A stretch of DNA of 49,467 bases. Source: Glutinoglossum americanum (Eukaryota > Ascomycota > Geoglossomycetes > Geoglossales > Geoglossaceae). A program made the position numbers and the translations under genes. Positions within the stretch are counted from its first letter, which is position 1; each line of letters begins with the position of its first letter. Below the pieces are notes generated by a model. It saw nothing but the letters and a program-made list of their open reading frames with translations. It was not told the origin of the DNA and did no database searches. This document shows, in pieces, positions 1-49,467 of the stretch. Where the stretch lies: positions 1 to 49,467 of the forward strand of contig JAGHQL010000188.1 of NCBI GenBank assembly GCA_020080175.1, written 5' to 3'.

Positions 1-34
1 GGGGGGTGGGGGGGGAGGGGGGGGGGGGGGGGGG
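1..34. repeat. poly-G low-complexity tract
   Basis: The window opens with an almost pure G run broken only by a T and two A residues. It looks like a simple-sequence tract or an assembly-edge artefact. No gene signal overlaps it. Confidence 0.7.
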
Positions 35-104
35 AGGGGCTGGAGATGGATCCTGTTGAACCTGCATACTCGAGTTAGAGGGCACATATTCTGGACTATA
101 TTAC

Positions 105-884
105 TCATGATGGCGAAGATACCTTTCCTTTCTTCCCTTTCTTCCCTTTCTTCATCTTCCCTGTCGGTTGGAAAGACCACTCATCTTCGGCAGTTTGGTT
201 GACTGCTGCGTCCCCCTCCCCAATATTAGCGGAAGGGCACCGTCCCCCTTCCTTCGTTTTCGTCTCCTCCACCGATACCAAACCCAGCTGTTCCTTTTCC
301 ACCGTTATATCTTCGCTTGGGCTCAAAACGAGGTTCCCACAAGGAGCGAACTCTTCGGCAGAAATAGATCTCCCCTCATCCGCTGCTTTAGGTTCCGGGG
401 GTGTGCACTCCGTTGAAACTTTTCTGCTCACCGACTCTCGCGGATCTTCGCTTTCCGTCGGCGTCCGTTGGACCTGGCTCCAATCGCTTTCGTACCGGGG
501 ATCCGACAAGGTCTCTTCGGCTGGCTGCGTAGGCCGTGGGAATATACGTCCCACGGACTCGGCGGTCTTCCTATGGAGATCCTTGATCGCATCACCGACA
601 TGATGCATCTTGCTTGATTGGAAGCGGACGGTTGATTGTTCGACCATACAGCCATCGTCCCCGCGTACTAATTTGACTGCAAGCGCTTCGAACATTCCAT
701 CACATTCTCGCGTTATAATAGACACATTCTTCCCACCGCAGAGGAATTCGCAGTTCGCTTGATCAAAAGAACGGCCATTAGATGATGTATAGATAACACA
801 AAGCCACACACAGACCAAAGGCGGCTACTCACCAAGCGCCTGCTGACGGTAATCGACCCATTCTTCCACGAGCACTTTCATCAT
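105..884 (-). CDS. hypothetical protein with lysine-rich C-terminal tail (2 exons)
   Basis: I propose ATG at 884, exon 1 at 833-884, an intron at 758-832 (75 bp, GTGAG donor, CTAAT branch site, AAG acceptor) and exon 2 at 105-757. The frame closes exactly and gives 234 aa. The alternative of starting inside the intron lacks a convincing start context. Residues about 1-70 form a compact charged segment. The middle is rich in E, S, T and P and looks disordered. The C-terminus ends in KMKKGKKGKKGK followed by VSSPS, a basic tail that could bind nucleic acid or act in nuclear localisation. I do not recognise a family and assign no function. Neighbouring DNA to 1880 carries no convincing gene, so there is no contextual clue. 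Confidence 0.5.
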
Positions 885-1881
885 CCTAGACTAGAGTTCT
901 AACAGCGACCCTCAGGCAGCAGTGTTCTGAGGGAAGTTTGTGTACGCGGTCGCCGCACGGGGTAGCTATGTAGGAAGAACGGACTCAATAGAGCGCTCCA
1001 CAGCGGGGTAAGTAGCTCCGGACTCGACAAGGCTCGACTCAGATTACCAAACGCAGAAGCCCAGTCAGAGCCCAGGAGACAAACGGATGAAGGATTGGTG
1101 GAACGGCATCCCGCAGTTGGTGGCACAGCCTCCATAAGCGCTCTACAGCCTTGTCCAGTGCGGACTCGGTAACCACTGCCCTCGTAACACGAGCGAGCAA
1201 GCCTCCCGCATTGGACCTGCGCCGCATTTCAGCGTATTTCGATCCGGAACGCGATCGGCCGGTGAAGCCGTTTTGCATGTGCACCACCAATGCAGACCCA
1301 GGGAAACGGGCATGAACTAACGTCCCCAGGATCCTTCGGATTCACACGAAGCCCCCCCCTACGCATCGGAAGAATCTCCAGCATATATCCTCAGAGCGTA
1401 GTCAAAGATGGTGCCCGTGACGTCCGGACAATATCCTAACCGCCGTCCCAAGGGTTCACATTTCGACCATGACCCGACAAGCTCGTCTCCGAACATGCCC
1501 ATGAAGTCGTCGAAGCGAAGGCTGATTAGTCATACCGCACCCCACAACCCCACACCATACAATAACATACACGCAGTTACTGGTGGAACATTTCATAAGT
1601 TCCTGTATATCGCACCATCTACACAAAGCTCTACGCAAAGCTACGCGTAACTCCGAAGCCGCCAGTCGGTGCCGGTAACCAGCCAGCCCGGGAAAGCCCA
1701 CGACAATAATCAGACGGTAGAAGGAAGAAAAAAAAATGATGGGAAATTATTTCGGAGCTTATCCCGCCGCCAGGGTTTGCCTATAAAAGGCGCCACCAAA
1801 GCGAGCCTGGCTCGGTCCAGCTAAAGCTTCGTATAGAATATACAAGGCGTAATAACGAGCTACCTGGATTGCCAAGCTGAA
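885..1881. other. gene-poor interval
   Basis: Only short overlapping open frames of 60-85 codons occur on both strands, with no family resemblance and no consistent splice pattern. A TATAAAAGG sequence lies at 1782-1790 on the + strand, but no + strand gene can be attached to it. Confidence 0.4.
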
Positions 1882-2449
1882 CTATTCTCTTGAGATAGCC
1901 AACGCGGATGGTATTAACTGCTGATTCTTCTGATATACACTTCGCTCAGACGCCTCTAATATAACAAAAGCTAGAATCCCACCGATACCAACGCCGATGG
2001 TACGGCTGCCAAGTCCACACCAACCATTATTATCGTAGATGCTCCATAAACCCGAGCCAGTTTCTGTTCGCGCCATCCAGTGCTCCCCAACCGCGAGATG
2101 TTTGCCAATGCCCGATGCCGGTATACATAGCCAGAGGGTTAAGCCAAGCATCAATTACCTCGGCGAGGGTAGATTCCCAACCAATACCCGCTGTCCCCTT
2201 AAAAGTTTTCACCTGATGTCCCTCCGCGAGGCAGCTATTTGCAGTATGTCTGCGGGAGATAGAACGCCTTGCCGACGAGAAGTAAATGATCTCCAAAGTA
2301 AATGCGGAAGCCAATACATGCGAGGGTATTGCAATAGTAGACAAGGTAGAGTAGATAAAAGGAAATGGAGGTCCGCAGAACCTAGCGATGAAACAAAGAC
2401 AGCCAAACCAAGATCCAAAGATGTATCCAAATGTAATCATAGCCTCCAA
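1882..2449 (-). other. possible membrane-protein gene remnant or unresolved multi-exon gene
   Basis: Two overlapping minus-strand frames carry hydrophobic, helix-like segments: FGCLCFIARFCGPPFPFIYS at the upstream end and GVGIGGILAFVILEA at the downstream end. The upstream frame runs from 2449 and the downstream one ends at 1882. I could not find a set of GT-AG introns that joins them into one convincing protein. It may be a decayed transporter or a real gene with exons I cannot place. Family unknown. Confidence 0.25.
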
Positions 2450-2592
2450 AGATCCGCCATCGGGATGGGCTCACGGACCAGACGAATCGTTCAGGACGTC
2501 CTACTTACTTTCCTACGGTAGCCCGGGAACCGAAAATTTGCCTTTTTGAGCATCTAGGCGACGACAGGTGTCGCTAGGTGGGGCCCCGGCGG

Positions 2593-4191
2593 CTAGAGCG
2601 TTGACGTTGGCGTTGCCGAAGCCTGCGACGGTGTCGAGCTAGCTTGGGTCTTCGGTCCTGTCAGTACTGCTAGTTGTGGTTGGTGCGTACCATTCCAGTA
2701 GCCATTCTCGAAACCGGGAGGATACGCTGGAAGCCCAAGTAGTGTGGAGGCGGCTTGATACCAATCACTGTCAAGATGCTTCTTCTCGTCGGCACGGTAG
2801 CTGTTGAATATGTTGTCATTCCACCATGCTGGTTCACGTTCGCCCCGGGCTTTCAGCAATAGACCAAGGCAGATGATGTCCGGCCGCTTTGCTTGAGCAG
2901 TTTCGTGATTGTGCCGACCCAATTGCTTATCCCTCATGTTGTTAAGAGATATAATCATCGATACGTAGCTAGATTCGTAATGGGCTTTGAGTTCTGCGTC
3001 AGTCGCGCCATTGCCCTGGAGGGCTTTGTTGATTTCAAAGTTCTGGTGCTCGCATCCGGCTCTGAGCCAGGCAGCAACGGCAGGTCCATCGGCATCCAGG
3101 AGAATCAGACTGAGCTCGACGGCAGCGCTAACAAAGTCCGGGCCAAGGCCGCCGTATATGGTGTCGAGTGTCTTCACATAATAGCTTCGAAGTGTCTTTG
3201 CAGGCCGAGGGCTCCAAGCAGATCCGCCCTCCAGACTCGTCGAAATATTCTTGTTCATTTTGAAAACCAACTGCCACGGCGTGAGGCCTTTATTACGACC
3301 CAGGATACCCATCGCAAGGCAGAATCCCTCTCCTGCATAGCCCTCGTTGGTGAAAGGCTGGGACCTTAATAAGTTCGCGGGTATTGCCGATATAGAGCGG
3401 GAAACCCTCGGTTGAAACCCCTGGGTGGCACCCCAGAACAGGGAGACATTTTTAGATCCATGATCACCGTCGTTGTAGACATAGTCGACTTGTCCGGATA
3501 GTGTTCCCCTGCTAAGGCTTGTGCTACTTATGGCATTTAATATGTCGGTAGGATCCTGGCGGATTCCTTTTAATGGAAATAAATGCCACCCGTAATAATC
3601 GGAAGGGACGGCTTTCCCTTCTCCTATAACCACCGTTCTTGAGAGCGTCCGCCAATCCTCCTTATTCCCACAGTAGGCAAGTAGGCTTCGAGGCACAGCC
3701 GTTCGGCTTGGGCCTGCCCAGGCAAGCCATCGGTTGCGAATGAAGTGTCGGCTACGCCATGAGGGCAACATGTACCGCACAATAGTTAGGAAAGTCGTCG
3801 ATGAAAGCACGAGAATCGAGATTGATTCATTGCTATTGCCGGCCGCGAAAGATAAGATGATAAGGACTAAAGATATAAGTAGAAGCCCAGATACTACCGC
3901 CCACCACCAATGCTCGATCTTTGCTAACCGGAATCGAAATGTCCAAAATTTCGAAGACTCTGTCATAGACGTAAGGGCGGTAACAAGACCCTGGAAGAGT
4001 GCAGTGATAACAGCTAGACCGATAGACGACCAAAGGAAAGCTACGGTCGCGGAGTTATCGGCATGAAACAAGGCTGAGCTAGCCGCGGCGCGGGGTGATA
4101 CCCCCAGGGCGTGTGAAATAGGGATAGCCCGTACATGACACCAAAGCGCAGCGGTCTGAAGGAGAAGAACCTGAGGGCTATTGAACCGCAT
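2593..4191 (-). CDS. fungal multi-pass membrane protein, paralogue 1 of a tandem pair
   Basis: Single-exon frame. I choose the ATG at 4191 rather than the upstream in-frame one at 4311, because it starts a plausible signal peptide (MRFNSPQVLLLQTAALWC, cleavage near HVRA-IP). This gives 532 aa. Three or four hydrophobic helices follow in the N-terminal third, around TVAFLWSSIGLAVITALF, WWAVVSGLLLISLVLIIL and ISILVLSSTTFLTIV. The rest is a long, probably soluble region. Short blocks are shared with the next gene upstream: WTFRFRL, WAGPSRTAVP, ILGRNKGL and PAKTLRSYY. These prove common ancestry although overall identity is low. The tail is rich in S, T, A and P. Families of this type are usually annotated only as hypothetical proteins in filamentous fungi, and I infer no function. 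The spacing to the paralogue is about 0.7 kb, on the same strand. Confidence 0.7.
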   Translation of the reverse strand: MRFNSPQVLLLQTAALWCHVRAIPISHALGVSPRAAASSALFHADNSATVAFLWSSIGLAVITALFQGLVTALTSMTESSKFWTFRFRLAKIEHWWWAVVSGLLLISLVLIILSFAAGNSNESISILVLSSTTFLTIVRYMLPSWRSRHFIRNRWLAWAGPSRTAVPRSLLAYCGNKEDWRTLSRTVVIGEGKAVPSDYYGWHLFPLKGIRQDPTDILNAISSTSLSRGTLSGQVDYVYNDGDHGSKNVSLFWGATQGFQPRVSRSISAIPANLLRSQPFTNEGYAGEGFCLAMGILGRNKGLTPWQLVFKMNKNISTSLEGGSAWSPRPAKTLRSYYVKTLDTIYGGLGPDFVSAAVELSLILLDADGPAVAAWLRAGCEHQNFEINKALQGNGATDAELKAHYESSYVSMIISLNNMRDKQLGRHNHETAQAKRPDIICLGLLLKARGEREPAWWNDNIFNSYRADEKKHLDSDWYQAASTLLGLPAYPPGFENGYWNGTHQPQLAVLTGPKTQASSTPSQASATPTSTL

Positions 4192-4884
4192 GATACCAGT
4201 GTAGTCGTAGACTCGTCGATTGCACCTGAGGTGAGTGACGGAGACAGAAATCCGAAAGGGAGAAATAAAAAGATCGATGGGCTTGACAGATGCGAACCGA
4301 AAGGGGTACACACACTCGGGGGCGGCTTGACGCCAGCCTTGCTGCCCATAATCGATAGTTCAGGTGTCCACTGCGACGTAACACCTTGTCTCAGAGAAGG
4401 CGATGGGGCAGGAAAAGCAAAACCGTCAGGCGGCAGGCGCCAGTCAGGCAGACTTCTCCTTCCGGTCGCATCTGTCAAAGCCACGACCTTTTATATTTCC
4501 TGTGCGTGAAGTAGCCTCTCATTTCCGAGGAGCCCATTTCTCGCGAAAAAAAATCTCCGCACATACTTGGTGCGGCTCTCAGTCGGAATGAGTGGCTTTT
4601 GTGGGGATTACGATACAGTGCATCCCCGGGTGCTGACGAGCAAGCCCTAACTACGGAGAATATGCTCGCCCGCCATGATCCATGATGGCCACTCGCCGCT
4701 CGTGCCCCTGAGTTGCGGGATGTCAGGATGTAGCGCAGATCACGCCGCTTTTAAGTGAAGCCTTGTTACACTTAAAAGCGGCGTAGGTGCAAGGACAATT
4801 TGACAGATGACCTCGAGCTGTTTTTGGGCCTTGTCCGTTCATTTCTTCTACTCTTGACATTGCCAATAAGCGGTGACGAGAAAC
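4192..4884. other. spacer between tandem paralogues
   Basis: No gene is seen here. The interval holds the upstream region of the 2593-4191 gene and a perfect hairpin at 4742-4784, listed separately. Confidence 0.4.
4742..4784. repeat. perfect 16-bp inverted repeat (hairpin)
   Basis: The arms are 4742-4757 (ACGCCGCTTTTAAGTG) and 4769-4784 (its exact reverse complement), separated by an 11-nt loop. It lies between the two membrane paralogues, about 100 bp past the stop codon of the upstream one. It could act as a terminator or 3'-end structure, or be the remnant of a small foldback element. Confidence 0.75.
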
Positions 4885-6198
4885 TTATATTATAGAATCT
4901 ATAAGGTGCTCCAATGAAGGACCATACGCATCCAATTCCCCCTCCCTCCTGGCGTTCATACCATCAGACGATGCCCAGGAGGGGAGCGGGGCATTTTCAA
5001 GCCTGCAGACAGCATCAAACACCGTAAGCTCGGGGCGCACTCGGGTCCCCTTGCGGTAACCGCTTAGGCTGATAAGCATTGCCGCGTAATGCCCGCGATA
5101 GATCCTCTGCAAATCCTCTTGGCTCGCTCCCAAAGCGTGCGCGTCGAGATTAAAAGCCAAGTCTTGGTGCTCGAAACGCGAGTCAAGCCACTCGCTTATT
5201 AAGGCAGGGTCGATATCTGCGAGCAGCACCGCCAGTTCCGTTGCGGCAGTCACGTACGACTCGCCGAGCAAAGAGAAGGCCTGGTTAAACTCAGCATAAT
5301 AGAAAGTGCGTAGCGTCTTCGCGGGGTGTGGCCAGCAGCCGCACTCCTCCCACACGCGGAACGAGCCCTTCGCTTTGAGGTTGCAAATGAGAGTTGCTGG
5401 CTCGAGACCCTTATTTCTCGCAAGGATCCCATATGCCAAGCAAACAGCATTTCCCATTAATCCCGATTTCAGAGTTGGTGACGACATGAGCAGATTCGGT
5501 GGAATGGAAATAACGCCACGACTGCAGCGCCTTTGGAACCCGAGATGCTCGCCCCAGAGAAGGGAAGCCGACTGGTCACTAACAATGGGTTGATATACCC
5601 CCAACCTCTCTTGAGATTGAGGGATCCATAAGCTACTACCAACCTGGTCGAGGTGTACCCTAGAGCGAAGTAGATCCGTTGGATCCTCCACTCTTCCCTT
5701 GCTTTTGCACAGGGAAAAGCCGGCGAATCGTTCGACAGGATGCTGCTGAATATAGCCAGCCGATGCGAGTAAAGCAGCCCAGTCCCCCGAATCACCAATA
5801 TACGTTACCATTGCCGGCGGTATCCCAGTCCTGCTTGGACCACTCCAAGACTTCCAACGAAGCCGCAAGTAGCGACGAGTCTCGAATGTGTACCAAGCGA
5901 AATCGACACCCAAGACAAGGGCGCCGCTGGCTGCGAGATGCACCATCGCAGAAGCGACATTGCTGTTCAAGCCAGGGTACATGCGTATTGCAGGAATCAA
6001 ATCATATAACAGAGCAAAGACGATGGTTATCGAGGAATAGATGGTCCACAACGCCAGGACGTATGGCTGCCACAGAGACAAGCGAAAGCGAAGCGTCCAC
6101 CACTGCCGTTTCTCTGCATACCTAGCAAACCTCCACGCGGAAAGTACAAAAACAGAAAAAGTAACTGCAAGGCCGCAGAGTACGCTGGAGGGCGACAT
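4885..6198 (-). CDS. fungal multi-pass membrane protein, paralogue 2 of a tandem pair
   Basis: Single-exon frame of 437 aa starting MSPSSVLCGLAVTFSVFVLS, so the first helix begins at residue 5. Further hydrophobic segments lie around YVLALWTIYSSITIVFALLY and MVHLAASGALVLGVDFAWY. It shares ordered blocks with the downstream gene: WTLRFRL, WSGPSRTGIP, ILARNKGL and PAKTLRTFYY. They appear in the same order and at similar spacing, so the pair arose by tandem duplication and has diverged strongly. It lacks the longer N-terminal and S/T/P-rich C-terminal extensions of its neighbour. The C-terminal half contains FEHQDLAFN, matching CEHQNFEIN in the neighbour. Function unknown. No catalytic motif is evident. 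Confidence 0.7.
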   Translation of the reverse strand: MSPSSVLCGLAVTFSVFVLSAWRFARYAEKRQWWTLRFRLSLWQPYVLALWTIYSSITIVFALLYDLIPAIRMYPGLNSNVASAMVHLAASGALVLGVDFAWYTFETRRYLRLRWKSWSGPSRTGIPPAMVTYIGDSGDWAALLASAGYIQQHPVERFAGFSLCKSKGRVEDPTDLLRSRVHLDQVGSSLWIPQSQERLGVYQPIVSDQSASLLWGEHLGFQRRCSRGVISIPPNLLMSSPTLKSGLMGNAVCLAYGILARNKGLEPATLICNLKAKGSFRVWEECGCWPHPAKTLRTFYYAEFNQAFSLLGESYVTAATELAVLLADIDPALISEWLDSRFEHQDLAFNLDAHALGASQEDLQRIYRGHYAAMLISLSGYRKGTRVRPELTVFDAVCRLENAPLPSWASSDGMNARREGELDAYGPSLEHLIDSII

Positions 6199-7056
6199 TG
6201 CAATTCGCGAGCAACGGGTCGCCCCGGGGGATATGAAGTTGAAGATGTCGATCCTTTGATTGTGGTGGGGGCTTAGCGTTGGTTAAAAACAAAATAAGAA
6301 ATTCTCCACATTGGTCTCCCCCACTCACAAACTCCCTCCCTTGAAAAAGCCCGTACGCAATGTCCGTAACGGAGGCGTAGGTATACCCACTTCAAACCCG
6401 CATTACTTATTACTATTACCACTTCGTCCACAACACGTAATTGGGGTTCAGAAAGAATAAAAAACTCATTTATATCCATACATATATGTTGACTGTTGCC
6501 AAGTCATCCCAAATGGAAAGCTTTTGACCATCTGCGGAAAGAAAAACCACGGCACGGAGTGGGATAATCGATACACGGCCAACCTTCAATAACGGAACAA
6601 CTAGACCAATCCAGAGACGCGAAAGACCTGCTTCTCCTCCGCTCGCTGCTGCAACTTCGTTGCCCTCTGCGCCCTCAGCATAATCCAACACGGAAGATGC
6701 CTCGGTCCACTGGCTATCATCCACAGTTCAACTATCCCTGTTGGGCAGCCTCGCAAAAAAAAAAACCCTCGAGATTCCGGAAACGGACTCTCACCGTCGG
6801 AAGAGACAAGTTTAGACGAGCGGCGAAGGCAGCTGCTGGAAGGGAGATAAGAACCCTTCGACGCCCAGTCGTTGTTCTCGCACGCAAATCCCTCGTTCCC
6901 ATACAACGGCTTTCTTATTCCCACCGCATCGGCTCGAGAAAACCTGCCCACAATTTCTCCCAACCTCGTCTGACAGCCTCGAATTCGCCCCTCGTCGCCC
7001 TGTGCAACATGACGGACCAGTAGGCTCAGTTTTTTTTTTGAGCTAACGCATGGCAT
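6199..7056. other. intergenic region with divergent promoters
   Basis: Open frames on both strands (for example 6697-7023 and 6601-7107) overlap each other and resemble nothing I know. The interval lies between the start of the minus-strand membrane gene and the plus-strand zinc-finger gene, and probably serves both promoters. An upstream exon of the zinc-finger gene could lie here. Confidence 0.35.
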
Positions 7057-7905
7057 TTGCCCAGAATTTGTCCTCGAGCAACACCTAGGTACGCCAATAT
7101 TCACCACGTATTCCGTAATGCTGCAGGCTTTGGCTCATCCTTTTGTAGCGTCTCGATTATTCACCGATATCCGGAACAATACAGTTGCCTCCACCCCGGC
7201 TGTGAAGTGACTTTTGGGAGGGTATATGACCTGAAGAGGCATATTACTAAGCATGCCCCGAAAGCTTCCCAGCATGGTTACTTCTGCCCCGTGTCCCAAT
7301 GCCCTGCCTCCGCAAATCCCACTGCGAGTGACTGCTGGTACTCGCAGTCGCTCTCGGGTGGCTGGGGAAGGGAGGTGACGCGCTCAGGGCAATTATGGAT
7401 CACCAAAGTTTTCGGGTGTCGTCGGAAAGATAAACTCATAAACCATCTCCGCGCAAAACACGCCATGGTGAGTCTCATCTAAAAAAGCCATGGGTTGTCC
7501 CTGTGCTGACGTCAGTAGAACGATGAGGACATCAATTCCTCCATCGCCGATATTGAGCGCCAGTCCCCAATGCAGTTTCATTTAAGGGCCATTGGCGATC
7601 CGGTTAGCTACCCAGCTGAAGGACGCGTTCTTGCTTATCGCCCCGGAATTGGGACCGGCTATTACCTGTTGGAAATGACAAAAGAAGGCCTGCGGCCAGA
7701 TGAAGAATCAGTGACTACCCCGGAAGCAGTACCTTTCGACCACGAAACGGTCTTCGAGTTCGGCGATACTGGAATTACAAAGGTCTCAACAATATTTGCC
7801 AGTCGCTACGAGAACTATCAAGAATTCAGCTACCCAGACATCGAAATCGACCCGCTGGCTAATCTCCGAGCCCTCCTAGGACCGCGCAACTACGCCCCGT
7901 ACTAG
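7057..7905 (+). CDS. small C2H2 zinc-finger protein (2 exons)
   Basis: Exon 1 is 7057-7467, the intron is 7468-7518 (51 bp, GTGAGT donor, GCTGAC branch site, TAG acceptor) and exon 2 is 7519-7905. Phase is 0 at the junction. The product is about 265 aa. The first finger is a textbook C-x4-C-x12-H-x3-H unit starting YSCLHPGCEVTFGRVYDLKRH. A second finger is split: YFCPVSQC supplies the cysteines and, after a long insert, RRKDKLINHLRAKH supplies the histidines. This layout (DLKRH finger followed by RRKDKL-HL-H) is common in small fungal nuclear C2H2 proteins, so nucleic-acid binding is likely. The C-terminal 130 residues are acidic and without a known motif. The 5' end is uncertain: the ATG at 7057 is the first in frame, but another exon may precede it. 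Confidence 0.65.
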
Positions 7906-8720
7906 CAATCCCTCACCCACTCCTCGCCCAAGGACCACCCCAACTTGCCAACATGTACTCGAAATCGACTACCCTTCCGGGGAGTGCCCAACCAGGGGAA
8001 AAAAAAGAGATCATCCGGTTCCACATCCTATCCACAACCCGCTCTTTATTTTTGTTTTTATCTTTCTTCTCCCCACTCCTTCGCCCTCTAGCTTTTTTTT
8101 TTTTCAAATCTTTCTTAGGCTTGTGGTCGTTCGCTGCCTGTTTCGCTCGGTGGTGGGTGTTTGAGGTTTGTTTGAGTCCTCGAAGGAAGGGGCTCTTGGA
8201 TGGGGATAGGTGATAGGGGTTACGCGGGGAGCTTCGGGTTTGGTGTTTCGTTTTTTCTCTAGCCTGTGATACTTACTGTCTCTACATACATTCGGGGAGG
8301 CTTTCCATTTGGTATTTCGTCTTTTGTTTCAGATTCTGATATTAGTCCTGGGGGTCGTTGGTCCCTAGAAAGGAGAGTTATGCGGACTTATTTCTCATTC
8401 CCGGTACAAGCCTTTTCTTTCTAACCACACTCAACTCAAATTGTTCTCGTCACCTTACCTGCCCACGTTTTCACTCTTTCCGATTACCATGGCCATGTAC
8501 AAGTACTAGTTATTGTCATTATAGCAACATGCAAACGCTCTCTATTCTTGGAGGGACTCAGCTAACTCCGTAAATATGGTGAATAACACTGCCACCCCTT
8601 AGAAACAGAGCCCTTAACTCTAGCCTCTTGCTACACAGTAACTATCGCCAGCAGATTTCGTCAAAACGCGGAAATAATGCGAAAAGTGTAGGGTCAGCAA
8701 AATCGCAATGGGCAAGTAGC
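7906..8720. other. intergenic region between convergent genes
   Basis: This separates the 3' end of the zinc-finger gene (+) from the 3' end of MSH5 (-). It contains T-rich stretches near 8035-8105 compatible with 3' untranslated sequence. No supported gene is seen. Confidence 0.4.
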
Positions 8721-11700
8721 TTAGTCATCCCCGATATCCCGAAGGATCTCCCGAAGCACATCCTTAGCTCCTGCTGCTGCATCACCACTCCCACCATCCA
8801 GATCACCAAAATCTCTCTCCAAAAAACTCCTCGCAATCGCCTCCTACACACCGTACGTCAGCCCACTACCGACCGAAAACAATACAGAGCAAAATAAAAA
8901 CAAAAATAAAAATAAATAAAAACCCATACCGCGCTCTCCAACTCCCTAGCCTCCTCCTCAGACACCCTCGCGCACGCAGCGACGAGGTCTTCCCCGCGGG
9001 CAGTGAGGAGGATGAGTTCGTCCGCGCGTTCCACTATCGCGGGGTCGATCCCGCTAAGCGCCGCGCATCTGGGACAGCATTAGTTAGTCTAACTACCAGC
9101 TTCCGAAGGGGGGACGGATTTTAGCTTACACAGTACCGAAGCTAGAATTACTGCGGCCGGGACGGAGACTATATCGCGTGTCAGGTTGTTAGTTTTTTTC
9201 CTAGACCGAGGGTCCATAAAGGCTATCCCGTAGGGGTGGCGAGGCAGGCCCCTACTTATAGAGATACGTAATCTGATTCTCCACCTCCTCCGCGTCATGG
9301 TTGATCTTGATCTCCATGTGCGCGAAAGCCAAGCCGGGGCGTGGGGGGAGGTGGTTGTTTTCGAAGATTTCTGGGGGGCGGGTATTAGAGAGCCTCTCGC
9401 GCCAGAAAAAAAAAAGGGGGGCGAACCGTGGAAATGCGTTGCGCCTAGTACTTTGGGGCGTTCGTCGCCGAGGCTTAGGAGGTATGAGAAGACTCCGCAT
9501 GCGAGGCCCGCGCCGTCTATTGTTTGTTTAGAAAAAAGCGCGGGTTGGATTTGAGGATGGATCGTGGGGGATTAGGGTGGTTGATTACCGCTCGCCTCGG
9601 TGCCTTTCCCGAACTCGTCGATGATGACTAGGCTCCTGCTCGTAGCTAGAGTTAAGGCTAAGGCGATCTGTTGAAGGTCGACCATGAATGCGCTTTGGAT
9701 CTAGGAAAAGGAGCGTGAGATGAGGCTTTGTATGGTGGTGCGCGGATAAGGGGAGGTACTTTCGATACCGTTTCTCTTGTTGCTATGCGAGTCAAGATTT
9801 TGTCGGTCAGACCTATTTTTGCGTCCGCGGCAGGCACGAAGCTTTAGTGTGTTAGCAGGATTCGAACTAGCTGTTGAAAACAATAGGGGCATTCTTACCA
9901 TCCGATATGAGCCATATATACGATTAACGCTACCTTTAAAGTTGATGTTAACCCTGTGTACACAACCAGAGCGGTAACCACTCTTCTTACCTGCTTCAGA
10001 TACACGCTTTTCCCAGAATAATTGGGTCCGGTCATTATCAGCATGCTGGGCTCGGGAAGGTCTTCATGGCTCAGTTCAGAGCCAAACTCTAAACTGCTGG
10101 CTTCTGGAGATCGACAGCCGTCTCCTCCTGCGAGGCGAGTGCTATTCGCTACGAACGAAGGCACTGTAAGTTCTTGTAAGGGATGGCTATGCCAGATCAG
10201 CACATTTGATATACACCACAACCATCAGGTTAGACCATGACCATACCGCCCGTTATCGATCTGAATGATATTCTCTCTTGTTATACGAGGTCTTGACAGG
10301 TTATTCACCATAGCACCTTGCGCAAGAGCCGAAAGGCTAGCGGGGTTGAATATAAGTCAAAACTCATATGATATCCCTTAAAGATTCCGTACCAATCTAG
10401 TTCCCCACAAATCTCTGAACATGTACTCAACAAATCCTCATATTCCAGAACCCGCTGAGCTAGGTCATGAATGATTTCAATTTCTTTATCTGCCAGTCGC
10501 TCAGGTTAGTGGATGGTACGGTACATAGTCTCGATAATAGGCAATACCGCAAATCATCCCATAAGTGTCCCCGAAATGTTCGTCCATCATATTCATCTGA
10601 TCATTCTTAAAGTATGCCCTTTCCCCTGTTGTGAACATCTGCTCCCAGTGGTCTTCTTCGTTCTGTCGACCATCGTAAATGGGTTGTTTAGTTTCGGGAT
10701 CGAAAGGGACCACTATCAGATAGCCGATTTGAGGGAAGTATATAACATTCAGGCTCAGACGAACTTCCTCGGGGATTCCCTTCGCAATGTCCCTCGCTAC
10801 TTTAGACAGGAGGTCGTTCATGCCGTCGTACGCGTGCTTCATATTATCCAGTTCGGCATCAATATGCGGTTTAACAACAGCCCGATGTTGAAGTACTGAT
10901 TCCTCGAAGTCGACCTTAGGGAAAAAACTACCATTAGCATTTCCGAGGACAGCACCAGAGATAGGATCCATACGGTATCGCTAATCATACCCCCAACCTT
11001 TTGTAGACAGTAAGGCTCAAAATTCTCGATAATCTAGGTCTCTAATGTAAGCCTAGGCTCTTCCTAAGTAGGGATCTGGTTTACCTTAGCCCTGATAGCA
11101 ATTCCCTCGGCACCCGCGAGATCGGTAATTATATCTCTTATTTTTAAAGTATGGAACGCAAACTTGTGGTACGGTAGTTAGTGCTTCTGTAGAAGCATCC
11201 CGCTTGATATTTAGGGAAATGTTCGGTGGGTTAATACCATCACTAGACTTCCCCAAACGCCTCTCCTAATACCCCCTCCCCTGGCACTTGCATTACCGCT
11301 TACACCTTTCCGTAGGTGGATAAGCACGGTTTTCATGTTCTGAACCTTTTTCAGGCTTTTTACCAACGATTCAATAACAGCAGTGTTTTCTGGACAAAGA
11401 AACACTGCTGTGGTTTCCAGCCGTTCATTGATAAGGACGATATTTGTGCTCGGCCGAAGAAAGTACTGTCGGAGTAGTTGCTTCCCTTGAGGGGTATGCG
11501 CTAACTGGCAGAAGAGGCCATAAATGGAAAGGCCCTCTTTCGAACCCGAATTCTTTTTGGTGGGTCCCTGGTTGTGGGAATGTGGGTGGGATTCTGGTTG
11601 AAATATTTGCAGGGAGAGGAGTGTGTCGGTGTTGATAAACCTAGAACGCCCCTTAGCCACCGAAGGAAAACTGAAAGCCGGAGGCCAGGCACACATTATA

Positions 11701-12754
11701 TCCCTTAAGCTAAACATCTCTATAGTTCTGACTCCAAGTGCTACATTTGCCTCCTCATCTCCTGGAAGGTATTCGACTGCTTTCCTTCTCTGTAAATATG
11801 TGAGTACGGCTCCAGCACAGCCAGCCTTTAGAAGACGATCGTTAGCATTTTTTACACTAGAGGGCGGAAACAAACTAGTCTGCTCATACATACAGTAAGG
11901 CGGCTGTCCATATCAATCCACGCTGACAACCTCAACAACTTGGCTTGACGCCCAGTATTTCCCACCTCATGGGGATTATCTAAACCTGCGTCTCCCGGAA
12001 TGGCATAGTTAATTTGAGGGCCGATATCTGAGCCAATCTTAAGATTGACTAGCTTAACCTTAGCTGCCTCGTAACTAAACTCCGAAGACGGCCGTATCTC
12101 GAGAATGTAAGGTGGGCTAAATTGGTCATCTTTGTCGTGAATTATGTAAATGGGTTTCCTTCCTAATATAAAGCATATATGGGGTGAAGCCAACCATACA
12201 TTCGGCATCTTCCAAATTTCCTCTCCTTTTCCCAGGGTCGAGAAAAGCATCCACACTCTCATCCACACGGCTTGGAAGCAAAATCACAGTCGGCCGTGTC
12301 TGCGTTTTCACTGCGATCCAGTCAACGTTATTTATATCCCAGGTCGGAGTGTGCTCTTACAGGCATCTATAACATCCAGACCTCCTAGTTTTACGTCCTC
12401 CATGAAATAGAGCTTCTCTTCCATGGCAACATAGTAGCAACACCCAACGGTACCTCGATTCCTCATATCGAAGGCCACAATTGTCTCATTGAGATGGTCG
12501 TTTTCCTCTCTGTCGTGGACGGTCTCCTCGTCCTCAATGCTGATACTTGGCCCCTCAACTCGAGAGCTATTATGGCCCTGGGGCTGGGATATCCGGGCTC
12601 TCTTTGCCTTAGGGTACACTAAGGGGGGCATAGAAGGGTGTGATGAAAACGCCGCATTTGAGAATGGGGCACGTGCCTTACGTCCGGAGGCAGCAGTAGA
12701 GCGCTTTCCTGGGTGACTTAGCATACTGACAGGTAATGGTTGAAAATAGGTCAC
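8721..12754 (-). CDS. MSH5: MutS homologue MSH5, meiotic crossover factor (19 exons)
   Basis: MSH5 pairs with MSH4 as a meiosis-specific MutS-gamma clamp that stabilises recombination intermediates for crossing over. My model has 19 exons: 12361-12754, 12200-12310, 11894-12129, 11695-11825, 11238-11640, 11085-11162, 10974-11033, 10548-10914, 10393-10489, 10247-10336, 9991-10186, 9899-9933, 9760-9841, 9589-9700, 9427-9516, 9256-9370, 9130-9168, 8930-9068, 8721-8843. All junctions are GT-AG and in phase, giving 965 aa, the usual length for the family. Diagnostic pieces are [17 protein letters not shown] (N-terminal), [16 protein letters not shown] (core), the MutS Walker [10 protein letters not shown], the Walker [25 protein letters not shown] and [14 protein letters not shown]. 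The gene looks intact. The start could also be the second methionine (12724). The unusual point is the number of introns for a filamentous fungus. Confidence 0.95.
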
Positions 12755-13369
12755 AAGGGAATGGGGAAGCGTTCTTCGGCAAAGAACTAAAAACTAGAAA
12801 GAGACCGTTGGTGTCAAGCCATGCATATATTACCTGAATATACAAAGATTAGAGGGAGAAAAAGAATGACTTTTTACCTTCCCATGGGATCGAACCCAGT
12901 GAAGCTCCACCCTTTTTTTCTTTCTTCAACCCAACCTTCTACGCCGGTTCCGCGGAAAGGAGCCAGGACCCCCACCGCAAGAAATGCCTACGCACCAGTT
13001 CCAATCACACCATCAGCCCACATCGTGATCAGTTTGGGTCCTCGGAATGCGCGAGGGCCTAGCTTGAGATACTACAGCTACATGGGATATCCAGGTCCAG
13101 TACAGCATCAAGGTCCAGGTCACAAGCTAGATGCCACCAAGGAGGAACACGGGAGGGTAGCGCGAAAGACATTACTTCATGATTGCCACTAAAGCTGAAG
13201 ATTATCTATCGTACAAAGCAGAGTGGACTTTTAACTGAATACCAATATTATACAATATGAGAGAGCTGGGAGTCCTTACAATGCCGCTAAAGTTTACACG
13301 CCATACCACGCCAGAATGACCCAACGGCAAATCCAACACCCATGCACAAATATCATCGCCTCGTTGGAA
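12755..13369. other. spacer between MSH5 and HSP78
   Basis: Upstream region of MSH5 and 3' region of HSP78, both on the minus strand. A 123-codon plus-strand frame (12821-13192) has no family resemblance and overlaps the expected MSH5 promoter. I see no other gene. Confidence 0.4.
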
Positions 13370-15757
13370 TTATTGGCTCACAGGCACAACCTGCAGCCCT
13401 TCGCTGTTTTCTTTAATGAAGACCTTCGCGACATCGCCGGTCTTGATCTGGCCCCTGATAATCTGATCCGCCAATCCATTACCGACCTCTTTCGCAATCA
13501 ACCGATTAAGCGGCCTAGCGCCAAACCGTGGGTCATAGCCTCTCTCACAAAGCCATTCTTTCACCTCATCCTGAACGTCCAATTTAATCCGCCTGTCGTC
13601 TAGCCTCTCTTGAAGTTCCCTCAAGCGAATGTCAACAATGTCACGCAGCGCAGAGCGGGATAGGCGACGGAAGATAATGAACTCGTCAATGCGATTGAGG
13701 AATTCTGGAGGATACGAGGACGAAACAATATCCATAACAGCCCGTTTAATAGATGGACTGATTTCCTCGCCTTCAACCTCAGACTCACTTATGGGATGAA
13801 GTGGGTCATTGCTGACGAGGATATCAGCCCCAAGATTTGAAGTGAGAACGATGAGCGTATTGCGGAAGTCCACTTTATGACCCTGAGAATCGGTAAGGTA
13901 CCCTTCGTCTAGGACCTGAAGGAGTAAGGCCGAAATATCACGATGAGCCTTCTCAAACTCATCAAATAATAGAACGGCGTAAGGTTTCCTCCTTACAGCT
14001 TCCGTCAACTGACCCGCGTCCTCATACCCCACATACCCAGCTGGACTGCCGATGAGCCTGCTAACAGTATGCTTTTCCTGGAACTCGCTCATGTCAAAAC
14101 GCACGACGGCAGTCTCCGTAGAGAATAGGAAGCCAGCCATTCTCTTGCATAACTCGGTTTTCCCGACGCCGGTTGGGCCAAGGAACATGAAGCTTGCCAG
14201 AGGGCGGTTCTCGCCACTCAGGCCAGCTCTTTGCATACGAACAGCATTTGCAACTGCAGTGAGAGCCTCGTCTTGTCCTCGGACATACTGACGGAGCGAA
14301 TCTTCCATATGGATAAGCTTCTCGACCTCTCCAGCCATAAGTTTCGACACAGGAATGCCTGTAGTACGGGAAACGACATTTGCAATATCGTCTGCAGTGA
14401 CAGAGTCGTGTAATAGAGCTGAGCTTCTGCGATCACCGTCTTCGACGCCATCTTGGGGTATCTTCGCCTCTAGTTTTGGGATTGCAGCATATTGAAGCTC
14501 GCTAGCCTTCCCAAAATCGCCTTCTCGGCGTGCTTGTTCGAGCTCAATCTTCGCTCTCTCAAGTTCTTCTTTCGTCTTCTTTAACGCCTCGATTTCTGAT
14601 CGCTCCTGGTCCCACTTTTCAGTCAAGCCCGTGGCTTCCTCCTGCTTCTTCTTCAACGTCTCTTCAAGTTTCTCTCTCCGCTCTCTACTCGCAATATCGG
14701 TCTCCTTTCTCAAACTTTCCAATTCAATCTGTAAGGTCATGATCTGCCGATCCAACTCTCGAATGGCGTCCGGCTTGCTCTCCTGCTGCAACCTAAGAGC
14801 ACTGGCAGCTTCATCCACGAGGTCGATCGCCTTATCCGGAAGGAAACGGTCCGTAATATACCGATTGCTATAGCTAGCAGCCGCTACTAATGCCCCATCT
14901 GTGATCCGGACACCGTGATGAACTTCATATCTCTCCTTGATGCCCCTGAGGATTGAAACAGTATCCTGCACTGTCGGCTCACCCACCAAGATCGGTTGGA
15001 ATCTTCTTGCAAGTGCAGCATCCTTCTCAATTTGTCTGTACTCGTTCAAGGTCGTTGCACCACAGCACTGAAGCTCTCCTCTCGATAAAGCCGGCTTGAG
15101 AAGATTGCTGGCATCTATGCTACCCTCCGCTTTTCCAAGCCCCAGGAGAGTGTGCAGTTCGTCAACAAACAATATGACTCCGCCGTGAGCCTCCTGGACC
15201 TCCTTGAGGACCGCCTTTAGTCGCTCCTCGAAATCGCCTCTAAATTTTGCCCCAGCAATCAGTTGTCCTAGATCCAAAGATATCACCCGTTTGTTCTTGA
15301 CGCTCTCGGGCACATCTCCCTTCACAATCCTCTGGGCGAGGCCCTCTAGAATTGCAGTTTTTCCCGTCCCAGCCGACCCGATCAAGACGGGGTTATTTTT
15401 TGTGCGACGCGAAAGAATTTGTATGGTTCGGTGAATCTCAGCATCCCTCCCAATGACAGGATCGAGTTTTCCGGCCTTTGCGCGAGCCGTAAGGTCGACG
15501 CCGTATTGTTCGAGGGCAGACTTCTCAGGTTCGCCGCCTAAGTTCATGCGGTGGGTTCCGCCTGGTGGATGATGGCGGCCATTGGCGTATGTTCGGGTGA
15601 AAGCAATAGGTACTGCTCTTATCGTCGGGCTGGAAAGTGAGCTTCGAAGGAAAGTTGCAGGCCCATGCCGCTTGTAGGTCTGTCTCAGGATATGAGTCTC
15701 TGAGGCAATGCAGCTTGATATTCGCTTCGAAGCGGATTTTGCCCTCAAGGATATCAT
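13370..15757 (-). CDS. HSP78: mitochondrial ClpB-type disaggregase HSP78
   Basis: Single-exon 795-aa AAA+ chaperone of the Hsp104/ClpB family. It resolubilises aggregated proteins in the mitochondrial matrix together with mitochondrial Hsp70. The first about 58 residues are rich in R, K and S with no acidic stretch, ending near FTRTYA, a typical matrix-targeting presequence. The bulky ClpB N-domain is absent, as expected for Hsp78. NBD1 has Walker [10 protein letters not shown] (about 127-135) and Walker [15 protein letters not shown] coiled middle domain (about 325-450) rich in E, K and R follows. NBD2 has Walker [10 protein letters not shown], Walker [12 protein letters not shown] and the C-terminal sensor-2 region [11 protein letters not shown]. 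All catalytic elements are present. An HSE-like sequence lies 116 bp upstream. Confidence 0.97.
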
Positions 15758-15872
15758 TGTCAGAAATGCTCCGAGGGATTGTCGATAGATTTGTATTATT
15801 TATAGGGGAATAGGTTGAGGGCCATATTCAAATATGTGCAGTTCAAAACGAGTGGAGATTTTATCTCGGACT

Positions 15873-15892
15873 ATTCTCGAGAATTCTGGAAA
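15873..15892 (-). promoter_or_regulatory. heat-shock element upstream of HSP78
   Basis: Four contiguous pentamers, aTTCt cGAGa aTTCt gGAAa, alternate in the nTTCn/nGAAn pattern bound by the HSF trimer. Three match the core exactly and one has GAG instead of GAA. The site is 116 bp upstream of the HSP78 start codon, a sensible promoter position. Confidence 0.7.
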
Positions 15893-16170
15893 CGACCCTC
15901 AAGACATCATGTGATCTTCGCTTTATCTCACTACAATATTTCCTGCAAATGGAGTGTTTATAATTGCACCAATTAGGTTCTCTCAGTTATAGTAGGGTGT
16001 AAAGATATATATGTTTAGGGGTTGTTATATTCTATTAGATGTGCTATTGTCTAGACTCACGTGGCCAATCATTTCCATCCCACTTCACACAAATTTGAAC
16101 ATCAGCAAAACAAGCACAACTATCCGATAAACATTTCCAAATCCATACCAACCACAAACTACACTCCATT

Positions 16171-17304
16171 ATGGGTTTTACCAACCTTGACTCTGATGCT
16201 GGTCTAACTGGTAAGCCACCCTGTCTTAAGGTTCCTACAGTTGCACTACTGGCTGTGATTGGTATTCACCGGGAGTATCGCACGCTGATTCAATTCTACA
16301 GTCCTCGAAAACTGGCTATCTACGAGGAGCTACGTTGTTGGGTGAGCTGGTAGCTTTTTTTACCCCATCCTCTGTGAAGAATTAACTTTTATGATGAAAA
16401 TAAAATTGGTCCGTGTTTAAGAGGCGGCTTAAGACCCCGCTGAATGACTACTTCCAATTCCTTTATTGGATCTCTGATACTGCCTGCTCGCATCCCATCC
16501 GCAATACCTCTCTACACCTAAAACCCATTAGGTTCTTGACTATAACGGCAGTTAATAATTTATGCGATAGGCATAATCCTACTCAAGCCGACGTAGCTTG
16601 TTTCAAAGGCCTCAAATGTTCCCCAAATCGCACCAAATATGCTCACGTCTACCGTTGGCACAAGCATATCACCTCGTACGGGTCTGAGTTCTCTGCTCTA
16701 CCCGGCGATGCAACTAAGGGTTGCTCTGCGTATGGCCCTGAGGCGAGCAAGGTCACCTTGAACCCAGCCAAGGCCCCGGCAGCGGAGGAAGACGAAGACG
16801 ATGAGGATGTCGATCTCTTTGGCAGCGATGACGAGGAAGAAGATGCAGAAGCAGAAAAGGAGAAAGAAAGGCGGCTGGAGGAGTATAGGAAGAAGAAGGC
16901 GGGTAAGACGAAGCCAGCGGCAAAAAGCATTGTCACCTTGCAAGTCAAACCTTGGGGTTAGCCTCTCATCCCCTCACTCTTTTGGTCTAGCACCTACTAA
17001 TAAGTACTGCTATTGTAGATGACGAGACTGATATGAAAGAACTCGAGGTTAACGTCCGTAAAATCGAGTTAGATGGACTTGTATGGGGTGCGTCAAAGAT
17101 GGTTCCGGTGGGCTTCGGCATCAAGATGCTGCAGATCAACCTTGTCATTGAGGACGATAAGGTCTCCCTCGACATGCTTCAAGAGAAGATCGAGGAGGAT
17201 GAGGACCACGTCCAGTCTACTGATATTGTAAGTTCCCTCCTCCATAGACCTCAAGGGAACAAAATTAATAACACCACCCCCAGGCCGCTATGCAAAAGTT
17301 GTAG
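16171..17304 (+). CDS. EFB1: translation elongation factor 1-beta (eEF1B alpha subunit), 5 exons
   Basis: This is the guanine-nucleotide exchange factor that recycles eEF1A-GDP to eEF1A-GTP in cytosolic translation. Exons: 16171-16210, 16302-16341, 16571-16956, 17019-17227, 17284-17304. All junctions are GT-AG and in frame; the product is 231 aa, the normal family length. The N-terminal GST-like domain begins [13 protein letters not shown] and contains [13 protein letters not shown] and [14 protein letters not shown] central acidic linker follows ([20 protein letters not shown]). Then comes the CAGEF exchange domain with [18 protein letters not shown] and the invariant end DIAAMQKL, whose last six residues come from a 21-nt terminal exon. 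Intron 2 is long for this locus (229 bp). This is a highly expressed housekeeping gene. Confidence 0.97.
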
Positions 17305-18577
17305 ACATACAGTGTGGTTTTTGCTTGCCTGTATGACTCTAACACGTCGATCTCTCCCAATCACATGTAATGTGCGACTGAGGGCAATCGTAATGTTAGG
17401 CAGCGCCTCTTTCACTATAAAAATGGATAATGAAACGCCTAGGTGGATGGTTTTATAACCCAAATAAAAGAAATAGAAGAACTACCCGAAGACCAAGACA
17501 CAAGACCACCAAAGTGCGTAAAGATCGCCTGTGCATTTTGGCTTTGAGACGACGTATGTAGTATAGTATTCTGAATTTCTGCAGGACGGAGAGAACCTCT
17601 GAGGTGCGAGAACGAATTCGAAGAATTCGGCCTTCTAATGTGAACAGGACGCCATAAAACTTCTTAACACAACCGACATCTTATCTCAGCAAGCTTAGGC
17701 GCTTCGCGCAAAAGCTATCCGGAAGAGGTTATTAGGCTAGCACTGACGCCGATGTCTGGCGCATCATTTCACACCGCGCGCAATTGTATTAGCCATCGCA
17801 TGTTTTCATTTATTTAAATTGTATAAGTTTGTAGAGGAGCTTCATCCAATCTTCCACATATATTTAGTTTTTATTAATGTGTGGTTTTGATGAGCATTGT
17901 TGTCATGGCGCTTTTGTTAGCGACGTCGCTTTTTCTGATATCGTGAATACCATGACTTTTTCGACACACAAGTCCATACACAAAAACTACCAGTATAGTC
18001 AGTTGCACATGTTAGGGGGAGGCTCCTATAGCTATGGGCATACCTTTGAGGACCGCCAGTGCAACATAGGGTATACGCCTGGAGGACTCCCGTGACCAGG
18101 TCACCCCGAAGACTACGGCTATATCACTGCGCATATGTTCGGGAGGGGCTCCCATAACCATAGCATTCTGGTAAGCTTTTTGTGGCATCCGAGCAAATAA
18201 AACGCAAAGTTATGGTGGTATTTAAGATGTTATTCCCTGATGAAGTGGTCATAGTAATGCTGCGCTCAGACCTCCGTGAGAGCATACAGACATTTTAGGC
18301 TTAGCGCCGACGTCGAACGATTAGTTAGTTTGGTGGGGAAAAAAAAACCCCTGTGGCTGTATCCAGCGAGTGGGGTAGATCGATCTCGCTCCTCCTCCGC
18401 AAAAGTCAATACAGGAGGTAACTACACCCTCCTTTAGCTTCATCATAGGAGGCCTAGGATTGGGCCTACTAGGGCTAATTTTCCTTAATCTTCTTAGCAA
18501 TAGCGTCAATAAATACTTCGCGGCAGAAAGGCAACAACTATAACGGGTTAAAATTACAAACTACAGCTGGAGTCAAC
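17305..18577. other. intergenic region with a diverged direct repeat
   Basis: No supported gene. A 72-codon plus-strand frame at 17877-18095 has no family resemblance. The interval contains a diverged repeat pair (18004-18041 and 18128-18166), listed separately. Confidence 0.4.
18004..18166. repeat. imperfect direct repeat pair, about 38 bp units
   Basis: Unit 1 (18004-18041) and unit 2 (18128-18166) share the order TGC-CAT-ATGTT, GGGAGG-GGCTCC and a CATA-G-CTATG/CATAGCAT end, with several substitutions. Each unit contains its own small palindrome (GGGAGGCTCC-like). They may be duplicated regulatory or foldback sequences. Confidence 0.4.
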
Positions 18578-19697
18578 ATGTCTGATTTTATATTGCCTTC
18601 CCCGTTCTCTGAGATCTCGCGCGAACCCCTTCTCTTCGGACCCTCACCGATTCACTTGCTTGACCGCATTACGTCAGACCTCGGTGGTAAGTGTAAGGTG
18701 TGGACCAAGCGCGAGGATTGCAACTCGGCACTGGCATTCGGGGGCAACAAGACACGAAAGCTCGAGTATCTGCTCGCCGACGCTCTTGCCTTAGGTAAAG
18801 ACACGTTGGTGAGCATTGGTGGCATCCAAAGCAATCACACCAGACAGGTAGCTGCTGTGGCGGCTAAGTACGGGCTCCAGGTAGGCAGTCCTTGGGCTCG
18901 GTCTTGTGCATGTGCAGCTGAGTACTGTTTTCCTCCATAAGGCCAAGTTGATCCAAGAACATCTGGTCGATTGGCCTGACCCAGTCTACGACAAAGTTGG
19001 AAATATCCAACTCTCACGCCTCATGGGCAGTGAGCCACAGGTTAACCAGAAAGGTCCAGCTAGCAGGCACACGCCCACGCTTGCACAACTTGCAGAAGAG
19101 GTATCAGCTACCGGCGGCAAGCCCTACGTAATCCCTTCTGGTGCCTCTGATCACCCCCTAGGTGGCCTAGGCTACGCCAGATGGGCATTTGAAGTTGTTC
19201 AGCAAGAGAAGGAACTGGGAGTTTTCTTTCACGTCATCATTACACCCGTTGCCTCTGGTGCAACTCTCGCCGGTATGATCGCCGGATTCAAATATCTCGA
19301 GAAGCTCCGACCCGAGCTCCAGCGGAGAAGGGTCATCGGCATCGACGCCTCCGCAAAGCCGCAGCAGACCAGAGACACCGTACTCCGCATCGCGAAAGTT
19401 ACCGCTGAAAAGATTGGCTTATCCCCCAACGATATTACGGCTGCAGATGTCATCCTGGACGAGAGGTACAACGCTGGCTGCTATGGCATCCCCGACACGC
19501 GAACTATCGAGGCCATCAAGTATGGTGCAAGGATGGATGCCTTTATTACCGATCCGGTGTACGTGGGCAAGAGCCTTGCTGGGATGTTAGATATGATCCG
19601 GCGGGGCGAGATTTCGAGCGGTAATGTTCTATTTACGCACACCGGAGGTCAGCTGGTTTTAAGTGCATATCCTGGAATGGAAGCCCCGATAGACTAA
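18578..19697 (+). CDS. PLP-dependent ACC deaminase / D-cysteine desulfhydrase family enzyme (2 exons)
   Basis: Exon 1 is 18578-18880, the intron 18881-18941 (61 bp, phase 0) and exon 2 18942-19697, giving 352 aa. It is a fold-type II (tryptophan synthase beta-like) enzyme of the cytosol. The PLP lysine lies in [17 protein letters not shown]. The substrate loop [16 protein letters not shown] and the block [17 protein letters not shown] are typical. The family includes ACC deaminase, which splits the ethylene precursor ACC, and D-cysteine desulfhydrase. Two positions known to separate them (Glu295 and Leu322 in the Pseudomonas ACC deaminase) are both Thr here, in [11 protein letters not shown] and [10 protein letters not shown]. 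These positions therefore look desulfhydrase-like. I call the family firmly but the substrate only tentatively. Confidence 0.9.
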
Positions 19698-21152
19698 GGT
19701 AACTTACATGCAACACCCTTACTTAGCCTGGATCAAGTATCGCAACTACATGGGATGCGGGACTCAAACCAGCCGGGGCAGATGACAGGGCTATTTCCAG
19801 CCTCATAGGACTCGATATAGGATAATTAATCAACTAACCATGGTGGATTACGTCTCCTAAGACTAAGGGGCCCTTGGATGGTGGACTCTGGCTCCCATGC
19901 GGGGCTCGAAGCGAGGTTCAGGTCACAAGTTCATGTTTGCATCACGAAAGCCATTGGAAAATCACCGCTATCCAAATTGGTAGCGGTACGGCTACTACAT
20001 GATCCACCCGGATGGAGATGGCAGGGGGGTGAGGTCGCTGCGGTTTTCTGTCTTTTTGGCAGGTCTCAAGGAAGTCCACAAAGGCCACGCTAATTCTGTC
20101 ATTGATACCTGTCTCATAATCATAAAGACGCTCGAGAACCCATTATTCCATGTCGTGGTTAAGCAATTAAACCAGTCACCACTTCGTTGTCACTTCACCC
20201 GCACTTCGCTGTCGCTTTGTAGCCATTATATTAGATTAACCCATGACTGGCAATAGATTGCATCCGCAGTTGCATCCGCAGTCACTCATGCTGTGCCATG
20301 GTTGGTAGCTGAATCAAGGTCCAGGGGGGAACCACCTCCATTGCTGCGCCATTCCTAGCACGGCGCAAAGGAGCTCATGCGCTTCGCTCGAGCGTGGGCC
20401 GCGTTCCGGCTCGCGCTCACGAGCTCTACTCCTCCGCGCCGAGACAATAAGCAAGAAGAGGGACAAATACAGATAATATCACCCACAAACCTAAAGATGG
20501 AAAAAAAAAGATGTTCCTTTTTTCTCAAACACAGACTACTGTCATCCCTACTAACGGTGATGTGCCCCTGTCTGCTCCATCGTGCATGGCAGTGCAGAGT
20601 AGTTAGACCATGTTTCTTCCCCGCAATCAAATAGAAAAAAATACATGCAAGAATATACTTTGGCCCATGCGTTACCCCGCGCGGGTCGAACCGCTAGGTT
20701 GGGTCAAGGCTCCACAAGTCAGGGGTCAACCCTGGTTGACCCATACTACACACAAACTATTTACGCCATTATAGCTTGTATTAACAGCTTTGCTTGACCA
20801 AGGGTAAAGAATGAGGTGCTCCCTGGCTCAAAGAGCACTCAATGGCATATCCAGTAGAATCAGATTTTCTCTCTCTAACTCTAATAACATTGAATGGCGC
20901 ATCCAGGAGGGCGTGAACACGAAAACTAAGCGCCCTAAGCGACCCCACAAAACGTCTGCCTTACCCGAGTACCAAAAACTAGTAACTCGCTGAGCTGCTT
21001 AGAAATGCCTTGAGGGAAAAATATCGCTGAAGGGATGTTGTGCTATTGAGATTTCTAGGCAGCCAGCCACGGCAGAGTGGTCGCTGATTTCGTATTCCTC
21101 TGCCTCTTCTCCCCTCACTTCACCTGCACACCAAGATAGCAAACACTCCAAC
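19698..21152. other. intergenic region with simple repeats and a palindrome
   Basis: No supported gene. It contains a short tandem TTGCATCCGCAG duplication near 20258-20281, a GC-rich stretch near 20350-20440 and a 20-bp palindrome at 20723-20742. The last few hundred bases are the probable promoter of the next gene. Confidence 0.4.
20723..20742. repeat. 20-bp palindrome GGGTCAACC-CT-GGTTGACCC
   Basis: Perfect 9-bp arms around a 2-nt centre. A related GGGTCAAGG lies 22 bp to the left (20701-20709). It could be the end of a decayed DNA transposon or a dyad binding site. No transposase fragment is visible nearby. Confidence 0.5.
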
Positions 21153-22335
21153 ATGTTCATCGCACCGTATGTGGCTTTTATCTCCCTGATCCATCTCGGA
21201 ACCGCGACAAGAGAGTGCACAGAATGTATCCCGCTCGAGCATTTAGCATCTCATGCCCATGGAGTCTCCATATCGGTTCACGGACTGTACATCTCCGGTC
21301 TACCGAAATAATCTTGGTAAATGCACTGACACTGATAGGGACTCCGCTGTCAATTATCACAATGGCACTCTGAGGTCTTGTGCTAGGATTGATCCGTCGG
21401 AAGCATACCTGGGGCTGCTACAGCGATTCGAGTCGGAGTCCAATGGGTCTAGATTGTACGATCCGTGGGCATCTTGGAACCGCGCTCGTTATCCGGTGCT
21501 AGCTCGTGAGCCAGGCGTCGGCGTCGACTTCGTGTCTAGTGTACGCCAGTGGGTTATGTCCCATTGGTTCTCATCGCCTCCGCCTACGCAGCAGCCATTA
21601 CCGCCTCTCACCGCGGAAGCAGAGGTCATTTTTAATGCGCTCTGTGAATTGAGAAACGTAGTTCAAGCAAACGGCAGTTCGATGCAATACATCGGTCTTT
21701 CCGTGCCCGTCTGGCTGACTGATACGCAAACTGTACATATATTTTCAGCAGCCGGGAGAGCAAATCTCTCAATCGTGGACATAGGCCACCCTCCAGCGGC
21801 AGCCGCCGCTTCTCATGGTATCGACTTGTGTCGAGTACCCAGCGAGTATTTGTCCTGCCAACCCGAGCACGTAATGGCGCTTGACCTATCAAGGAATGCG
21901 CTTACGGCATCAGTCCTGAACATCTCACCCAACTATTACCTTTTACAAGAACTCTCATATTCTGTAAATCACGACATAGGCACTGATCAGCTCGACGCCC
22001 ACGACATAAGCTGGCGGGAACCAACGGCTTGGATCAACAATTTCGCCAAGGACAAAGGCGTCACTAAACTCTTTCTTACCGGTCCGGACGCGATGCACCC
22101 GACTTTCTACCGCGCTGTGCGGAACTCTGACGTCGCACATCTCCTGCAAGAAGAGGACAGCGTGCCCCTTGAGCGTGCCGTTGCTCTAGGCGCGGCAGCC
22201 ATGACGAAGGAAACGATGGAAAGCCAGCGTTCCGATTGCCTTGAACCTGATAAATGCGAGCAGATCAGAAACGAGGCGGATAGATTAGCAGGAAAGCCAG
22301 CCTCGAGGGTCCAGCTACCCCACCCAGAACTGTGA
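21153..22335 (+). CDS. probable secreted, divergent Hsp70-like (ASKHA fold) protein (2 exons)
   Basis: Exon 1 is 21153-21286, the intron 21287-21338 (52 bp, GTACAT donor, CACTGAC branch site, TAG acceptor) and exon 2 21339-22335, giving 376 aa. Splicing joins a hydrophobic N-terminus (MFIAPYVAFISLIHLG, likely signal peptide) to VSISVHGLDSAVNYHNGT, which resembles the phosphate-1 strand pair of Hsp70/actin-fold ATPases. Further Hsp70-like landmarks are YIGLSVPVWLTD, VMALDLSRNALTASVLNI in the place of the phosphate-2 loop, VTKLFLTGPDAMHP and ERAVALGAAAMT near the C-terminus, matching the EAVAYGAA helix. The glycine-rich nucleotide loops are not conserved and there is no substrate-binding domain, so ATPase activity is doubtful. 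A single-exon model from 21253 is possible but loses the first strand. Confidence 0.6.
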
Positions 22336-23498
22336 AATCTGAGAAGCACATGAGACCTTGTATGTCCCTACCGTTGCGTGTATATATATACTCAACCGAT
22401 TCAGAGAAACGCACACGTATTGTTAGCAGCCACCCTTTATATGCCCGTACATCGCATACTCCATTGAGAGGGTGTGATGGTACGTACAAAGCGCTCGCCT
22501 CAACGAGCGGTGTGCAACATATAAGAGCGCTCCCCGTGTAGCAAGAACCACCACCACCACCACCACCACCCAACGAGCCTCTCCGCCCCAGCCAATTACT
22601 CAACGCCAGCACAAGCCAAAGCACGCGACCAACACCCCAAGACCCCCAAAACATTCCCCAGAACACAAAAACCCCAACCGCCAGCAACCAAGACAAACGA
22701 CCAGCCCGGCGCCAGCACAGGGCGGCGCGGCCCAGCACCCCCGAACGGGACCGCACGAGGGCGAGGCCGCCGCCCAATCAGCGCCGCTTTAAACAGCAAG
22801 CCGCGCGACATCATCCCACCGCCGAAAAAAAAAAAAAGGGGGGGGGGAAGGTCACGGACTCCGTGCGCGGCGGGAGACGACACCGCGCGGCCTTCTCCAC
22901 CCGGCGGCTCGCTCGCTCCTTCTGCGTTGGCTGCAACGCCGCCAGCTCCGTAGGCGTAGGGTAACCTCCACGGTGCGGAGGGGGGGGGGTGACTCCTGCC
23001 AGCCCCGTTACATGCCCTCCCCCGCGCCACGGTAACCGCTACCGGGGGGGTGGTGGCTATTTCTGTTCTGTTGCGTTTAGCTCTGGGGTAGGTAGGGTTT
23101 GCAGGGGCCGCGGTGTCTATGGGTAGGCCCGTAGCGATTGGGCATTTGTCCGCTGTGGGACGTCGCAACACAATCTGTGCCTTTGCGATTACCCGCGCAG
23201 CAAAAGTTGCAGCATCGCGGCTCGAGGAAAACGTAGACAGCCCCCCCACGCGGGGGTGGTCTCGAAAAAGAGATTATTGGGAATTCGATAATTTTTATTT
23301 AGAATAAAAAAATTTAAAAAAAAAAGGAAAAGGGTATCTGCAAGAATATTGGGCAATGCAATGCTACTATAGTTTGGTCTTGACCGTGATGACAGCAACC
23401 TCAGGGTGGTGAGAGTAAAGATAGACACATCCTCTTATCCCAACTAGAGGGGCAGTAAGCTAACTGATAGGATTCAGGCTAGCCTGGCTCGGATACAT
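22336..23498. other. GC-rich low-complexity interval with homopolymers
   Basis: It contains a (CCA)n microsatellite near 22548-22570, an A13 run next to a G10 run near 22824-22848, and poly-G tracts near 22980 and 23043. A 217-codon minus-strand frame (22596-23249) crosses all these tracts and has strongly biased composition, so I do not call it a gene. The last 200 bp turn abruptly AT-rich. Confidence 0.45.
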
Positions 23499-26391
23499 CT
23501 AGCCTAATGGCTGAAGTTCCGTACCAGGAGGGTTAGCACGCAGCTGTCCCCAACGTGCTTGTGCCATATCTATAAACCTCGGCTCATCTTCACGAGTAAC
23601 CTGTCCCCTGATATACCTATATGCCCAAGGAAGGTAGTCGAATAGTTGAAACCTGACATGTTCTATCGTCGGGACATTGACTGCGTAGAGAAACAATTAG
23701 CTGTTTGAATGAAAATGGTGTAGAATCGTACAAACATAGGTAGTTTAGCTCTTCCAGCCCTGCATTGTGGGTAGCGGGAACCTGATGCCACGTCAGTCCA
23801 CGTTACCCCGTAAGTCATCCTTAGTTAGGACATACGACTAGAAATACTAGAGCACAAAAGATCGCATTCAAAACGCTTTACGAATTAGTATGGATCGCCC
23901 TCCGCCGACGGTGGTAGAACTCACGCAAAGATGGCCAGCAGAATGGAATTCCCCTTTAGGCCCAAGTTGCCTCTCCCAAAGCCGTAAGAGAGGGGCACAA
24001 AAAGAACTAACACCGCAAGGCCGAGAAAGTTCACCATAACGCTGAAGCTCATGCCCACCTCTGGAGGCGCAAAGTGCAAAATTAGGAGACAAATCCAAGA
24101 ATTATGTCAGTATAGACCCAGGACAACGCACCTCTAAAAGAAAGTGGAAATACTTCTGCACTAAAGGTGAAGGGTACGGGGCCGGCGCCAATTGAATATA
24201 AAGGTGTAAAGATGACAATAAATAGCACAGCCACCAGGCCAATGCGAGCGTCCTTGTTAGTGATTACGAAAAGCGGGGAGACCACAGCCAGGCTCAGAAA
24301 CATCCCGAATAGTGACACCAGAAGGAGGAACCGACGACCCTTTCTGTCAATCTTTCCGTATGCGGGGAAGGTGAAGAGGAAGTTAGCCAGACCAAAACCT
24401 ACCATGGGGGTACATAACGTTAGCAGGGGCCCTTGTGGGAAGCCGCTATATTGTATGCCTACCAAAGGTGAGCCAACGGGTCTTGGCTTCGCTGTGAGTG
24501 GCGTCGAAAAACAGTGAGGAAGAGTAGAACGTTAGAATGTTGATCTACATCTCCTTAGCTGGAGCAGAATAGTTGTCGGAAGATCCTATTTGAGACTTGG
24601 AGGGACAGGAGAGATTAATAGATCCAGGCAACCACTTACCCCAGAGGCTTGTTGGGACAACATCACCAAGAAAGCACTAACACAAGCCGTCCGGTTTCGC
24701 GGCACCGTCCTGAGACTGGTGATGCGCTTGAAGAAGCTTGTCGATTCGACTTCCTGCTGATACAGCTCGCGGTTATACCATTCACCCGGGTCTCTCCCCC
24801 TTAAAAGCGCCGTTTCAACTTGCAGCTGACTGTGTATCGCGTATAAATCTCGAGCTGCCTGAATCTCGTTGTCTCGAAGATGGCAAAGACTGACATATGC
24901 ATCCCGGTATAGGTTCTTCCTTATGAGGAACCGGGGTGACTCGGGACAAGCAAATACAAGAAACAGCAATGGTACAGCGGGGACCAGCGCCGCAGCTGAC
25001 TGGAGCCTCCAGCTGTGTGGAAGCGCAACTGCAGCGACAGCTCCTAGGAAAATCCCGCTTGGGCGCGTCAAATTGGATTCTCCGTTGGAGAGGTCGATCA
25101 GGTCGGGGGGGGGTAGCATACAAGGCATCGAATAGTTGCCAGCTCATAATCAAGCTCCCTCTAAGATGGTCCACGGCTGCCTCAGCAGCTAGGACTGGTG
25201 CGATTGAGGCTTCTGTAATTAGGGGAATTAAGATTAGCATATAGTCTTATTCAAATATATACTGCAAGGGCTAGGAGAAGGGTTTGGGAAACCGTACTTG
25301 CGCCCATCTAGTGATACGATACGTGATAGGTGGTAAGCCGACGACAGGGCCTCGAAGAATAGCGAGAAACGTACCCCAACTCCAAGTAGCACCCGGCAAG
25401 CAAGAAGCTGCCCCCAATTCTTGGTGTAATAGGACCCTGCCCGCAGTCAGTGTGGTCGCCCGTAGGAATAAGACAGGAACTCTGGTGGGGTAACCTATGC
25501 AAGCGGATATCGAAAATATGGCAGCAACGAGCAGGCCGCGCCTCCTGCCGAAGATGGTTGTCCGATCTCCCATCCTTAATTTAAATCCAATTTCCTGTAA
25601 CGGGTCGCTCACCCATGTGCCCCTAGCAGGATTCAGCGACGGAAACTCTGGGTCGACAAGCCAGCCACATACACAATACCTCCCACGAGCGGAGGTGCCG
25701 CATTTATCAGTCCCCACAAGAGTACCTTACTTCTCGCAGCATTGGGCCTTGCATTGTCGAAATCTAGCTTAAACTCTGTCCGCCAAAGCGGGCCACTGGA
25801 GTTGATGGACGTCTGCTGCCAGCCTCTGCTCGAGAAAAGCAAAATGCTAGTTAGAAGTGACAATCGGGACACAAGTCTGGTGGCGATGCTCACTGGACAA
25901 TAGCGGCACAGGCTGTGGTCATCAAGGTGACCTTCAAGCCTCTAGCGAGCTGCATGAGGCCTGCATCATCTTCTGTCGCTAGCGCAGCAACTTCAGGTCC
26001 CGTAATACCACCAATGGCCCTAAAAGCATTAGGATTTCGCGCGACGAGCGCACCCCTTTTTAGGACGTCGAGAGTGACGACCGACGAGAGGTCATGATGG
26101 CGATTGTAGAAACGCCCGACATCTCCATCATCCCCGTCATTCTCATCATTCCCACACAGTTGATCGATCCTCCGGTACAGCAGCGGATTGCGAATCCTTC
26201 AGAAACCAGGTTTCCGTCAGCGGCGTAAAGAGACACCGGGGAAAAGAAAAGACAGGGAACGGACATTCTGGGGTTAGCCTGCAGGCCAGCCGCCAGACCC
26301 TGCGCCTGCGGTTGTGGCACTGCCATTGCGAAGCCGTCGATGCCAGGGCCGGGTGCGCAGAGGAGTAGGGGATGGGACGCACAGGCGACAT
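23499..26391 (-). CDS. MFS sugar-porter-type transporter (14 exons, one 10-nt microexon)
   Basis: Plasma-membrane 12-TM proton-coupled sugar-type permease by family. Exons: 26237-26391, 25894-26196, 25658-25825, 25495-25622, 25375-25436, 25298-25307, 25122-25212, 24640-25057, 24463-24544, 24132-24398, 23925-24060, 23836-23875, 23736-23781, 23499-23680. This gives about 695 aa with the frame kept throughout. Landmarks: KRGALVARNP in the long cytosolic N-terminus, AIVQGWQQTS in TM1, [117 protein letters not shown] and LEELNYLFNVP. Two boundaries are weak: the first intron would be only 40 bp, and the one after LINAAPPLV only 35 bp. A mutation or unrecognised splice site is possible there. No substrate can be read from sequence. 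Confidence 0.8.
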
Positions 26392-26834
26392 GACGCGCCG
26401 GGGGTGGGAGAGAGGCGAATATATGGCAAAGGAAACTGAAGCTTCAGCCTTGCGCAGAGATTAAGGATCATCAAGGATCATCAAGGATACAACGGCTGCG
26501 GGGCGGCGATTGGATCAGCGCTGGGTGGTTCAGGCACGGGGACCGGGCCGGGTGAGGGGTGGCTGAAGGCCAGGCTGAAGGCTAGGCCCAAGGCCCAGGC
26601 CCACACCCCGCAAACGATACACGACGGAGTTGGATGGCGCCATCTGCGCGCGAGGCTTGGCCTATATTGCTTGCAAGATAACAAGCTTTGAAGTGCGGGC
26701 TGGGGAAATGCAGCGGGAGAGGATGGCAATTCGATGGGAGAGAGCGGCAGCGTATCTATTGTGCGCTATCTTTTAACGAAGTTTTCATTGGGTGTAGTGA
26801 GATGTAATAGGATGGAGAGGTCAACGACCACGGT

Positions 26835-26903
26835 GCCAAGATAACAGAAAACTGCAGCCAGCTCACTCCCTTTTGGGCAAGTAAGCTACACCGTCTTGTG
26901 CTT
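26835..26903 (+). repeat. dispersed short repeat, copy A
   Basis: Shares the order GCCAAGA-AACAG, CTGCAGCCAGCTCAC, then after a variable middle GGCAAGTAAGC-ACACCG and TTGTGCTT with copies B (38537-38606) and C (47181-47259). Copy A is the most diverged. It lies 444 bp upstream of the MFS start codon. The element carries no coding capacity. Confidence 0.7.
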
Positions 26904-28982
26904 GCGCTATCCACTAATTTTCCTTTCCCACCCCGTTCGCTCCTGTCCCCTATTCGGCTTTAACCCCTGAGCCAGGCATATAGCTATTCAACTAACGTCA
27001 AACCCTTCTGTAGCTCTAACTATTCCAGTGCCGCTTCAAGTGCTCTTGTCACGTGTCTCTCTACTACGCGAATCCTTCAAAGATGAGATCAACTACGAGC
27101 AGAAGGTGAAGGCGTTTCCAGGGAAGCACGAACTGTTCACCGCCGGAATGCCAACAGACCAGAAAGACCCAAACCCACTGGGGCCAGCTACTCATGAAGC
27201 CCTTTTAGATCCAATCTATCCACCCAACTTCAGTTTGCCTAGCCAGTTCCGACTTGGCTAGCTGCGGAACATGTTTTATAGCATCATTTAATAAATCGTA
27301 CACCAGGATCCAGTATCGTATACTACCACTGCCGCCGCTCAACCCGATAAGAATTGGCAGTTGATCAGCTACCCATATATATATCACGAAGGACGCTGAT
27401 CTCAAAGAGAATACTAGGTTCCTCCATCTCGACCTCGCTCACATAATACGTCAAAGATGGCAGCGGTGACAACTTGCTATCCAGCAACATCGCTTTAGAT
27501 GACGAACAAGCGGATAGCTGTACCGTAAGAGTGTCTGGATTTCACCATCATATTCATGACTGATATAAACGCTTGGTCGAGCGAAGATAGGATACCGCGA
27601 ACCTTACGACTAATCGTGTGGCAGGGTTGTTATCCATCTCACATGTCTCTTCGGATGTCTGCAACGTACATGCGCAAAGAAGGCATTCCGGGAGGTGGGG
27701 TCCCGGGGTATGACGTACAGAAGGTCAATCAGCTGCTTGCCAGCAGGGAGCTCGGAATCTAGTGTATAGGGCGGCTGGTTGTCGCACATTAGAGAAGCAG
27801 TCAGTCGAGAGCAACAGTACAATACACAGCAATACAAGAGACTCACCTGCTTGACTTATCGTTCCTCTGTCCCTTTCGTGCCTTTGTGTCTCCGTTCCGT
27901 GCTCATCAGCAATAGAACCACCAAGTAGTGACATCACCCATCACCATTATTCATCGGTACCCATAATTGCCAGAGATCGATTGGAAATTAGCATTCTGCC
28001 AGTGAACATCACGGGGGAGGAAATGTTTCATTATTGCTATTCTGTCATACCAATTGAATAGATGCGTGGTATGGATGACCTGCATATAAACCCTAGCCCC
28101 CTTCAAGCCCAGTCAAGATGGGAGATCACTGTGTTGAAAGGACTTGGCTCAAATGTTATACAAGCAGAAAGGTCAGCCTACTAGTTAGCTCGTAGCTACT
28201 GAGCGGCTCTGGCCGCGCTGGGAAGAACGACTATAGATAAGCTACCCCTTGATTCCGAGCGGTAACCGAGCAGAGAGGTCTGACTGGCCGACTTGGAGCA
28301 AAAGGGGATTTTGCTATGTCCTTTCAGTATCCAGAGCCCACAGGAGTTAATTCTTTTGCTCATATCATGAACTCGAGCCAGTCCACCTCGACCAAGTCTG
28401 CGAACAGCCCCGAGGATTGGCGCTAGGACGTCTTCCGGTTATAGCTGAGGCTTTGAACAGCACCTCATCGATCATAATATTTATCCGAATGCATATGATT
28501 ATCCTGATAGTTGTGTTCCTCCGAAACCAAGCAATTGGGAAGAAACCAATAAAAGAATAGTGCAGCTAGGGCTGTCTCTTTCTCCATCACGTGGAGCCTT
28601 CAAGACCTCCCAGTGGACCAGTGAATAGGCTTTATCCAAGGATAAAGGATAAAGTAATGAGGACTACATTTCGCATAATCTCGGGCAACACCAATATTCC
28701 CAACGAGGGGTGCCCAGTTTTTACAAATCTAGAGCCACTAGATGTTGCAAGTAGTATTATCCGGCACCGCTGATATCCGGCGTTAAACGGCTATTATATA
28801 GCTCGTGCCTTTCCCGTTGGTCTTCCTTCTTGTATGCTAGTCAATCAATTGAAGAGCTTTACCTTGACCGTTCGTATCAACCCTAGCAATCGTCCCAACT
28901 TCCCGGGCCTCAATTCGAGACTAGACACAAATTTGGAAGAACAGAATAAGCGCTATGAATGCGCAAGTGATTACAGTGGGAC

Positions 28983-29044
28983 GCGGAAAGTTTGAATAAC
29001 CCTCGCCTAAGGTTTATTGTGGAAGTTGTATTCAAACTTTCCGC
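28983..29044. repeat. perfect 16-bp inverted repeat with 30-nt spacer
   Basis: The arms are 28983-28998 (GCGGAAAGTTTGAATA) and 29029-29044 (exact reverse complement). The dyad sits about 300 bp upstream of the start of the giant NLR-like gene at 29339. It may be a regulatory dyad or a foldback-element remnant. Confidence 0.75.
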
Positions 29045-29338
29045 ATGGGACCATAGTATCTCATTACTCAGTAGCGTCTCATTCTTATCCGTCCATAAAT
29101 TTTGTCTATCGACTAGTCCCTCGTACGACGTTCCATAGCAGCCCTCTTTGCCATCTTCGAAGTCCGACATGGACTTTAGATTTCTGAAACTACTTTTCGC
29201 TTGGCACTCGTAGGCTTGCTTTGTACCGCCACGTATCAGCGCGACCCTCCAGCAACCAATGGTTCGACGTTGTACGAAGCTTTCCGACATTCCCCGTACA
29301 CCGTGCACATAACACCTACGCCCGATGCATGAGCGAAC

Positions 29339-32300
29339 ATGAGAAAATATCTAGCTGACAGGATCCGAAAGAGTAAGGGCAAAGATGCTGCGAGGAAATG
29401 GAATGATGGGGGTGAGGCAGTGCCGAAGTACCGTCCATACTATCTCATCTATCCTATTAGGGATATATTAACACCGAGCCCAATAGGGACAACCTATACG
29501 GAATAAAGGTTCTCAAAGAACCAGAGCCGGACATACCTGCTGTGGTGGAGTAAGTCAAGTTTCCTTGGTTTGATGTCCTTCCGATTCCATTAGGCATTCA
29601 TTTTACAGTAACTACATGGTGCTGAATACACGTATGTCTTGATTAGTATTGTATTTGCTCATGGCCTCACAGGCCACCCGGAACAGACTTGGCGTTGCAC
29701 CGGAGCGCTTTCCATCGACCAGCATAGCCTAGGCGATGCTGGAAGTATAACGCGTGGGAGCTCCTGGCCGGAGCTCTTGCTTCCTGCGATAATCCCGCAA
29801 GCTCGCATTTTGACGTTTGGTTACGATGCTGATATTGCGCACTTCTCGGAGCCGGCTGGACAGAATTCCATTAGAGACCATGCCGCTGACCTTGTTGCTC
29901 ATTTAGCAGCTAAACGGGATCATATCGAAAGCCCTAATCGTCCTATTATATTTGTAGTACACAGTCTAGGGGGTCTTGTTTGTGAAGACGTAAGCGGCAG
30001 GGTTGACCTCATCGCTGGATAAGCACAAGGCTAACTGCATTGCAGGCATTACTATTGTCAAAAAACAGTGCTGAGCCGCATCTTCAAAAAATACTGGAAT
30101 GTACCCGTGGTATTGCTTTCTTTGGAACACCGCACGCTGGCGCCGACTTGGCCAAGTTCGCCTTGGCCTTGGCCAACTTAGTCCGCTGCGTCCAAAAACC
30201 GAATAAGGACCTTCTTAAGATCCTCAAGCGAAATTCAGAGGTGCTTGCCAGAATCCAAGATGACTTCCACACTATGATCAGGGTGCGCAAAGAGAGGGCG
30301 GAGCCTGATATAAAAATTCATTGTTACATTGAGCAAATACCAGTCAGCGGAATAAGACAGGTGTGTGAAATCAACAGAAATTGCGCGCGAGTGTCTTTTC
30401 ATTGTGCGGTCTACTTCTACCAGCTCTTGAACGGTTACTAGAAGTCTGTGCTGACATACGTCAAGCTTGTCGTACCTCCTGAATCAGCCAAGCTTCCACA
30501 ATACTCATTTTCGACAATACGGAGCAATCACATGGATATGACGAAGTTTAGAAATCAAGAAGATCCCGGCTTTCAGCTTGTCTCGAGTGATCTTTTGCGT
30601 TGGGTCAAAGCCCTTGAGATTCCGAAAGGTAGTACATCTGAACTGGGCGTATAAGAACCTCATGACTGACCTACCGGGTAGGCTCAAAAGCGCAGGGTAA
30701 GTCCAAACTTGACTTATAGTAATGACTTGTCTCAGAGCTACCGGTGCTGGTTTTCGACGACTCTGAGACTCACTGTCTGTAGCTAGTCTGGGATACTAAC
30801 CTACTTCAGAGGTGGGGCTTCGGCTACCTCCTCCCACATATCGAGTCCAGGGGATACCTGCCACATGGGACAGTGCCAAAACCGAGACCCTGCTTGCCGC
30901 GTACTTCAGCGAGACATGGAACGGCAAAATATGCGGGATCAACATTCACAGTCTTGCAGTATCTATTAACAAGCATACTCCAAGCCAGCAGGTAGCCACG
31001 ATAACCTTTGAAAATACACCAGAACCATTTTACGATGCAAAACCGGACGGCACCACTGAAACCAAAGCCGAAGTCGATTTTAATATATCTGGTCATAACA
31101 TTACCTTCGACTGCCACTTTCATGGATTTACGCCTCTATGCTATACCAATGATGAAGATCACGAAATAGAGTACGTTTCGCTCAGTCATTTTGCAGCTTT
31201 TCGCAAGAAGCGTCTAACTTGGTTAACAATGGTAGTTGTATTGCGATAACCGCGCTTTCCAGCCATGCGTTTGGTTGTTGGCAGTCCCGGGATAATAAAT
31301 TTATGTGGCTCAGGGATAGTCTCCCCTATCTTAGAGGGCTTCGGGTGGTCATTTATGGATATGATGGTTCGAAGCTCCAGGGTAGTAATACTCCCCAGAA
31401 TCTGAGTGATATTACTCAAGCATTCAATCGGTATATTAAAAGCATGAGGGTAAAAGTGGGGGTAAGTGCTAGCTTGGTTTATAGGCTTTGAAGATGCTAA
31501 ATCACTCTAAGGTCTGCAGCCCGCCCAAGCCCTTGATTTTCCTTACCCATAGCTTAGGAGGGTTATTGCTGAAGGAGGTAGCCATTAAAGCCCTTCCAAT
31601 GATCTTTCTTCATTGATACTTGACTTGCTTTCACACTGACCTTATCTCAAGGCCATTAATGAAATGTCAGTCAATGACAGAGACAACTTCAAATCCATCT
31701 ACGGAGTCCTTTTTTTTGGCGTACCAAATCAAGGACTCAAAAATGGACAATGGCAAAGTATCACCCAAGGTCGAGCCAAAAGAAGCCTCATAGATGGCCT
31801 AGAGCCAGGATCGTTGGCCTTGCGCACGCTGCACGAGACGTTTTGCTCAAACTTCACATTTGAAGACTCTAAAGTCATATCTATCTATGAAACTGAGGTA
31901 GCCTCGATTATAGAGGTAAGGTTTTTAATTTGTATAATTTACCTTGCAAATGTATCAGCCTCATTGAGAGTTGGCAGGTGGATTCAAACGGTCGTTCTCT
32001 AGATACAGGCAGACTCGGGATCTTGGTTCCAAGAGAATCCGCCGAAGCAAGTCTCCCAGCGGCACCAAACCATAAGTCATTCCCCATTCATCGCAATCAC
32101 CACGAGATTGGGAAATTTACTAGTCCCCACGATCAGGAATATATCCAAATTCTTGATGAGTTGACACACTTCCGGGATGATGCAGTTGATGTGGTTAGGT
32201 CTCGGTTCGTGCTAGATGACCAAGGTGACGCTCAACTTATATGGTTTTTGACATTAAGTTCTTAAGCCTTTTCACGTCTTTCTAGTCGACCGACTACAGC

Positions 32301-35300
32301 CACCAAATCTGATTCAACCCTAAGCTAACTAATGGCGATTTGCAGGAATACTGCGAATAACAGCAGGCATCATCTTCGAAGAACTTGAGTACCAGCAGAC
32401 CAGAGCTAATTCTTCAGACTCCGTTCATGATTCCACGGCATGGTTCTTCAAAAGCCCTGAGTATGAAACTTGGATCAACGGAACCAACGGAACACCAGAG
32501 TTCCTCTGGTATTCAAGAAATTCGGATTCGAGGAGCATAGAAATAATACTCGAGCTACTGGACAGACTCGAGGTCGTAGGGCCGAGACGATATACTGCAG
32601 AACGAATCGTCGTTGCTTTCCTCTGTTCTCGGTGTGTTTCTAATCCTAAGTGCAGAGAAACGCCAAGACTTACTCCACAATTGATAATACTTTCATTTAT
32701 CGCTCAACTAATTCACCGTGGTAATCCCGGCGATTCTAAGCTAGTTTCACAGCTGAATTGGGAGGAACGGATGATCCTCCAAGCGGCAGTCGATTTAACC
32801 GAACCAATCGGAGAAGCTTCTTTATGGGCAATCCTGAGGCGCTTATTAGATACCACGTCTTGTAGGGAGTTTTCTATCATCGTTGACAATGTCGAGGACT
32901 TGTTGCCTGGCGACAGGACTCGGTTTCTCTCAACTCTTCTTGAATATATAACTACGGCGAGGTCAGACACACAGAGGAATTTTAGGGTTTTGGTAGCAAG
33001 CACTCGGGTCGAAGAGATTAAGACGAAACTTGAAAGGTTTCCATTCATTGATCTTGAAAAAGAAGCAATTGGTATGCTCTTGTCCTGCCCTTTGAATTTT
33101 GTCACTAAAACAAGATTCAGAGTGTCTCAACTCGCTACGCCTCAAAGCTCAAAACAACCGGGAGAGATCCATCGAAGAAGTACAACTAGGCACAGGCGCC
33201 TGGATCTCAAGTGATTCTAGATTCGAAAGTTGGAGGTCCTCTGGTGAGTCAAGTTTGTTGTGGATCTTGGGAAAGCCTGGCAGCGGGAAGTCCACATTAT
33301 TGAAGCAGATCCTAAAATGTCTCCTGTCAATGCACAACTTGCAATGCCTTGGCGAAATTCCTGAAGAGGCTGGCATTTCAATCGACCAGAGGAGAACTGT
33401 AAAATATTCCCAAAACAAACAACCAAGAACATGGAGCAGGCAGTCAGAGGTCACCGTCGCCAGTTTCTTCTATAGTCGTCGCGGAGGGTTCGCGGAAACC
33501 GGACATTCGCAGATGCTACAATCCCTTTTATTTCAGATCTTGAAGCGAGACATCAGACTCTACACACTCTTTCGTGGGCAATATCGAAGTCTAAAAACCG
33601 AGCAAAAGAAAAGCCAGGTTTCTTGGGGCCTCGAAGACCTTCAACGCGTTTTCTCAGGGTTATCTTGTTTCAATGACTTCCCACTGAGGATATATCTCAT
33701 TATTGATGCAGTGGACGAATCCGACGACGACGGCCGATCGAAAACTCTATCATTATTGTCTGACATGTGCTCAAAAAAGCACCCATGCATTATCAAGGCC
33801 GTTCTTGGGAGTCGCTATAGCAGAGACATCAGAGCGAGTCTAGCCAACCCTGTTTACACCATCACTCTTGATAGCGAAAATGGTCCCGACATTGAGAGAG
33901 TCGTAGATACTCGGATAGACGATCTCCGGCGAAAACTGGGAAGGAAACGGGAACAGACGTCCCCCGGTGACGCTCTAGACGAACTAAGTAGGTATCTCGT
34001 CAACAATTCGCGTGGTGTCTTTCTTTGGGTGGTTCTTGTCATGAAGGCATTGGAACCATTTGCAGAAGAAGGCTGTAGCGACAGGCACATAAAGAAAGTA
34101 GCAGAAGAGCTTCCGCTGGAATTGCAAGATTTGTACGAGGGTATTGTCTGCAAGCTTGACAGGTCAGACTTCAATGTGGATACGACGCGAAAGATGTTTG
34201 CGTGGGCTATTTCTACACGGCGGCCTTTGACAGTCGGTGAGTTTCGGGACGCAATGGCCATATCAGAGAATGTCAATCTATCAGGAAATCTCTTGAAGGA
34301 AAACCGACATGAGCCGCTCGAACGAATGTCCGTGTGGATCGCCGCAAGGTGTGGTGGCCTTCTGGAGATACACAGACTACAAGGATCATCAAACGGTGCC
34401 ATAACTGGGGATGCCAAACCAGGCGATACGGTCCAGCTCTTACATCACACCACTAGGGAGTTCCTTCTCAGCAAGCATACGAACCCATTCATCGCAAGCC
34501 AAATAGAAGCTGAATCATTGATCGCAACTGCCTGTGTCAGGTACTTAATTCTCTCGTTGTCGGGGCATGCCATACCAGGGGGCGCCAACTTCAGCAAAGA
34601 GGATGCGAGATGTTGGAGGAGTGGAGAGTACCGAAAGTTTGTTGAATACCTGTCAGACCGACCGCTTCTTACTTACGCTTTGAAATTCTTACCAGAGCAT
34701 CTGGAGGAACCCAACAAGAAGAGCGCTATAGACTTGAAGCAATCTATCCTACAGATAAAGAAGGAACCGTGGAGTCCTAGTTGGTGCTTGCTGGCCTTAT
34801 GGTCACAAAATTTCCTCAGGGGTTTCGAGACTGATTTTGGGATGTGCCATGGCCAACCATTCAGGACTACGACCTTGGTAACTGCTGCAAGGCACGGTTA
34901 CAGTAATGTGGTAAAAATCCTGATCGCAGCTGGGACAGTCATTGACGAGTTTGATCGGTTGAACAATTTCACCGCACTGCAGGCTGCTGCGTTTTCGGGC
35001 CATTGCAGGATAGTTGAATACCTGATAGGGATCGGAGCGAATACAGCGGGCGCTCTCCATGGGGCGGCCTTGAATGGGCATGAGGCGGTTACGAAGCTAC
35101 TACTGGAGAATGGGGCTGATGTAAACGCTCGGGATGATAATGGCTGGACGGCGCTGGATAAGGCAGCAGAGAGCGGGCATGAAACGGTGGTCAGGTTGCT
35201 GCTCAAACCAAGGCTTCTGGGAGTTTTCAACAATACCTGGTCGAACGCTCTACTCAGGGCAGCGAAGAACGGGCACCAAGCGGTGGTCAAGGTGCTACTC

Positions 35301-36326
35301 GATAGAGGAGTGATGAAGAGGATCAGGGGTACTGTCAGTTGGAAGGCTCTGCACAAGGCAGCGAAGAACGGGCATGAAGCGGTGGTCAAGATGCTGCTCA
35401 ACGTGATAGGCGCGAGCGGGCAGGTCTGGGACACCAACGGGTGGAAGGCCCTGCACAAAGCAGCGGTAAACGGGCACGAAACGGTGGTTAGGGTGCTTCT
35501 TGAGAAGGTGGTCGATATCAACGCGAAAAACGGCGACGGCCGAACAGCGTTGCACTGGGCGGGCGAGAGCGGACACGAAGCAGTGGTCCGGCTGCTACTT
35601 GAGAATGGGGCTGACGTCGACTCGAAAGATAGGTTCGGATGGACGGCGTTGCGTTGGGCAAGCGGGGGCGGACACGAAGCAGTGGTCCGGCTGCTACTTG
35701 AGAATGGAGCCGACGTCGACTCGAAGGATAGGTTCGAATGGACGGCGTTGCGTTGGGCAAGCGAGGGCGGACACGAAGCAGTGGTCCGGCTGCTACTTGA
35801 GGATGGAGCTGACGCCAACGCGAAGGATGGATATGGATGGACAGCTCTGCATTGGGCAGGCGAGGGCGGCCACGAAGCAGTGGTCCGGTTGCTACTGAAC
35901 AAGGGGGCAGATGTCAACGCGATGGACAAGCATGGATGGGAGACGCTAAGCTGGGCGGCCAATGGGGGCCATGAGTCAGTTATCCGGCCCCTGCTAGAGA
36001 AGGGGGCTGATGTCGACGCGATGGACAGTGGTGGATGGACCGCGCTATGCAGAGCTGCTGATAGGGGGCATGAAGCAGTGGTCCAACTGCTGCTAGAAAA
36101 GGGGGCTGATGTCGACGCAATGGATAGGGACGGATGGACGGCGCTGCGCTGGGCGGCCAATGGCGGGCACGAGTCGGTCGTCCGGCTTCTGCTGAAGATG
36201 GGAGCAAATGTCAATGCGAAGGATAACGATGGATGGACGGTGCTACGCTGGGCGGCCAGCGGGTGCCATGAAGCTGTAGTCCAACTACTGCTGGAGTGGG
36301 GATCCGAAACCCCTGCCTCTACCTAA
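29339..36326 (+). CDS. giant NLR-like protein: hydrolase - RRM-like - hydrolase - pseudo-NTPase - NACHT - ankyrin (12 exons)
   Basis: Exons: 29339-29427, 29487-29549, 29647-29989, 30046-30360, 30466-30628, 30810-31170, 31236-31461, 31530-31577, 31652-31915, 31978-32224, 32346-33071, 33115-36326, giving 2,018 aa with every junction in phase. Domains in order: alpha/beta hydrolase 1 (about 45-322) with VDIVFAHGLTGH, nucleophile Ser157 in VVHSLGGLV and a C-terminal SNHMDMTKF histidine; an RRM-like stretch TYRVQGIPATW (about 334-420); hydrolase 2 (about 430-690) with Ser528 in LTHSLGGLL and RNHHEIGKF; an NTPase-like module (707-948) retaining FSIIVDNVEDL but with LWYSRNSDSRS where a P-loop should be; a canonical NACHT with GKPGSGKST (1001-1009) and YLIIDAVDES; and 15 ankyrin repeats (about 1533-2011). 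Fungal STAND proteins of this kind act in non-self recognition. The first and second exon borders, and the join across the 181-bp intron at 30629-30809, need transcripts. Confidence 0.75.
35540..36300 (+). repeat. tandem 99-bp ankyrin-coding units with high identity
   Basis: Eight ankyrin units of exactly 33 codons follow one another. Those starting near 35541, 35640, 35739 and 35838 are almost identical in DNA; two neighbours differ at only a handful of positions, some synonymous. Units toward both ends of the array are more diverged. This pattern points to recent unequal exchange or gene conversion within the array. Confidence 0.8.
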
Positions 36327-36946
36327 TCCTCAACTATCTCGAAGATTTTCACAGTAACTACTCCAAGATATTCTAGATTGACACGGGACAAATGCTATCT
36401 GTAAAACGAGGGTTTGCGCAGACCTATCGCCTACTCTGCTTACTCCCAGCCTCCAGTGTGCATATGCTCCACCGCATCTGAGATGTCCGCATTGGGGGTA
36501 ACACGGAATTGCGAAAGGCATCCAAGCCTCCAATGGGTTTGCTTTCGGTTATTCCTGATTTGGAGAGATCTGCCATCGAACAAAGATAAGACTCAAGCTA
36601 AACCAACGGAGTTAACGTGACATACGGGTAGGCTGGATAGGAAAGGTAGCCAAAGGGTGGATATCGTGACCGCAAAGAAACCAGAACAAATAGAGAAGAT
36701 GAGAGAAGATGAGGGGAAAGTTAATATGGAAGCCGAGGCTCTTAACGGTGATTGTGGCTTGGATTCATCTGATTAAGAACGGATAATTACAAAACTACCT
36801 CAATTTTTGATCTTCATCACTTGGACACTACGATTAATTTACCCAACCACCACATCCAAGCCTCATGCATCTTCACCGCCATTTTAAGGATATATCCCTC
36901 ACACCCTCTCCGCACTTTTCCGTAGTTTCCATCGGACATTTCAGTC

Positions 36947-37366
36947 ATGCCTGCAGCGCAGTCCATTCCTGTTGCTTTTGTTGGACTTGGGACCTCGTGT
37001 GCAGCGCGCAATGCTATCTGTATCTATATTATCGATCGAGGAGGGTCTTTTCGTGTCCCATTCAGACTACAAGTGCTATATTTTTATCTACTATGGTTCC
37101 TTTATAGATTTCAGATTCGTGCTGGTGTATTACAAGGGCCTAAAGTTTGTATTACTCAATATATACCTCATTCTTGCGGTCTATTTATTCATCCAAATTT
37201 TCGTCATGCCCATTCTGTTTCCTTTCTAGTAAGTCAACATCCTACTGTGGTTGCCGGGAAACACTTTCGGCACAAATCCAAAGTGTGGAACGTATACGCT
37301 ATGGAAATGCAAGTGTTGATTATCAGCAAGCATAGCGGATATGGGAAGTACTTCGAGAGGGCTTGA
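36947..37366 (+). CDS. hypothetical ORF, unrecognised
   Basis: Uninterrupted 139-codon frame from an ATG, MPAAQSIPVAFVGLGTSC, ending SKHSGYGKYFERA. The central part is rich in aromatic and basic residues (for example LLWFLYRFQIRAGV) and noticeably AT-rich at third positions compared with nearby genes. It could be a real small gene, the remnant of a larger one, or chance. I recognise no family. The flanks (36327-36946 and 37367-37682) show nothing else supported. Confidence 0.3.
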   Translation: MPAAQSIPVAFVGLGTSCAARNAICIYIIDRGGSFRVPFRLQVLYFYLLWFLYRFQIRAGVLQGPKVCITQYIPHSCGLFIHPNFRHAHSVSFLVSQHPTVVAGKHFRHKSKVWNVYAMEMQVLIISKHSGYGKYFERA

Positions 37367-37682
37367 AGTTGATGAGAGAGAAGGTTTTAAGAAGTTTCCT
37401 TGTCATAGATGTCAGCAGCTGGCGTCTGGTTGGTGGCCGACCAACGGTACGATTACCTTTAGGAGTCTTGGCCACATAGTACGACCGTAAACCGCTCGCG
37501 AGTGCCTCACCCAGCTGGCGCCGCTTTAAATGGTGTGCTGGGTGATGCTCACCCTGAGCTCGCACGAGCACACCCCACCACTTTCATCCTTCGTACTCCT
37601 GTCCCATGTCCGCTCCAAATACAGCTCATCGAGTTTCAGGCAGAAAAATGAGGCAGAAAATGTACGCGCCTGCAAACTCTGG

Positions 37683-37690
37683 TATAAAAG
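37683..37690 (+). promoter_or_regulatory. TATA box of the small-peptide ORF
   Basis: TATAAAAG lies 90 bp upstream of the ATG at 37773 and is followed by a C/T-rich leader, an arrangement often seen in strongly expressed fungal genes. Confidence 0.5.
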
Positions 37691-37772
37691 ATGCCCGGTT
37701 CCCTTCCCACCCGACCAACCGACAGTCCTCCCACTCAAACCCCCTTCAAACCTCTTCCAAATCTATATTATC

Positions 37773-37907
37773 ATGGGTAGAGAGGCGCTTTTGGCAAAAG
37801 AGCTGTTGGAAAACGCTGCAGCTAGAGGCTACCAACTTGGCGCATATCGAGAGAAGGATATCATAGGGGAGATACTCAAATATGTCCAGAAAACCCCCAA
37901 AGATTGA
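37773..37907 (+). CDS. candidate 44-aa small protein
   Basis: ATG at 37773 to TGA at 37905-37907. The peptide starts MGREALLAKELLENAAARGY and ends ILKYVQKTPKD. It is charged, with a pattern compatible with two amphipathic helices (AKELLENAAARG and KDIIGEILKYVQK), no cysteines and no signal peptide. Support comes from the promoter layout: a TATA box 90 bp upstream, a pyrimidine-rich leader and the purine-poor context ATTATCATGG at the start. I know no family for it. A longer frame in the same register (from 37530) runs through the TATA box and is unlikely to be translated. Confidence 0.45.
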   Translation: MGREALLAKELLENAAARGYQLGAYREKDIIGEILKYVQKTPKD

Positions 37908-38004
37908 AATGGTGTGTTGAATCATTATGTGATGTGTTGCTCTAGTTATGATGTTACAGTCGCAGCCTTAGAGGTCAGCCAAACCGAAGAACCGGCTGCC
38001 TTCA

Positions 38005-38069
38005 ACCAAAGGTGTCGGCCAAAGGTGTCGGCCAAAGGTGTCGGCCAAAGGTGTCGGCCAAAGGTATTG
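38005..38069. repeat. 13-bp minisatellite with inverted copy downstream
   Basis: Four perfect units of CCAAAGGTGTCGG (38005-38056) plus a degenerate fifth (38057-38069). The reverse complement of its core, CTTTGGCCGAC, occurs at 38122-38132. The array and its inverted partner resemble the end of a small non-autonomous DNA element whose terminal motif was amplified. Confidence 0.8.
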
Positions 38070-38536
38070 GCTAAAAGATCTAGAGGCTGAGGAGAGGCTG
38101 GGAGGTATTGCTAGAGCAATTCTTTGGCCGACCCCAAGGGGGCCTTAAAGCCTTATCAGTCAAACACTTTGTAATTAGACGTAAGGCGTTCTCTCACACG
38201 CCTCCTATGGGTGCAATGGTAGCATGTCAACAGCTATGAACCTTCGTAGACACAAAGTTCCAATGAATGAATTATACAATGTGAGACGAATTCGGGAGTT
38301 GGTAATGTTCTTAGACTCACAGAGACATCGTACAGCATGAGTAGCAATTGCACGTATTGTAGTAGGTGTAGAACTGATCACTGCCCTCCGGAACGAGGGT
38401 ATCGACATCTCCCTTATGCTATACAGAGAACATAGACAAAGAAGTAATAACACTTTTCGAAGCCAGCCATAGCGATGGAGTTCGCTATCTGCAGGGTTCA
38501 CTGTATGCAGGTATCTATGATGTGATCTTGCAAAAC

Positions 38537-38606
38537 GCCAAGAAAACAGAATGCTGCAGCCAGCTCACCCTCCTTCAGGCGGGCGAGCCACGCCGCCCTG
38601 TGCTCG
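38537..38606 (+). repeat. dispersed short repeat, copy B
   Basis: GCCAAGA-AACAGAATGCTGCAGCCAG then CTCACCCTCC, GGCGGGCGAGCCACGCCGCC and CTGTGCTCG. It matches copy C closely and copy A more loosely. The CTCACCC and GGGCGAG portions can pair as a stem. It lies 662 bp upstream of the start of the ankyrin gene at 39268. Confidence 0.75.
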
Positions 38607-38799
38607 AACGAGCGGGGTAAATGGGGGACTGCTGATCGCTGAAAGGCCTATATAATACAATGTACAGAGTAGGCAATGGGTAAAGAAGCCGTGTATGTTG
38701 TTGTATTATTGCGTTATTGGCTTGGCTATGGAGGGAATAGAATAACTCGGTCGGTCGAGCTTAGTCAGCGCACCCTAAGGCTAACTTATAACTACGTAC

Positions 38800-38858
38800 T
38801 AAGAGTGCTAAGAGGGCTAAGAGGGCTAAGAACGCTCAGAACGCTGAGAGCGCTGAAC
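38800..38858. repeat. degenerate 9-bp minisatellite (GCTAAGAGG-like)
   Basis: Consecutive units GCTAAGAGG, GCTAAGAGG, GCTAAGAAC, GCTCAGAAC, GCTGAGAGC show progressive drift from one 9-bp unit. It lies in the spacer ahead of the ankyrin gene at 39268. Confidence 0.65.
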
Positions 38859-39267
38859 ATGGTCTACTAGACGGTCTGGCCCGTGGCGATGGCCCAGCCC
38901 CATTGGGGCGGCAGCAAGACACCCACGTGGTATCCGCACGCCTGGCGCTGGGCCGCCGCCTCGAAAAACGGCACTAGCTGCGCGCAGGTATTCCCGCCTC
39001 TGTTGCACCTTTCTTGCTTCCCGCGCGTCTCTCTACCAAACAAGCTCTTGCTGGTCACTAACGTCTTGGAGTCAACGGCCCGCCAGCGCGCCCGGTGTGC
39101 TAGCTCAGCCGGATATATATGCCTGAACGGAGCGTGAAATGGCCATTACTTTGCTGCAATCCGGCACCACATAACGCGCTCGTTGCGCGCTTCTCTCCAG
39201 TACTTTTTGGTCCCTTGCTGCCCTTCCGCCCGAAACCCGACTGGCCTTGCCTGCGCAGCAAAGACGG

Positions 39268-41664
39268 ATGGCCGATCCTTCCCAGGTCATCGATGCCGCC
39301 GTGGGCTGCGTTGCCGTTTGCTGCCGGGTGTATTCTGCGCTCGACAGGTTCGCCAGCGATGCAGAAAATGCCGACACGACCGCGGCAGATTTGAGGTCTC
39401 GCGTGGGCCAGCTCCGAGATATGGCCAGCAGCGTCAAGCTGTCCCTCGATTCCAGATTAAGGCAGGGCAGGCCCCTGCAAGGAGAAGAGCCCCGCCATCT
39501 AGCCCTGATGAAGGCCTCCGTGGACCGCGCTCACCAAACGCTGAAGCGATTTGAGGGCGAACTGGGTGGTGGCCACGGAGACGTGCGGTTTCGCGTGCTG
39601 CGGCAGACGTTGCTGGCGATCAGACTTCAGCGGATCGACATGGTTGTGGAGCGATTTAATCAGAATCTACAGATGCATATCCGAACGATAACTATCCACT
39701 TTTTGTGCCTCCAGACGTAAGAGAAATAGACGTTGCCGGTCATTTGGCGAACGGCAGGCTGAAAGACGTATAGGTACGCGCATAGCGTGGTGGGTCATTT
39801 GCTGGAGGCTATAATACGGGGCGGGGACGAATCCTATCTTCGGGCTTGGCAAGGGCATTCGCCTCGGGGCTACCACTCGGAAGGCCGCCAGCTATTGCCT
39901 GCGTTGGAGAACGGGTTGGCAAACGAGGACAATGACATCTTTTGGAATCTACGCGAAACAATCACCGTGGCCCGCTCCGTCGTGAATAGCGTATGGAGCC
40001 CCCCTGCAGCCCATGGTGACCAACCACGAGATACGCCACCCGGGCGATCAAACAGCCATGCCTCTTCCGCCGAGGCCGCCCACGCGCCGGGGCGCGAGAG
40101 CGAAGATAGCCCCGACCCTGACCCTAAAGTCATCACACCCCTGGAGATCCTGTCTCCCATGATAGATATCCTTTCGAAGCGAGTGTCGCTCGCTCAAAGC
40201 TGTCAAGACTACGGGAAAGCTGAGAAATACCAGATTGAAAAAATTGAATGCCTCGAGGAACGCAGGACCGCGTACAATTTCTGGTTTGACAGAGGAGAGG
40301 CTCAGAAGACGCTAGCTAATATCTACATTCAGCAACAGAACAGGGCCGAGGCAGGAAAGATCTATCGCAATCTGAGCGAAAGCGATGGTGCCCGAGACCT
40401 GGAGATAGAGGATACACCAACCCCCCTGGAGGAGCTGATCGAGCCCGCTAGGGAACTAAGGAAACGTTCCAGACATTACTATAGCCTTGCCAAGTTTCAG
40501 CTGGAACGATATCTTGACTCCTCGACCTCGGGTTTCCTTGAATGCTCAGCAGAGTACGCAAAACGCGCAGTAACACTGTTGAGGAGGACCTTAAGAGACC
40601 CAACTAAACCTGGCTCGGACTTTACCAATACGGTGCAGCTGCTGGTGCAAACTCTGGAAATTCAGGGGAAGGAAGTTGCAGCAGAAACGTATAGACAAGT
40701 ATACTTGAATGAGCCGGAACTAGTGCCTCCGACACCAATTCAAGGGAGGGCCGCTCCACCTTTTCCCGGTATTTCGGTGCCAGGAATCATGGATCAGGTC
40801 GACGATATGGGAATTACCCCTCTTGTTGCCGCTATCAGAGATGGCAGCTGTTGGGAGATTAATTACCTGCTGTGGCAGGGAGCGGACGCAGGAAAGTTGT
40901 GTCTGGAGAAGACGCCTCTGATGCATGCCGTCGAGAGAGGCGATCCGGTCATCGTCCAGATCCTCAAGTACTGGCGGGAGGATCTGGATTTGGAGTATCG
41001 CGACTCCGAGGGCAAAACGGCATTGGCCATGGCCGCATGCAAGGGGGGCGAGGGGATGATCGAGGGCCTGATTAACGCAGGTGCAGAGGTCGAGACGGCG
41101 GCTTTTGGTGAGGTTACGCCACTCATGCAAGCGGCCAGTAATGGCCATGCTGAGGCAGCGGATGCTCTCATTAGAAGCAGGGCAGACTGCCATGCGAAGA
41201 GCCATGACGGATGGAGCGTCTTGCATCATGCTGTCTACGGCCCGGGCGGCTCCACGCTGGTAAGACGCCTTATCGAGTGTGGCGTCAACGTGAACACCCC
41301 CTGTCTCACGTACGGCCAGACTCCCCTCCACATGGCGATCGACAAATTCGGACCGACTCCCTTTCCCAACCGCGTCGAGCTCCGCGGGGAGGACGCCGCG
41401 AGAAGAGACGTCCTCCGTGTGCTCCTGGACGCTGCAGACGTGACGGCGGCGGACCGGAGCGGCAACACGCCTCTCTCCCTTGCAGTGGGGCATGACAACG
41501 AGGGCCTGGCGAGGGTGCTCATCGATAAAGGGGCGACCTATAACGGGAGAGTTCCCTCGAATGTTTCCGACGGCATGTTGAGAATCTTGAATAAACGCCA
41601 AGCCGGAGCGCCGCTGAGGAGAGCGAGCACTGGCAGGTTCTTCCCGTTCCTGCCGCGAGGATGA
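39268..41664 (+). CDS. ankyrin-repeat protein with STAND-type N-terminal helical domain (2 exons)
   Basis: Exon 1 is 39268-39716, the intron 39717-39785 (69 bp, GTAAGA donor, CATAG acceptor) and exon 2 39786-41664, giving 775 aa. The N-terminal 140 residues (MADPSQVIDAAVGCVAVCC, then RVGQLRDMASSVKLSLDSR) form the kind of helical domain with a hydrophobic first helix found at the front of many fungal STAND and ankyrin proteins (HeLo-like/SesA-like group; exact family not provable by eye). A disordered Ser/Pro-rich linker follows. Residues about 170-330 are helical and TPR-like (GKAEKYQIEKIECLEER, SLAKFQLERYL). From about 490, five to six ankyrin repeats follow, for example TPLMQAASNGHAEAADALI and TPLHMAIDKFG. 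There is no NACHT P-loop, so it is not a complete NLR. The C-terminus is basic. The gene is flanked by repeat copy B and lies between two NACHT genes on the same arm. Confidence 0.75.
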
Positions 41665-43836
41665 TGAGTCAGACCCATGGATACGTGTACGCGAAAGAGG
41701 CAGGGGGTTTTGCGCTTTTCTGTTTCATAGGTTACTGTAAGTTCCAGCTGTTTAGGAATTACCCTAGGAATCCTAGCTCGGTTGTCTTCCTGAGGCGTGC
41801 TAAAAGATGGGGTTTTTGGGATCTACATAGTCTAACGTTTGGTGCCGAGAGGAATATACGGTTGGCAGTACGGTTGGTCCCGAGAACTCGTTTTCTAGTT
41901 GAGGCCTGGTTCGCGCGCGGCTTACTTTGCGGCGAAGCAGGCCACGGGTATAGTTTGGGTTGGTTTTGGACGCGATGCACCATACATGTACGGGCGACCT
42001 GCGTTGTTAGGGCCTGGCCGACCATTCGGTAGAACCCTATAGGGAGTTGAGCCAAGTGGCGGTCAGAGGCCGGAAGGCTTGATATGCACCATTTTTCGGT
42101 GCGTGTACCATAGCGCCAGTTACCCTGTAGGACGGAGAGCCCCGAATGGCGCTACTTCGCGCGGTGTGGCTGTTGTTTTGGTAAAAAGCCAGAGATGACA
42201 AGCAACGAGAGTACAAGCAACTGCTCATTCCCTTCTATCAGGGGTTTTTCTAATACGGGCTGAAGCTGGCCGGCTAGATGCGACGCACACCGTCCAAGAC
42301 TGTCCAAATATCTACTCGTTTGTATGGGGTTCTGGGAATCCCGATCTCTCGGGCGTCGGGGTGCGTCCACCTACCAGATTGCTTATGTTGTATTGACGGG
42401 AATGCTTTCTCTTTAGGCAATTGTTTCATACATCATTCAAGCGGCGCTCGTCTTTACGTTTGGTCCGGTTTACGCTGTCGTTTATGCCGTGGATGGAATC
42501 CGGAAAGCGAAGAGACCACCTGAGAAATGCGTTCAACATGTTTCTCGATACCAATGCCCAGTTCGCGATCCCGGTGGCCGTCGCTGCCATTGTTCGCCTC
42601 AAGCAATCCGTGCTATCCCACGAAACCGCTTTCCTCCAATCCCTGATGACAATTGTCACCGGTGTTTGTGTGGATATTTTTGGCAATGTCCAAACCGCGG
42701 AATATGGTAGTTGACTTTTCCTTTTACACGAGCTCGGTGCGCTACCTCCACACCTCGAGACCTCCCATCCAAGTCTCCAGGGACTAGCCGCTGCATGCGC
42801 AAACTACAGGCCTCTACCCCCCGGGTTCGCATACATACAACAATCGCATCCCCACGGGCCGAGTCTTCCAAAAGCCTCAGACCCGTATGTTCTAGTCTCC
42901 GTTGTAGCTAACCAGAGCCCCAGCCGAACACAGGTGAAGAAACGGATAGGGCGCAGGGTTGGGGAAGGGACGCGGTAGCGATGCGAGGCTACAAAAATGC
43001 ACGGAGAGCTCGCGCCCAACGCTCCAAGATGGTGCTGCTGCGGCTGGGTGAGCTAGATAGCCCGCACGAGATAACGGATAATATACGCTTTGCTTGTACT
43101 ACCAAGCGATAAGATAGAGCCGCATCAGCTTTAATAGACAGCACATTAAAAAAAACCCCCAGCCCCTTCCTCAAAGCACGAAATCCTTACGAACAAACGA
43201 CAGTTCCCCGATTACCCAATCGTAGAGAATAGCCCAAAACACCATCGACTCTAGCCCAACGACGCGGAGAGCCGCGAACCCCTACCTCAATTATCCTATG
43301 GGATAATTTCTCGGATACCACACGAGTCGACACACAGAAAATTACCAGTACCGCCAGTCGCGCACGCAATCCCCCCTTGAGCCACAATCTCCAAAGGCCA
43401 CCCCCGTATCACGACGCATATGGACGTTGCTTAGCCGGGATGGTGAAGTCAGGAGGGGGGGGGGGGGAGCGGGTGATGGCTGGAAGTCTTCGATCTTGGT
43501 CCTGTATGTACGGGGCTATGCTCTACAGGGGAGAATATATCGGATGCAAGAGGCGAGTTCGCTGCTTCTTTTGTCCCTGGACGATCTGTATTCGGGATTG
43601 GAGCTCATAATCCAGAGGGTATCGGGTCGTGGAGCTAGGTGTATCGAGGGCCATGCGAGACGGGGGTGTGACACCACAAGTATGAACTCGCTTGCAATGT
43701 TCCTTGCTACTTGGCAAATGCATGTATATTCCAGAAAGCGAACGCTATCAAGTGTCATAGGGACCCTGAATGGTTCTGGTATCTTCCTAAACCGAAAAGA
43801 AAAAAACATATATTATATATAGGGGGGGAATAACTG
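41665..43836. other. spacer with a membrane-protein fragment, otherwise empty
   Basis: Apart from the fragment at 42421-42715, I see only short frames. A G-rich homopolymer tract lies near 43455-43470. The sequence just before 43837 is the 3' side of the NACHT-ankyrin gene (-). Confidence 0.4.
42421..42715 (+). pseudogene. fragment of a fungal multi-pass membrane protein
   Basis: Two adjoining frames encode helix-like segments: IVSYIIQAALVFTFGPVYAV, then, in another frame, LRNAFNMFLDTNAQFAIPVA followed by SLMTIVTGVCVDIFGN. The second frame ends at a plausible splice donor (TATG-GTAGTT near 42715), but I find no downstream exon. A very short intron (about 40 bp) could join the two frames, otherwise a frameshift separates them. 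No start exon is convincing. I interpret it as a decayed or incomplete membrane-protein gene of unknown family. Confidence 0.35.
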
Positions 43837-46800
43837 TCAAGGTGGTGGGCAGGGAGTACGTGGACGGTTGGCTAGTGGACGGTTGACTAGGCGTTTTGTG
43901 CCATGAGGAGCCAGCAGCTGCGTCACCGCCTTGTACCCGTTGCCGGCTGCCCGGTGCAGCGCTGTGTCCCCACATCTGTCCTTCGCGCTGACGTCGGCCC
44001 CTTTCTCCACCAATAGCCGCACCACCGCCTCGTGCCCCTTGCCGGCTGCCCGGTGCAGCACCGTGTCCCCATCTCCGTCCCTCGCGTTGACGTCGGCCCC
44101 CTTCTCCACCAATAGCCGCACCACCGCCTCATGCCCGTTGCCGGCTGCCCGGTGCAGCACCGTGTCCCCATCTCCGTCCCTCGCGTTGACGTCGGCCCCC
44201 TTCTCCACCAGCAGCCGCACTGCCACCTCGTGCCCGTTGATGGCTGCCCCGTGCAGCGCCGTCCACCCATTGTCGTTCTTCGCATTGACGTCTGCCCTCT
44301 TCTCTACTAACAGCCGCACCACCGCCTCGCGCCCGTGGCGAACCGTCTCGTACCCGTGGTGAGCCGCATTGTGCAGCGCCGTGTCCCCATATCTGTTCTT
44401 CGCGTTGACATCGGCCCCCTTCTCCACTAATAGCCGCACCACCGTCTCGTGCCCGTTGCCGGCTGCCCGGTACAGCGCCGTGTTCCCATGTCTGTCCTTC
44501 GCGTTGACGTCGGCCCCCTTCTCCACCAATAGCTGCACCACCGCCTCGTGCCTGTCGCCGGCTGCCCTGTGCAGCGCCGTCCACCCATATCTGTCCTTCG
44601 CGTTGACGTCGGCCCCCTTCTCCACCAATAGCCGCACCACCGCCTCATGCCCGTTGCCGGCTGCCCGGTGCAGCACCGTGTCCCCATCTCCGTCCCTCGC
44701 GTTGACGTCGGCCCCCTTCTCCACCAGCAGCCGCACTGCCACCTCGTGCCCGTTGCTGGCTGCCCCGTGCAGCGCCGTCCACCCATCGCTATCCCTCGCG
44801 TCGACATCGGCCCCCTTCTCCACCAGCAGCCGCAACCCTGCCTCGTGCCCGGCGATGGCCTCCCGGTGCAGCGCCGTCCACCCATCGCTATCCCTCGCGT
44901 TGACGTCGGCCCCCTTCTCCACCAGCAGCTGTGCGATCTTGCAATGTCCATACGTACTCGCACAATGCAGATAGGTCTCGCCTTTCAAATTCGTTTCCTT
45001 CAAGACCTTCAACTTAGATCCCAATAGGCTCCGAATAGATTGGAATCTCCCTTTCGACTTCAATCTTAACAAGTCTTGAATGATCTCGGAAAACCCCCAG
45101 ACGCAGGCTGCAAAAACAGGATCTGGGGGAGAGCTGATCGTCGATCTGATCCTTCGCTGAATATCATCATCACTCCCTGCATGAGATGGAAGAGCAGCCT
45201 CCGCTGATCGAGCCCATTCAGCAAATGGCGAGGTTTCTCCAAGCTGCCGTTTGAGTAAATCATGAAATAAGTCCCCAAGCTTGTCCTTAGACCGACGATC
45301 TTCGCTCATTTGACAATGAATCGGCCAATGCATTACTGCATAATTACGAAAGGTAGTGTTTACAGCTATAACAGCCGCAGGCGCCGAAATATTTCCGAGA
45401 CAGACGGTGAGACATCTCTCTGCTGCAAGGGCGTTCGCTGCGGTTGATGTGTATTCCTCTTGTCCTTCAAGAAATTCCCTCACGGAGAGATGCGCAAACC
45501 GAAAAATATCCAGCTCCAGATCGAGAACGATAAGATTGCAGCAGATTCTCAAGACATTTTCTTTCCTTACCTCGGTGAGGGTCCCCTCGGAGTCGGTAGA
45601 GATAGCAGCAAGAAATTCGCTAACAGAGAGCCTTCTTTGACTGCATAGTATCCACTTCAACGACCTTTCCGCTATAGTTCGACTCGATGGCCCTAAATTA
45701 GAGATTTCCTTGAATATTTCAGAATAAATACTCATGAGGCCCTGTGGGAGACTGCCAAGCTCCTCCCGAAGGTCTCTCTCCAGCTTGATCCGATTGCTGC
45801 AGAGATTTTGTAGCTGTAGGCTGACCCAAAGGAACCTAAAAAAAAGTGAGAACTTGGTAAACAACCATGACCGTTGACGTTAATTGTCAGAATAACTTAC
45901 ATCCCCTGTGCCTGCTCAGTTAATGTTCTAATAATGTCTCCCCTCAGTTGCTCAGAGATATCGCCACCAAGTAACCTCTTATCGTAGATAGCTTGCCTTA
46001 CCTCATTTTGGACATATTGTCGAATGTCCGGAGCATTATCGCTAGCCTTGATGTACATATTTGGTGAGCTTTCCAAGCGTAGAACAATATCTTGGTCGTC
46101 TCGACTAGACACAAATATTTTTACCAAGCCAGAGCTCTTCTGGAGGATGCTGTCAAGGGCTTTGAGCATCCTATGACGCGTGTTCCTGTCGCATTCATCC
46201 AATGCGTCGATCACAATCGTTGTGCGCAAATAATAGGACGTCAGCTCAATGATCACCTCGACACTCTCCTCGAGACTCAGTGGACCGTTGGCAAAAGACT
46301 TCCTTTTTCGTTCCTCGTATTTTTCAGTGACCGGACCGAGGACTGACTCCCCCGGCGGAGGACTTGATATCTGCCTCACAATACTGCGAATTATATCTTC
46401 TGGATTCGAGCGTTCCGGCTCAGCAGCGTTCCGTGAGCAGTAAAAATATGCCAAACAATAGCCATCTCGAGAATTCGCAAGAAGTTCATTGACAACGATT
46501 GACCTGACAGAGCAGTATGCAAAATCAGTGATTGTTCGTGGAATCAATCTACTCCTAAAAACTTAATCTCCTACACTAGTTTAGTCTTGCCGCAGCCGGC
46601 TACAGACCTATTAGCACGTATAGTACTGGGAAATCAGCCTTCCACTTACGAATACCGTGCAGCCAAAGTACCGAAGATCTATTTGAGTCTCTCCATTGGA
46701 CTACAGCTTCTTCCTTAAGAAGCCATAATCCAGTGCCTTCAAGAACCCCATATTTGTTGGCATTGTGATGCTGCTCATATGGAATAGGCGACAGCCACTG

Positions 46801-47160
46801 CAGGATCGTGTGGCGAACAGCATCTCCAGAATCTAACCACCGATTGGTTCAGTGTGTGGCTCCCAGACTTGAGAGCGCTTATCATACTAAAATTTACCGG
46901 TCCACCAACTACATTGAGATTGCCCTGGAAGAGAATGCCCCCGGTTACTCGGTTATTACCCTCAAACCCGGTTGCCTCCTGCGATATATGAAGGCCATCC
47001 ATACTAGATATGCCTTGGTGCTGGCTCCCCTTGAAGTAGGGAATTCCGTTAGAGAATCAGTTTCGTTACCAATTAACGCATTCGGTTTGTCTGTGAGAGC
47101 CACAGCCACAAGAATAACCTGAAGAGTCTGCTCTGCTGCCCTGTTTTCGATGTGGTCCAA
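43837..47160 (-). CDS. NACHT-ankyrin STAND receptor (6 exons)
   Basis: Exons: 47119-47160, 46906-47029, 46650-46832, 46575-46599, 45901-46503, 43837-45835, giving about 991 aa in frame throughout. The second and later exons are firm; the first (MDHIENRAAEQTLQ) is a plausible extension, otherwise translation could start at 47002 (MDGLHISQEATGF). Residues 25-60 carry the GLHISQEATGFEGN and LNVVDSGDAV type leader common before fungal NACHT domains. The NACHT has P-loop HGIPGCGKTKL (about 114-124, rebuilt across two introns and a 25-nt exon) and Walker B TTIVIDALDECD (about 219-230). It is followed by the winged-helix-like region WILCSQRRLSVSEFLAAIS and 11 ankyrin repeats from about residue 605. 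Role by family: nucleotide-switched non-self or danger sensing. No N-terminal effector domain is visible. Repeat copy C begins 21 bp upstream of the start. Confidence 0.85.
43930..45000 (-). repeat. tandem 99-bp ankyrin-coding units with block duplication
   Basis: Eleven ankyrin units share long stretches such as RLLVEKGADVNA, and neighbouring units are nearly identical in DNA. A two-unit block (GWTALHGAA-NGHEVAVRLL followed by GDTVLHRAAGNGHEAVVRLL) occurs twice, near 44645-44790 and 44120-44270, so a higher-order duplication is visible. One unit near 44300-44370 carries a 7-residue insertion (YETVRHG). Confidence 0.8.
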
Positions 47161-47180
47161 GGTATTCGAGGCTCTGGACC

Positions 47181-47259
47181 GCCAAGATAACAGTATACTG
47201 CAGGCAGCTCACCCTCAACCTGTCCGTTTCGGGCGGGTGAGCCACGCCGCCTTTTGCTC
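47181..47259 (+). repeat. dispersed short repeat, copy C
   Basis: GCCAAGATAACAG, ACTGCAGGCAGCTCACCC, a 16-nt middle, GGGCGGGTGAGCCACGCCGCC and TTTTGCTCC. GCTCACCC and GGGTGAGC are perfectly complementary and could fold as a stem. It starts 21 bp upstream of the NACHT-ankyrin start codon (47160) and ends about 95 bp before the DUF3176 fragment. Confidence 0.75.
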
Positions 47260-47353
47260 CGACCTCGCTGAAAGTGACGGCCTCACCGGCGACCCCAACC
47301 AAGGCTATCTCAGTCGCACCGATCTCCAGCTTCAAAACCCACCAAAGAACGAA

Positions 47354-47936
47354 ATGGAAAAATACGGTTATCCAGTTGATGCTAATTTCACGATTTCATA
47401 GAAGAGCGTGGATAGTATTGGGGCTTTCCTAAGTACAATTTTCGTGGATGGTGGCGTGCACAATGGGCATCGCGATTAAGAATACTATAGATGGATCGCT
47501 TGAGTTTCAGCCGGACGTGGTGCAGACCCTCCAGTCCGCCAACGACTTGAATAGCACCACCGTCCTCTTTGCCAACCTCGCACAATCTATGACCAACAGC
47601 ATCCGCACTAACCCCCTAACCACAACCCCTAACCGCAGCACCCTCTTCAGATTCACAGTGCAGTTCCACATCCGCTGGGCGTGGATCATCTTTCCTATCG
47701 CAATAGTAATACTAGGAGCTCTGTTTCTAGTATCCGCGGTGTGGGAGACGAGGAGGGAGGGGGTGGAGGTATTGAAGGATTCTGCATTGACGGTGTTGTG
47801 GCATGTGTTGGATGGGGAAGTTGGGGGGAGGGTTGGGTCGGGAGTGAGGGTGGGAGTGGGGGAGATGCAGGCTAGGGCGGACGAAGTGAGGGTTTGTTTA
47901 ACGGAAGGGGGAGAGGGGTTGAAACTTGGCTTGTAG
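47354..47936 (+). pseudogene. 3' fragment of a DUF3176-type membrane protein gene
   Basis: The last part of a fungal DUF3176 protein is visible: YGYPVDANFTIS, KSVDSIGAFLSTIFVD, then after a probable 40-bp intron (47453-47492) LEFQPDVVQTLQSAN, FANLAQSMTNSIRTN, and the terminal membrane helix AWIIFPIAIVILGALFLVSA followed by WETRREGVEVLKDSAL. A TAG at 47399-47401 interrupts the frame between FTIS and KSVD, where CAG would be expected. The N-terminal two thirds of the gene are absent. Upstream lie only repeat copy C and the opposite-strand NACHT gene. I read it as a truncated, probably dead copy, possibly cut when the adjoining DNA was rearranged. Confidence 0.6.
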
Positions 47937-48677
47937 TTATTTCGGGTGTTAAAGGAGTAGGCGTTCTGATCTTGACGGCTTGGGGGAGGGGTGAGCAGGT
48001 GGCGTATGGGGCATTGATGGGCTCTTTTTGGCGATGGAGTTACGCAGGCAAATTGTGATTCTACGAGGGAGATCTCAGTGCATGCATTTAGGGATTGCCT
48101 TTCGATTTCTGTACTATATTTGTCTAGATAGAATACTTTCAGGGTTCGCAGTTGACTAGTTCCGCTCTTTTTGTTCGAGTCGACCGTAACCGCCTAAGTT
48201 GAATGTGGGCCGTTCTAGTATCTTTGCACTCACGGAGGAAATGATGTTTCGTCAAGTTACTGATGAGGAAACACAAGGAGTGCGCAAAGGTGATTTAGAA
48301 TTGAGGCTTAGTGTTATAAGTGGAAGAAAAGTGGGGAATGAGCGTTTTAGCATGCTTGTAGTTCCACGAAACTTCCATCCCATGAACTTGGATTCCTCAA
48401 AAGTCGTTCCCCAGGGGCTGCCCACCGAGCGAGGTAGTGTTAGCCATACGTCATACATCACGATTATTCCTCTCAGAGGGCTTCCGATCGCTCAACCCCG
48501 AACCGGCTCATCGAATTCTCGGCCTCGCCTCACTCTGTACTCGGCAAACACATAAGAATAATATTTCTATTGCCATTACCCCATGCTCGTACATAGTGTT
48601 CTTCATCAGAAGTAACCCTGGTGACACTAGGCGGTTTCCCCATCCAAGAGCTAGTCCAAACTGAAGCTGCCCCGGGA
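47937..48677. other. intergenic region between convergent genes
   Basis: One 118-codon plus-strand frame (48199-48555) has no recognisable features and I do not call it. Otherwise the interval looks like 3' flanking sequence of the two membrane-protein genes. Confidence 0.35.
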
Positions 48678-49392
48678 TCATGACCATGGCGATCTGTACC
48701 GAATCCCCCTCACCTGACCCTCAACTCCAAAAGCTGTGTGTCTCTCAGTCGCCCGCCCCCCGCCACTACCCACCCCTTCAATCTCTCCAAACTTCACACT
48801 AACCTCCTTCACTCCCTCGAGGACCGGCTCAGCTCCCAAGCAAGCACCCCCAACCAATTCGTCCAGTCTCCGATTCCTCGTCGTAGCCAAAATCGCCAAA
48901 AACCCACCTTTCATGCTCACGCCATTGGCGTAATAGGAATTTAACCCGACAGCAATGGCAACCAAGCCAGCAGCCATAGCGCAGCCGTAGGTGAGCAACA
49001 ACACGCGGAAATTGTATGAGAAGATATTAATTAGCTTTGTTCGTGTGACGATGGTGTCAGGTTGAGGTTGAAGATGAACAAGCTTATTGATGGAGAAGAT
49101 GCTGAGAGTTACATTTATGTGGAGTTGTTCGATGAGTTGTCGGAGGTTCTCGCGGGGTTTACGCATTTTTGAGTAGGATGGGAAGGGGGCTTCTTCGACG
49201 AGTTGGGTGCCTTCAAGTCCGGTGCTGTCTGTGGGGTGGCCTTTGATTGCCGTTTCCTCAATTATGCCATTAAGAATCGAATAAAGTGTTTCGTGGATCG
49301 CATAGCTGGACCATTGGGATGTAATTGCTACGTAATTGGGTATGAATTGGTACTCTGATCCCACTAAGCCGTATTTAATTGGTTCCAAGAAT
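48678..49392 (-). CDS. formylmethionine-deformylase-like fungal membrane protein, C-terminal part (5' end beyond window)
   Basis: The exon probably begins at 49392 after a TATTAG acceptor preceded by a CTAACG branch site; earlier exons lie outside the window. About 237 C-terminal residues are seen: YVAITSQWSSYAIHETLYS, NVTLSIFSINKLVHL, one clear membrane helix VLLLTYGCAMAAGLVAIAVG, then GGFLAILATTRNRRLDELV and GAEPVLEGVKEVSVKFGEIE. This combination (late TM helix, then ILATTRN-LDELV-GAEPL) is typical of fungal proteins named formylmethionine deformylase-like. They are membrane proteins, and the name does not prove deformylase activity. The C-terminal tail is glycine-rich. There is no sign of damage in the visible part. 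Confidence 0.6.
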
Positions 49393-49467
49393 CTAATACC
49401 TCGTTAGCAGATTTTGTTGTTGGTTATGCTCGTAGGTGCGGAATAGTAGCGGTCACAATGTATATAG

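What the first reader, a model, noticed from the sequence alone, without database searches (positions are those of the whole stretch)
29339..36326. Predicted single protein with two alpha/beta-hydrolase modules, a pseudo-NTPase, a NACHT and 15 ankyrin repeats
Twelve exons join in phase into 2,018 codons. Both hydrolase modules keep the GHSLGG-type nucleophile elbow and a late conserved histidine. Fungal STAND proteins with one lipase/SesB-like front domain are well known. A tandem of two different hydrolases in front of two NTPase-like modules is not an architecture I know. The second half (RRM-like GIPATW, hydrolase, NTPase) resembles a usual stand-alone layout, so the gene may be a fusion of a SesB-like hydrolase onto a lipase-NACHT-ankyrin receptor. 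This is the best candidate for a previously undescribed system in the window.
Basis: partly seen in the sequence, partly recalled or inferred. Interest (0 to 1): 0.85.

Follow-up and report, generated by a model that had tools for sequence, protein, structure and literature searches.

The report
Fungal immune receptor with doubled front-end
A fungal gene is predicted to encode one very large immune-type receptor that carries two lipase-like enzyme modules and a dead copy of its own ATP switch in front of a working ATP switch and an ankyrin sensor; each part is of a known kind, but the doubled layout is unusual and is not yet confirmed by transcripts.

Summary
The observation largely holds. Twelve exons (29339-36326) join in phase into 2,030 aa: hydrolase 1, an unidentified "GIP" block, hydrolase 2, a pseudo-NTPase, a NACHT-type NTPase and 15 ankyrin units. 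Scanned alone, the pseudo-NTPase just passes the NPHP3_N cut-off (25.7 vs 24.8 bits) and has lost Walker A. Both hydrolases keep Ser, Glu and His aligned with four bacterial relatives; hydrolase 2 lacks the HG that the other five keep. "RRM-like" is unsupported. One gene, or a SesB-like effector gene 155 bp before an NLR gene, cannot be settled without RNA. I favour one gene: exon 6 has no in-frame ATG and its acceptor follows a TACTAAC box. New here: the three introns between main modules are phase 1, the other eight are not; exon 11 is exactly the pseudo-NTPase and can be skipped in frame; the hydrolases share intron positions; keeping intron 5 would give a free 340-aa hydrolase. I file it as a new variant of fungal SesB-like/NACHT/ANK NLRs. 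The 2014 census pruned sequences with several separate NTPase hits, so it could have missed this layout.

The parts
29339..36326 (+). Predicted single 12-exon gene, 2,030 aa (2,035 aa with the micro-exon)
   Evidence: exons 29339-29427, 29487-29549, 29647-29989, 30046-30360, 30442-30628, 30810-31170, 31236-31461, 31512-31577, 31652-31915, 31978-32224, 32346-33071, 33121-36326; no RNA data
29339..30628 (+). Hydrolase 1, SesB-like alpha/beta hydrolase, exons 1-5, residues 1-332; HG at 56-57, Ser157, Glu261, His300
30629..30809 (+). Intron 5 (181 nt, phase 1), the fusion junction; if kept, translation stops at 30652-30654 after 340 aa
   Evidence: weak donor GTAGTA, acceptor preceded by TACTAAC
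30682..30696 (+). Optional 15-nt in-phase micro-exon inside intron 5, followed by a consensus GTAAGT donor
   Evidence: no RNA data
30810..31170 (+). Exon 6, 'GIP' block, fold unknown; no in-frame ATG
31236..32224 (+). Hydrolase 2, SesB-like, exons 7-10; Ser542, Glu630, His679 kept, HG replaced by TA
32346..33071 (+). Exon 11 (726 nt, phase 1 on both sides), pseudo-NTPase; P-loop YSRNSDSRS, Walker B-like IIVDNVED
33121..34862 (+). NACHT-type NTPase (Walker A GKPGSGKST at about 33270, Walker B LIIDAVDES at about 33696), DUF7791/winged-helix region and linker, first part of exon 12
34863..36323 (+). 15 ankyrin units; tandem DNA array 35544-36238

Best explanation
One gene of a filamentous fungus encodes an intracellular NLR/STAND receptor of 2,030 aa. 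Inferred action: the ankyrin array senses a non-self or danger cue; the intact NACHT-type module then switches nucleotide and oligomerises; this brings the front hydrolases together, and hydrolase 1 (Ser-Glu-His plus HG) cleaves a lipid or other ester, leading to regulated cell death. Hydrolase 2 is probably a weak or non-catalytic partner, since it has lost HG. The pseudo-NTPase is probably a decayed duplicate of the NTPase half of the NACHT module and acts as a structural or inhibitory spacer; its exon can be skipped in frame. Shown: gene anatomy, homology and motif states. Inferred: the single transcript, sensing, oligomerisation, substrate and cell death.
For: In-phase 12-exon model. Domain matches. 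Exon 6 has no in-frame ATG, and its acceptor follows TACTAAC. Only 155 bp lie between the hydrolase 1 stop and exon 6. Base composition is similar across hydrolase 1, GIP, hydrolase 2 and pseudo-NTPase (GC3 0.43-0.47). Hydrolase residues aligned with four bacterial relatives, one of them a hydrolase in front of an NB-ARC-annotated WD40 protein. SesB-like domains in fungal NLRs are called predicted lipases, perhaps acting on the plasma membrane (PMC4986451, passage). The patatin-lipase NLR PLP-1 needs its patatin activity and its ATP motif for cell death (PMC12881547, passage).
Against: No transcript. The donor of intron 5 (GTAGTA) is weak, and seven single-intron joins are open and in frame, three of which leave hydrolase 1 whole. 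Separate starts for a second gene exist at ATG 30662 and 30722. The NPHP3_N margin for exon 11 is small and its direct BLASTP match to the NACHT module is weak (E 0.022). No fungal homologue could be searched. Models were too poor to test folds.
Confidence: 0.55

Rival explanations
1. Two adjacent genes: a stand-alone SesB-like hydrolase of 340 aa ending at 30654, and an NLR (GIP, hydrolase 2, pseudo-NTPase, NACHT, ankyrin) that begins with a short first exon at ATG 30662 or 30722. The hydrolase would be a separate effector partner of the receptor.
For: sesA/sesB effector genes next to STAND genes are known, and effector/STAND couples occur both as adjacent genes and 'all-in-one' (PMC3321046, passages). 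The frame of hydrolase 1 has a stop at 30652-30654, and ATG 30662 (donor GTAGGC) and ATG 30722 (donors GTGCTG, GTTTTC) can be spliced in frame to exon 6.
Against: Only 155 bp for a 3' end, a promoter and a start. The consensus GTAAGT donor at 30697 cannot serve ATG 30662 in frame (35 nt; among its options one search lists only GTAGGC). No amyloid-type tail is evident after hydrolase 1 (it ends GSTSELGV; by eye).
Confidence: 0.25
2. One gene with a splice switch: keeping intron 5 gives a free 340-aa hydrolase, splicing it gives the full receptor, and exon 11 is skipped in some transcripts.
For: Intron 5 kept gives a clean stop after a whole hydrolase; exon 11 skipped leaves an open 1,788-aa protein. 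Micro-exon alternative splicing is reported for NACHT-ANK genes of Tuber melanosporum (PMC4986451, passage; PMC10197012, passage).
Against: No RNA. In-frame exon blocks are common here (16 of 55 contiguous internal blocks), and a stop in an intron is expected by chance.
Confidence: 0.12
3. A decaying receptor gene without function.
For: Fungal NLRs are thought to evolve by birth and death (PMC4986451, passage). Two modules have lost key motifs. The RIP product index is 0.91-0.92 at 29-31 kb, just above 0.89 (thresholds recalled).
Against: All twelve exons are open; NACHT Walker motifs, hydrolase 1 residues and the 1,076-codon last reading frame are intact. The RIP substrate index is 1.09-1.40 over 28-37 kb, not below 1.03.
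Confidence: 0.05

Closest known systems
Fungal SesB-like/NACHT/ANK NLRs (Dyrka et al. 2014, PMC4986451, passages)
   Same: SesB-like front domain, NACHT-type NTPase, ankyrin array, partly homogeneous repeats
   Different: Listed there with one N-terminal domain and one NTPase; here two hydrolases, a GIP block and a second, dead NTPase
sesA/sesB/het-eN locus of Nectria haematococca and similar pairs (Daskalov et al. 2012, PMC3321046, passages)
   Same: SesB hydrolase genetically tied to a STAND receptor with ankyrin repeats
   Different: Separate genes that share an amyloid-like motif; here probably one chain, no such motif seen by eye after hydrolase 1
PLP-1 of Neurospora crassa (PMC12881547, passage)
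   Same: Lipase-type front domain on an NLR that drives cell death
   Different: Patatin, NB-ARC and TPR; a single front enzyme
Bacterial hydrolase STAND protein of Gloeothece citriformis (L001, annotated NB-ARC)
   Same: Related hydrolase at the N-terminus with HG, Ser, Glu and His
   Different: One hydrolase, WD40 repeats
Fungal NLR N-termini with two domains (Wojciechowski et al. 2022, PMC9815663, passages)
   Same: Two front domains in one NLR are known, such as C2 plus Goodbye-like
   Different: The passages seen do not name two alpha/beta hydrolases; its tables could not be opened
Brown algal NB-ARC-TPR receptors with exon shuffling (mentioned in PMC10197012, passage, and as a title in PMC12258605)
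   Same: Receptor diversity tied to exon modules
   Different: Another lineage, NB-ARC-TPR genes; here effector and NTPase modules bordered by phase-1 introns

Membership tests
Fungal NLR / STAND receptor | STAND-type NTPase with intact Walker A and B | tested here: met
   NPHP3_N best stretch 986-1194, GKPGSGKST and LIIDAVDES; PF05729 NACHT below cut-off, 24.5 vs 26.7
Fungal NLR / STAND receptor | C-terminal superstructure-forming repeats | tested here: met
   Ank families, 15 units
Fungal NLR / STAND receptor | Oligomerisation and a cell-death or defence output | not testable with these tools
   Bench work needed
SesB-like alpha/beta hydrolase (hydrolase 1) | Alpha/beta-hydrolase family match | tested here: met
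   DUF676 23.1 bits vs cut-off 20.3 in the whole protein, but 17.5 alone; Abhydrolase_6 25.2 vs 26.3; tblastn to 16 of 72,556 plasmid records. The published SesB profile itself was not available
SesB-like alpha/beta hydrolase (hydrolase 1) | Ser-Glu-His set and HG motif | tested here: met
   six-sequence alignment
SesB-like alpha/beta hydrolase (hydrolase 2) | Alpha/beta-hydrolase family match | tested here: inconclusive
   No Pfam cut-off reached; related to hydrolase 1 at E 1e-9; tblastn to 4 of 72,556 plasmid records
SesB-like alpha/beta hydrolase (hydrolase 2) | HG motif beside the active site | tested here: not met
   TA in place of HG, kept in the other 5 of 6; Ser, Glu, His kept
NPHP3_N NTPase (exon 11 module) | Profile match above cut-off | tested here: met
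   25.7 vs 24.8 bits, profile positions 2-163 of 164, scanned alone
NPHP3_N NTPase (exon 11 module) | Walker A GxxxxGKS/T | tested here: not met
   YSRNSDSRS at that place: a pseudo-NTPase
RRM-like domain (GIP block) | RRM profile or fold | tested here: not met
   No RRM match in Pfam; the fold test itself was inconclusive, as the model is poor
SesB effector plus separate NLR gene pair | Two independent transcripts | not testable with these tools
   Needs RNA; possible starts listed

The most novel reading that the evidence does not exclude
A fungal NLR built and varied by exon modules. Phase-1 introns bound its main blocks (hydrolase 1 | GIP-hydrolase 2 | pseudo-NTPase | NACHT-ankyrin), so blocks can be added or skipped in frame. 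Exon 11 is a skippable, dead copy of the NTPase, and keeping intron 5 releases hydrolase 1 as a free effector. One gene would then make both the 'all-in-one' and the 'separate effector' forms of fungal NLR signalling.
Probability: 0.12. Interest if true: 0.72.

Novelty: new variant of a known kind. Interest (0 to 1): 0.47.

Why it matters
If it is one protein, it is an NLR with doubled effector and doubled NTPase layers, one NTPase being dead within the same chain. That would allow a direct test of what a pseudo-NTPase does inside a receptor, and of how fungal NLRs gain modules. It also points to a blind spot: by its stated methods the 2014 fungal NLR census pruned sequences with multiple disjoint NTPase matches and merged SesB with other hydrolase labels (PMC4986451, passages), so such layouts could exist uncounted.

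Tried and rejected
Own genome: none is held. Relatives: searches (viral contigs, NACHT region; 6 pattern stretches, none a relative; prokaryote genomes, hydrolase 1; 25 pattern stretches, none a relative) gave nothing. PDB by sequence gave no meaningful match for hydrolase 1, for GIP plus hydrolase 2, or for the pseudo-NTPase. Single-sequence structure prediction was too poor to use: mean pLDDT 43.4 for exon 11 and 45.1 for exon 6; Foldseek had 0 matches at E<=0.001 for each, and I draw nothing from the names listed. BLASTP between pseudo-NTPase and NACHT is weak (E 0.022), so the family call rests on Pfam. NCBIfam gave nothing useful. PADLOC gave DUF626_VIII for hydrolase 1 (E 7.3e-8) and nothing for hydrolase 2. 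Literature: (tandem or double NACHT) held 69 papers at two or more terms, 12 listed, none of them with a tandem-NACHT term; (tandem hydrolase, two lipase domains) held 27, 12 listed, none with those two terms; ('LipA and NB-ARC domain') gave 1 paper, not opened; searches list general NLR papers. Rejected: 'RRM-like' as unsupported; RIP-driven decay as unlikely on the substrate index, although the product index is slightly high at 29-31 kb.

Full report
What is there. The window is from a filamentous fungus, judged from its intron-bearing genes and from matches to EF-1 beta, MutS, ClpB-type and PLP-enzyme families; no genome is held. On the + strand, 29339-36326, twelve exons with GT-AG introns join into one frame of 2,030 codons plus a stop. 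Under my limits intron 1 has two admissible choices. Pfam finds many ankyrin models, NPHP3_N in two stretches (97.7 bits for the whole protein, best stretch 986-1194), DUF7791 (30.0 vs 28.1) and hydrolase families at the front; the NACHT model PF05729 stays below its cut-off (24.5 vs 26.7).

Hydrolases. Hydrolase 1 is above the DUF676 cut-off in the scan of the whole protein (23.1 vs 20.3 bits) and below it when scanned alone (17.5); Abhydrolase_6 is just below its cut-off, 25.2 vs 26.3. Hydrolase 2 alone reaches no cut-off. The two match each other over 135 residues at 26% identity, E 1e-9. By tblastn, hydrolase 1 matches 16 of 72,556 plasmid records; of the 15 listed, five are annotated ABC-three-component, and others NB-ARC, AAA-like or TPR. 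Hydrolase 2 matches 4 of 72,556; three of these are also listed for hydrolase 1, and the best (6e-6) has no annotation. I fetched four of the 15 listed relatives, chosen for coverage and annotation. One is annotated NB-ARC and carries WD40 repeats (Gloeothece), one has an AAA_35 domain, one an ABC-3C C-terminal domain, one TPR repeats. In a six-sequence alignment the HS(L/M)GG elbow, one Glu and one late His are invariant (6 of 6). HG is kept in 5 of 6; hydrolase 2 has TA there. Hydrolase 1 therefore looks catalytic and hydrolase 2 may be impaired. That these residues form the triad and oxyanion hole follows from established knowledge of the alpha/beta-hydrolase fold, not from a call.

NTPases. 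The NACHT-type module has intact Walker A (GKPGSGKST) and B (LIIDAVDES). The exon 11 module, scanned alone, scores 25.7 bits for NPHP3_N against a cut-off of 24.8, over profile positions 2-163 of 164. Its P-loop reads YSRNSDSRS, while a Walker B-like IIVDNVED remains. So it looks like a real but degenerate second copy; the margin is small, and direct BLASTP to the NACHT module is weak (E 0.022).

Sensor. Fifteen ankyrin units lie at about residues 1545-2030. Units 8 and 9 are 95% identical in DNA and 94% in protein; the other neighbours from unit 7 to 14 are 69-85% in DNA and 52-73% in protein; units 1 to 7 are 34-45% in DNA (ungapped; tandem array 35544-36238). High internal repeat conservation is enriched in fungal NLRs (PMC4986451, passages), but this array does not meet that paper's criterion of over 85% across at least 100 aa: only one pair, 66 aa, does so.

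One gene or two. Exon 6 has no in-frame ATG, and the acceptor at 30809 is preceded by TACTAAC, so exon 6 must be spliced to something upstream. Seven single-intron joins from hydrolase 1 are open and in frame; three of them (donors at 30629, 30632 and 30649) leave hydrolase 1 whole, and of these 30629-30809 is the one used here. A second route uses a 15-nt micro-exon, 30682-30696, and the consensus GTAAGT donor at 30697, also in phase. Separate starts exist at ATG 30662 (donor GTAGGC) and ATG 30722 (donors GTGCTG, GTTTTC). With 155 bp between the stop and exon 6 I favour one gene, but only RNA can decide. Adjacent sesB and STAND genes, and fused forms, are both known in fungi (PMC3321046, passages).

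Module borders. The introns between hydrolase 1 and the GIP block (5), between hydrolase 2 and the pseudo-NTPase (10), and between the pseudo-NTPase and NACHT (11) are phase 1. The eight others are phase 0 or 2. By exact count this split has a chance of 1/165, but the grouping was made after seeing the data; if the GIP/hydrolase 2 border (intron 6, phase 2) is counted as a module border, it is 3 of 4. Exon 11 (726 nt) and exons 6-10 together (1,164 nt) are in-frame cassettes; in-frame blocks are not rare as such, 16 of 55 contiguous internal blocks. Introns 10 and 11 lie upstream of the two NTPase copies at similar, not identical, alignment columns. One hydrolase intron falls in the same column and phase in both modules in the pairwise alignment, after the nucleophile helix (D|A and E|A, phase 0). 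A second, GA|T phase 2 before the first strand, also falls in the same column, although the alignment places a gap just after it. A third, phase 0, lies within a few columns of its counterpart; intron 7 has no counterpart. This supports the exon model and common descent of the two modules.

Mechanism. PLP-1 needs its patatin activity and ATP motif for cell death (PMC12881547, passage). By that analogy the likely chain is ankyrin recognition, NACHT switch, clustering of hydrolase 1, ester or lipid cleavage, cell death. Each step after the anatomy is inference.

Novelty. Parts and logic are known. I did not find the doubled layout in print (searches; six papers seen in passages: PMC9815663, PMC12258605, PMC4986451, PMC3321046, PMC10197012, PMC12881547; supplements could not be opened). 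It could have been missed: the 2014 census pruned sequences with multiple disjoint NTPase matches and merged SesB with other hydrolase labels (PMC4986451). The Sordariales survey has a 'mixed' class for NLRs with several canonical domains (PMC12258605); two domains of one category may not stand out there, which is my inference. Two-domain N-termini of other kinds are on record (PMC9815663). I therefore call it a new variant of a known kind.

Noticed in passing
43837-47056, minus strand: A second NLR-type gene: NPHP3_N at 45900-46562 (70.3 bits), winged-helix match at its cut-off, and a long ankyrin array at 43840-45879. Upstream of its NTPase a short G/N-rich stretch (RVTGGILFQGNLNVVGGPVNF) resembles amyloid signalling motifs by eye only; Pfam shows nothing, and its exon structure was not solved.
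   Followed up: partly
39175-41664, plus strand: An ankyrin protein with a helical-looking N-terminal stretch that recalls SesA/HeLo-like domains from memory; Pfam gives no support. With the two NLR genes this makes a cluster of three ankyrin genes within about 17 kb.
   Followed up: partly
28983-28998 and 29029-29044: A perfect 16-nt inverted repeat with a 30-nt spacer about 300 bp before the ATG; no other exact copy in the window.
   Followed up: partly
34901-36322, minus strand: A 474-codon open frame antisense to the ankyrin array, most likely a by-product of the repeat's codon pattern.
   Followed up: no
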